From an uncultured Rhodospirillaceae bacterium (GTDB taxonomy: Bacteria > Pseudomonadota > Alphaproteobacteria > Rhodospirillales > Magnetospirillaceae), in contig CAIULK010000229.1 in the NCBI GenBank assembly GCA_903899885.1, positions 1 to 41,501 on the forward strand: a stretch of DNA of 41,501 nucleotides. Reading direction: 5' to 3'. The notes beneath the pieces were generated by a model that was not told where the DNA came from, made no database searches, and saw nothing but the letters and a program-made list of their open reading frames with translations. The position numbers and the translations under genes were made by a program. Below, in pieces: positions 1 to 41,501 of this stretch. Numbering within the stretch: the first letter of the stretch is position 1; each line of letters begins with the position of its first letter.

Positions 1-58
1 CCGCCGCGATGTAGTCGAAAATGCGCTCACGAAGATCCAAGGAATACGGCTTGCCCAT
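1..58 (-). CDS. IS630-type transposase, N-terminal fragment (runs off window)
   Basis: Reading leftward from an ATG at 58, the first 19 codons give MGKPYSLDLRERIFDYIAA, the typical opening of IS630-family transposases (start of the helix-turn-helix DNA-binding region). A strong ribosome binding site, GGAGGTGAC, lies just upstream (about 60-69). The rest of the gene is outside the window, so whether the element is intact cannot be told. I could not identify its terminal inverted repeat or the TA target duplication in 59-145. The family assignment rests on a short N-terminus only. Confidence 0.6.
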   Translation of the reverse strand, partial: MGKPYSLDLRERIFDYIAA

Positions 59-145
59 GCGTCACCTCCAGATGGAAGTGAATCACGTTAACCCCACGAA
101 GGGAATCCCCGGCGATTCCGATCAAACGCAAACCGCTTTAACCCC

Positions 146-898
146 CTACTGGAACACCGCGCGCAGCGCGTCGGTGGTGCGGGCGGCGGGGTTGGCGCGG
201 ATATTGGCTTCCTGCTGGGCGAGATAGAAGAAAATACCGTCCAGGGTTTTGCCGGTGACATAGTTGCCGAGGTCCAAATCCAGGCTGGGGGGCAGCGGCA
301 GCGCCTTGGCGGTGGTGGTCAGCGTGTTCAGCGACTTGACCGCTCCGGCATTCGACAGGCTTTGATCGACGATCGGCTTGATCGCCTGGGTCAGTTGCGG
401 CGTGGTGGTCCGCTTGAAATACTGGGTCGCCGAATCCGAGGGGCCGGTGAGGATGCCGCGCGCGTCTTGCAGGCTCATCGCGCCGACCGCGTCGCCGAAA
501 ATCCCGGCGGCCAACGGGGCGGCGGTTTCGGCGGCCCTGTTGATGCGCTGTTCCAAATCCTCGGCCAGTCCCCCGGCGCCGATCGCCGACAGGCCCATCT
601 TGATCTTGGCGAGGGGCCCCGGCAACGGGATGTGAACGTTGGTATCGTTGAGGAAACCGCCCGCGTGGCCCACGGCCGCCACCGCTTTTTGCGTGCCGAC
701 CCGCAGCGCGTCCTTGATGCCGGTGGTGATTTCGCCGTCCGACAGCCCCGCCCCCAGGCTGGCGTTGCCGCCGCCGCCGCCCGACTGCCCCTCGACCGAT
801 TGCAGGGCCTTCTTGCCCAAACTCATGAAGTCGGTTTGCGCCAACGCCGGGGCGGCGGCAAGCAGGATAACCGAAAGAACGAGCAGGCGCGATGTCAT
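146..898 (-). CDS. DUF4197 family exported protein
   Basis: A 250-residue protein with a clear N-terminal signal peptide (hydrophobic stretch ending A-P-A-L-A-Q around residues 15-20), so it is probably periplasmic. The body, with its LSDGEITTGIKDAL opening and the conserved ending built around the phrase YVTGKTLDGIFFYLAQQE, matches the DUF4197 family, whose biochemical role is unknown. The ATG at 898 was chosen because it starts the signal peptide and has a GGAG ribosome site. The open frame extends further upstream, but that part overlaps the neighbouring gene. It lies 22 bases downstream of the DTW-domain gene and is probably co-transcribed with it. A glycine-rich linker follows the signal peptide. 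Confidence 0.85.
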   Translation of the reverse strand: MTSRLLVLSVILLAAAPALAQTDFMSLGKKALQSVEGQSGGGGGNASLGAGLSDGEITTGIKDALRVGTQKAVAAVGHAGGFLNDTNVHIPLPGPLAKIKMGLSAIGAGGLAEDLEQRINRAAETAAPLAAGIFGDAVGAMSLQDARGILTGPSDSATQYFKRTTTPQLTQAIKPIVDQSLSNAGAVKSLNTLTTTAKALPLPPSLDLDLGNYVTGKTLDGIFFYLAQQEANIRANPAARTTDALRAVFQ

Positions 899-920
899 GG
901 CGAGGCTCCGTGGTTTTTGG

Positions 921-1622
921 TCAATGGCGGGTGCGGCGGTCGCGGCGCGGGGCAATGGCGCGGACCGGCGCCGGTCCGGCGGTGCCGTCCTTGCGGGCTT
1001 GGCGGAAGCGTTCCAGCATGCGCTGGAAGGTGGCGTCCAAGGCGGTTTCGATTTCGGGGCGGCCTTCCAGGCGGCTGAGCAGCAAGGCGGCGGCTTCAAT
1101 GGTCGAGAGCGCGTCCTTGCGCGGCTCGGTACGCACCCGGCCATAGCGGGACGGGCGCTTGGGGCCCAGAACCACCCGCTTGCATTTCAGAACCCAGGGA
1201 TTGCGCCACCACAAGGCCTTGGCCTGCGCCCATGTGCCGTCGAGCACCACGACGCCCTCGATCCCGGCCAGGGCCGCGTCTTGATCCGGGCAGGGCTCGC
1301 CCTTGGCGGTCAGCACCGTCACCTCGCGCTCGGGCGGGGCCTTGGCCGAACCCAGATACAGCACCGCCCAGTGTTGCGGGTCGGCCGGGCGGTCCAGTGC
1401 CTTGGCAAGACTGGGCCAAGATAGGCCGACCTTCATCACCGCCTGGGTCAAATGGTGGGCCAGCAGCCGCGCCGTGCCCAGGGTTTTGTCCTGCTCCTGC
1501 GGGTGTTGCAAGATCAGCAGGGCGATGCGGTTGGCCAGCGGGACCACATCGGCGCATACGCACAGCGCCGCCGGTTTCAGGCAGGCCGCGCACAAAGCCG
1601 CCGGTTCATGAGGATCATCCAT
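921..1622 (-). CDS. tapT: DTW-domain tRNA-uridine aminocarboxypropyltransferase (TapT-like)
   Basis: A 233-residue protein with the N-terminal zinc-type cysteines C11, C14, C21 and C23 and the family signature D-G-T-W-A-Q-A near residue 128. DTW-domain enzymes (E. coli TapT/YfiP; human DTWD1/2) transfer the 3-amino-3-carboxypropyl group of S-adenosylmethionine to a uridine of tRNA, giving acp3U. Family membership is seen directly; the exact tRNA position is inferred from E. coli. The C-terminus has a basic, arginine-rich tail (residues ~210-233) that could help RNA binding. It starts at the ATG at 1622, divergent from the caspase-like gene, and is followed closely by the DUF4197 gene. Confidence 0.8.
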   Translation of the reverse strand: MDDPHEPAALCAACLKPAALCVCADVVPLANRIALLILQHPQEQDKTLGTARLLAHHLTQAVMKVGLSWPSLAKALDRPADPQHWAVLYLGSAKAPPEREVTVLTAKGEPCPDQDAALAGIEGVVVLDGTWAQAKALWWRNPWVLKCKRVVLGPKRPSRYGRVRTEPRKDALSTIEAAALLLSRLEGRPEIETALDATFQRMLERFRQARKDGTAGPAPVRAIAPRRDRRTRH

Positions 1623-1642
1623 GGCATGGTTTTAATCCACCC

Positions 1643-1671
1643 TTGGGTGCGGCGCAATCACGGGGTAGAAT
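1643..1671 (+). promoter_or_regulatory. Candidate sigma-70-type promoter of the caspase-like gene
   Basis: TTGGGT at 1643-1648 and TAGAAT at 1666-1671 are separated by 17 bases. They lie 26 bases before the start codon of the caspase-like lipoprotein in the divergent intergenic region. Spacing and position fit a housekeeping promoter; no experimental support is visible. Confidence 0.5.
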
Positions 1672-1696
1672 ATCAACTCCCCTGCGGACGAGGTCG

Positions 1697-3208
1697 ATGA
1701 TGACGGCATGGATGCGACGTCTCGCCTTTCTGATTCTGCTGCCGGTTTTGGCGGCCTGCGCGGTGCCGGTGGAAACCGCCCAGGACGCGCATGCCGCGTT
1801 CGACCAAGGCAGCCCCGGCGGCCCGTTGTCGGGCTTGGCGTTGGGCGTGGTCGATGGTGATTCGATGCGCTTCGCCAACAATGTGCTGGGGGCCCGGCAG
1901 GGGCTATTCCGCATGGGACCGATGGGCGTGGACGGCGCGGCCGATGCCGATCCGCAACAGATTCCCGCCGATCTGGGCCGGGCCTTGGGGGCCCGCTTCC
2001 GGTCGGCGCGTCCGGCGGCATCGGTCGCCGAGGCCGTGGCGCGCGGCGACGATGTCGTGCTGGTGGTCGAGTTGCAGGTTCAACTGGGTTACATGTCGTT
2101 TGACATCACCACGATTGGGCTGACCGGCGCCTTCCAGGGGCGCGACGGCGCGCCGTTGGGCAAATTTTCCGGCAATGGCCAGTTCGCGGTGCCGTTTCCC
2201 GCCTCGTCCTCGGCGGTTCGTCCGGCGTGGGTGGCGGCGTTGGCCGACTTCATGCGCCGGGTCGATGGCGCGTCGGGAAGCATCGCCAGCTTGAGCGGAC
2301 AGCACCGGGGCGCGCCGCCGGTCGCCGTCGCGGCGCCGGGTCCCAAGGCTTCGGTTCCGGTGGCGCCGCCCGTGGTGGCCGTCGCGCCACCGCGCTTTCC
2401 GGCGCAGGCGCTGGCGCTGTCGTTCCACCACGCGCCGGAACGGCCCGATGATGTCGCGGTGATCATCGGCAATGCCGATTACGGCCGCTTCGGCAAGGAT
2501 ATCCCCGACGTCAAACCCGCTTATGCCGACGCCGAGGGGATGAAAGCCTACGCCACCCAAGGTCTGGGCATCCGCGAGGGCAACATCATTGATCTGAAGG
2601 ACGCCACCGGCGCCCAGATGGTGCGGGTGTTCGGCAACGACAAGGATTACCGGGGGCAGTTGTTCGACTGGGTCAAACCGGGCAAAAGCCGGGTGTTCGT
2701 CTATTATGCCGGTCATGGCGCGCCGGGCGGGCAGGGCGGCAGCCCCTATCTGGTGCCGGTCGATGCCGACGCCGCCCGCATCGAGCTGAACGGCTTTCCC
2801 TTGAAGACGCTGTACGACAATCTCGCGCGCTTGCCCGCCGAAAGCGTCACCGTGGTGCTGGAGGCGTGTTTTTCCGGTCAGTCGGCGGCGGGTTCGGTGC
2901 TGGGGCAAGCCTCGCCGGTTTATTTCGACGTCAAGCCGCCGCCCGTGCCCGAGAAACTGACCGTCATCACCGCCGGGTCGGCCAATCAGGTGGCAAGCTG
3001 GGAGCAGGACGGCAGCGACGGCCTGTTCACCAAATACTTCCTGCTGGGGATGAGCGGCAAGGCCGACGCCGCGCCCCATGGCAACGGCGACGGCAAGGTC
3101 GGCCTCGACGAATTGGACCGTTATCTCAAGGATACGCTGACCTATTGGGCGCGCCGCTATTACGGCCGGGACCAGCAGGCGCGAATCGTGCGGGGCGGGC
3201 TTAACTAA
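1697..3208 (+). CDS. Caspase-family (peptidase C14) lipoprotein
   Basis: A 503-residue protein. It begins with a lipoprotein signal peptide with lipobox L-A-A-C, so C21 would be lipidated and the protein anchored in the envelope. Residues ~22-205 form an N-terminal domain I do not recognise. A Pro/Ala/Val-rich linker (about 205-245) leads to a caspase-fold domain from ~250 (VAVIIGNADYG). The likely catalytic dyad is H340 in YYAGHG and C391 in LEACFSG. Bacterial members (metacaspases, orthocaspases) are usually Arg/Lys-specific cysteine proteases; the substrate here is unknown. The start at 1697 (or the ATG at 1700) begins the signal peptide; longer upstream reading lacks sense. It is monocistronic, with its own candidate promoter. 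Confidence 0.8.
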   Translation: MMTAWMRRLAFLILLPVLAACAVPVETAQDAHAAFDQGSPGGPLSGLALGVVDGDSMRFANNVLGARQGLFRMGPMGVDGAADADPQQIPADLGRALGARFRSARPAASVAEAVARGDDVVLVVELQVQLGYMSFDITTIGLTGAFQGRDGAPLGKFSGNGQFAVPFPASSSAVRPAWVAALADFMRRVDGASGSIASLSGQHRGAPPVAVAAPGPKASVPVAPPVVAVAPPRFPAQALALSFHHAPERPDDVAVIIGNADYGRFGKDIPDVKPAYADAEGMKAYATQGLGIREGNIIDLKDATGAQMVRVFGNDKDYRGQLFDWVKPGKSRVFVYYAGHGAPGGQGGSPYLVPVDADAARIELNGFPLKTLYDNLARLPAESVTVVLEACFSGQSAAGSVLGQASPVYFDVKPPPVPEKLTVITAGSANQVASWEQDGSDGLFTKYFLLGMSGKADAAPHGNGDGKVGLDELDRYLKDTLTYWARRYYGRDQQARIVRGGLN

Positions 3209-3779
3209 CCCCCGGCCGCCGCACGATGGCGAACCAGTATTCCTCGATCCCCCGGATCGCCGCGAACAGGCTTTCGTAATCGATCGGCTTGGTGAGATAG
3301 CCCGACGCCCCCAATTGGTACGAGGCGAGTACGTCGCGCTCGACCTCCGAGGTGGTCAAAACCACCACCGTGACGATGGGGGCCACGCGGTAGGATAGGC
3401 TGTTGTCGATCAGGGTGGTGAACACTTCGGCCAAGTGTTCGGGATCAAGCATCACTGGCGGTATCATGCCGCGCCGGCGGCGCGGATTGGGCCACCGCCA
3501 GATAAAGCTGGACGTCGCGCAGCAAGGACCGCAAACGCTCGGCCCCGCGCAGCGCGTGATCCAGGGTGTTGTGGATATCGGGCGTTAAACCGCCGGTCCC
3601 CAGCAATTTTTCCAGCCGCTCCACAGCAAGAACGCGAACAAGACGACGATGGCCAATAGCGACGCGCCAAGCAGCGCATTGCCACCGCCCCGGTCCGGGG
3701 ACGGCATTCCCTCCGGCGTTTCGACCGATACCATGTCTCGAGCAATCCCATAAAGCTGGCCAAGGGCCGGACGGCCCAC
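3201..3779 (-). pseudogene. Decayed histidine kinase / Rcp1-type response regulator locus
   Basis: Pieces of a two-component pair lie in broken order on the minus strand. 3779-3585 encodes a short frame with a transmembrane helix (ALLGASLLAIVVLFAFLLW). In a different frame, 3660-3445 reads like the second dimerisation helix of a phytochrome-type kinase (LDHALRGAERLRSLL) and ends in a stop. An 88-codon frame at 3467-3201 begins with a kinase N-box (DPEHLAEVFTTLIDNSLSYR). It then runs directly into the C-terminal half of a response regulator (VVVLTTS, LGASGYLTKPIDYESL, EEYW). The H-box, most of the ATP domain and the receiver phosphoacceptor aspartate are missing. At least one frameshift and two deletions are needed to explain this. 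The last codons overlap the caspase gene's end by 8 bases. It is very unlikely to be a working pair. Confidence 0.65.
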
Positions 3780-3811
3780 GACGCTTATCCCGAAAGTATG
3801 GTACCGGAAAC

Positions 3812-3844
3812 GGCGGGTTCGGGAAACCGGTTCCCGAACCCGCC
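3812..3844 (-). terminator. Hairpin terminator downstream of korAB
   Basis: A perfect 14-base stem (GGCGGGTTCGGGAA at 3812-3825 pairing with 3831-3844) with a 5-base loop sits 9 bases after the korB stop codon. On the minus strand it is followed by GTTTCC rather than a long T-run, so termination may be incomplete or factor-assisted. Confidence 0.65.
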
Positions 3845-3853
3845 CTCGGGTTT

Positions 3854-4699
3854 TTACCCAGTACGGAACTGAGCGTCCAAATCCGCCACGGCGACCGGAG
3901 CGCGTTGGCTGGGCGTCCAGGCGGGGCGCTCGTTTTTGTACAAAACGCCCAGGGTGAAGCCGTCGTCGGCCATCAGCATGCGGGCCGCATCGGCCTGGTC
4001 GGTGATCGGCTGGGTATTGGCCGCCTTATGGACCCGTTCCTTCCACAGCCGCTCTTCCTCGCGGAACGTAACGCAGGGGCTGAGCACCAAGACCACCGAA
4101 AAGCCGGGGTGACGGATCGCCTCGGCGATCACCGACGCCGTGTGGTTGGGATCGCCCGAAAACGTGCGGGCGACGAAGCTGGCCCCGGCGGTCAAGCCGA
4201 TCGCCAAGGGATTGAACGGCGCGACGCCGGTACCGCCGGGCGGCGCCATCGCCGAATTGTCCCAATCGGCTTCGGTGGTCGGGCTGGGCTGACCCTTGGT
4301 CATGCCATAGACGCGGTTGTCCATCACCACATAGGTCATGTCGACATTGCGTCGGCAGGCGTGGATGAAGTGGTTGCCGCCGATCGAAAAGCCGTCGCCG
4401 TCGCCGCCGGTGACCACCACGGTCAAGTCCGGCCGGGCCAGCTTGACCCCAGCCCCGATCGCCAGAGCGCGGCCGTGGATCGAGTGATAGCCGTAACTGG
4501 TCAGATAGGCGGGCAGGCGCGACGAACAGCCGATGCCCGAGATCATCGCGGTTTGGTTCGGATCCAGCTTTAGTTCCAAGAAGGCCTTGGCGAACGAGGA
4601 CAGCACCGAAAAATCGCCGCAGCCCGGGCACCAGACCGGTTTGAGGTTGGACCGCCATTCGGCGACGCTGGTGGGAATGGAGCAAGCGGGCGCGTTCAT
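3854..4699 (-). CDS. korB: 2-oxoacid (2-oxoglutarate):ferredoxin oxidoreductase, beta subunit
   Basis: A 281-residue beta subunit that binds thiamine diphosphate and the [4Fe-4S] cluster. Visible landmarks are the N-terminal WCPGCGD motif, GIGCSS, the TPP/Mg motif around GDGDGFSIGGNH and the following MDNRVYGMTKGQ segment. The enzyme oxidatively decarboxylates 2-oxoglutarate (or a related 2-oxoacid) with CoA and reduces ferredoxin; run in reverse it can fix CO2. The start ATG overlaps the korA stop by four bases (ATGA), a sign of translational coupling. Which 2-oxoacid is used cannot be proved from sequence; the two-subunit Kor layout and length favour 2-oxoglutarate. The gene ends just before a long hairpin. 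Confidence 0.88.
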   Translation of the reverse strand: MNAPACSIPTSVAEWRSNLKPVWCPGCGDFSVLSSFAKAFLELKLDPNQTAMISGIGCSSRLPAYLTSYGYHSIHGRALAIGAGVKLARPDLTVVVTGGDGDGFSIGGNHFIHACRRNVDMTYVVMDNRVYGMTKGQPSPTTEADWDNSAMAPPGGTGVAPFNPLAIGLTAGASFVARTFSGDPNHTASVIAEAIRHPGFSVVLVLSPCVTFREEERLWKERVHKAANTQPITDQADAARMLMADDGFTLGVLYKNERPAWTPSQRAPVAVADLDAQFRTG

Positions 4700-6432
4700 G
4701 ACGAGGACCCCATGGACATGAGAGCGTGATGGATTTCACCAGGACGGATCGCCAAGGGACCCGCCCGGAACAGACAATCGACCTTGGCCGGCAGCGTGTA
4801 GACCGACCGCAGATAGCGCAGGAACTGCTTGGAATGGCTTTGTTCGACCACCAGAACGGCATCGACCCCATCCAAGGCCGCCTGCATTTCGCGCGGCCGT
4901 GCCGGGAGCAGCAAGCGCGGCGAAATCAGCCGGACATCCAAACCGTCGGCCTTGGCGCGCTGGATCGCCTCGTGCGCGGCGCCGGTGGTCGATCCCCAGG
5001 TGATCAACGCCACCCGGCCGGTGCCTTCGATGGTGGCCCACTGGTCGCCGTAGTCGTGATCGTCGAGCTTGCGGCGGCGCTTTTCCAACTGCTGTTCGTG
5101 ATCCAAGGCGGCCGAGGAGGGATTGCCGTAAACCGAATGTTCCAACCCGTCGGCGGTGTACTGACAGCCCGGCGTGCCGGGGATCGCCATCGGCGAGACA
5201 CCCGATGGGGTCAAGGCATAACGCTGATAGCGCAGCCCGTCCTCGTCCGGGGTTTCGGCGGTTAGCCGTTGGGCGGTAAGACCGGAGTCGGCGGGCGGAT
5301 CGATCACCGCGCGCGATTGGCCCAGCGATTGTTCGGTCAGCACGATGCCCACGGTTTGCAGGGCTTCGGCCAGGGTGACCGCCCACTGGGTGGTGAACAG
5401 GCAGTCGCCGATCGACTGGGCGGCCAGCACCAAATGCGGCGCGTCGCCGTGCAGCCCGTGCAGGGCGATGTCGAGATCGCTTTGTTCCGACTTGGTGGGA
5501 ATACCGGTGGAGGGTCCGCCGCGTTGCACATCGACCACGACGACCGGGGTTTCCGAGGCGACGCCCAACCCCAGCCCTTCGATCATCAATGCCAGACCGG
5601 GCCCGGCGGTCGCGGTCAGCGCCGGAACGCCGCCGAACGAGGCGCCCAGGCACATGTTGATCGAGGCCAGTTCATCCTCGGCCTGCACGAAGACGCCGCC
5701 GATCTTGGGCAGCGCTCCCGACAGCCATTCCAGAATTTCGGTGCCCGGCGTGATCGGATAGGCGGCGCAAAAGCGCACCCCGCCGCGCACGGCGCCCAGC
5801 GCCGCCGCCTCGTTGCCGGTAATCGCCCAACGGGCACCCGGCGGGCAGACGCCCAGGCGCCGGGTGGCGCCCAGGTCCTTGGCGGCCTCGGCCCCGGCGC
5901 GCACGGCGGCGACCGACGCCTCGTAAGCGTCGGCACGCTTCTTTTTCAGGGATTTGCCCAAGCCCTCGATCAGCACATCGACCGGCACACCGATCAAAAC
6001 CGCCACCGCGCCCAACGCGATCATGTTGGGGCGCCCGCCGGGGATCGCCTTGGCCATCTTGTCCATCGGCAAATGCGCGATGCGCGCGCCGGAATTGGCT
6101 AGAACCGCCGGAACCTCGCCCGCGTCGGGATCGGCGATGATCACGCTGGAGGAGCGCAACGCCAGTTCGGCGGAAAACCGGTCGACATTGCCCCAGTCGA
6201 TGGCGATCAAGATATCGGTCGAATCATCGACCGAGCTGACCGGCTGGGTCGATAAGCGCAGCAGCGCCGCCGCCTCGCCGCCCCGGATCTGGGGGCCCGA
6301 GGACCGGCCGAACAGCGCGTACAGGCCGCTTTTGGCGGCCGCGTCGATCAGCATGTTGGCGGCGGTCATCACACCGGCGCCGCCGCTGCCGGCAAAGGCA
6401 AGGGATACGGACGTGTCTGGTTCGGAGCTCAT
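4696..6432 (-). CDS. korA: 2-oxoacid (2-oxoglutarate):ferredoxin oxidoreductase, fused gamma-alpha subunit
   Basis: A 578-residue subunit in which the gamma domain (about residues 9-190, with FAGSGGAGVMTAANML and GPQIRGGEA) is fused in front of the alpha domain (from ~200, with AYPITPGTE, TAGPGLALM and RGGPSTGIPTKSEQSDL), as in bacterial KorA. It pairs with korB to form the oxidoreductase that passes electrons to ferredoxin. The ATG at 6432 was chosen because it has an AGGA ribosome site and begins the conserved domain; an in-frame upstream extension of 19 codons lacks similarity. The divergent gene across a 228-base gap is a 2[4Fe-4S] ferredoxin, the natural electron partner. Confidence 0.88.
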   Translation of the reverse strand: MSSEPDTSVSLAFAGSGGAGVMTAANMLIDAAAKSGLYALFGRSSGPQIRGGEAAALLRLSTQPVSSVDDSTDILIAIDWGNVDRFSAELALRSSSVIIADPDAGEVPAVLANSGARIAHLPMDKMAKAIPGGRPNMIALGAVAVLIGVPVDVLIEGLGKSLKKKRADAYEASVAAVRAGAEAAKDLGATRRLGVCPPGARWAITGNEAAALGAVRGGVRFCAAYPITPGTEILEWLSGALPKIGGVFVQAEDELASINMCLGASFGGVPALTATAGPGLALMIEGLGLGVASETPVVVVDVQRGGPSTGIPTKSEQSDLDIALHGLHGDAPHLVLAAQSIGDCLFTTQWAVTLAEALQTVGIVLTEQSLGQSRAVIDPPADSGLTAQRLTAETPDEDGLRYQRYALTPSGVSPMAIPGTPGCQYTADGLEHSVYGNPSSAALDHEQQLEKRRRKLDDHDYGDQWATIEGTGRVALITWGSTTGAAHEAIQRAKADGLDVRLISPRLLLPARPREMQAALDGVDAVLVVEQSHSKQFLRYLRSVYTLPAKVDCLFRAGPLAIRPGEIHHALMSMGSSS

Positions 6433-6585
6433 GCAATCCTCGTTTTTGCATTTTCCCCACCCGAACGGGGCGGTTTCGCCCACCATCATATCGAGCCTGA
6501 TTCGTTAGGGCGAGTGGAAACGTGGGGGAATATGAAAATGGTGTGGCACTTGTTACCCCCATTAGGGTGGGGACGGCGATTCCTG

Positions 6586-6615
6586 TTGTCAAGGTCAAGG
6601 CAAGTCAGATATACG
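6586..6615 (+). promoter_or_regulatory. Candidate sigma-70-type promoter of the ferredoxin gene
   Basis: TTGTCA at 6586-6591 and TATACG at 6610-6615 are 18 bases apart. They would give a leader of about 40 bases carrying the GAGGAACG ribosome site before the ATG at 6661. The divergent 228-base region (6433-6660) must also hold the korA promoter, but no convincing -35/-10 pair was found for it. Confidence 0.45.
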
Positions 6616-6660
6616 CCCGTTGAATTGCCCGCTTTCCATCGAACAGAAGAGGAACGACCG

Positions 6661-6906
6661 ATGGCGCTGAAAATCACCGATGACTGCACGGCGTGCGACG
6701 CCTGCGTTTCGACCTGCCCGAACGAAGCCATTTCCGCCGGCGACGTGATTTACTTGATCGACCCGGCGCGCTGCACCGAATGCGTCGGCGCCGAGGATTC
6801 GCCCCAGTGCCAGGACGTATGCCCGGCCGATTGCATCATCAAGGACCCGGCGCACGACGAGGATCACGACGCGCTGATGGCCAAGTACCACGGCTTGCAC
6901 GGCTAA
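6661..6906 (+). CDS. 2[4Fe-4S] ferredoxin, Allochromatium (Alvin)/YfhL type
   Basis: An 81-residue ferredoxin. The first cluster motif is C9-x2-C12-x2-C15-x3-C19-P. The second is C38-x2-C41-x8-C50-x3-C54-P, where the eight-residue insert between the second and third cysteine marks the Alvin/YfhL type. Such ferredoxins work at very low potential. Facing korAB head to head, it is probably the electron acceptor or donor of that enzyme; reduced ferredoxin could then feed nitrogenase or reductive carboxylation (inference). GAGGAACG precedes the start. The acidic C-terminal tail (after residue 61) is usual for the type. A strong intrinsic terminator follows. Confidence 0.92.
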   Translation: MALKITDDCTACDACVSTCPNEAISAGDVIYLIDPARCTECVGAEDSPQCQDVCPADCIIKDPAHDEDHDALMAKYHGLHG

Positions 6907-6928
6907 AGGCCAGCGCTTTTTTTTCTGG

Positions 6929-6968
6929 AAAAACCCTTCGGCGCCGACCGGTGCCGAAGGGTTTTTTT
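6929..6968 (+). terminator. Rho-independent terminator after the ferredoxin gene
   Basis: A 12-base stem (AAACCCTTCGGC at 6931-6942 with GCCGAAGGGTTT at 6953-6964) closes a 10-base loop and runs into a T-tract. It lies 24 bases past the ferredoxin stop. Confidence 0.9.
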
Positions 6969-7000
6969 CGTTTATATGACGCAGCGGTGAAGTGTTCGTT

Positions 7001-7019
7001 AACCGGGTGTTTACCGGTT
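7001..7019. repeat. Short inverted repeat upstream of the phosphatase gene
   Basis: AACCGG at 7001-7006 and CCGGTT at 7014-7019 form an inverted repeat with 7-base spacing in the leader region of the partner-switching module. It could be an operator, or chance in GC-rich DNA. Confidence 0.2.
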
Positions 7020-7116
7020 GCCTTGGCCGCCTCTCCCGCCCTACGATGGGCCGCATGATCAATATCGTTGGTTAAGGGCGATGCGTGGCCCACAACATCT
7101 GGTGGGGGAGGGCGAA

Positions 7117-7992
7117 ATGTACGAACACGATGTCGCCGGAACCCAGCGGCGTTTCCGGTGGGCGATTCCCTCGGGGAAGGGGCTGACCGCCCAGGAACTG
7201 GAAGTTCTGTCGCAACCGCGCCCGCATCACGGTACCACCGTCCACCCGGTTGCCCAATCGGATGCGCACGCCGAGGAGATGGAGGTCGCGCGGCGGATGC
7301 AATTGCGCCTGCTGCCGTCGGCCGAGCAATTGGCGCCGGCCTTGGAGCGGGCGGGCCTGACCCTGGAAACCCGTTTCAAATCGTGCAACGCGGTGGGCGG
7401 CGATCTGTGGGGCGCCTACGAGCTTGGCGATGGCGGCATGGCGTTCTATGCCTTCGATCTGTCCGGCCACGGGGTTCCGGCGGCGTTGAACGTCTTTCGC
7501 CTGCATGCGCTGATCGGCGACGTGGCGGTCCGCCGCGACGATCCGGCTGGATTCCTGAGCATCTTGAACGATACCCTCTGCGGCCAATTGGGTCCGGGCC
7601 AATTCGCGACGATGTTCCATATGGTGGTGCGGGACGGTCATTTGACCTGGTCGTCGGCCGCCGCGCCCCGTCCGCTGCTGGTTTGCCCGCAAGGGCTGGG
7701 CTGGCTGGATACCACCGGCATGCCGTTGGGGCTGCGTCCCCACGCGGCCTATACCAACCGGACCTGCGCGTTTCCCCGGGGAACCGGCTTGTTGTTCACC
7801 AGCGACGCGGTCAGCGAGGCCGAAACCCTGGACGGCGGCCTGCTGGGCGAGGAAGGGGTGGAAGGTCTTGTGCGCACCGTGATCTGGCGGGCCGGGAAGC
7901 TGGCGCTTGAGCCGCTGTTCGCCCGTTTTTACCGCGAGGTCCGGTTACCCTTGACCGACGATCTCACCGCCTTGTGGATTGAGCGCAGTTAA
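7117..7992 (+). CDS. SpoIIE/RsbU-type PP2C serine phosphatase
   Basis: A 291-residue phosphatase. After about 60 residues of unassigned N-terminus comes the linker helix EMEVARRMQLRLLPS, typical of RsbU-like enzymes. The PP2C catalytic domain follows, with metal-binding aspartates in AVGGDLWG and FDLSGHGVPAAL and the closing DDLTALWIE. Such phosphatases dephosphorylate STAS anti-sigma antagonists, and the next two genes encode exactly those partners (STAS protein and kinase). No GAF, PAS or receiver sensor domain is present, so the activating signal is unknown. The ATG at 7117 was chosen for its strong ribosome site (GGGGGAGGG); ATG 7081 is an alternative giving 12 more residues. It is followed 20 bases later by the STAS gene. 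Confidence 0.82.
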   Translation: MYEHDVAGTQRRFRWAIPSGKGLTAQELEVLSQPRPHHGTTVHPVAQSDAHAEEMEVARRMQLRLLPSAEQLAPALERAGLTLETRFKSCNAVGGDLWGAYELGDGGMAFYAFDLSGHGVPAALNVFRLHALIGDVAVRRDDPAGFLSILNDTLCGQLGPGQFATMFHMVVRDGHLTWSSAAAPRPLLVCPQGLGWLDTTGMPLGLRPHAAYTNRTCAFPRGTGLLFTSDAVSEAETLDGGLLGEEGVEGLVRTVIWRAGKLALEPLFARFYREVRLPLTDDLTALWIERS

Positions 7993-8012
7993 CACCGAAG
8001 GGGAGTCCAGCC

Positions 8013-8330
8013 GTGGTCGATTATAGCGTGGAGCACAGCGAGGACGGCACGGTCTACCGGCTGAGCGGTCGGCTGGGGCACAGCGACAATGTGCGCTTCA
8101 CGTCGGTACTGACCGATATCGCCGATGGGCCGGGCCGCCGGATCGTGGTGGATTTGGCCAATCTGGAATTCATGGACTCGTTTGGAATCGGGCTGATGCT
8201 GATCGCCGCCGACGAGGCGCGGCGGGTCGGCAATCATCTGAATGTCTGCCGCCCGACCGGCGCCGTGCATCGCTTGTTCACCTGGACGGGGTTGCGGGAA
8301 CTGCTGGCCGACGGAGCCGCCGCCGAGTGA
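8013..8330 (+). CDS. STAS-domain anti-sigma factor antagonist
   Basis: A 105-residue single STAS domain of the SpoIIAA/RsbV type. The phosphorylatable serine is in the conserved strand-helix turn FMDSFGIGLM. In partner switching, the unphosphorylated antagonist binds the kinase and frees its other target. It starts with GTG at 8013 behind an AAGGGGAG ribosome site and overlaps the downstream kinase start by four bases (GTGA), so the pair is translationally coupled. It sits directly after the matching phosphatase gene. Confidence 0.88.
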   Translation: MVDYSVEHSEDGTVYRLSGRLGHSDNVRFTSVLTDIADGPGRRIVVDLANLEFMDSFGIGLMLIAADEARRVGNHLNVCRPTGAVHRLFTWTGLRELLADGAAAE

Positions 8331-9025
8331 TCCGCCCGCTGCCAGGCCGCGGCGTCACCCAGGCGATGGTCGCGGCCTTTCCGGTGTTGACGGCCAAGGG
8401 GGAAACCGGCTGGTACCGGATTTCACGCTCGGCCGCCGACGAGATCGAGGCGGCCCTGACTCCGCCGGGCCGAGGGCTGATCGAATGGACACCCGGCGCC
8501 CGGCTGTCGGCGCTGGCCGCCGCCGGATTGGCGGATGGCGGATTGGTGGTGTCGCTGCTGACCGGCAGCGCCTTTCATCAGCCGCTGTCCCATTGGTTGG
8601 CGGTGGCGGCGGGGCGGGCCTTTTCGCTGAATGCCGATTTTGTGACGATTCTGGATTTGGTGCTGGGCGAGGCCTTGGCCAACGCGCTGGTGCACGGCAA
8701 TTTGGGGGTCGGCAGCGATTCGCGCCGTGATCGCGACAGTTTCATCAATTATGGCCATGCCATCGAAACCAGGCTAGGTCTTCCCGCCTTCGCCCGTCGC
8801 CGGGTCGAGATTTCCCTGCGTGCCGAAGCCGAGGGCGGCGTCAACCTTGCCGTTCTGGACGAAGGCGGCGGATTTGATTTCCGGCGGGTTCTGACCTGCC
8901 CGCACACGCCCTCCGACAAATCCGGGCGCGGCCTCACGATCATCCGCCAACTGGCCTCACGGGTGGTGCTGGCCGAATCGGGACGCCGTCTGGAGGTGAC
9001 GCTGAACCCGGAGGATGCCGGATAA
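8327..9025 (+). CDS. RsbW/SpoIIAB-type ATP-binding anti-sigma (partner-switch) kinase
   Basis: A 232-residue protein whose C-terminal half (about 105-228) is a GHKL/HATPase_c_2 domain: N-box LGEALANALVHGNLG, G1 box LDEGGGFDF and G2 box SGRGLTIIRQL. The first ~100 residues are an extra N-terminal region not found in minimal RsbW and possibly a target-binding or regulatory part. The GTG start at 8327 overlaps the STAS gene stop. By family knowledge it phosphorylates the STAS antagonist and sequesters a sigma factor or another target. No sigma factor gene is nearby, so the output is unknown. Confidence 0.82.
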   Translation: MIRPLPGRGVTQAMVAAFPVLTAKGETGWYRISRSAADEIEAALTPPGRGLIEWTPGARLSALAAAGLADGGLVVSLLTGSAFHQPLSHWLAVAAGRAFSLNADFVTILDLVLGEALANALVHGNLGVGSDSRRDRDSFINYGHAIETRLGLPAFARRRVEISLRAEAEGGVNLAVLDEGGGFDFRRVLTCPHTPSDKSGRGLTIIRQLASRVVLAESGRRLEVTLNPEDAG

Positions 9026-9112
9026 GCGGACGTTTCCTTTTTTTTATTTGTCATGGCCGGGCGGGGTGACACACTCTGGCCCGAATTCGGATGGCGCCGG
9101 GGACCCCTCGCG

Positions 9113-10390
9113 ATGACACTGCTTTTGACCACGGGAGTGGATGAACGGTATTTTTGGCTGCTGTTCCCGTTATTCACATCGGTCGCCCGGCACAGTCCGG
9201 GGGCCGTCGTCCGGGTCTGCGATTTTGGGATGAACGCCGCTCAGACCGCCTTTCTGCGCGAGAAGGGCGTGTTGCTGGAGATGCCCGCGTATCTGGCCGA
9301 CGCGCCGCATCCCTGGTACCGCAAGGCGGCACTTGCCGATTACGTCGCCGGATTTGATTGGGACGGCGTGGTCTGGCTGGATTCCGACATGGTGGCGCTG
9401 GGGGATCTGAACGGCATGCTGTCGGCGATGGCGGAGGCCATGCGGTTGGCGGGGCAAGACATCGCGGTCTGTATCGACGCCGCCGTTCCGACCATCCAGT
9501 CGCAGCAAGACATCAGCCCGGCGGAGGTTTATTCCAAGCTGATCGAGGGGGTCGATCGCGGCAAACCCTATTACAATTCCGGCCTGTTCTTGTGCCGGTC
9601 GCGCGACTATCTGCGCCGTTGGGCCGATCTGTGCCGGACGATGCCGATCGAGCCCTTGTTCGAGCAAAGCGCCTTTAATGTGGTGGCGACCTTGGGCGGG
9701 TTCGCCGTCCGTCCTCTGGACGCGCTGGTTTGGAATATGTGCGGCCCGGACCTCGCCGATTTGAAGGTGGACGCCGATGGCGGGATCGCCGGGCGGCACG
9801 GGCCGATCGCGGTGCTGCACGCCACCTCGTGGCGGGCCGGCGATGTGATCGAGGAAACCTTAAGCATCCCGCTCGGCCGAGATTCGCTGGCCAGGGTTTT
9901 CATCAAACAGGTGCGCAATCCGGCGATCAAGGATTTGCAGAACCGGCTGCTGGTCGAAGGGCTGACCGCCGATCTGGCCTTGCTGCAAAAGCACGGTCTG
10001 GTCGAACGCAATCGCCCGACCCGCCTGGATCAAGCCCCCGCCGCCTTGCAGGCGTTGTTCGCCGAGGGGGGGCAGCATGTCTTGCACGGCGCGTTGGATC
10101 AGGCGGCCGATTGCTTCGCCGCCGTGCTGGCGGAGATTCCAAACGAGGCCCGGACCCTGGCCAACATGGGCTTCGTGCGTGACCGCCAAGGGCGTTCGAA
10201 GGAAGCGCTGGCGCTGTTTCAAGCCGCCATCGCGGCCGACCCGGAGTTTGTCGAAATTCATGGCAGCCTCGCGATCCTGGCCGCCAATCTGGGCGAACGC
10301 GCCTTGGCCCTAAGGGTCTGTCAAGATGCCATCCGCCGCTGGCCGCAAGACGGCCGCTTCGCGGCGCTGGAACGCCAGATCAAGGGGTAA
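9113..10390 (+). CDS. GT-A fold glycosyltransferase with C-terminal TPR region
   Basis: A 425-residue protein. The N-terminal ~260 residues look like a family-8-type glycosyltransferase: strand TLLLTTGVDERY at the start, a DxD nucleotide-sugar/metal motif D90-S-D92 in VVWLDSDMVALGDL, and YYNSGLFLC near residue 163. Residues ~320-425 form tetratricopeptide-like helices (LAEIPNEARTLANMGFVRD, then EALALFQAAIAADPEFVEIHG). The substrate is unknown; neighbours on the opposite strand (FkbM methyltransferase, ELM1 protein, 2OG oxygenase) suggest modification of a surface glycan or glycoprotein. The ATG at 9113 begins the first strand of the fold; the upstream in-frame ATG gives a poorly conserved tail. 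Its end faces the FkbM gene, with 3 bases between stop codons. Confidence 0.72.
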   Translation: MTLLLTTGVDERYFWLLFPLFTSVARHSPGAVVRVCDFGMNAAQTAFLREKGVLLEMPAYLADAPHPWYRKAALADYVAGFDWDGVVWLDSDMVALGDLNGMLSAMAEAMRLAGQDIAVCIDAAVPTIQSQQDISPAEVYSKLIEGVDRGKPYYNSGLFLCRSRDYLRRWADLCRTMPIEPLFEQSAFNVVATLGGFAVRPLDALVWNMCGPDLADLKVDADGGIAGRHGPIAVLHATSWRAGDVIEETLSIPLGRDSLARVFIKQVRNPAIKDLQNRLLVEGLTADLALLQKHGLVERNRPTRLDQAPAALQALFAEGGQHVLHGALDQAADCFAAVLAEIPNEARTLANMGFVRDRQGRSKEALALFQAAIAADPEFVEIHGSLAILAANLGERALALRVCQDAIRRWPQDGRFAALERQIKG

Positions 10391-10393
10391 CCC

Positions 10394-11188
10394 TTACCGT
10401 CGTCCCAACGGGTGCGGTTCGTCGTTGGGGCCCACTTCGGGGAAGCCGGAAACGTTGCCGCAGCGGTCTTGCGGGACGCACAGCATGTTGTACGAGACGG
10501 TCTCGCCGAAAATGTTCTCGGCGTTCTTGCGGAAGTTGTTCGGATTGTACAAAGGCGTGATGTACCACCACAGCCGGTAGCCTTCGGCGCGCAGCCAGGT
10601 GATCAGCTCCTTGTGCTGCTCCGGGATGTCATTTTCGACGAACAGGGTCGGGCGCAATTTGCGCAAGGTTTGCCGCCCGCCCTTCAGCACCCGCAGCTCA
10701 TGGCCCTCGACATCGATCTTGATCAGGTCGCATTTTTTCAAGGACAGCGAGTCCAAGGTGATTACCTCGACCTCGTCCTCGCCCTCGCCGGCCGAGACCC
10801 CGCCGAAATTGACCTGGGCGCCATAGCCCAAGCGGGGAATGCGAATCCGCCCCGGCTTCGCGCCCAGCGCGCAGCGGGTGGCCGTGGTGTTGTCCAGCTC
10901 GTTCAACGCGATGTTGCCGCACAGCATGTTGAACACGGTTGCCTGCGGCTCGAAGGCCAAAACCCGGCCCAGGGGACCGGCGATGCGGGCCAGCGGCACC
11001 GTCAGCGTGCCGATATTGGCGCCAACCTCAACGATCTCGGCCGCCATCGGCAGGATGCGGCGGAACAGATCGACCTCGCCCTCGGAATATTCGCCGTACA
11101 GCGCCAGCGAGCGGCCAATATAAACGTCGTTCATCAAAAACATGAACGGGCCGTGGCGGCAGGGCTGGACGGTGATCGATCCGCTCAT
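10394..11188 (-). CDS. FkbM-family methyltransferase
   Basis: A 264-residue SAM-dependent methyltransferase. It shows the SAM-binding motif VEVGANIGTLTVPLA (about residues 53-67), acidic motif II in VLAFEPQ, and the FkbM hallmark LIKIDVEGHELRVLKGG near 155. FkbM enzymes methylate hydroxyl groups, commonly on sugars of polysaccharides or glycoproteins. The start ATG overlaps the stop of the upstream ELM1 gene (ATGA at 11185-11188), so both are one transcription unit. It is the last gene of the minus-strand glycan-type group. Confidence 0.85.
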   Translation of the reverse strand: MSGSITVQPCRHGPFMFLMNDVYIGRSLALYGEYSEGEVDLFRRILPMAAEIVEVGANIGTLTVPLARIAGPLGRVLAFEPQATVFNMLCGNIALNELDNTTATRCALGAKPGRIRIPRLGYGAQVNFGGVSAGEGEDEVEVITLDSLSLKKCDLIKIDVEGHELRVLKGGRQTLRKLRPTLFVENDIPEQHKELITWLRAEGYRLWWYITPLYNPNNFRKNAENIFGETVSYNMLCVPQDRCGNVSGFPEVGPNDEPHPLGRR

Positions 11189-12150
11189 CCGGCGTTTCCT
11201 TTTTGGTGGATGCGCCGCAAAGCCTCGGCGGCGATGCGAGGGGTGTCGTCGAGCGGCGGGTAGCTCCAGCGCTCCAAGACGCCCGTGAAACGCCGGGTCA
11301 CGCCGTCATCGCGAAGGCCCTGATGAAAGGCGTCGAATTTCCGCGATCCGCCGGGCAGGTCCGCGACATAGACCGGTTTGCCGGTCGAGGCCGCCTCGGA
11401 CACCATGTTGATGCTGTCGGGCGTGGTGATGATGGCGTCGGCCAGCCCCAGAAAGGCGAAATAGGGATTCTCACCGGTGCCGTCCCACAAAAACGAAGGG
11501 ATACCGGCCAGCGCCGTGCGCAAGATCGCCTCGTTCGCCGCCCGGGTGCGGCGCGACGCGGTCACCAGCAGTCCGGCCCCGGTGGCCCGGGCCATCGCGG
11601 TCAGTTTAACGGCCAGATCCACCATTACCGCCTCGGGAAAGTCATAGGCGCCGTTGGCCCCGCCAATCAGCACGGCAACCCGGGGGTGGGGCAGATGGGC
11701 AAGCTTCGGTGCAAAACGGGCGGCGGCGGCGGCGGTCACCGCCGGGGTGACGCGGTGGGGCGCGCCGGGGGTTGCCAGCACGTTGGGGCCGCGCAAGCGG
11801 TCGTGCCGGGGCACCGCGACCAGATCGAACAGATCGGCCGGAATGCCGGGGCTTTGGATTTGAATGCGGAAGGTGTTCGGGCTTTGGGCGCCGATGAACA
11901 GCGACGGCACCACGCTGTGCCGCCCGGTGGCGATCAACACATCCGGCCAGGGCGGGGTTAACACGTCGGATCCCCCGGCCAGCGCCCAGCGACCGCCCGC
12001 CCGCAGCGGTACCGGGCTAAGCAGGCGCCACGGCAACCGCAAACGGACGCGCTTGACGACCGGTTCGATGCCCATCGCCTCGGCCAAGCCGAGGCACTGG
12101 TTCTCCATCCCGATCTTGCCGTCGGTCAGAACCCAGCCGGTCAACGCCAC
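11185..12150 (-). CDS. ELM1 (mitochondrial fission)-family protein, DUF1022
   Basis: A 321-residue protein beginning GWVLTDGKIGMENQCLGLAE. This is the signature of the ELM1 family, named after the plant mitochondrial fission factor but common in alphaproteobacteria, where its function is not established. The fold resembles GT-B glycosyltransferases: a Rossmann-like C-terminal half with VAVLIGGANG, GLLVTASRRT and a nucleotide-sugar-type end segment DAIITTPDSINMVSEAASTGKPVYV. I infer a sugar-transfer or glycan role from this and from its place between a 2OG oxygenase gene (5 bases upstream) and an FkbM methyltransferase (4-base overlap downstream). Confidence 0.8.
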   Translation of the reverse strand: MALTGWVLTDGKIGMENQCLGLAEAMGIEPVVKRVRLRLPWRLLSPVPLRAGGRWALAGGSDVLTPPWPDVLIATGRHSVVPSLFIGAQSPNTFRIQIQSPGIPADLFDLVAVPRHDRLRGPNVLATPGAPHRVTPAVTAAAAARFAPKLAHLPHPRVAVLIGGANGAYDFPEAVMVDLAVKLTAMARATGAGLLVTASRRTRAANEAILRTALAGIPSFLWDGTGENPYFAFLGLADAIITTPDSINMVSEAASTGKPVYVADLPGGSRKFDAFHQGLRDDGVTRRFTGVLERWSYPPLDDTPRIAAEALRRIHQKGNAG

Positions 12151-12155
12151 CGGGG

Positions 12156-12803
12156 TCAGACCTGCGGGATCTTGCCGATCCCGATCAGACGGCCCAGCTT
12201 CTTCAGGCCGGCGGTGAATTTGTGACGGGCCACCTCGCGCTGGAACATCTTGGGGTCCTCGACGAAGTTCATCATGATGTAGCGCCGGATGCCTTCATAC
12301 GGCTTGTGGCCGTGCCACGCGTGCTCGACGCATTTGAAGGCGAACAGCAAGCCGCCGACCGGGGCGACCTCGCCGGTGAAATCCTCGAGGTTGTCGGGCG
12401 AGCGCAGCACGCGCAGCCGTCCGCCCTCGTGCGGCCATTCCAGGTCGTTGAGGTACAACAGCAAGGTGGCCTTCTTGAAGGTGGCGTCGGCGTGGATCTT
12501 GCCGTCCGACGCGCGCGCGTTGGCGCGCACGGTGACCATCGTCTGATGCTTGTCGAGGTTCATCTCGAACTTGTCGGCGATGATCTTGCGGACGTCGTCG
12601 CTTTGCATCTCGCGCACCAGGGTCTTGAAGGTCGCACCGCCTTCAATGGTGTCGAGCGGGAAGATGCCCGCCAAGTCGATCTTGGGATAGTCCTTGATCG
12701 CTTCGGCGAGGTGCGCCTTGGGCAGAAAGAACGGAACGACGAGGTGCGGAAACGGTTCGGAGTTAACCTGAGCCGCCTTCAAGGCGTCGAGATCGAGAAG
12801 CAT
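12156..12803 (-). CDS. 2-oxoglutarate/Fe(II)-dependent oxygenase
   Basis: A 215-residue double-stranded beta-helix dioxygenase. The iron ligands are H104 and D106 in KIHADATF and a distal histidine in HAWHGHKP (H161 or H164), followed by R173/R174 to bind 2-oxoglutarate. Members of this 2OG-Fe(II) superfamily hydroxylate proteins, sugars or small molecules; the substrate is not predictable here. The ATG at 12803 has a GAAGGGGA ribosome site 5-6 bases away, and further upstream the frame is not conserved. The gene sits 107 bases after the TPR gene stop and 5 bases before the ELM1 gene, so it opens a tight three-gene set. Confidence 0.82.
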   Translation of the reverse strand: MLLDLDALKAAQVNSEPFPHLVVPFFLPKAHLAEAIKDYPKIDLAGIFPLDTIEGGATFKTLVREMQSDDVRKIIADKFEMNLDKHQTMVTVRANARASDGKIHADATFKKATLLLYLNDLEWPHEGGRLRVLRSPDNLEDFTGEVAPVGGLLFAFKCVEHAWHGHKPYEGIRRYIMMNFVEDPKMFQREVARHKFTAGLKKLGRLIGIGKIPQV

Positions 12804-12910
12804 ACGCGAAGTCCCCTTCGGGAGTGGAGTCCCGCCGGTCCCCGGATGGGGCCGCCAGTCAACGGGCGGAAGCATACTCCGAACGGATGGGTCTAGGGAA
12901 GAGGCGGTTT

Positions 12911-15346
12911 CTACCCCGTTATGTGGGAAATACCCCACTCCTTGACCGCTTTCGCCATGTGGTTAATTGCCGCGTCCCACGATCCATCCGGCGATTGCCG
13001 GAACAACGTCGCCGTGGGGTACCAAGGGGATGGGCCGTCCTTCGGCCAACGCCAGTCGGCCGCCAGCGGTACCGCCACCCAGACCGGCTTGCCCAAGGCA
13101 CCCGCGATATGCGCCTCGACCGTGTCGCCCGCGATCAGCACGTCGAGGCTGGCGATGATCCGGGCGCGCTCGGCCAGATCGTCGCCCTCGCCACCCGCGA
13201 CGGCGATAAAGGCGCTTGCTCCCGTCAGTTCGAGATCGCGGACGCGCCGGTCGGTGCCGAGTGCGAGCAACTGCACGGTTGGATCGGCGGCAAGGCGTTG
13301 CAGGTGCGACAGCGGCAAGGGCCGTTCCCCCGGTGATCCCCCCCAGGCGAGACCGATGCGCAAACCCGACCCGGTGGCGAACAAATCGGTCTCGGCGGTC
13401 AGATAGGGAACGCAAACGGGGATATCGGGTCCCAGCAGCCGGGGCAGATCGGACAACACGGTTTCGATGTCGATCTCGCTGTCGTCGTCGAAGGTCCCGG
13501 CGACCCGGTGAACGCCGGTCGCGGTGGCCATCAGGCGGGCGGCCGAGGCAGGGCAGTCAAGCGTTACCTGGGCGCCCATTCCGGCCAACCGGGCAGCATA
13601 GCGGATCAGCATCACGGTGTCGCGGCCGTCGCCGTCGGCGCGGATCCGGACCCGGTGGCCAGCCAGCCCCTCGCCGTCGCCGATCCCGCGCCAGGAACCC
13701 CGCAAGGGGCGTCGGCGCAGGCCCTCGGCCCACTCCCCCGATTTCATCAAGGCATCTGCCAACAGCGCCTCGCCGCCAGGCGGGGCATCGGGGCACGGGA
13801 TCATCCGTTCCAGCAACGCGCGTTCCCGGTCAGCGTCGCCGCGCAAACGGGCCAGCCGGGCGGCGTTGCCGAGCAGGGCGGCATCATCGGGGGCAGCCGT
13901 CAATGCGCGCCGATGCGCGTCGTCCGCCTCGTCCCAGCGCCCCAAATCGGTCAGCGCGTTGCCCAGGTTCGACCACAGCGCCGGATGATCGGCGGTGGTC
14001 AGGGCGCGCCGGGCGAAAACGGCGGCGGCGGCAACGCGGCCCTCGGCACGGGCCAAAACGCCCAGCGCGGCGTTGGCCGCGACATGGAACGGATCATGTT
14101 CCAGAGCGGTCGCGAATAATTGGGCGGCGGCGACCGGATCGCTGTCGGCGGCGTGTTCGGCCAAGCGGTCGGCTTGGGTGACGTCGTCGGCGGGCGCTTC
14201 GATACCGGCGGCCAGCGCGATCACCAGCCCAGCCACCGGGTGGATCACGCGAAACCCCAGACCGTCCAGGGGCGACAGATCGCTGTGGGCGGGCAGCAGC
14301 AGCGTCGCCACGGTTCCCGAGGCCAAGGATTGACGCAGTCCGGCCAAAATCGCCGGGGTCCAAGCGGGCACATCGGCCCAGATCACCGCGCGGCCGGGCA
14401 GGTCCGCGAGCAGCGTGTCGAGGGCGGTGGTGGCAAGGCCGCCGTTGCTCCAGGCGGGGAGCGCGATGATTGGACCATCGCTGGCGGGCGCCAGGGCGCG
14501 GCCGATGCCGTCGCCCGCCACGGCGGTGACGGTATCCAGCCCGGCGTGGCGAAGCGCATCGGCGCGTGTTGTCCGGGCCTCGATCGCCAAGACCGGCAGC
14601 GTGGGATCGAGCGCGCCGGTGCCTATCGCGATCACCCGCTCCAAGCCCGGATTGCCGCCGATCAGCCGATGCAGCCAAGCTTGCGCGAAAAGGTGACCGA
14701 TCCGGCGCTCCAGGTCATGGTCGGCCAGCGCCCAATCCTCGGCGGGCCACACCGGAATCCCCAAGTCTTCCGCAACGCGCCGCGCGGCACCGGGAACGCA
14801 CACCAGCATGTCCATTTCGGCGACGGCATCGGCTATGTCCATGCCCTCGGGCCGCTCCAGCAGCAGCGACGGATGCGCCAGCCGTCGCGAATCCGCCGCC
14901 CGATCGCCGTCTTGCAGCGCATAGACCGCCGCCAAGGGGTGGCGGGTCAGGGTCAACAGGTCGGCGAGCGGAACATGGTGGCCGTTGTCGGCCCATGCCA
15001 GCCCGACCTTGATCACGGCGGCGGACGGCGGGATCAGCGAGGCGCCGACGCGCGGCGGCGCGATCGCCCGCGATCCGGCGCGCCGGGCCAAGGTGTCGGC
15101 GGCGGCGGTGTGCCCCTCGGCCGCCAGCAGCGGCGCCAGCTCGGCCCACACCCGGGGTGGACAATCGGAGGAATGCGCCAGCCGGGTCAACAGGGCGCGG
15201 GCCGGTTGTTCGTGGCCCAGGTCGCGCAGGGCCAGCGCCATGTCGAATTGGGCGTCGGAATCGTCGGGGTTTTGGTCGAGAACGGCCAGCAGGCGGGCCA
15301 GCGTCTGGCGACCGGCCGCCGCCTTTATGCCGCCCGCCGCCGTCAT
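12911..15346 (-). CDS. Large TPR protein with glycosyltransferase-like C-terminal domain
   Basis: An 811-residue protein with tetratricopeptide-type repeats at both ~20-90 and ~395-520 (for instance [29 protein letters not shown]). Between them is a Rossmann-like region (~125-390). The C-terminal ~200 residues end with the [20 protein letters not shown] pattern seen in TPR/GT41-like (SPINDLY-related) proteins. It has no signal peptide. Such proteins often take part in protein or polysaccharide glycosylation; the activity here is inferred, not demonstrated. Its start ATG overlaps the stop of the PilZ chemoreceptor gene (ATGA at 15343-15346), an unusual coupling. Confidence 0.7.
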
Positions 15347-17337
15347 GCGGCCCGGATCGTGCCGTCGCCCAGCTTGGCGATGGCCGTGCTCAATGTCGCC
15401 TGAGTGGCCGGGTCGAGGGCGAATTGCAGCCGGCTGCGCCCGCCTTCCCGCGCGATGACGCGGCCTTGGATCATCGGCCAGTCGGCGACCGAGACCTCGA
15501 CCCGCGTGCCGGGGTCGCCGGGGATCACCCCATCGACCAGGGCGCCGCCCGCCGAAATGTCGTGAACCACGGCCGACACGGTGCCCGATGGGCCGGTCAC
15601 GCGAACCGGCAGCGCGACATAGTGCCGCTCAAAGGTGCGGCGGTCACCGGCGGTGGCGATGGCGGACAGGAAGTTTTCGACCTCACCCGACAATTCGGTC
15701 GAGCGGTCGATCAACTGGTCGGCGGTGGTCAGCACCTTCAGGGCGGTGGCCCCGGTGCGCATGGCCCCTTCGTTGACGCTGCCGATGCTGCTGGTCACTT
15801 CCTGCGTGCCGTGCGCGGCTTCGGTCACGTTGCGGGCGATCTCGCGCGTGGCGGCCGATTGCTCCTCGACCGCGCCGGCGATGGCGGTGGCGGTTTCGTT
15901 GATCTCGGCGATGGTGTTGCCGATTCCGGAAATCGCGGTGACCGCTTCTTGCGTCGCGCCCTGCACCGCTTGAATCTGGCTAGTGATTTCCTCGGTCGCC
16001 TTGGCGGTTTGGTTCGCCAGATTCTTGACCTCGTTGGCGACGACCGCGAAGCCCTTGCCCGCTTCTCCGGCGCGCGCCGCCTCGATCGTCGCGTTCAAGG
16101 CCAGCAGGTTGGTTTGACTGGCGATGTCGTTGATCAGCTGGACCACGGCGCCGATCCGGGCGGCGGCCGACGACAGCCCGGCCACGATGCCGGTGATGCG
16201 GGTCGCCTCGTCCGAGGCGGCACGGGCGACTTGCGACGAACGGGCGACCTGCTGGGCGATTTCCGCCTCGGCCGCAGCCAATTGTTCGGCCGCCGAGGCG
16301 ACGGTTTGCACATTGACTGCCGCCGTTTCGGCGGCGGCGGCCACGCTGGTGGCGCGCGAACTGGTGTCGTCGGCGATGCCCGCCATCACCTGGGCGACGT
16401 CGCGCAGTTCCTGGGCCGAATGCGAGACCATGCCCAACACGCCGCTGACTCCGGCGTTGAAATCCTTGGTCAACTGCTCGACCGCCTGCTGGCGGCGGTC
16501 CTTCAATTCTTCCTCGCGGCGGTGACCGGCGGCCAGTTCGTCGGCGCGGCGGCTGTTGTCGCGCAAAACCGCCAGCGAGCGGGCCATCGCGCCGATTTCG
16601 TTGGTTTGGTCCATCGCCGCCAATTCGATATGGTATTCACAGGCCGCGAGCTGGTCCATCTGCCCCGCCAGATCGACCAGGGGCTGCGAGATCCGCCGCG
16701 CGACGATCAACGAGAACGCCAAGCCGGCCAGGGTCACCACCAGTACCAGCCCACCCAGTTTCAGGGCGGCGCCGCGAAAGGCGGCCTCGGCGTCGTCGAT
16801 ATAGATGCCGGTACCGATCACCCATCCCCAGGGCTCGAAGCCGCGAATATAGGACAGCTTGCGAACCGGCAGGGCGGAGCCGGGTTGCGGCCATTCGTAA
16901 TAGTAAAAATCGGCGCCGCGCTTGGCGACGATGTCGGTCATGTCGGTGAACAGATGGGCGCCGGACGGCGTGGTCATCGCGGCCAAGGGCTTGCCCTCAA
17001 GCTCGGGCTTGATGGGGTGCATGACCATCGTGGGGGTTCGGTCGTTGATCCAGAAATAACCGTCCTCGCCGTACCGCATCGCCCGGAGGTCGGCGATGGC
17101 GGCGGCCTTGGCCTCGTCCTCGGTCATTTTGCCGGATTTCGCCAGCCCTTCCCAACGGGCGACCACACTGGTGGCGACGTCGGTCATCTGACGGACCTTG
17201 GCTTCGCGTCCGCCCATCAACTCGGCGTTAAGGCCGCTAAGAGCAAGGCCGAAAACCAAGACCGTGCCCAAAATCGCGCCGCCGACGATCAGCAGCGTTT
17301 TGGTGCGGACCTTCAGATTATCGAGCCACTTCCCCAT
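15343..17337 (-). CDS. Chemoreceptor with Cache sensor, HAMP, MCP signalling and C-terminal PilZ domain
   Basis: A 664-residue methyl-accepting chemotaxis protein. Two transmembrane helices (~14-36 and ~191-213) enclose a periplasmic sCache_2-type sensor ([20 protein letters not shown] at 89-108). A HAMP domain (~213-266) and the MCP signalling domain follow, with the conserved hairpin tip around 397-437. Residues ~565-660 are a PilZ domain with both c-di-GMP motifs intact: R567-x3-R571 and D593-x-S595-x2-G598. This matches Azospirillum Tlp1, so c-di-GMP probably tunes signalling. It has no CheR-docking pentapeptide. The ATG at 17337 (GGGAAGG ribosome site) was preferred over the GTG three codons upstream. 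It lies downstream of another MCP gene and overlaps the TPR gene. Confidence 0.9.
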
Positions 17338-17361
17338 CGAACACACCTTCCCACCGTCCTC

Positions 17362-17383
17362 CTCCCTAAAAAAACATAGGGAG
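17362..17383. repeat. Small hairpin between the two chemoreceptor genes
   Basis: CTCCCTA at 17362-17368 and TAGGGAG at 17377-17383 form a 7-base stem with an A-rich loop, in the 87-base gap between the MCP genes and just upstream of the second gene's ribosome site. It may be a weak terminator or mRNA-processing hairpin. Confidence 0.3.
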
Positions 17384-17424
17384 CCGGGCGGCAGACTACT
17401 CGTTTTGCCGGAAATGTGAAAGCC

Positions 17425-19110
17425 CTACCCGGCGCGGACCTTGGCGACGAAATCGGTCACGGTTTTTTGCATCGCACCCGCGTCGCCGCTCAGCGCGCGG
17501 GCGGCGGACAGCAGGCTGTCGGCGGCGGCGCCGGTCTTGTCGGCCGCCATCGAAACGCCCGCGATATTCGACGAAACCTCCTGCGTGCCGCGCGCCGCCT
17601 GTTCAACGTTACGGGCGATTTCCTGGGTGGCGGCGGTCTGTTGTTCGACCGCCGAGGCGATGGCGGTGGCGATGTCGCCGATCCGGGTGATGGTCGAGGT
17701 CACGCCGTGAATGGCGCCGACCGCCCGGTTGGTTTCATTTTGGACCGAGGTGATCTGGGCGGCGATCTCGTCGGTTGCCTTGGCGGTTTGGTTGGCCAAA
17801 TTCTTGACCTCGTTCGCCACGACGGCAAAGCCCTTGCCCGCTTCACCCGCGCGGGCCGCCTCGATGGTGGCGTTCAGGGCCAACAGGTTGGTTTGACTGG
17901 CGATGTCGTTGATCAGATTGACCACCTCGCCGATGCGTTGGGCTGCGGTGGCCAGTTCGCGGACGATCTGGTCGGCGACGGTCGCCTCGTCGATGGCGCT
18001 GCGGGTAACACGGCTGGACTCGCCCACTTGGCGCCCGATTTCGGCTACCGAGCTGGACAATTCCTCGGTGGCGGCGGCGACCGTTTCGACATTGGCGGCG
18101 GCCTCTTCCGACGCGGCGGCGACCGCGCTGGCTTGCATGGTCACTTGTTGCGCCAAGGACGACAGCGACTGGGAATTATCCTCCATGCCGTGGGCCGATT
18201 CGGCGACATGGCCGACCATGCCCGCAACGTCGGATTGGAAGGTGTCGGCCAATTGGTGTAGGGCGGCGCGGCGGTCCTGTGCCGCGCGGGCCTCGGCGCG
18301 GACGCGGTCCTCTTCCATGCGGATTTTATCGATGGCGTTGGTTTTGAAAACCTCGACCGAGCGGGCGATGTCGCCAACCTCGTCCCGGCGGTCGCCGCCG
18401 AAGATCGTAACGTTGGTATCGCCCGCCGCCAGTTTGGTCATCACCGCGACCATCCCGGCCACCGGAACCGAGATCGAGCGGCCGATGCCGAAGGACAGGG
18501 CGCCGCCCAAAAGGATACCGGCCGCGCACAGCAAGATGGCCCGCAACCGAGCGGAATCGTGAGTATCGACCGCTTGCTCGTATTCGGTTTTGGCGTCCTG
18601 GATCTGGGTGTCGATCAAGCCGTCGATGATTTCGAGCACGGCGTTGAAGGCGCTGGCGCCGTCGCCATGGACCAGTTTCAGCGCGCCGTCGCGGTCGCCC
18701 GCCTTGAGAAGGTCGATCACACGACCGCGAAGCGAGCGGTAGGCTGCCAGTCCGGCGGCGAATTTCGCCGCCCGCGCTTTTTCCTGATCCGATGCGGCGC
18801 GTTCGGTATAGGTTTTCCATTCCTGGTCGAGTGCCGCGTCGAGGCCGGGGATTTCGGCCAGCAATTTATCGCGCTGGGCGGGGTCTTCCTCGCCCACCGC
18901 CAGCAGCAGGCGGCCGCGCATGCGGTGCATTCCGTCCATCACATGGGTCAGCTCGCCCAGCGGAACCGTGCTGTCTTGATAGACGGTGCGCAGGCCGGAC
19001 AACAGCGACCCCATGCCGGTGATATCGGATAGCCCCATCGTCGAGAGCAAAAGAATCATCAGGCCGGTCAAGGCGGCCAAGCGGGTTCCGATACGCAGAT
19101 TGGCAAACAT
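17425..19110 (-). CDS. Chemoreceptor with four-helix-bundle sensor, HAMP and MCP signalling domain
   Basis: A 561-residue methyl-accepting chemotaxis protein: first membrane helix ~11-30, a periplasmic helical bundle of the Tar-like 4HB_MCP type (~31-188), second membrane helix ~190-210, HAMP (~208-262) and the MCP domain. The signalling tip around [24 protein letters not shown] is almost identical in protein to that of the neighbouring receptor, so the two probably join the same receptor arrays. It has no PilZ domain and no CheR-binding pentapeptide. The ATG at 19110 has GGGGAG upstream; the frame extends further, but through the divergent promoter region. The ligand is unknown. Confidence 0.88.
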
Positions 19111-19204
19111 GCTGTGGTTTCTCCCCGGGAAACGAAGTGGCTTCTCTCCCCATCCGCCGTCGATTAGAATGCCCCAATTGGTGGCGTTTGCAAGCGAGGT
19201 TCCG

Positions 19205-19591
19205 GTGAAAATCGCCGTGGCGAGCAAGGATGGGAAAACCGTTGGCGGGCATGCGGGCCGGGCGCGGCGGTGGCTGGTCTATGCAGTGGACGATGGCGGC
19301 GCGGTGTCGGCCCCCGAGATTGTGTCGTTCGGGGCCGAGATGGTGTTCCACAATTTCGCCGACGATCAACCCCATCCGTTGGACGGCGTCACCGCCTTGA
19401 TCGCCGCCTCGGCGGGCGAGGGGTTCCTGAAGCGGATGGCGCGGCGCGGGATCGACGCGCGTTTGACCTCGGAAGGCGACCCGGTGGCGGCGGTGCGCGC
19501 CTACCACACCAACAGCCTGCCGCCCCCCAAGCCCCGCCCGGTCGGCGGGCTGCTGTGCAAGGCCTTGGACCTTCTGTCGAACCATCGGTGA
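19205..19591 (+). CDS. NifX/NafY-like dinitrogenase cofactor-family protein
   Basis: A 128-residue protein of the dinitrogenase iron-molybdenum cofactor biosynthesis family (NifX, NafY, NifB C-terminal domain). It begins [20 protein letters not shown], the strand and loop with the histidine typical of the family, and has the [15 protein letters not shown] and [14 protein letters not shown] segments. Nif homologues carry FeMo-co precursors; stand-alone members outside nif clusters have no proven role. The GTG start at 19205 is preceded by GAGG. It is divergent from the chemoreceptor genes, and no nif gene is visible in the window, so a direct nitrogenase role is uncertain. Confidence 0.72.
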
Positions 19592-19615
19592 TTTTGCGTG
19601 CCGTCAAAAAGCTAC

Positions 19616-19632
19616 TTGCAAATGATTCGCAA
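19616..19632 (+). promoter_or_regulatory. Fur/Mur-box-like palindrome upstream of the OprB-type porin
   Basis: TTGCAAATGATTCGCAA is a near-perfect palindrome (TTGC...GCAA arms, AAATGATT core) 46 bases before the porin start. It resembles the iron/manganese boxes bound by Fur- or Mur-type regulators of alphaproteobacteria. It suggests metal-dependent repression of the porin; binding is inferred from pattern only. Confidence 0.5.
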
Positions 19633-19677
19633 CTGGGTCATTGGAGTCGTGGCTGAATGCCGATGAGGAGATGTCCC

Positions 19678-21084
19678 GTGTTTTACCGTGTTCTTGTGCT
19701 GACGGTCGCCCTGTCCGCCATTTCCGTCCCGGCCTTCGCCGACGAGGGCGGAGACTCGGTCGCGTGGCCGACCGGCGCGGCGGCGGACGACGAGGCTTCC
19801 AGCCCCGGATTTTTGGGGCGTGATACCCTGACCGGCGATTGGGGGGGCTTGCGGACGCGGCTGGACGCGGCGGGCCTGAAACTGTCGGGAACCTATACCG
19901 GCGAGGTGCTGGGCAATCCGTCCGGTGGCATCCGGCAACGCGGTATTGCCGAGGGGCTGCTGGAAGTCGATATCGACAGCGATCTCAAGACCCTGGCGGG
20001 CTGGGATGGCGGGACCTTCCACGCCAGCTTCTTCCAGATTCACGGACGCGGGGAGTCGGCGAATTTTCTTGGGAATCTGTTCACCGTCCGCGACATCGAA
20101 GCGGCGCCCTCGACCCGGGTGTGGTCGTTGTGGCTCCAGCAGGCGTTCGTCGGCGACAGCATGTCGGTTCGTGTCGGCCAGATGCCCGAGCAAGAGGAAT
20201 TCGTCGTCAGCACCTTGGGCGGATATTTCGTCAACGGCACCTTCGGGTGGCCGATCGGCATGGCCGCCAACATGCCCAGCGGCGGCGGCGCCTATCCCTT
20301 GGCGATGACGGGGATCCGATATAAGGCGGCCCTGAGCGACTCGGTGACCTGGATGGTGGCGGCGTTCGACGGCGATCCCGCGCCCGCCAACGGCGACCCC
20401 GATCCGGTGCGCCGGAACCGCAACGGGTTGAATTTCGGCTTCCGCGACCCGCTCGCATATTTCAACGAGTTCAATTACGCCGTGAATCAAGACAAGGACG
20501 CGCCCGGCTTGGCGACCTCGGTGAAATTCGGCGGTTGGGTCCATGCCGGGCATTTCAGCGATCTGCATTGGGATAGCAGTGGCCGCTCGCTGGGTAGCCC
20601 GAATACCAACGGTTTGCCGCGGCAATCGTGGAATGACTGGGGAATTTACGGAATCGTCGATCAGATGCTGACGAGGACGCCGGGCACCGTCGATGGCGGG
20701 CTGGGGGTTTTCTCGCGTGTCATGGTCGCCCCGCCGGATATCAACACGCTGCCCTATTACGGTGAGATCGGGTTGACCCAGAAGGGCACCTTCGACGGGC
20801 GCGACGACGACGTCGCGGGCATCGCCTTCGCATATGGCGCGATCAGTTCCAACCTGGCGGCGCGAGATCGCGACGCCAACGACCAGAATACGCCGACCGC
20901 GGTGCGTGACGCGGAAGCCGCCGTTGAACTGCTGTACCGGGCGCAAGTCGCCCCGTGGTTGACGCTGGTTCCCGACGCTCAGTACATCTTTCACCCCGGC
21001 GCGGGTGTCGGCTTGCCGTCCCAACCGGCAACGCGCATTCCCGATGCCACGGTGCTGGGCCTGCGCGCGGTGGTCAAACTTTAG
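19678..21084 (+). CDS. OprB-family (carbohydrate-selective type) outer membrane porin
   Basis: A 468-residue protein with a cleavable signal peptide (…SAISVPAFA before DEGG). A mature part opening FLGRDTLTGDWGGLRTRLDAAGL follows, the classic OprB start, then alternating beta-strand pattern through to the last strand ending VLGLRAVVKL. OprB porins form outer-membrane channels; some homologues move sugars, but this architecture is also used by porins under metal control. The GTG at 19678 with AGGAG seven bases upstream was favoured; ATG 19657 and 19663 are in-frame alternatives. A Fur/Mur-like box lies upstream. Its stop is 1 base from the convergent acpS gene. Confidence 0.8.
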   Translation: MFYRVLVLTVALSAISVPAFADEGGDSVAWPTGAAADDEASSPGFLGRDTLTGDWGGLRTRLDAAGLKLSGTYTGEVLGNPSGGIRQRGIAEGLLEVDIDSDLKTLAGWDGGTFHASFFQIHGRGESANFLGNLFTVRDIEAAPSTRVWSLWLQQAFVGDSMSVRVGQMPEQEEFVVSTLGGYFVNGTFGWPIGMAANMPSGGGAYPLAMTGIRYKAALSDSVTWMVAAFDGDPAPANGDPDPVRRNRNGLNFGFRDPLAYFNEFNYAVNQDKDAPGLATSVKFGGWVHAGHFSDLHWDSSGRSLGSPNTNGLPRQSWNDWGIYGIVDQMLTRTPGTVDGGLGVFSRVMVAPPDINTLPYYGEIGLTQKGTFDGRDDDVAGIAFAYGAISSNLAARDRDANDQNTPTAVRDAEAAVELLYRAQVAPWLTLVPDAQYIFHPGAGVGLPSQPATRIPDATVLGLRAVVKL

Positions 21085-21085
21085 G

Positions 21086-21484
21086 CTACACGGCCTCGAT
21101 GATCACCATCGCCTGGGCAAGGTGGGCGTCGTCGGTCAGCGCCAAATGCAGGCGCACGGTGGCGCCGGGCGGGGTCAGCGCCTCCAGGCGGCGAAGGGCT
21201 CCGCCGGTCAGGGCCAGCGCCGGTTGGCCGGTGGGCAGCGACACCACGCCGATATCCTTGAGGAACACGCCGCCCTGAAAACCGGTGCCCAGGGCCTTGG
21301 CGCAGGCCTCTTTCGCCGCGAAGCGTTTGGCGTAGGTGCCGATCCGCGCGGGTCCGGTCCGCCGGTCGGCCTTGGCGCGTTCGTTCTCGGTGAAAACGCG
21401 CGAGAGGAAACGGTCGCCGAAACGGCCGATCGCCGCCTCGATCCGGCGCGCGTCGCACAGATCGTTGCCGATCCCCAGGATCAC
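21086..21484 (-). CDS. acpS: Holo-[acyl-carrier-protein] synthase
   Basis: A 132-residue AcpS: N-terminal [17 protein letters not shown] with the Mg-binding aspartate D8, and the second motif [15 protein letters not shown] with the catalytic glutamate. It transfers 4'-phosphopantetheine from CoA to the serine of acyl carrier protein, activating fatty-acid synthesis. The start overlaps the pdxJ stop by four bases, the usual alphaproteobacterial pdxJ-acpS pair. In many relatives lepB, rnc and era follow; here the next gene is the convergent porin. Confidence 0.93.
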
Positions 21485-22209
21485 CGGCCGCGCGCCTCGG
21501 TCATGGCGCGGCGCATCCGGCGAATGGCTTCCTCCAATCCCAGGAACACCGCCTCGCCGATCAGGAAATGGCCGATATTCAATTCGGCGAGGGTTGAAAT
21601 CGCGGCGACCGGGCCGACCGTGTCAAAGCCGAGACCATGCCCGGCGTGGCATTCCAGGCCCAGCTCGGCGGCATGCGCGGCGGCGATTTGCAGGCGCAAC
21701 AGTTCGCGGTGGCGAACCGCGCCCTCGCCGTCGCAATAGGCGCCGGTATGCAGTTCGACAACCGGGGCGCCGACCTTGCTGGCGGCGTCCAATTGGGCGC
21801 GATCGGGTTCGATGAACAGCGAAACGCGAATCTTCGCGTCCGACAGCCGGGCGATCAGCGGGGTCAGGCGGTCGATCTGCCCGGCAACGTCCAGCCCGCC
21901 CTCGGTGGTGCGCTCCTCGCGGCGTTCGGGCACCAAGCAGGCGGCGTGCGGTTGGATATGAACGGCCAGATCGGTCATCTCCGGCGTGGCGGCCATTTCG
22001 AGATTGAGCGGCAAGGTCATCCGCGCCTTCAGGCGCTCGATATCGAGATCGCGGATATGGCGGCGGTCCTCGCGCAGATGGGCGGTAATGCCGTCGGCCC
22101 CGGCCTCGGCGGCGATCATCGCGGCGCGCAAGGGGTCGGGATGACGTCCGCCGCGCGCGTTGCGCAAGGTCGCGACGTGGTCGATATTGACGCCCAAACG
22201 CAAGGTCAT
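21481..22209 (-). CDS. pdxJ: Pyridoxine 5'-phosphate synthase
   Basis: A 242-residue PdxJ TIM barrel. It opens [19 protein letters not shown], with the conserved histidine in the first strand, and contains [29 protein letters not shown] and ELHTGAY, all family signatures. It condenses 1-deoxyxylulose 5-phosphate with 3-amino-2-oxopropyl phosphate to pyridoxine 5'-phosphate in vitamin B6 synthesis. It starts 1 base after the rsh stop codon and overlaps acpS, so rsh-pdxJ-acpS is probably a single transcript. Confidence 0.95.
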
Positions 22210-22210
22210 G

Positions 22211-24373
22211 TTACCCCCTGGCCCGTTCCACCGAGGCGATCGACGGCGTGGCGCGCAGCGCCGCGATGATATTGGTTAGGTGCCGGACATCGCGCACCTC
22301 GATATCGATCAGCAGATCGAAGAAATCCGGCGTGCGGTTGGTCATTTTCAAATTGGTGATGTTGCCCAAATTCTTGGCGATCACCGTGGTGATGGTGCTC
22401 AAGGTTCCCGGTTCGTTGGCCACCACCATGTGAACCCGGCCGGGATGATCGACGCCGTCGGTTTCGCCCCAACCGACATCCAGCCAGCGTTCGGGCGCGT
22501 CGGAATAATGTTCCAGGTTTTCGCAGTCGATGGTGTGGATGGTCACGCCCTTGCCGGTGGTGACGATGCCGACGATGCGGTCGCCCGGCAGCGGGTGGCA
22601 GCAATTGGGAAAGTGGACGGCAAGGCCGGGAATCAGGCCCTTGATCTGTACCTGATGCGGCCGGCTGCCTGGCTCGTGCGCCGCCTTGCGCTTGATCGGC
22701 GGGATGGCGTTGTCGGACGTCTTGGCCTTGGTCTTCAGTTCCGGGAAGACGGTCAACACGATGTCGCGCGCCGACTGATGACCCTCGCCGACCAGGGCGA
22801 TCAAATCCTCGGCGGATTGCGCCTTGAACACCTTCAGAACGCCGTCGATGGCCTTGTCGGTGTAATCATACCCCTCGGCGTGGAAGGCTTGGTTCAGCAT
22901 GTTGCGGCCCAGCGCCACGAACTCGGCCCGCTGGCGGGTCCGCATGAAGCGGCGGATGCGGGCGCGTGCCTTGCCGGTGACCACGAAGGCGTCCCAGGCC
23001 GGGTTGGGCGTGCCCATCTTGGTGGTCAGAATCTCGACTTGGTCGCCGTTGTTGAGCGGCGTGTCCAGCTTCATCATCCGGCCGTTGATCTTGGCGCCGA
23101 CGCAATGGTCGCCGATCTCGGAATGGACGGCATAGGCGAAATCGACCGGGGTGGCACCGCGCGGCAGGTCGATCAGGGTGCCCTTCGGGCTGAAACAGAA
23201 GACTTGGTCTTGGAACATCTCCAGCTTGGTGTGTTCCAAGAACTCCTCGGAATTGACCGCCAGCTTCTCGATGTCGAGCAGATTGTGCAGCCAGCGGTAT
23301 TGGCTGGCGTCGGATGGCGGCAGGGCGTCGCCGCTGCCCTTGTACTGCCAGTGCGCCGCCACCCCCAATTCGGCCACCTCGTGCATGTCCCGGGACCGGA
23401 TCTGGATCTCGATGCGGTGGCCGCCGGGACCGAACACGCCGGTGTGCAGGCTTTTGTAGCCGTTGCGCTTGGGCGTCGAGATATAGTCCTTGAAGCGGCC
23501 GGGATCGACCGGATATTTCGAATGGACGGCGCCCAAGGCCCGGTAACATTCGTCGAGATTATCGACCACCACCCGGAACGCCATGATGTCGGACAGTTGC
23601 TCCATCCCGACATTCTTCTTCTTCATCTTGGTCCAGATGCTGAAGGGCGTTTTCTCGCGCCCCGACAGCGTCGCGTTGACCCCGGCCTCGGCAAAGGTCC
23701 GGGTCAGATCCTCGGTGATGGTGGCGATGACGTCGCCGCCCTGCTGGCGCAACTGGTCGAGCCGGGTGACGATCGAGGCCCGCGCGTCGGGGTGCAGCTC
23801 GGCGAAGGCCAGATCTTCCAGTTCGGTCTTGATTTCCTGCAAGCCGATCAATTCGGCGAGCGGGGCATAGATTTCGCTGGTCTCTAGCGCGATGCGGCGC
23901 CGTTTCTCGGGCGACTGGATGTATTTCAGCGTCCGCATATTGTGGGTGCGGTCGGCCAGCTTGACCAGCAAGACCCGGATATCCTCGCTGGTCGCCAGCA
24001 GCAGCTTGCGCAGATTCTCGGCCTGCTTGGCGTGGTCGGATTGCAGCTCGATCCGGCTGAGTTTGGTGACGCCATCGACCAGCCGGGCGACTTCGGCGCC
24101 GAACAGCTTTTCAACCTCCTCCAAGGTGGCGGGGGTGTCCTCGATGGTGTCGTGCAGCAAGGCCGTGATGATCGAGGCGGCGTCGAGCCGGTATTTGGTC
24201 AACAGCCCGGCGACTTCGATCGGGTGCGAGAAATAAGGATCGCCCGAGGCGCGCAACTGCGAGCCGTGCATTTTCATCGCGAAGACGTAGGCGCGGTTGA
24301 TCGCCTCCTCGTCCGCGCCGGGATCGTAGGATTTGACGCGCTCGACCAATTCGAACTGGCGCATCACCGACAT
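22211..24373 (-). CDS. rsh: Bifunctional (p)ppGpp synthetase/hydrolase (Rsh/SpoT)
   Basis: A 720-residue RelA/SpoT homologue. The N-terminal HD hydrolase domain keeps H50, H74 and D75 ([10 protein letters not shown]). The synthetase domain (~230-360) has [12 protein letters not shown] and [19 protein letters not shown] domain (~395-455; [28 protein letters not shown]) and a C-terminal ACT domain (~640-715) follow. Both catalytic halves look intact, so it should make and degrade (p)ppGpp and be the single long Rsh of an alphaproteobacterium. The start at 24373 has AAGGA upstream; the ATG three codons in is an alternative. It lies between rpoZ and pdxJ, an arrangement common in the class. Confidence 0.93.
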
Positions 24374-24426
24374 GTACGGATCCTTATTCCAAAAGGGTCC
24401 CTATTATGTTCGTCCAAACCGGACGC

Positions 24427-24460
24427 AAACAAGGGGCACGGTCGCCCGTACCCCTTGTTT
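24427..24460 (-). terminator. Hairpin between rpoZ and rsh
   Basis: Arms 24427-24441 and 24446-24460 pair over 15 positions with one mismatch and a four-base loop. On the minus strand the stem ends in CCTTGTTTGC, a weak T-tract. It is likely a partial terminator/attenuator between rpoZ and rsh. Confidence 0.6.
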
Positions 24461-24481
24461 CGAGATCCGTATCGGAAAAAA

Positions 24482-24865
24482 TTAGACTTCGTCACCGCCG
24501 TCGGCGTCGAAATCGGCGGCGCCGTCCTCGACCGACAGGCCTTCCTCCAGCGCGTCTTCCTCGCTGGCGATATTCTCGAAGCCGATGTCGCGCTCGGCGC
24601 TGAAGGCGTCCATCTCGTCTTCCTCGGGCTCGTCCGCCTCGACATGGCGTTGCAGGCCGGTGACCAGCGAATTCTTCAGACCTTCGAGGCCGATGGTTTC
24701 GTCGGCGATTTCACGAAGGGCGACAACCGGGTTCTTGTCGTTGTCGCGCTCGATCGTGATCCGCCCGCCCGCCGTGATGTCGCGAGCCCGCTGCGAGGCC
24801 ATCAGGACCAGTTCGAAACGGTTGGGAACCCTCAAGATGCAATCTTCGACCGTGACGCGCGCCAT
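24482..24865 (-). CDS. rpoZ: RNA polymerase omega subunit
   Basis: A 127-residue omega subunit starting [30 protein letters not shown], the conserved omega core, with the usual [14 protein letters not shown] segment. Omega helps assemble the beta' subunit of RNA polymerase and is part of a ppGpp site in many proteobacteria. The C-terminal ~50 residues are strongly acidic (many D/E), as in other alphaproteobacterial omegas. It lies upstream of rsh with a hairpin between them and has a good candidate promoter. Confidence 0.95.
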
Positions 24866-24911
24866 CGGATGGTCCTGTTCAGTTGCTGTTCGCTAGGAAT
24901 CGTGCTGGGTC

Positions 24912-24940
24912 TATATATTGGTGATGGCGCGGGAAAGCAA
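24912..24940 (-). promoter_or_regulatory. Candidate sigma-70-type promoter of rpoZ
   Basis: Read on the minus strand, TTGCTT (24940-24935) and TATATA (24917-24912) are separated by exactly 17 bases, 46 bases ahead of the rpoZ start codon. This is the best-looking core promoter in the window. Confidence 0.65.
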
Positions 24941-25013
24941 GCCTTGCGGACCCCCTCCCGGCGGCTTAGTGTACCGCTGCCCCGAGGGGCGCCCTATTCG
25001 CGGAGATATTTTC

Positions 25014-25568
25014 ATGCATTTTCATCCTTCCGAGCGGATCGCGTTGTTCATCGACGGTGCCAACCTGCATGGGGCGGCGCGCGCGTTGGGCTTCGACATC
25101 GATTATAAGCGGGTGCTGGATCTGTTCTCGTCGCAAGCGCATCTGATTCGCGCCTTCTATTATACGGCGCTGACCGAGGATCAGGAATATTCGCCGCTGC
25201 GCCCGTTGATCGACTGGCTCGATTACAACGGCTACACGATGGTCACCAAGCCGACCAAGGAATTCACCGACGCCATGGGTCGGCGCCGGATCAAGGGCAA
25301 CATGGATATCGAGTTGGCGGTCGATCTGATGCAGATGGCCGAACACCTGGATCACGCGGTGCTGTTTTCCGGCGACGGCGACTTCCGCCGTCTGGTCGAG
25401 GTGGTGCAGCGCAAGGGCGTGCGGGTGACCGTGGTCAGCACGCTGCGCAGCCAGCCGCCGATTATCGCGGACGAATTGCGCCGCCAGGCCGATCAATTCG
25501 TCGAATTGCTCGATCTGGAGGAAGACATCGCCCGCTCGCCGGGCTACCGCGAGGATCGCGGGGAATAA
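25014..25568 (+). CDS. NYN-domain (LabA/DUF88-type) protein
   Basis: A 184-residue NYN (PIN-like) domain protein. Acidic residues of the metal site are visible: D14 in ALFIDGANLHG, D in KGNMDIELAVDLM, and D in VLFSGDGDFRRLVEVV. Family members include putative or proven RNases and the cyanobacterial LabA; substrate and role here are unknown. The ATG at 25014 has GGAG eight bases away and begins the conserved strand. Its stop overlaps the start of the uracil-DNA glycosylase gene (TAATG), so the two are co-translated. Confidence 0.82.
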   Translation: MHFHPSERIALFIDGANLHGAARALGFDIDYKRVLDLFSSQAHLIRAFYYTALTEDQEYSPLRPLIDWLDYNGYTMVTKPTKEFTDAMGRRRIKGNMDIELAVDLMQMAEHLDHAVLFSGDGDFRRLVEVVQRKGVRVTVVSTLRSQPPIIADELRRQADQFVELLDLEEDIARSPGYREDRGE

Positions 25569-26194
25569 TGACGCCGGATATCAATTGCCCGCTCTGCCCC
25601 CGTTTGGTGGACTTCCGGGCGGGCAACCGGGCGGCGCACGGCGATTGGCACAACGCGCCGGTTCCGTCGTTCGGGTGTTTGTCGGCGCGGATTCTGGTGG
25701 TCGGGCTGGCGCCGGGCTTGCGCGGGGCCAACCGCACCGGGCGGCCCTTCACCGGTGATTTCGCGGGCGATCTCTTGTATGGCACGCTGCTGGAGACCGG
25801 TTTAGCCAGCGGCCGGTATGGCGCCGACCCCAACGACGGCTATGCCTTGAAGGATGTGCGGATCACCAACGCGGTGCGCTGCGTGCCGCCCGGCAACAAG
25901 CCGACCCCGGCCGAATTCAAGGCCTGCCGTCCCTTCCTGACCGACGAGATCGCGGCCATGCCGAATCTCGCCGGATTCCTGGCGATCGGGCGCGACGCGC
26001 ACGAGGCGCTGATGGCGGTGCTGGGGCTGAGGAAAACGGATTATCCTTTCGCCCACGGCACCGTGCACCGGGTGGGGCAGGGGCGCGTGCTGGCCGATAG
26101 CTATCACTGCTCGCGTTTGAACACCAACACCGGCCGGTTGACCCCGGCGATGTTCCATCGGGTGGTGTCGGACCTTCGCGCCGCGGTCGCTTGA
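25568..26194 (+). CDS. Type-5 uracil-DNA glycosylase (UDGb)
   Basis: A 208-residue family-5 uracil-DNA glycosylase. The catalytic-type motif GLAPGLRGANRTGRPFTGD lies at 46-64. The second motif is DSYHCSRLNTNTGRL near 177-191. Four cysteines, C7, C10, C105 and C120, are placed to hold the [4Fe-4S] cluster of this family. It removes uracil (and possibly hypoxanthine or other deaminated bases) from DNA in base-excision repair. The start ATG overlaps the NYN gene stop codon. The next gene, gapR, has its own promoter. Confidence 0.9.
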   Translation: MTPDINCPLCPRLVDFRAGNRAAHGDWHNAPVPSFGCLSARILVVGLAPGLRGANRTGRPFTGDFAGDLLYGTLLETGLASGRYGADPNDGYALKDVRITNAVRCVPPGNKPTPAEFKACRPFLTDEIAAMPNLAGFLAIGRDAHEALMAVLGLRKTDYPFAHGTVHRVGQGRVLADSYHCSRLNTNTGRLTPAMFHRVVSDLRAAVA

Positions 26195-26212
26195 TTCCGG
26201 CCTAAGCGGGCG

Positions 26213-26241
26213 GTGACAGTTTTCGCGCCGCCTGCTATGGT
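26213..26241 (+). promoter_or_regulatory. Candidate sigma-70-type promoter of gapR
   Basis: GTGACA at 26213-26218 and TATGGT at 26236-26241 with 17-base spacing, 30 bases before the gapR start codon, in the 77-base gap after the glycosylase gene. Confidence 0.55.
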
Positions 26242-26271
26242 CCGCTCCCTTGAACACGGTGGGACCGGACC

Positions 26272-26535
26272 ATGAGCGAAGAGGAAAAAGACGCCAAGAC
26301 CGGCGGCATCGCCGCCGAAGCGCTGCGTCAGTACATCGACCGGATCGAGCGTCTGGAACAAGAGAAGAAGGCACTGGCCGAAGACATCAAGGACGTCTAT
26401 GGCCAAGTCAAATCCCAGGGGTTCGACCCCAAGATCGTCCGCAAGATCATCTCGCTACGCCGCCGCGACCGCCGCGAGCGCGAGGAGGAGGACGAGCTGC
26501 TGGCCCTGTATCTCGCCGCGATTGGTGAAGTGTAA
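26272..26535 (+). CDS. gapR: GapR family nucleoid protein (DUF2312)
   Basis: An 87-residue DUF2312 protein with the highly conserved core LRQYIDRIERLEQEKKALAE and a basic RKIISLRRRDRRER stretch. GapR of Caulobacter is an essential, alphaproteobacteria-wide nucleoid-associated protein that forms a clamp around overtwisted DNA ahead of replication and transcription and stimulates topoisomerases. It is monocistronic, with a candidate promoter, and closed by a hairpin shared with the convergent pyrE gene. Confidence 0.93.
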   Translation: MSEEEKDAKTGGIAAEALRQYIDRIERLEQEKKALAEDIKDVYGQVKSQGFDPKIVRKIISLRRRDRREREEEDELLALYLAAIGEV

Positions 26536-26555
26536 GAGGGGGGCTTTACCCCCTC
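26536..26555. terminator. Bidirectional hairpin between gapR and pyrE
   Basis: GAGGGGG (26536-26542) pairs with CCCCCTC (26549-26555) right after the gapR stop. The right arm overlaps the pyrE stop codon (26554-26556), so one small hairpin serves both convergent genes. No T-tract of note. Confidence 0.5.
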
Positions 26556-27243
26556 AACCACCCTTCCCGCCGTGCAGGGCGGACCAGCGGACTGGATCGT
26601 GCAGGAACGAGCGGACCTCGTCGATCGTGCGCTTGTCGAAGGCGCCGCCCGTTTCGGCCACTTCCAGCACGTCCCACCAATTGGCCAGGAAGGCCAGACT
26701 GATGCCGATCTCGTTCAAGGATTTCAGCGCGCCGGGAAACACCCCGTAAAAGAACACGACGAAGGCCGTATTCACCACGGCGCCCGCTTCCCGCAGCGCG
26801 TTGCAGAAATTGACCTTCGAGGCGCCGTCCGACGCCAGATCCTCGACCAGCACCACCCGCTGGCCGGGTTTCAGGTCGCCCTCGATCCGGGCGTTGCGGC
26901 CGAAGCCCTTGGCCTGCTTGCGGACATACAGCATCGGCAGCATCATGCGGTCGGCGATCCAAGCGGCATAGGGAATGCCCGCCGTTTCGCCGCCAGCGAT
27001 CGAATCGACCGATTCATACCCGGCGTCGCGCTGAATCGCGGCGGCGGCCAGCTCGGCGATCTTGGCCCGGGCGCGCGGATAGGAAATCACCTTGCGGCAA
27101 TCGACATAGACCGGGCTGGCCCAGCCCGAGGTCAGCATATATGGCTCTTCCGGGCGGAAGTTGACGGCGCCGATCTCCAAAAGGATGCGGGCGGTGGTCA
27201 GGGCGGCTTGTTTTTGCTCAGGCGTGCGCGACTGGGAACTCAT
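26554..27243 (-). CDS. pyrE: Orotate phosphoribosyltransferase
   Basis: A 229-residue PRTase. The PRPP-binding motif RVVLVEDLASDGASK (about 125-140) and SIAGGETAGIPYA and YVRKQAKGFGRNARIEG are typical of the PyrE type found in alphaproteobacteria. It converts orotate and PRPP to orotidine 5'-phosphate in pyrimidine synthesis. It starts at the ATG at 27243. It has its own candidate promoter and is convergent with gapR. Confidence 0.92.
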   Translation of the reverse strand: MSSQSRTPEQKQAALTTARILLEIGAVNFRPEEPYMLTSGWASPVYVDCRKVISYPRARAKIAELAAAAIQRDAGYESVDSIAGGETAGIPYAAWIADRMMLPMLYVRKQAKGFGRNARIEGDLKPGQRVVLVEDLASDGASKVNFCNALREAGAVVNTAFVVFFYGVFPGALKSLNEIGISLAFLANWWDVLEVAETGGAFDKRTIDEVRSFLHDPVRWSALHGGKGG

Positions 27244-27275
27244 GGCTTCGGCCTCGGAGTGTTTAGTGCGCCGCT

Positions 27276-27304
27276 CTCATAGGCGTATTCTTGTTTCGCC
27301 GCAA
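27276..27304 (-). promoter_or_regulatory. Candidate sigma-70-type promoter of pyrE
   Basis: On the minus strand TTGCGG (27304-27299) and TATGAG (27281-27276) are 17 bases apart, 33 bases from the pyrE start codon. Confidence 0.5.
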
Positions 27305-27402
27305 GTCCGTGTGCCGCAATGGATTGATTTCTTCGAACGAAGAGGGCATGGTTGCGGTTAATTTTTGGGGAAGGGGGCGTTCCGCGTTTCGGACGCCGTC
27401 GC

Positions 27403-27430
27403 TTGGGTGCAACTCGCGTAGAAATATAAT
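27403..27430 (+). promoter_or_regulatory. Candidate promoter with perfect -10 before the repeat-protein gene
   Basis: TTGGGT at 27403-27408 and a perfect TATAAT at 27425-27430, 16 bases apart. If used, transcription would begin only about 5 bases before the ATG at 27442, so the mRNA would be nearly leaderless or the true start is the in-frame ATG at 27454. Confidence 0.4.
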
Positions 27431-27441
27431 CAGGGGCGGTC

Positions 27442-30318
27442 ATGGGCGACACGATGATTACCGGTGACGAGGCCGAGTCGGAAGGCGCGGTATCCGTGGT
27501 GGATGTTGGCAGCCGCCTCGGGGGTGATTTTCCTCGCCCCGACACGCCCTCCCGTCCGGCACGGCGCATCGCCGGCGAGGCACGGCGCCGCACGCTGACC
27601 GGCGCGGTTCTGACCACCGCGTGGTTCGGCGTCTGCCTGTATTACGTCGATGTCTCGATCGGCTGGACCAACCTGCTGTTTCTGCAACCCCAGGAAATCG
27701 GCGGCGTGGTCGGCGCGGCCTTTGTCCCCATTGCCTTCTTGTGGTTGCTGGTCGCCTATTTCGATCGTGGCAGCCAACTGCGTCATGTCGCCGATGATCT
27801 CGCCCATCATCTGTCGCGGCTGACCTATCCGGCCGAGGATGCCGAGTCCCGCGTCAAGGCGGTGGCCGACGCGCTGCGCCAGCAGGCGATGGAGTTGTCC
27901 GATGTGTCGGCCCGCGCGGTCGAACAGGGCGAAGCCGTCCGCAAGATGCTGTCGCAGCAGATCGAAAACCTGTCCACCGTGGTCGGCAGCATCACCGGCG
28001 ACGCCAAGGGCGCGCTCGACGCCCTGCGCGACGAGGTTGAACGCCTGACCAACGCCGCCGATTCGGCGACCGACCGTGCCCGCGAGGTCGAAAAGCTGCT
28101 GCACCAGCAGACCCAGGAACTCGATCAGGTCACCGCCGCCGCCGCCGCCAAGGTGCGCGAGTTCGGCGAAACCATTCACAAGCATCTGGAGGCGGTGGAC
28201 ACCACCTCGACCCGCGCCTCGGAACGGGCCGACATCATCGCCGGCCGCATGCAGCGCAACACCGACGCGTTGGACCGCACCACCCAGGTGGCGGTGGAAC
28301 GTGCCGATCACGCGCTGAATGTTTTCGAACGCCAAGCGGCGATGATCGCCGACGCCACCTCGAAATCGGCCGCCCGCAGCGAGGACGTCGCCGCCACCCT
28401 GTCGCAGCGCGTCGAATCGCTGGAAGCCCTGTTCGCCCGTCAGAACGCCGATCTCGATCAGGCCGCCGAGCGTTTGGCCGAACAGACCGGGCGCATCAGC
28501 GCCTCGTTGCAGCAGCAGGCGACCGGTCTCGACCAGATCACCGACCGCGTGCTGTCGCGTATCAAGATCGTGGAAGAGGCGCTGTCGGTGCAGTCGCGCG
28601 AACTGTCCTCCTCGTCGGATCAAGCGATGACCCGCTTCCGCGAAATGGAGGAGGTGCTGGGCCGCCACGCCGAAAACCTCAAGGCGCTGGCCGAGAACTC
28701 GACCACCCGCTTGGGCGAGGTGACCGAGGCGTTCGTGCAGTGCGGCACCGATGTCGATACCATCGTCGATCGCAGCTCGGGCCGCATCCGCGAAGTCGGC
28801 GATGCCTTCCAGGGGCAAAGCCGCGCCTTGGCCGCCGCCTCCGACCTAATGCAGGCGCGTGGCCGCGAAGTGTCGGAAACCCTTCGTCTGCACATCGACG
28901 ATCTGAATCGGGGCGCCGAGCGCGCCGCCGCCCAGGCCGAGGCGATCCGTCAGTCGCTGCGCAAGCAGGCCGACGAATTGGCCGACGCAGCCAACGTGGT
29001 CTCGACCCAGTCGCGTTTGTCGGAAGCCTCGCTCAACCAGCAATCGCGTCACTTGATCTCGACCTCGGATCAGGTGATGGGCAAGGTCAAGACCATCTCC
29101 GACACCATGCGTCAAAGCACCAACGATTTGATCGCGATGTCGAGCCGGGTCGGCTTCGAACTGGAAGCGGTCGGCGAGGCGCTGCGGCAGCGGTCCAACG
29201 AAGTGGCGACGGCGGCGACCAAGGCGATCGCCGAAACCACCGGCGTTTCGGACATGCTGGAAGGCCGCTCCGAGCAGATGGCCAACATCACCGAACAGGT
29301 CGGCGCCCGCATCCGTTCCACCACCGACATGCTGCGCAAGCATTCGGAACAGATCGTTGCCTCGGCCGACCAAGCCCAGGCCAGCGTCAGCGCGGTGGGC
29401 GAGACCTTGCGCGAACAAAGCCAAGCCCTGGCCCGCGTCGCCGACGATTCGACCGACGTTTTGAAGGCGTTCGGCCAAGCGATGCAAAAGCACGCGGTCG
29501 AACTGCACGAAGCTGCCCAGCACGTGTTCGCCCAGTCGCAGACGGCGGGCGACGCGCTGCGTCAGATCAGCCGCGACTTCGAGGAAGCCTCGAACAAGAC
29601 CGCCGCGCAGGTTAATGCCGCGGGCGACATGCTGCGGGCCGGCGTGCGCGATCTGTCGGCCGCCACCGAACGGATTACCTCGCAGGTGCGCGCCTCGGGC
29701 GACAGCTTGCGCCGTCAGGCTCAGGAACTTCAGGACATCACCGAACGGACCGGCGGCAAGCTGGAAGGCTCGTTCGAAATGCTGCGCCAGAAGTCCAACG
29801 ATCTGGGCATCACCGGCGACCGTTTGTCGCAACAGGCCGAGACCTTGGCCGCCAACTTCGCCCGTCAGGCCGAGGAACTGGTCAACGCCTCGAAACTGGC
29901 CGAACAGCGTTCGTTGCAACTCGACGAAAAGCGCGCGCGCGCTTCGGTCGAGACCTTCTTGCAAAAGGCCGCCTTCATCGTCGAGAAGCTCCAGTCGCTG
30001 TCGGTCGATATCGGCCGGATCTTCGCCTCGGGCGTCGATGAGAAGGCCTGGCGTGAATTCCACCAGGGCGACCAGTCGGTGTTCGTCCGCAAGATCCTGC
30101 GCAATCTGGACAAGCACCAGATGGCCGCGATCAAGAACAAGTTCGAGGACGACGGCGAGTTCCGCGATTACGTCCTCAAATACCTTACCGAGTTCGAAAC
30201 CCTGCTCAATCAGGCGGCCAACTCGGATGTCCCCGATGTGCTGACCGGCACCTTCACCTCGTCGGAAGTCGGCAAGCTGTATCTGGTGTTGGCCCGTTCA
30301 CTGGGCCGGTTGGAATAG
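27442..30318 (+). CDS. Membrane-anchored giant coiled-coil protein with 27 tandem 25-residue repeats
   Basis: A 958-residue protein not assigned to a named family by me. A polar N-terminus (1-50) is followed by two transmembrane helices (~52-70 and ~86-106) and a short linker. Residues 142-827 are 27 copies of a 25-residue repeat with one extra 11-residue segment after copy 7. Each copy has hydrophobic residues near positions 4, 11, 18, 22 and 25 (for example GETLREQSQAL), that is 7+7+11 spacing, giving one long coiled coil. Residues 828-958 are a distinct, probably folded domain. Two N-terminal helices plus a huge cytoplasmic coiled coil recall the polarity proteins TipN (Caulobacter) and GPR/RgsE (Rhizobiales); homology is untested. 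It is convergent with the flavoprotein gene. Confidence 0.8.
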   Translation: MGDTMITGDEAESEGAVSVVDVGSRLGGDFPRPDTPSRPARRIAGEARRRTLTGAVLTTAWFGVCLYYVDVSIGWTNLLFLQPQEIGGVVGAAFVPIAFLWLLVAYFDRGSQLRHVADDLAHHLSRLTYPAEDAESRVKAVADALRQQAMELSDVSARAVEQGEAVRKMLSQQIENLSTVVGSITGDAKGALDALRDEVERLTNAADSATDRAREVEKLLHQQTQELDQVTAAAAAKVREFGETIHKHLEAVDTTSTRASERADIIAGRMQRNTDALDRTTQVAVERADHALNVFERQAAMIADATSKSAARSEDVAATLSQRVESLEALFARQNADLDQAAERLAEQTGRISASLQQQATGLDQITDRVLSRIKIVEEALSVQSRELSSSSDQAMTRFREMEEVLGRHAENLKALAENSTTRLGEVTEAFVQCGTDVDTIVDRSSGRIREVGDAFQGQSRALAAASDLMQARGREVSETLRLHIDDLNRGAERAAAQAEAIRQSLRKQADELADAANVVSTQSRLSEASLNQQSRHLISTSDQVMGKVKTISDTMRQSTNDLIAMSSRVGFELEAVGEALRQRSNEVATAATKAIAETTGVSDMLEGRSEQMANITEQVGARIRSTTDMLRKHSEQIVASADQAQASVSAVGETLREQSQALARVADDSTDVLKAFGQAMQKHAVELHEAAQHVFAQSQTAGDALRQISRDFEEASNKTAAQVNAAGDMLRAGVRDLSAATERITSQVRASGDSLRRQAQELQDITERTGGKLEGSFEMLRQKSNDLGITGDRLSQQAETLAANFARQAEELVNASKLAEQRSLQLDEKRARASVETFLQKAAFIVEKLQSLSVDIGRIFASGVDEKAWREFHQGDQSVFVRKILRNLDKHQMAAIKNKFEDDGEFRDYVLKYLTEFETLLNQAANSDVPDVLTGTFTSSEVGKLYLVLARSLGRLE
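27865..29922 (+). repeat. 75-base periodic coding repeat (27 units)
   Basis: DNA coding for the 27 protein repeats, period 75 bases, with one 33-base extra unit (encoding AATLSQRVESL) between units 7 and 8. The units have diverged widely in both base and residue sequence, so this is an old expansion and not a slippage-prone tandem array. Confidence 0.75.
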
Positions 30319-30421
30319 TCGCTTCGGCGGTTTGGCTTCGTCGCCCTCGCCCTGGTCACCGGGGCGGGGGCGATGTCATTTCAGGCCCTGGCTTAACCGT
30401 GGAGCGGCACACCACATCGGA

Positions 30422-30513
30422 GCAACACGGACAAACACGGACGCCGCTCGCGTGGCCACGGAAGCGTCTCCTATCCGTGTTTATCCGCGCTCGTCCGTGA
30501 TTGTCCGCGTTGC
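30422..30513. repeat. Imperfect long inverted repeat of the ACGGACAAACACGGAC type
   Basis: The left arm (about 30422-30446) contains CAACACGGACAAACACGGACG. The right arm (about 30487-30513) is nearly its reverse complement, with further partly matching bases toward the centre (TCCGTGTTTATCC near 30474). It lies between two convergent genes, and its right arm encodes the last ten residues and stop of the flavoprotein. Similar ACGGA-rich intergenic repeats occur in many bacteria. It may act as a bidirectional transcription stop. Confidence 0.65.
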
Positions 30514-31749
30514 CTTGGATGATATCGCCTCGGCCGCCGCCGATCCCGCCGCCCATCCGGTGGCCAGGCAAGCGGTCAGCAAGTAGCCGCCGGTAGGGGC
30601 GTCCCAATCCAGCATTTCGCCCGCGGCATACACGCCGGGCAGGCGGCGCAGCATCAGTTCCCCGGTCACGTCGTCGAACCGAATGCCGCCCGCCGAACTG
30701 ATCGCCTCGGCCAACGGGCGGGGGCGCAACAGCGTGACCGGCGCCGCCTTGATGGCGGCCGCCAACAGTGCCGGATCGGTGTAAACATCGGCGGGCGTGA
30801 CCTCGCGCAGAAGGGTCGCCGCCGCGCCGTCAAACCGGATGGCGCGGGCCAGGTGGGTGGACATCGACCGGCTGCCGCGCGGCGCGGCCAGGGCGGCGCG
30901 GATCCGCTCGAACGGCCAATCGGGTTTCAGATCCAGGGCAAGCACGGCCCGTCCCTCGGCCCGGATCAAACCGCGCAAGGCTGCCGACAGGGCGTAAATC
31001 GGTCCGCCCTCCAGCCCGGTCGCGGTCAGAGTCACCGTGCCGCGCAGGCGGCGGCCCTGAAAGGTGACCTCGACCGGTGCCAGCGGGGTTCCCGCATACT
31101 GCGAACGCAGGCGATCGGACCAATCGGCATCGAAACCGCAGTTCGAGGGTTGAAACGGCTTCGTAACGATCCCCTGCGCCGCCAAGGCCGCGACCCAGCC
31201 GCCGTCCGAACCGGTGCGCGGGCGGCTGGCCCCGCCCATTGCCAGAATGGTGGCTGCCGGATGCGCGTTAACCGGCCCATCCGGCGTATCGAACGTCAGG
31301 GCCCTATCGCCGGTCCACCCCCGCCAATGATGGCGCGCCAAACGCCGTACGCCCAAGCGATCCAGCCGCGCCAGCCACGCCCGCAGCAGCGGCTTGGCGC
31401 CAAATCCCGCCGGGAAGACCTTGCCCGAACTGCCGACGATGGTCTCGACACCTAAATCCGCCGCCCATGCCCGCACCGAATCGGGGCCGAAACGATCGAG
31501 AAACGCACCCAGCCGGTCGGCGTCGCCGCCGTACCCGGCCCGGAATTCGCCCGCCGAAACCGCCAGCGTCAAATTCAGCCCACCCCGCCCGGCCAGCAGG
31601 AATTTGCGGCCGACCGTTGCGCCGCCGTCATACAGGGTCACGTTGCCCCCCGCCGTCGCGGCGGCTTGTGCCGCCATCAAGCCGGCCGGACCGCCGCCGA
31701 TCACGGCGATGTCGTTACTGATAATCGTCAGGGTTTTTTGCCAATGCAT
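30481..31749 (-). CDS. HI0933/TIGR03862-type flavoprotein (NAD(P)/FAD-dependent oxidoreductase)
   Basis: A 422-residue FAD protein. The Rossmann motif VIGGGPAGLMAA starts near residue 17, followed by VGRKFLLAGRGGLNLT, a strong marker of the HI0933/BaiN group. The C-terminal FAD motif is LPGVYAAGEMLDWDAPTGGYLLTACLATG. The family includes poorly characterised reductases; the substrate is unknown. It is divergent from the dsrE-like gene with a 44-base gap. The last ten residues (ATRTITDERG) are encoded inside an intergenic inverted repeat, so the C-terminus differs from a normal member. Confidence 0.82.
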   Translation of the reverse strand: MHWQKTLTIISNDIAVIGGGPAGLMAAQAAATAGGNVTLYDGGATVGRKFLLAGRGGLNLTLAVSAGEFRAGYGGDADRLGAFLDRFGPDSVRAWAADLGVETIVGSSGKVFPAGFGAKPLLRAWLARLDRLGVRRLARHHWRGWTGDRALTFDTPDGPVNAHPAATILAMGGASRPRTGSDGGWVAALAAQGIVTKPFQPSNCGFDADWSDRLRSQYAGTPLAPVEVTFQGRRLRGTVTLTATGLEGGPIYALSAALRGLIRAEGRAVLALDLKPDWPFERIRAALAAPRGSRSMSTHLARAIRFDGAAATLLREVTPADVYTDPALLAAAIKAAPVTLLRPRPLAEAISSAGGIRFDDVTGELMLRRLPGVYAAGEMLDWDAPTGGYLLTACLATGWAAGSAAAEAISSKATRTITDERG

Positions 31750-31793
31750 CTGCCATTATCGTTGGCCATAGTGTGACATTGGAGGCAATCCTC

Positions 31794-32162
31794 GTGGCAA
31801 AAAAATATCTGTTCATGGCGACTCATGGAATCGAGGACCCCGAGCGGGCCACCCTGCCGCTGGCGATGGCGAACGCCGCCTTGGCCGGTGACAAGGAAGT
31901 GGTGCTGGGCCTTCAAGCGGGCGGTGTGCTGTTGGCGCGGATCGGTGAACTGGCGGGCGTTCAGGCCGAGCGGTTCCCGCCGTTGCAGGATCTTTTCAAC
32001 GCGTTCATGGAGGCCGGCGGCACCCTGCTGGTGTGCGCGCCGTGCCTGATGGCGCGCGGTGTCGATGACATGAAGACCCAATTGGTCGCGGGCGCGCAAG
32101 TGGTGGGCGCGGCGGCCTTCGTTTCCGCCGCCGACGACGCCGACCACGTCATGGTATACTAA
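31794..32162 (+). CDS. DsrE/DsrF-like family protein
   Basis: A 122-residue DsrE-fold protein: an alternating alpha/beta pattern with KYLFMATHGIEDPERATLPL at the start and C81-x2-C84 in LLVCAPCLMARG. DsrE-type proteins carry persulfide sulfur or have related small-molecule roles; the cysteine pair here could take part in thiol chemistry, which is inference. The GTG at 31794 was chosen because GGAGG lies eight bases upstream; another in-frame GTG at 31773 has no such site. The Crp/Fnr gene follows after 66 bases. Confidence 0.75.
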   Translation: MAKKYLFMATHGIEDPERATLPLAMANAALAGDKEVVLGLQAGGVLLARIGELAGVQAERFPPLQDLFNAFMEAGGTLLVCAPCLMARGVDDMKTQLVAGAQVVGAAAFVSAADDADHVMVY

Positions 32163-32228
32163 AATCCCGCCTTTCCCGCGTTCGGCCGCTCTGTCAAGAT
32201 CACGCGGTCGAATGTGGGAGGCGAAAAG

Positions 32229-32951
32229 GTGCGGCGGAACGGGAGTGACCAATCTTGGATCGGCGGCGCGCAGTGCCGTGACTGCGCGATCCGTCATCTC
32301 GTGCTGTTTGCCGATCTTAAGGAAGCCGATTTCAACCTGATCCACCTACCGATCGAAAACCGGCGGGTGGCGACCGGCGCGGCGCTGTATCACGCGGGCG
32401 ACGCCGGGACTTCGGTCTTCACGGTGCGCGAGGGGCTGCTGAAGCTGGTGCAATACACCGCCGACGGCGAACCCAGGATCGTCCGGCTGCTTCGGCCGGG
32501 CGCGGTGGCGGGCCTCGAATCCCTGGCCAACGAACCCTATCAGCATACGGCGGTGGCCTTGGCCCCCACCCGGGTGTGCGGCATTCCGCGCGATGTGATC
32601 GATCGGCTGAACCGCGAAACCCCGCGTCTGCATCGGCAATTGATGGGCAAGTGGCAAGCCAGCCTGAAATCCGCCGACGAATGCCTGACCGCCCTGGGCA
32701 CCGGCACCGCGCGCCAACGGGTGGCACGCTTGTTCCTGCATTTGCTGGGCGATGGCGAGGACACCAAAACCCGCTTCCTGCGGCGCGACGATGTCGGCGC
32801 CTTGTTGTCGGTAACCACCGAGACCGCGTGCCGTACCGTCGCCGGGTTGAAGCGCGAGGGAATCATCATCGCCGATGGCGCCAACCAATTCCGCTGCGAC
32901 CGCGCCAAACTGGACGCCATCGCCAACGAATCACGCCCAGCCTTGGATTGA
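32229..32951 (+). CDS. Crp/Fnr-family transcription regulator with incomplete FNR cysteine set
   Basis: A 240-residue regulator: a cyclic-nucleotide-binding-type beta-roll (~28-125), dimer helix (~128-160) and winged helix-turn-helix (~185-220) with recognition segment TTETACRTVAGLKREG, keeping the FNR-type E and R. N-terminal C16 and C19 plus C117 match three of the four [4Fe-4S] ligands of E. coli FNR (C20, C23, C122), but the ligand equivalent to C29 is replaced by V25. Redox sensing through a standard cluster is therefore doubtful. The GTG at 32229 has GGGAGG seven bases before it; an in-frame GTG at 32214 is possible. DUF2946 and copper genes follow. Confidence 0.8.
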   Translation: MRRNGSDQSWIGGAQCRDCAIRHLVLFADLKEADFNLIHLPIENRRVATGAALYHAGDAGTSVFTVREGLLKLVQYTADGEPRIVRLLRPGAVAGLESLANEPYQHTAVALAPTRVCGIPRDVIDRLNRETPRLHRQLMGKWQASLKSADECLTALGTGTARQRVARLFLHLLGDGEDTKTRFLRRDDVGALLSVTTETACRTVAGLKREGIIIADGANQFRCDRAKLDAIANESRPALD

Positions 32952-32986
32952 CTCTGGCGCGGGCTGTTGTCATCGTTGCCGCTGTG

Positions 32987-33352
32987 ATGACGCGCCGTAT
33001 CCGCCAAAAAGCAACCGCCTGGGCCGGACTTGTTCTGCTGGCCGTGACCGTGCTGGCGGCGGCGTTCGCGGCGCGGGGCGCGCCGTCGGTGGCCGGGTCC
33101 GCCACCATCTGCACGCCGACGGGGATGAGGGCGGTGGGACACGCCATCCCCTCGACGCCGTCTTCGGAACACGAACGCCGCTGTGTTTTTTGCCTGCCGT
33201 TGATGCAAGCCGGTCTGGCGCCGCCGCCGTCGATCATCGCGTCGCCAAAACCGGTGTTGAGCGATACGCCGATGGCTGTGCCGAAGGGCGCTCCGGCCCG
33301 GCCGGTTTTGTTGGCTGGGGCGGCGTTGAGCCGGGCTCCGCCCGCCGTTTGA
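32987..33352 (+). CDS. DUF2946-like membrane/exported protein
   Basis: A 121-residue protein with one N-terminal hydrophobic helix (WAGLVLLAVTVLAAAFAA), a C-x2-C pair in RRCVFCLP and a Pro/Ala-rich tail. This is the pattern of DUF2946 proteins, which are often found beside copper-handling genes. Here the PCu(A)C copper chaperone gene follows after 67 bases. A role in metal handling is inferred from that. The ATG at 32987 lacks a clear ribosome site; a TTG overlapping the Crp stop (32948) is an alternative start giving 13 more residues. Confidence 0.55.
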   Translation: MTRRIRQKATAWAGLVLLAVTVLAAAFAARGAPSVAGSATICTPTGMRAVGHAIPSTPSSEHERRCVFCLPLMQAGLAPPPSIIASPKPVLSDTPMAVPKGAPARPVLLAGAALSRAPPAV

Positions 33353-33419
33353 CGCAGTTTCACCCGCTGTCCGATTCTTTCATACCTCCGGGGCTTCCAC
33401 CCCGAACAGGAGTTCAAGC

Positions 33420-33884
33420 ATGACCCTTCGTTCCGTATTCCTCGCGGCCCTGCTGCTGCTGGCCGGTACCGCCCAAGCCGCCGACGTCACCGCCGGTTCC
33501 CTGACCATCAGCCACGCCTGGGCGCGTGCCGCGATGAACGGCGCCAACGGCGCCGCCTATGTCACCGTCACCAACGCGGGCACCGAGGGCGACCGTTTGG
33601 TCGCCGCCGCTTCGCCGGTGGCCGCCAAGGTCGAACTGCATGTTCACCTCATGGAAGATGGGGTGATGAAGATGCGCCCCGTGGATGGCATCGATATCGG
33701 CCCGGGCGCGGCCGTGGAATTCCATCCGGGCGGCTATCACGTGATGCTGCTGGGCCTGACCGGCCCGCTGACCGCCGGAACCAGCTTCCCGATGACCCTG
33801 ACCTTCGCCAAGGCCGGCGCCGTTGCGGTGACCGTCGAGGTGAAGGGGATGGGCATGGACGGCGAACACGATCATCATCATTAA
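33420..33884 (+). CDS. Periplasmic copper chaperone PCu(A)C
   Basis: A 154-residue secreted protein with signal peptide (cleavage after …GTAQA, residue ~20). It carries the exact copper motif H-x10-M-x21-H-x-M at H74, M85, H107 and M109. PCu(A)C proteins hold Cu(I) in the periplasm and help load the CuA/CuB centres of cytochrome oxidases. The C-terminus adds a Met/His-rich tail (GMGMDGEHDHHH) that could bind extra metal. AGGAG lies in front of the ATG. The DUF2946 gene upstream fits a copper role; a hairpin follows the stop. Confidence 0.92.
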   Translation: MTLRSVFLAALLLLAGTAQAADVTAGSLTISHAWARAAMNGANGAAYVTVTNAGTEGDRLVAAASPVAAKVELHVHLMEDGVMKMRPVDGIDIGPGAAVEFHPGGYHVMLLGLTGPLTAGTSFPMTLTFAKAGAVAVTVEVKGMGMDGEHDHHH

Positions 33885-33893
33885 GGATTAACG

Positions 33894-33919
33894 CGCCCGG
33901 AGGGGTGTCCCTCCGGGCG
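33894..33919 (+). terminator. Hairpin after the copper chaperone gene
   Basis: An 11-base perfect stem (CGCCCGGAGGG / CCCTCCGGGCG) with a GTGT loop, 9 bases past the PCu(A)C stop, followed by TGATTTCC. A GC-rich stem with a weak T-tract. Confidence 0.65.
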
Positions 33920-33947
33920 TGATTTCCGCTAGGTGTTGGGGATCTCC

Positions 33948-34511
33948 ATGTCCGACGGCGACAGAGTTCAGATTTCCGCAGTTCGAACCGAAGACTCGCC
34001 CATTTTGTTCCGGTGGGCGAACGATGTCGGCATTGCCCATATGAACGGGCCGTTCCGGCCCACCGATTGGCCCAGCCATAACGACTGGTTCTTGGGGCTT
34101 AGCCACGATGCCGCCAAGGTGGTGTTCGCCATCCGGATGAAGGAGGACGGCCGTTTGATCGGCTATGTCCAGCTTTCGGGAATCCATCCGGTGTTCCGCT
34201 CGGCCGATCTGGGCATCGTCATCGGCGAGGAGGAGGACCGCTCAAAGGGATACGGGCAAGAAGCCTTGCGCCAAATGCTCGATTTCGCGTGGACGGATTT
34301 GAACCTGAATCGGATCGGCCTGTTCGTGTTCGGCCGCAACGAACGCGCCATTACCGCCTATCAAAGGGTGGGTTTCGAGCTGGAAGGGGTTCTGCGCCGC
34401 GCCGCCTATGTCGATGGCGCCTATGTCGATATCACGGTGATGGGCGTTTTGAACCCGGCTGTTACACTGGGTTACACGGACCGAGACAAAGGCGATACCG
34501 GCCCCTCTTAA
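33948..34511 (+). CDS. GNAT-family N-acetyltransferase (RimJ/RimL type)
   Basis: A 187-residue GNAT acetyltransferase: a first strand VQISAVRTEDSPILFRWAND and the acetyl-CoA site GIVIGEEEDRSKGYGQEALRQML (the R/Q-x2-G-x-G/A motif in SKGYGQEA). It ends with the NERAITAYQRVGFELEGVLR and DGAYVDITVMGVL segments usual in RimJ/RimL-like enzymes. The acceptor may be a protein N-terminus, an amino acid or an amino sugar; sequence does not decide. ATG 33948 has GGGGA upstream. It lies 10 bases before the RND permease and may share its transcript. Confidence 0.85.
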   Translation: MSDGDRVQISAVRTEDSPILFRWANDVGIAHMNGPFRPTDWPSHNDWFLGLSHDAAKVVFAIRMKEDGRLIGYVQLSGIHPVFRSADLGIVIGEEEDRSKGYGQEALRQMLDFAWTDLNLNRIGLFVFGRNERAITAYQRVGFELEGVLRRAAYVDGAYVDITVMGVLNPAVTLGYTDRDKGDTGPS

Positions 34512-34521
34512 TGGAACCTTG

Positions 34522-37500
34522 ATGAACATCTCGACGCCGTTTATTCACCGTCCGATCGCCACATGGTTGCTTGCCTTCGCGGTGGTGTTGGCCGGGGTGC
34601 TGGGATATCGCTGGCTGCCGGTTTCGGCGTTGCCGCAGGTCGATTTTCCGACCATTCAGGTGACCACCCAATTGCCCGGCGCCTCGGCCGATACGATGGC
34701 CTCGTTGGTCACCACGCCGCTGGAACGCCAATTCGGCCTGATTCCGGGGCTGACCACGATGCTGTCAACCTCGTCCTCGTCGCTCAGCGCGGTGACGCTG
34801 CAATTCGATCTGTCCAAGGATATCGACACGGCGGCCGAGGATGTGCAGGCCGCGATCAACGCGGCGCGCGGCGTGCTGCCGACCAATCTTCCCTATCCGC
34901 CGGTCTATTCCAAGGTCAACCCCGCCGATCCGCCGGTCCTGACCCTGGCGCTGACCTCCGAAACCTTGCCGATCGCCAAGGTCAACGATGCCGCCGATAC
35001 CATCTTGGCGCAGAAAATGGCGCAGATCACCGGGGTCGGGCGGGTCACCGTGCAGGGCGGACAGAAACCGGCCTGGCGGGTCCAGATCGACCCGGCCCGG
35101 CTGTCGGCGATGAACTTAAGTTTGGAGGACGTACGGACCGCCCTGTCCAAGAACAATGTCAACCTGCCCAAGGGCGCGTTCGACGGCCCCAGCCAAGCCC
35201 TGTCGCTGGGCGCCAACGATCAGGTGACCGATACCGCCGATTTCCAAGATTTGATCATCGCCGTCCGCAACAACGCCCCGGTACGGGTGCGCGATGTCGG
35301 CACCGTGGCCGAGGGGGTCGAGGATGCGCGGGTGGCGGGTTGGGTCGATGGCCAACCGGCGGTGATCATCGACGTGCAGCGCCAGCCGGGGGCCAATGTC
35401 GTCGATACCGCGCGGCGCATCAAGGAGTTGCTGCCCGACTTGGCGCGCTCGATCGCGTCGGGGATCAAAATCCGGGTCTTGGCCGACCGCACCGTGACCA
35501 TCCGGGCCTCGGTCGCCGATGTCGAGTTCACCTTGGTGCTGACGGTCGGGCTGGTGATCTTGGTGATCGGGCTGTTCTTGCGCAACGGGCGCGCCACCTT
35601 GATCCCGGCGGTGGCCTTGCCCTTGTCGCTGATCGGCACCTTCGGGGTGATGGCCTTGTCGGGCTTCTCGCTCGATAACCTGTCGTTGATGGCGCTGACC
35701 ATCTCGTCGGGCTTCGTGGTCGATGACGCGATCGTGATGATCGAAAACGTCGTCCGCCAGATGGAACTGGGCAAGCCGCCCTTTCGCGCCGCCTTGGATG
35801 GGGCGGGCGAGATCGGCTTTACCATCGTTTCGCTGACCGTGTCGCTGGTCGCGGTGTTTATTCCGCTGCTGTTCATGACCGGCATCGTCGGGCGTCTGTT
35901 CCGGGAATTCGCGCTGACCTTGTCGGCGGCGGTGGTGGTGTCGGCGGTGGTGTCGCTGACGCTGACCCCGATGATGTGCGCCCATCATCTGCGCGGCGCG
36001 TCCGAAGCGCGGTCCGGCGCTTTTTTCATGGCCTTGCTGCGCGGGTACGAGCGTACCCTGGCCGTGGTGCTGCGCCATCAGAAACTGACCCTGCTGGTGA
36101 CGGTGGCGACCCTGGCGGCGACCATGGTCTTGTACGTGGTGGCGCCCAAGGGCTTCCTGCCCGCCCAAGATACCGGTCTTTTGGTGGCGACCACCGACGC
36201 GACGCCGGGGGTGTCGTTTGCTGCCTTGTCGCGGTTGCAGCGTGAAGCCGCCGACCGGGTGCGGCGCGATCCGGCGGTGGAATCGGTCGCCTCGTTCCTG
36301 GGGGCGGGCACGGTCAATCTGACCGCCAACACCGGCCATCTGTCGATCACCTTGAAGCCGCACGGCCAGCGGGCCGACACCGCCGAGGTTGTGGTGCGGC
36401 GTTTGTCGGCGGCGTTGAGCGGGATTCCCAACCTGGAGGTCCATCTGCGGGCCGCCCAGGACATTCAGTTGTCGCCCAACGTCTCGCGCACCCAATACCA
36501 ATACGCGCTGTCGGATATCCGGGCGGGTGAATTAGCGCAGTGGGTGCCCAAGCTGCTGGACGCGATCGGCAAGCTGCCCGGCATTACCGACGCCGCCAGC
36601 GATTCGCAAAACGGCGCGCCGCTTTTGGATTTGAAGGTCGATCGCGATCTGGCGACCCGGATGGGGGTGCTGCCGCAAGCGATCGACGATACCTTGTACG
36701 ACGCCTTCGGCCAACGGCCGGTGACCACGGTTTACAGCCAAGTCAATCAGTACCGGGTGATTCTGGAAGTGTTGCCCGAGCAGCAAAGCGGGCCCGAGAC
36801 CCTGTCGTCGCTGTATGTCCGCGCCTCGGGTGGCGCGCTGGTGCCTTTGAACACCTTCGTCACGCAAGAGCGCACCCAGGCGCCGCTGCTGATTAGTCAC
36901 CTGAACCAGTTTCCGGCGGCGACGCTGTCGTTCAACCTTGCCCCCGGCGCCGCGCTGGGCGACGCGATCACCGCGATCGAGGCGGCCGGGCACGCGCTGG
37001 GCTTGCCCGAAACCATCGCCGGGGTGTTTTCCGGCGATGCCGCCGAATTCCGCCGCTCGCTGTCGGGCGAATTGTGGCTGGTTCTGGCCGCCGTGGTGGT
37101 GATCTACATTGTTCTGGGCGTGCTGTATGAAAGCTGGATCCACCCGGTGACCATTCTCTCGACGCTTCCTTCCGCCGGGGTGGGGGCGCTGTTGGCGCTG
37201 CGGGCGACCGGCCAGGATCTGTCGCTGGTCGGTTTGATCGGCATCGTTTTGCTGATGGGCATCGTCAAGAAGAACGCGATCATGATGATCGACTTCGCGC
37301 TGGTTGCCGAACGCGACGACGGCCTGTCGCCCGAGGACGCCATCACGCGCGCCGCCAGTCTGCGCTTCCGCCCGATCATGATGACCACGATGGCCGCCTT
37401 GCTGGGGGCGCTGCCCCTGGCGCTGGACATGGGGGTCGGCGCCGAGCTGCGCCGCCCGATGGGCATCGCCATTGTCGGCGGGCTGCTGCTGTCGCAGGCC

Positions 37501-37563
37501 CTGACCCTTTACACCACGCCGGTGGTCTATCTGGCGCTGGACCGTTTCCGCAGGGCGGTCTGA
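34522..37563 (+). CDS. RND efflux permease (MdtB-like)
   Basis: A 1013-residue inner-membrane RND transporter with twelve expected transmembrane helices and two large periplasmic loops. The proton-relay aspartate pair is visible in helix 4 (GFVVDDAIVMIENVV). The HAE1-type signature FPTIQVTTQLPGASADTMASLVTTPLE follows the first helix. It resembles MdtB/MdtC, which work as a heteromeric pair. The ATG at 34522 follows a short GGA; its stop overlaps the next permease start (TGATG), so the two are translated together. No membrane-fusion adaptor gene precedes it. Confidence 0.9.
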   Translation: MNISTPFIHRPIATWLLAFAVVLAGVLGYRWLPVSALPQVDFPTIQVTTQLPGASADTMASLVTTPLERQFGLIPGLTTMLSTSSSSLSAVTLQFDLSKDIDTAAEDVQAAINAARGVLPTNLPYPPVYSKVNPADPPVLTLALTSETLPIAKVNDAADTILAQKMAQITGVGRVTVQGGQKPAWRVQIDPARLSAMNLSLEDVRTALSKNNVNLPKGAFDGPSQALSLGANDQVTDTADFQDLIIAVRNNAPVRVRDVGTVAEGVEDARVAGWVDGQPAVIIDVQRQPGANVVDTARRIKELLPDLARSIASGIKIRVLADRTVTIRASVADVEFTLVLTVGLVILVIGLFLRNGRATLIPAVALPLSLIGTFGVMALSGFSLDNLSLMALTISSGFVVDDAIVMIENVVRQMELGKPPFRAALDGAGEIGFTIVSLTVSLVAVFIPLLFMTGIVGRLFREFALTLSAAVVVSAVVSLTLTPMMCAHHLRGASEARSGAFFMALLRGYERTLAVVLRHQKLTLLVTVATLAATMVLYVVAPKGFLPAQDTGLLVATTDATPGVSFAALSRLQREAADRVRRDPAVESVASFLGAGTVNLTANTGHLSITLKPHGQRADTAEVVVRRLSAALSGIPNLEVHLRAAQDIQLSPNVSRTQYQYALSDIRAGELAQWVPKLLDAIGKLPGITDAASDSQNGAPLLDLKVDRDLATRMGVLPQAIDDTLYDAFGQRPVTTVYSQVNQYRVILEVLPEQQSGPETLSSLYVRASGGALVPLNTFVTQERTQAPLLISHLNQFPAATLSFNLAPGAALGDAITAIEAAGHALGLPETIAGVFSGDAAEFRRSLSGELWLVLAAVVVIYIVLGVLYESWIHPVTILSTLPSAGVGALLALRATGQDLSLVGLIGIVLLMGIVKKNAIMMIDFALVAERDDGLSPEDAITRAASLRFRPIMMTTMAALLGALPLALDMGVGAELRRPMGIAIVGGLLLSQALTLYTTPVVYLALDRFRRAV

Positions 37564-40500
37564 TGGAACGGATCATCTTCCGGCCCGTGGGTGTCAGCCT
37601 GTTGGCCCTGGGGGTGTTCCTGGCCGGGATGGCGGCATTCGTTCTGCTGCCGGTGGCGCCGTTGCCGGCGGTCGATATTCCGACCATTCAAATCTCGGCC
37701 AACCTGCCGGGTGCCGATCCCGAAACCATGGCCGCCACCGTCGCCGCCCCCTTGGAACGCCGGTTGGGTGAGATCGCCGGGGTCACCGAAATGACCTCGA
37801 CCAGTTCGCTGGGCTCGGTCTCGATCGTTGTGCAGTTCGATCTGAAACGCAATGTCGATGGCGCCGCCCACGACGTGCAGGCCGCGATCAACGCCGCCAT
37901 GGGGGACCTGGCCGGGGATCTGCCGACGCCGCCGGTCTATCGCAAGGTCAACCCGGCGGATGCGCCGGTTCTGATTTTGGCGGTGTCCTCGGACACGCTG
38001 ACCATGGCCCAAGTGTTCGATGCAGCCGATTCGATTCTGTCGCAGCGGATTTCGCAGATCGAGGGGGTGGCCCAGGTCATGGTCAACGGCGCCCAGAAAC
38101 CGGCGGTGCGGGTGCGGGTCAATCCGAACACCGTCGCCCAGATGGGTTTGGGGATGGAGGATGTGCGAACCGCGCTGACCAACGCCAATGCCGACAATCC
38201 GAAGGGCGGGTTCGATGGCCCTACCCAATCGCTGCCCATCGCGCTCAATGACCAGTTGTTCACGGCGGCGGGGGTGGCGCCCTTGATCTTGAAGGCGCGA
38301 GACGGCGCGGTGGTGCGTTTGTCGGCGGTCGCCTCGGTGGTCGATGGGGTGGAAAACACTCGGTTGGCGGGGTGGTTCAATCGCGATCCGGCGGTTTTGC
38401 TGATCATCACCAAGCAGGTTAATGCCAACGTCATCGAGACCGTCGATCGCATCAAGGATCTGCTGCCGGAACTGGAACGCTGGATGCCGGTGGGTGCCAA
38501 GGTCACGGTGGTGTCGGACCGCACCGGCAACATTCGCGCCAATGTGCACGACGTCGAGCGCACGCTGGCGATCAGCATCACCTTGGTGATCCTGGTGGTC
38601 TATCTGTCGCTGGGCCGGATGACCCCGACCCTGGCGGCCAGTGTCACCGTGCCCCTGTCCTTGGCCTCGACCTTCGCGGTGATGAAGCTGCTGGGCTATG
38701 GGCTGGACAATATCTCGCTGATGGCGCTGACCATTTCGGTCGGTTTCGTGGTGGACGACGCGATCGTGATGATCGAGAACATCGCCCGCCATATCGAAAA
38801 GGGCGAGGCGGCGCTGCCCGCGGCGATCCGGGGGGCGCGCGAGATCGTCTTCACGGTGGTGTCGATCAGCCTGTCGCTGGTCGCGGTGTTCATCCCGTTG
38901 CTGTTCATGGGCGGCGTTATCGGCCGGTTGTTCCGGGAATTCGCGGTCACCCTGACGGTGGCGATCCTGGCCAGTTGCGTGGTGTCGCTGACCGTGACGC
39001 CGACGGTCTATGGCCATTTGATGCACCGCCGCCGTCACGGCAGGCCGTCCCGGATGGCGCGCGGCGGCGAGGCGACCATGGAACATGCCCGGCGGTTGTA
39101 TCTAAGGGGGTTGGCGGTCACCATGCGCCACCCGCGCCTGACCCTGTCGACCTTGGTGCTGACCATCGCGGCGACAATCTATCTGTATGGCCAAGTGCCC
39201 AAGGGATTCTTCCCGCCGCAAGACACCGGCATGATCATGGCGGTCACCGAGGGGCGGACCGATATTCCCTTCCGCGAAATCACCGTCTTGCAACGCAAGG
39301 CCGCCGACATCATCCTGGGGGACCCCGGCGTCGATACCTTGGCGTCGTTCGTCGGCGCGGGCGGCGGCATCGCGACCAGCAATCAGGGCCGGCTCTTCGT
39401 CAGCCTGAAGCCGCTGGACCAGCGCGGGGTGTCGGCCGACCAGATCATCGCGCGATTGCGTCCGAAACTGGCCAAGGTCCAAGGGCTTGCAACGTTCATG
39501 CAGGCCGGCCAGGACATCCGGGTCGGCGGGCGGATGGGCAAGGCCGCCTTTCAGTTCGTGCTGTGGGATGAATCGCTGGACGAACTGCGCGAATGGACCC
39601 CAAAATTGATCGCGCGGCTGAAAACCGTGCCGGGACTGACCGACGTGACCAGCGATCAAGACGCGGCGATCCCGCAAGTGACCGTGGTCGTCGATCGCGA
39701 CGCCGCCGCGCGCCTGGGTGTCACGGCCAGCGATGTCGATCAGGTTTTGGAAGACGCCTTCGCCCAACGGCAAGTATCGACCATCTACACCCAGCGCAAT
39801 CAGTACAAGGTGGTGCTGGAAGTCGATCCCGCGTGGCAGAATACCCCCGATTCGCTGCACGCGCTGCATGTCGCGTCGGCCAACGGCGGGCTGGTGCCGC
39901 TGGATGCGGTTGCTCATTACAGCGTGGGACCGGCCCCGGTCTCGGTCTCGCACCAAGGGCAGTTTCCGGCGGCGACGCTGTCGTTCAATCTGGCGGGGGG
40001 AGCGGCCTTGGGCGACGCCACCAAAAGCGTGCTCGACGCGGGCGCCGCGATCGGTCTGCCGCCCGGCATTCATGCCGAATTCGCGGGCAATGCCAAGGCC
40101 TTCGCCGACTCGCTCAAGGACGAGCCGCTGTTGATCGGCGCGGCGCTGCTGGCGATCTATATCGTCCTGGGGGTTCTGTACGAAAGCTGGATTCACCCGG
40201 TGACGATTCTGTCGACCCTGCCCTCGGCTGGGTTGGGTGCCTTGCTCGCACTGCTGGTCACCGGCACCGAGCTGACCTTGATCAGCATCATCGGGGTGAT
40301 TCTGCTGATGGGGATCGTTAAAAAGAACGGCATCATTCTGGTCGATTTTGCCCTGGCCGCCGAACGCGAACGCGGGGTCAACCCGACCCGCGCGATTTTG
40401 ATGGCGTGCCGTCAGCGCTTCCGGCCGATCATCATGACCACCTTGACCGCCCTGTTGGGCGCGGTGCCGCTGGCCTTGGCGACGGGAGCGGGGGGCGCCT

Positions 40501-40637
40501 TGCGGCGGCCGCTGGGAATCGCCATCGTCGGCGGGCTCTTGGTGTCGCAGGCCCTTACGCTTTACACCACACCGGCATTATACTTGGCGTTCGCCGAGAT
40601 GGTTCGCTGGTGGCGGCGCAGGAGGACGATACCGTGA
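37563..40637 (+). CDS. RND efflux permease (MdtC-like)
   Basis: A 1024-residue RND permease partner of the preceding gene. It has the proton-relay pair GFVVDDAIVMIENIAR, the inner-loop start IPTIQISANLPGADPETMAATVAAPLE, and conserved C-terminal helices ending SQALTLYTTPALYLAFAEM. The two permeases share clear similarity along their length (for instance VLYESWIHPVTILSTLPSAG in both), so they derive from a duplication as in MdtBC. Expected to form a heterotrimeric drug or metabolite pump. Its stop overlaps the outer-membrane lipoprotein gene's GTG start by four bases. Confidence 0.9.
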   Translation: MERIIFRPVGVSLLALGVFLAGMAAFVLLPVAPLPAVDIPTIQISANLPGADPETMAATVAAPLERRLGEIAGVTEMTSTSSLGSVSIVVQFDLKRNVDGAAHDVQAAINAAMGDLAGDLPTPPVYRKVNPADAPVLILAVSSDTLTMAQVFDAADSILSQRISQIEGVAQVMVNGAQKPAVRVRVNPNTVAQMGLGMEDVRTALTNANADNPKGGFDGPTQSLPIALNDQLFTAAGVAPLILKARDGAVVRLSAVASVVDGVENTRLAGWFNRDPAVLLIITKQVNANVIETVDRIKDLLPELERWMPVGAKVTVVSDRTGNIRANVHDVERTLAISITLVILVVYLSLGRMTPTLAASVTVPLSLASTFAVMKLLGYGLDNISLMALTISVGFVVDDAIVMIENIARHIEKGEAALPAAIRGAREIVFTVVSISLSLVAVFIPLLFMGGVIGRLFREFAVTLTVAILASCVVSLTVTPTVYGHLMHRRRHGRPSRMARGGEATMEHARRLYLRGLAVTMRHPRLTLSTLVLTIAATIYLYGQVPKGFFPPQDTGMIMAVTEGRTDIPFREITVLQRKAADIILGDPGVDTLASFVGAGGGIATSNQGRLFVSLKPLDQRGVSADQIIARLRPKLAKVQGLATFMQAGQDIRVGGRMGKAAFQFVLWDESLDELREWTPKLIARLKTVPGLTDVTSDQDAAIPQVTVVVDRDAAARLGVTASDVDQVLEDAFAQRQVSTIYTQRNQYKVVLEVDPAWQNTPDSLHALHVASANGGLVPLDAVAHYSVGPAPVSVSHQGQFPAATLSFNLAGGAALGDATKSVLDAGAAIGLPPGIHAEFAGNAKAFADSLKDEPLLIGAALLAIYIVLGVLYESWIHPVTILSTLPSAGLGALLALLVTGTELTLISIIGVILLMGIVKKNGIILVDFALAAERERGVNPTRAILMACRQRFRPIIMTTLTALLGAVPLALATGAGGALRRPLGIAIVGGLLVSQALTLYTTPALYLAFAEMVRWWRRRRTIP

Positions 40638-41501
40638 GAGCCTGGATTTTTCTGGTGGCGGCTCTGGTCGCCGGTTGTTCGGTGGGGGAGGACTACCAAA
40701 AACCCGCGACACCCGAACCGGCGGCCTGGGTAACCGACGCCGGGGGCGAAACCGCGTGGCCGTCCGCCGATTGGTGGACGCGGTTCACCTCGCCCCGTTT
40801 GAACGCCCTGATGGCGGCGGCGGAAACCGCCAACCCGGACGTCGCGGCGGCCCAAGCCCGGGTGCGCGAAGCCGATGCCCAGGTGCGGATCTCGGGGGCG
40901 GCGCTGGTGCCGTCGGTGTCGGGGGCGGGCTCGGGAACCCGCGCGCGGACCGGCTATGGCGACGCGCTGCGCGGCGGCACGCTGACCAAGGCGCCGTTGT
41001 ACAACACCACGGAACTGTCCCTGACCGCGTCCTATGAAATCGATTTTTGGGGCAAGAACCGCTCGGCGGCGGATTCGGCCGAGGCATCGGCGCGGCAAAG
41101 CCGGTTCGATCTGCGCACGGCGCGTCTGACGGTGCAGGCCGGGGTGGCATCAACTTATTTCGACATGGTCGGGCAAACCAAACGGCTAGCCGTGGCCAAG
41201 GAGGCGGTCGCCAACGCCGAGGATGTCCTGAGCGTTCTGAATGACCGGCTGGCGGGCGGCACCGCCACCATCTTGGATGTCGCGCAGCAGGAATCGGTGG
41301 TGGCCGCCCAACGGGCGACGCTGGCCCCGATCGAGCAGCAAATCCGCCAGGATGCCAACGCCTTGGCCATTCTGGCCGGCCGCACCCCAATCGAAGTGAC
41401 CACCGAGGTCGAAACCCTGCGCTCGATCGCGCTGCCGGTGATCCGTCCCGGCTTGCCGTCGGACCTGTTGATGCGGCGGCCCGATGTCCGTTCGGCCGAG
41501 G
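40634..41501 (+). CDS. NodT/OprM-family outer membrane efflux lipoprotein (partial, runs off window)
   Basis: The first 289 codons of a TolC-type channel of the NodT group. It starts with GTG at 40634 overlapping the permease stop and has a lipoprotein signal ending L-V-A-G-C. VGEDYQKPATPEPAAW and NTTELSLTASYEIDFWGKNRSAADSA follow, and the segment at the window edge is LPSDLLMRRPDVRSAE, all typical of the family. It forms the outer-membrane exit duct for the RND pump encoded just upstream. The 3' end and any adaptor gene lie beyond 41501. Confidence 0.92.
   Translation, partial: MRAWIFLVAALVAGCSVGEDYQKPATPEPAAWVTDAGGETAWPSADWWTRFTSPRLNALMAAAETANPDVAAAQARVREADAQVRISGAALVPSVSGAGSGTRARTGYGDALRGGTLTKAPLYNTTELSLTASYEIDFWGKNRSAADSAEASARQSRFDLRTARLTVQAGVASTYFDMVGQTKRLAVAKEAVANAEDVLSVLNDRLAGGTATILDVAQQESVVAAQRATLAPIEQQIRQDANALAILAGRTPIEVTTEVETLRSIALPVIRPGLPSDLLMRRPDVRSAE

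Follow-up and report, generated by a model that had tools for sequence, protein, structure and literature searches.

Open reading frame and repeat architecture

An open reading frame of 958 amino acids with an ATG start was found at positions 27442–30318 on the plus strand of the window, the 41,501-nucleotide stretch of DNA from an uncultured member of the Magnetospirillaceae that was analyzed here. Judged by the frame and its homologs, it encodes a membrane-anchored coiled-coil rod protein of fixed length that belongs to the RgsE/GPR-TipN superfamily. All parts described below lie on the plus strand. The N-terminal tail (residues 1–48; 27442–27585) varies among relatives, as the position of a YP landmark, located just after the membrane hairpin at residues 129–130, shifts between them whereas the rod length does not. 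The tail is followed by a hydrophobic hairpin (residues 49–127; 27586–27822) that was delimited by conservation among relatives, hydropathy and modeling. In an AlphaFold model of residues 49–169, helices spanning residues 50–73 and 83–127 form a two-helix hairpin at a mean pLDDT of 88. Of the two N-terminal membrane helices proposed in the initial annotation, the hairpin as such was both modeled and conserved, but the first helix is the weaker call since only the second (residues 86–104) passed the Kyte-Doolittle cut-off.

The rod was evaluated by BLOSUM62 self-correlation of residues 142–827. The highest peak was obtained at a lag of 25 residues (z 16.0), followed by lags of 75, 50 and 100, while the maximum z at any lag from 1 to 119 was 4.0 in 200 shuffled controls, and the 25-residue period is thus real. 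When segmented by means of a 25-column matrix that had been trained on residues 342–816, the rod fell into a first block of eight 25-residue places (residues 131–330; 27832–28431), a lone 11-residue unit (residues 331–341; 28432–28464) and a second block of 19 consecutive 25-residue units (residues 342–816; 28465–29889). Two places in the first block were weak, residues 181–205 and residues 281–305, the latter being passed over by the matrix as too weak. The total of 27 units of 25 residues plus 11, or 686 residues, agreed with what had been annotated, but the phase did not, as the repeats begin 11 residues earlier (131 as opposed to 142). The odd unit is a single hendecad, as first described. 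Core positions fell at 4, 8, 11, 15, 22 and 25 of the unit, which bears out a spacing of 7+7+11. A large hydrophobic residue occupied positions 15 and 22 in all 26 positive-scoring units. The core forms a narrow stripe, with leucine at these two positions. The last 131 residues (828–958; 29923–30315) proved to be a conserved helical domain, as had been anticipated, and homologs place it in both RgsE and the TipN-like protein.

Domain and structure searches

Searches of Pfam and NCBIfam with the whole protein, its C-terminus and its N-terminus returned only matches below the curated cut-offs, among them Apolipoprotein, Utp12, ATG17, Mce, ZorA and PspB, and the C-terminus alone matched no family in either database. 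Assignment to the ZorA antiphage subunit (NF033914) was rejected at 21.6 bits against a cut-off of 190, as was membership in Apolipoprotein A1/A4/E (PF01442) at 44.2 bits (E 2e-11) against a cut-off of 90. Searched over the window's own genome, PF01442 gave three other weak loci below the cut-off and did not list the window gene; as it also matched 7 of 14 control genomes, it is unspecific and was dropped as a marker.

The weak PF01442 similarity does bear on one alternative, in which the protein would be an apolipoprotein-like amphipathic rod lying flat against the inner membrane, where it would organize lipid with no coiled coil. RgsE scores 257.8 bits with the same model, and GPR is discussed as apolipoprotein-like (PMC8262873). 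The score of the window protein is however far under the cut-off, the narrow 7+7+11 core stripe with leucine at positions 15 and 22 fits helix packing, and the RgsE rod has a period of 22/11 and not 25. We consider this alternative quite unlikely.

A PDB sequence search with the C-terminus gave nothing convincing, the best profile match being to de novo designed proteins at E 0.004. Structural comparison of the C-terminal domain returned no Foldseek match at E ≤ 0.001 and no VIA-align match at Z ≥ 8, an outcome that is uninformative for a helical bundle.

Homology to RgsE/GPR and the TipN-like protein

The C-terminal domain of the window protein matched a Sinorhizobium meliloti protein of 2,089 amino acids (UIJ93612.1) at 36% over 112 amino acids with E 7e-20, E 1e-15 within a 7.3-Gb collection and E 8e-32 by profile. 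This protein was taken to be RgsE on account of its length. The N-terminal region matched the same protein at E 3e-6, and the A2 profile gave 8e-7 on RgsE. RgsE is described as a membrane-anchored cytoplasmic protein of 2,089 amino acids located at the growing pole (PMC7327166). That distant homologs of RgsE occur in Rhodospirillales is already published. The window protein is not RgsE/GPR proper, a candidate identity that was rejected since its length is 958 and not roughly 2,100 amino acids and its PF01442 score is below the cut-off.

The C-terminal profile also gave a single match per genome in 11 of 12 Caulobacter/Phenylobacterium genomes, on open frames of 861–1091 amino acids with the exception of one of 181. 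Eight Caulobacteraceae proteins were retrieved, measuring 846–909 amino acids from the first methionine (888–892 in four of them), and the published length of TipN is 882 amino acids (PMC13170164). These presumed orthologs from other Caulobacteraceae, which were used in place of Caulobacter crescentus TipN itself, were taken to be TipN from size, topology and genus and not from accession. One C. vibrioides metagenome-assembled genome (G298) matched neither the C-terminal profile nor the TipN-like protein. Alignment of the window family to the TipN-like proteins using hhalign gave 97.3% (E 2e-11) for the C-termini, over 61 columns only in the second half of the domain, and 84.4% (E 7e-6) for the N-termini, which makes N-terminal homology probable at the level of sequence profiles. 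TipN is described as having two membrane segments at its N-terminus and, after them, a large coiled-coil region (PMC9178275), an order also seen in the window protein, where the first segment is weak by hydropathy. The relationship to GPR/RgsE and TipN that had been suggested from size and plan is hence supported by homology at both ends, more weakly in the case of the TipN-like protein, and the window protein also has the long rod of mixed 7/11 periodicity that marks the superfamily.

Distribution and gene neighborhood

With the window's own genome counted, the C-terminal domain was detected in 52 of 61 genomes and in 92 of 240 genomes of the class Alphaproteobacteria. No C-terminal match was obtained in 5 of 37 genomes of the same family, three of these being rated at least 98% complete (one of only 0.9 Mb), which may mean that the gene is dispensable or that it escaped detection. 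In a tree of the C-terminal domain the window's family formed one clade (support 0.88) among sequences of its order, with three loci of the class intermixed, and no sign of recent transfer was seen in the tree.

The ends could have been kept while the role became unrelated, leaving a lineage-specific structural or signaling protein. Rhodospirillales are reported to be without other Rgs homologs, and a different role for RgsE homologs there, outside Rhizobiales, is raised (PMC7327166); the rod of the window protein is also less than half as long as that of RgsE and has another period. Against such a change of role, both the superfamily ends and the architecture are kept across many families, and the single clade carries no mark of recent transfer. 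We regard it as very unlikely.

An ortholog was located in Magnetospirillum gryphiswaldense MSR-1 at about 579.4–582.3 kb of the chromosome, in an open frame that ends at position 582344. MSR-1 also has CcfM, which is reportedly anchored in the membrane and widespread among Alphaproteobacteria of spirillum shape. The window protein or its MSR-1 ortholog might be, or act like, CcfM, that is, a membrane-anchored coiled coil along the inner cell curvature that couples cell shape to MreB and the magnetosome skeleton. Consistent with this, CcfM is described as a coiled-coil protein of MSR-1 that is located where the inner membrane is positively curved (PMC9512821). The superfamily extends far past one group of bacteria, however, as its occurrence throughout the class demonstrates, and a curvature or cytolinker filament of this kind is unlikely.

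The window gene is surrounded by pyrE, gapR, rpoZ and spoT. A conserved neighborhood was considered and rejected, as it is mostly not kept: within the limited flanks, neighbors matched in 3 of 61 other loci, namely pyrE upstream in L059, rpoZ-spoT downstream in L076 and an HI0933-like gene downstream in L054. A divergently oriented Hpt gene adjoins 18 of the 92 homologs of the class, an association that is new here. No separate Hpt gene was found beside the homolog in the loci compared, 31 from the family and order and eight from Caulobacteraceae, some of them truncated by the end of a contig. In MSR-1, a hybrid kinase with an Hpt domain is encoded downstream of the ortholog, and the window has no such gene.

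Conservation of rod length

Between landmarks the rod measured 709 residues in 21 genomes, 705 in nine, and 1,119 in seven genomes from seven families at a mean identity of 28%. This residue-exact rod length is new here. Among the 16 measurable loci of other families, eight were neither 709 nor 1,119 residues (843 to 1,707, one being 1,118). Genes cut at contig ends (L033, L038 and L039), short frames (G026, G030 and G049) and a gene split over contigs (G001) were left out of the counts, and the lengths of L040 and of divergent class loci are approximate owing to a missing YP landmark. In a comparison of L032 to the other 709-residue rods, one of nine testable blocks was less alike in place (0.21) than when shifted by 25 residues (0.22) and one was equal, and a compensating pair of indels in L032 is thus possible.

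SMC proteins served as a control. In six of the seven genomes of the 1,119 group an unbroken SMC match of 1,141–1,142 codons was found, and as SMC in the same genomes is also nearly fixed in length, constant length alone is no proof of a ruler. The coil region of four aligned SMC proteins from this group was roughly 52% identical, compared to 28% for the rod. In a second SMC set (five of the window's family and one other) the coil region was 45% identical; gap counts from this set were distorted by L212, a frame of 1,322 residues, and were not used. The rod stands out from SMC in that its length is exact despite an identity of 28%.

Such exactness leads to a tentative reading, possible but in our view doubtful, in which the residue-exact length is itself selected and the protein is a membrane-anchored coiled-coil molecular ruler with Hpt-tied output in Hyphomicrobiales- and Sphingomonadales-type genomes. 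Length would then set the distance between anchor and head, or how long each unit of a ring or filament is, corresponding to ~105 nm for 709 and ~166 nm for 1,119 residues if fully helical. In genomes of the two types named, output would be tied to the divergently encoded Hpt protein.

Proposed function and comparison with known systems

The window protein is best explained as a short Magnetospirillum-family member of the RgsE/GPR-TipN superfamily that most likely acts as a scaffold, anchored in the membrane, at the cell pole and/or the division site (probability roughly 0.65). Its placement follows from the C-terminal match to RgsE and the profile match to the TipN-like protein; localization, including the polar role first suggested, is a prediction. 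Both ends of the protein would lie in the cytoplasm. At 25 residues in seven turns (3.57 per turn), the 7+7+11 repeat could produce a nearly straight, self-associating helical rod of ~100 nm, a length that presupposes a helix throughout. The rod may fix how far the C-terminal head stands from the anchor, or it may determine the pitch of a ring or filament running along the membrane. Client proteins may dock on the head, a putative activity given that the domain has no informative structural relative. In these bacteria, which contain MreB, clients are more likely to serve division, the chromosome, flagella or functions directed by MreB, as with TipN, than to form machinery for growth at the pole, as with RgsE/GPR. 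Polar growth of the kind seen in Rhizobiales is unlikely because MreB is present in the window's genome and Rhodospirillales are reported to have none of the other Rgs proteins.

TipN and RgsE/GPR rank as key polarity factors and are usually handled as separate. Homology at both ends joins them, along with many uncharacterized Rhodospirillales proteins, into one architecture in which the usual rod unit mixes 7 and 11 and whose length is residue-exact in several lineages over deep divergence. A vague resemblance is thereby turned into testable questions, namely whether rod length, which could be altered in register by 25 or 11 residues at a time, matters and which partners bind to the C-terminal domain. 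An ortholog occurs in Magnetospirillum gryphiswaldense, a genetic model organism.

SMC proteins resemble the window protein in being long coiled coils whose length in these genomes is nearly fixed; their fold and ends differ. CcfM of M. gryphiswaldense, which comes from the same group of bacteria, is likewise a coiled-coil protein of the cytoskeleton (PMC9512821). The resemblance to C. crescentus TipN (CC_1485; 882 amino acids) extends to total size, N-terminal membrane segments and coiled-coil rod and, by profile against its presumed orthologs, probably to the C-terminal domain. Sequence identity of the TipN-like proteins to the window protein is however low, and the 25-residue periodicity of their rods is weak (z 4.6–5.6). 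TipN marks the new pole and has TipF, ParA and PopZ as partners, PopZ being the TipN-linked hub; the window's genome gave no match to PopZ (PF10691). RgsE (S. meliloti SMc00190) and GPR (A. tumefaciens Atu1348), which are required for polar growth and sit at the growing pole as a ring or focus, share with the window protein a homologous C-terminal domain, a membrane hairpin region and a long membrane-anchored helical rod. RgsE differs in its more than twofold greater size and rod length, its rod period, a PF01442 score above the cut-off, and an adjoining Hpt gene, which was not seen beside the window gene.

Repeat, anchor and C-terminal domain

The open reading frame at 27442-30318 (+) of the window encodes 958 residues, for which the initial annotation proposed a rod of 27 repeats of 25 residues plus one of 11. 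Self-correlation of residues 142-827 bore out the period, with its maximum at lag 25 (z 16.0) and further peaks at the multiples; 200 shuffles reached z 4.0 at most. Segmentation returned the same unit count in a phase beginning 11 residues earlier: 8 units of 25 residues span residues 131-330, the single 11-residue unit 331-341 and 19 units of 25 residues 342-816. Weak places were residues 281-305, which fell below scoring as a unit, and 181-205, which scored weakly. The proposed 7+7+11 spacing agreed with the core positions of the repeat, as position 15 was Leu, Met, Phe or Ile and position 22 a large hydrophobic residue in 26/26 positive-scoring units. Modeling predicted a two-helix hairpin at the N-terminus, helix 1 being weak by hydropathy, and a helical C-terminal domain (mean pLDDT 82.7).

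Relationship to RgsE and TipN

The C-terminal 131 residues (C-domain) were matched in 52 of 61 genomes: 32/37 in the same family, own genome included, and 20/24 in other families of the order. Some genomes without a match in the window's family are near-complete. Across the class the C-domain profile matched 92 of 240 sampled genomes. A search of a plasmid collection matched 6 records, one being a Sinorhizobium meliloti protein of 2,089 residues on a 3.7-Mb replicon with cytochrome bc1 genes in the vicinity. This protein was taken to be RgsE since RgsE, described in an excerpt of PMC7327166 as a cytoplasmic, membrane-anchored GPR homolog, also has 2,089 residues; its gene (L085:3076-9345) carries the misleading annotation 'kinesin' in its record. 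In full-length comparison with the window protein the C-termini were 36% identical over 112 residues (E 7e-20) and the membrane regions matched less strongly (E 3e-6), which upholds the relationship to RgsE suggested initially.

Named Caulobacter genomes were reached using PopZ as bait. The C-domain profile matched one open reading frame each in 11 of 12 genomes of Caulobacter, Phenylobacterium and related MAGs (E 4e-9 to 6e-7), the exception being one C. vibrioides MAG. Counted from the first Met, the eight genes fetched encode 846-909 residues, and those of four close Caulobacter relatives 888-892; the N-termini of the eight show two or three hydropathy peaks. TipN is given as 882 residues (PMC13170164, in part), with a large coiled coil and two N-terminal membrane segments (PMC9178275, in part), and on size, topology and genus the Caulobacteraceae match was taken to be TipN. 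Profile-profile comparison of the window family with these TipN-like proteins gave a probability of 97.3% (E 2e-11, 61 columns) for the C-terminal domains and 84.4% (E 7e-6) for the N-termini.

Rod length

Rod length was counted in residues from a landmark just past the membrane hairpin to another where the C-terminal domain starts; the N-terminal tails of the open frames differ in length among relatives. A length of 709 residues was shared by 20 genomes of the window's family and one from a different family (locus L032), 21 in total, at ungapped identity as low as 32%. The family's other nine measured genomes have a rod of 705 residues. Placement of a single 4-residue gap, tried in four of these nine, was best near residue 217, in line with the expectation for an 11-residue unit shortened to 7. 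Sixteen other families of the order gave one measurable locus each: seven rods had exactly 1,119 residues, one 709, one 1,118 and the other seven 843 to 1,707. The 1,119-residue rods share a mean identity of 28% (minimum 22%). Taken block by block, their mean identity exceeds that at a 25-residue shift in 9/9 testable blocks. With L032, compared in the same way to the remaining 709-residue rods, this held in 7/9 blocks, one being equal and one slightly lower. Fixed length is not unique to this family, as SMC proteins of the same genomes, used as a control, were also nearly constant in length. The SMC coil region is however about 52% identical (four aligned from the 1,119 group), and the rod thus keeps its length despite far greater sequence divergence. 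A C-domain tree rooted at its midpoint joins the window's family and L032 to longer-rod lineages (support 0.91-0.92), and the window's rod is therefore probably a shortened form.

Genes adjoining the putative scaffold gene

The gene stands alone, divergent to pyrE (26554-27243, -) and convergent to an HI0933-like flavoprotein gene (30481-31749, -). Nearby lies a GapR-type nucleoid protein gene (26272-26535, +; PF10073, E 9e-31), and two successive RND-type (AcrB family) transporter genes, of 1014 and 1024 residues, occupy 34519-40637 (+).

Ten of the fetched loci carry a small Hpt-like gene upstream in divergent orientation: L085:2093-2458 (-), the sphingomonad-type L086:3673-3963 (-), L066:7331-7627 and L068:5516-5905, and L065, L069, L079, L080, L082 and L087. 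Three are named (S. meliloti, Shinella and Sphingomonas), the C-domain tree places six of the remainder with Rhizobiaceae or Sphingomonas, and the genomes are of Hyphomicrobiales or Sphingomonadales type. The Pfam Hpt cut-off was passed by 7/10; the three sphingomonad-type genes fell short of it and encode Met, Trp or Leu where the motif has its phospho-accepting His, and these proteins may therefore bind without relaying phosphate. By hand comparison of positions, 18 of the 92 class genomes with a C-domain match have an Hpt of this type as the divergently oriented neighbor of the matched gene; 11 of these 18 gave no row to the Hpt model. At E <= 1e-10 the Hpt profile matched 51/240 class genomes in total, the matches outside the 18 lying elsewhere. 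No such Hpt gene was seen adjoining the window gene or in the compared loci of its family and order. At the M. gryphiswaldense MSR-1 locus a large hybrid histidine kinase with PAS, receiver and Hpt domains (L053:8470-12807, +) starts 124 bases past the ortholog; it is absent from the window.

Proposed function and known systems

The window protein is best read as a membrane-anchored scaffold, to which we assign odds of roughly two in three. Judging from anatomy and homology, the hairpin would anchor it in the membrane, the rod would self-associate and hold a constant reach near 100 nm, and partners would dock on the C-terminal domain. By analogy with TipN and RgsE/GPR the site is likely the pole or division plane. 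The chief rival is that the protein corresponds to CcfM, a coiled-coil protein of MSR-1 tied to curvature (PMC9512821, in part); the window's family is that of Magnetospirillum. For the scaffold, a role in polar growth is unlikely because the window's genome has MreB and because the excerpt of PMC7327166 reports no further Rgs homologs for Rhodospirillales and raises another role there. The mreB gene (G000:C197:25871-26856) occupies two overlapping frames of 293 and 58 residues (L207, L208), perhaps through an assembly frameshift. PopZ (PF10691) was not detected in this assembly, rated 100% complete, by a search positive in a Caulobacter vibrioides control.

The family is already known, as the same excerpt reports RgsE homologs of Rhodospirillales, and the likeness of GPR to TipN is also in print (PMC8546619, in part). 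Candidates for novelty, not met in a literature search whose limited journal coverage makes it weak evidence, are a rod whose common unit has 25 residues spaced 7+7+11, a rod length exact to the residue and the pairing with Hpt; the search was aimed little at repeats and not at Hpt.

The 25-residue period was strong in all 31 loci analyzed from the window's family and order (lag-25 z 12.2-27.3); in 21 other class loci its z varied between 3.0 and 25.0. It is weak in the eight TipN-like Caulobacteraceae rods (z 4.6-5.6), and the two Rhizobiaceae proteins, of S. meliloti and Shinella, have a top period of 22 residues, followed by 11, 29 or 44. The chief periods of 22, 25 and 29 are all sums of 7 and 11.
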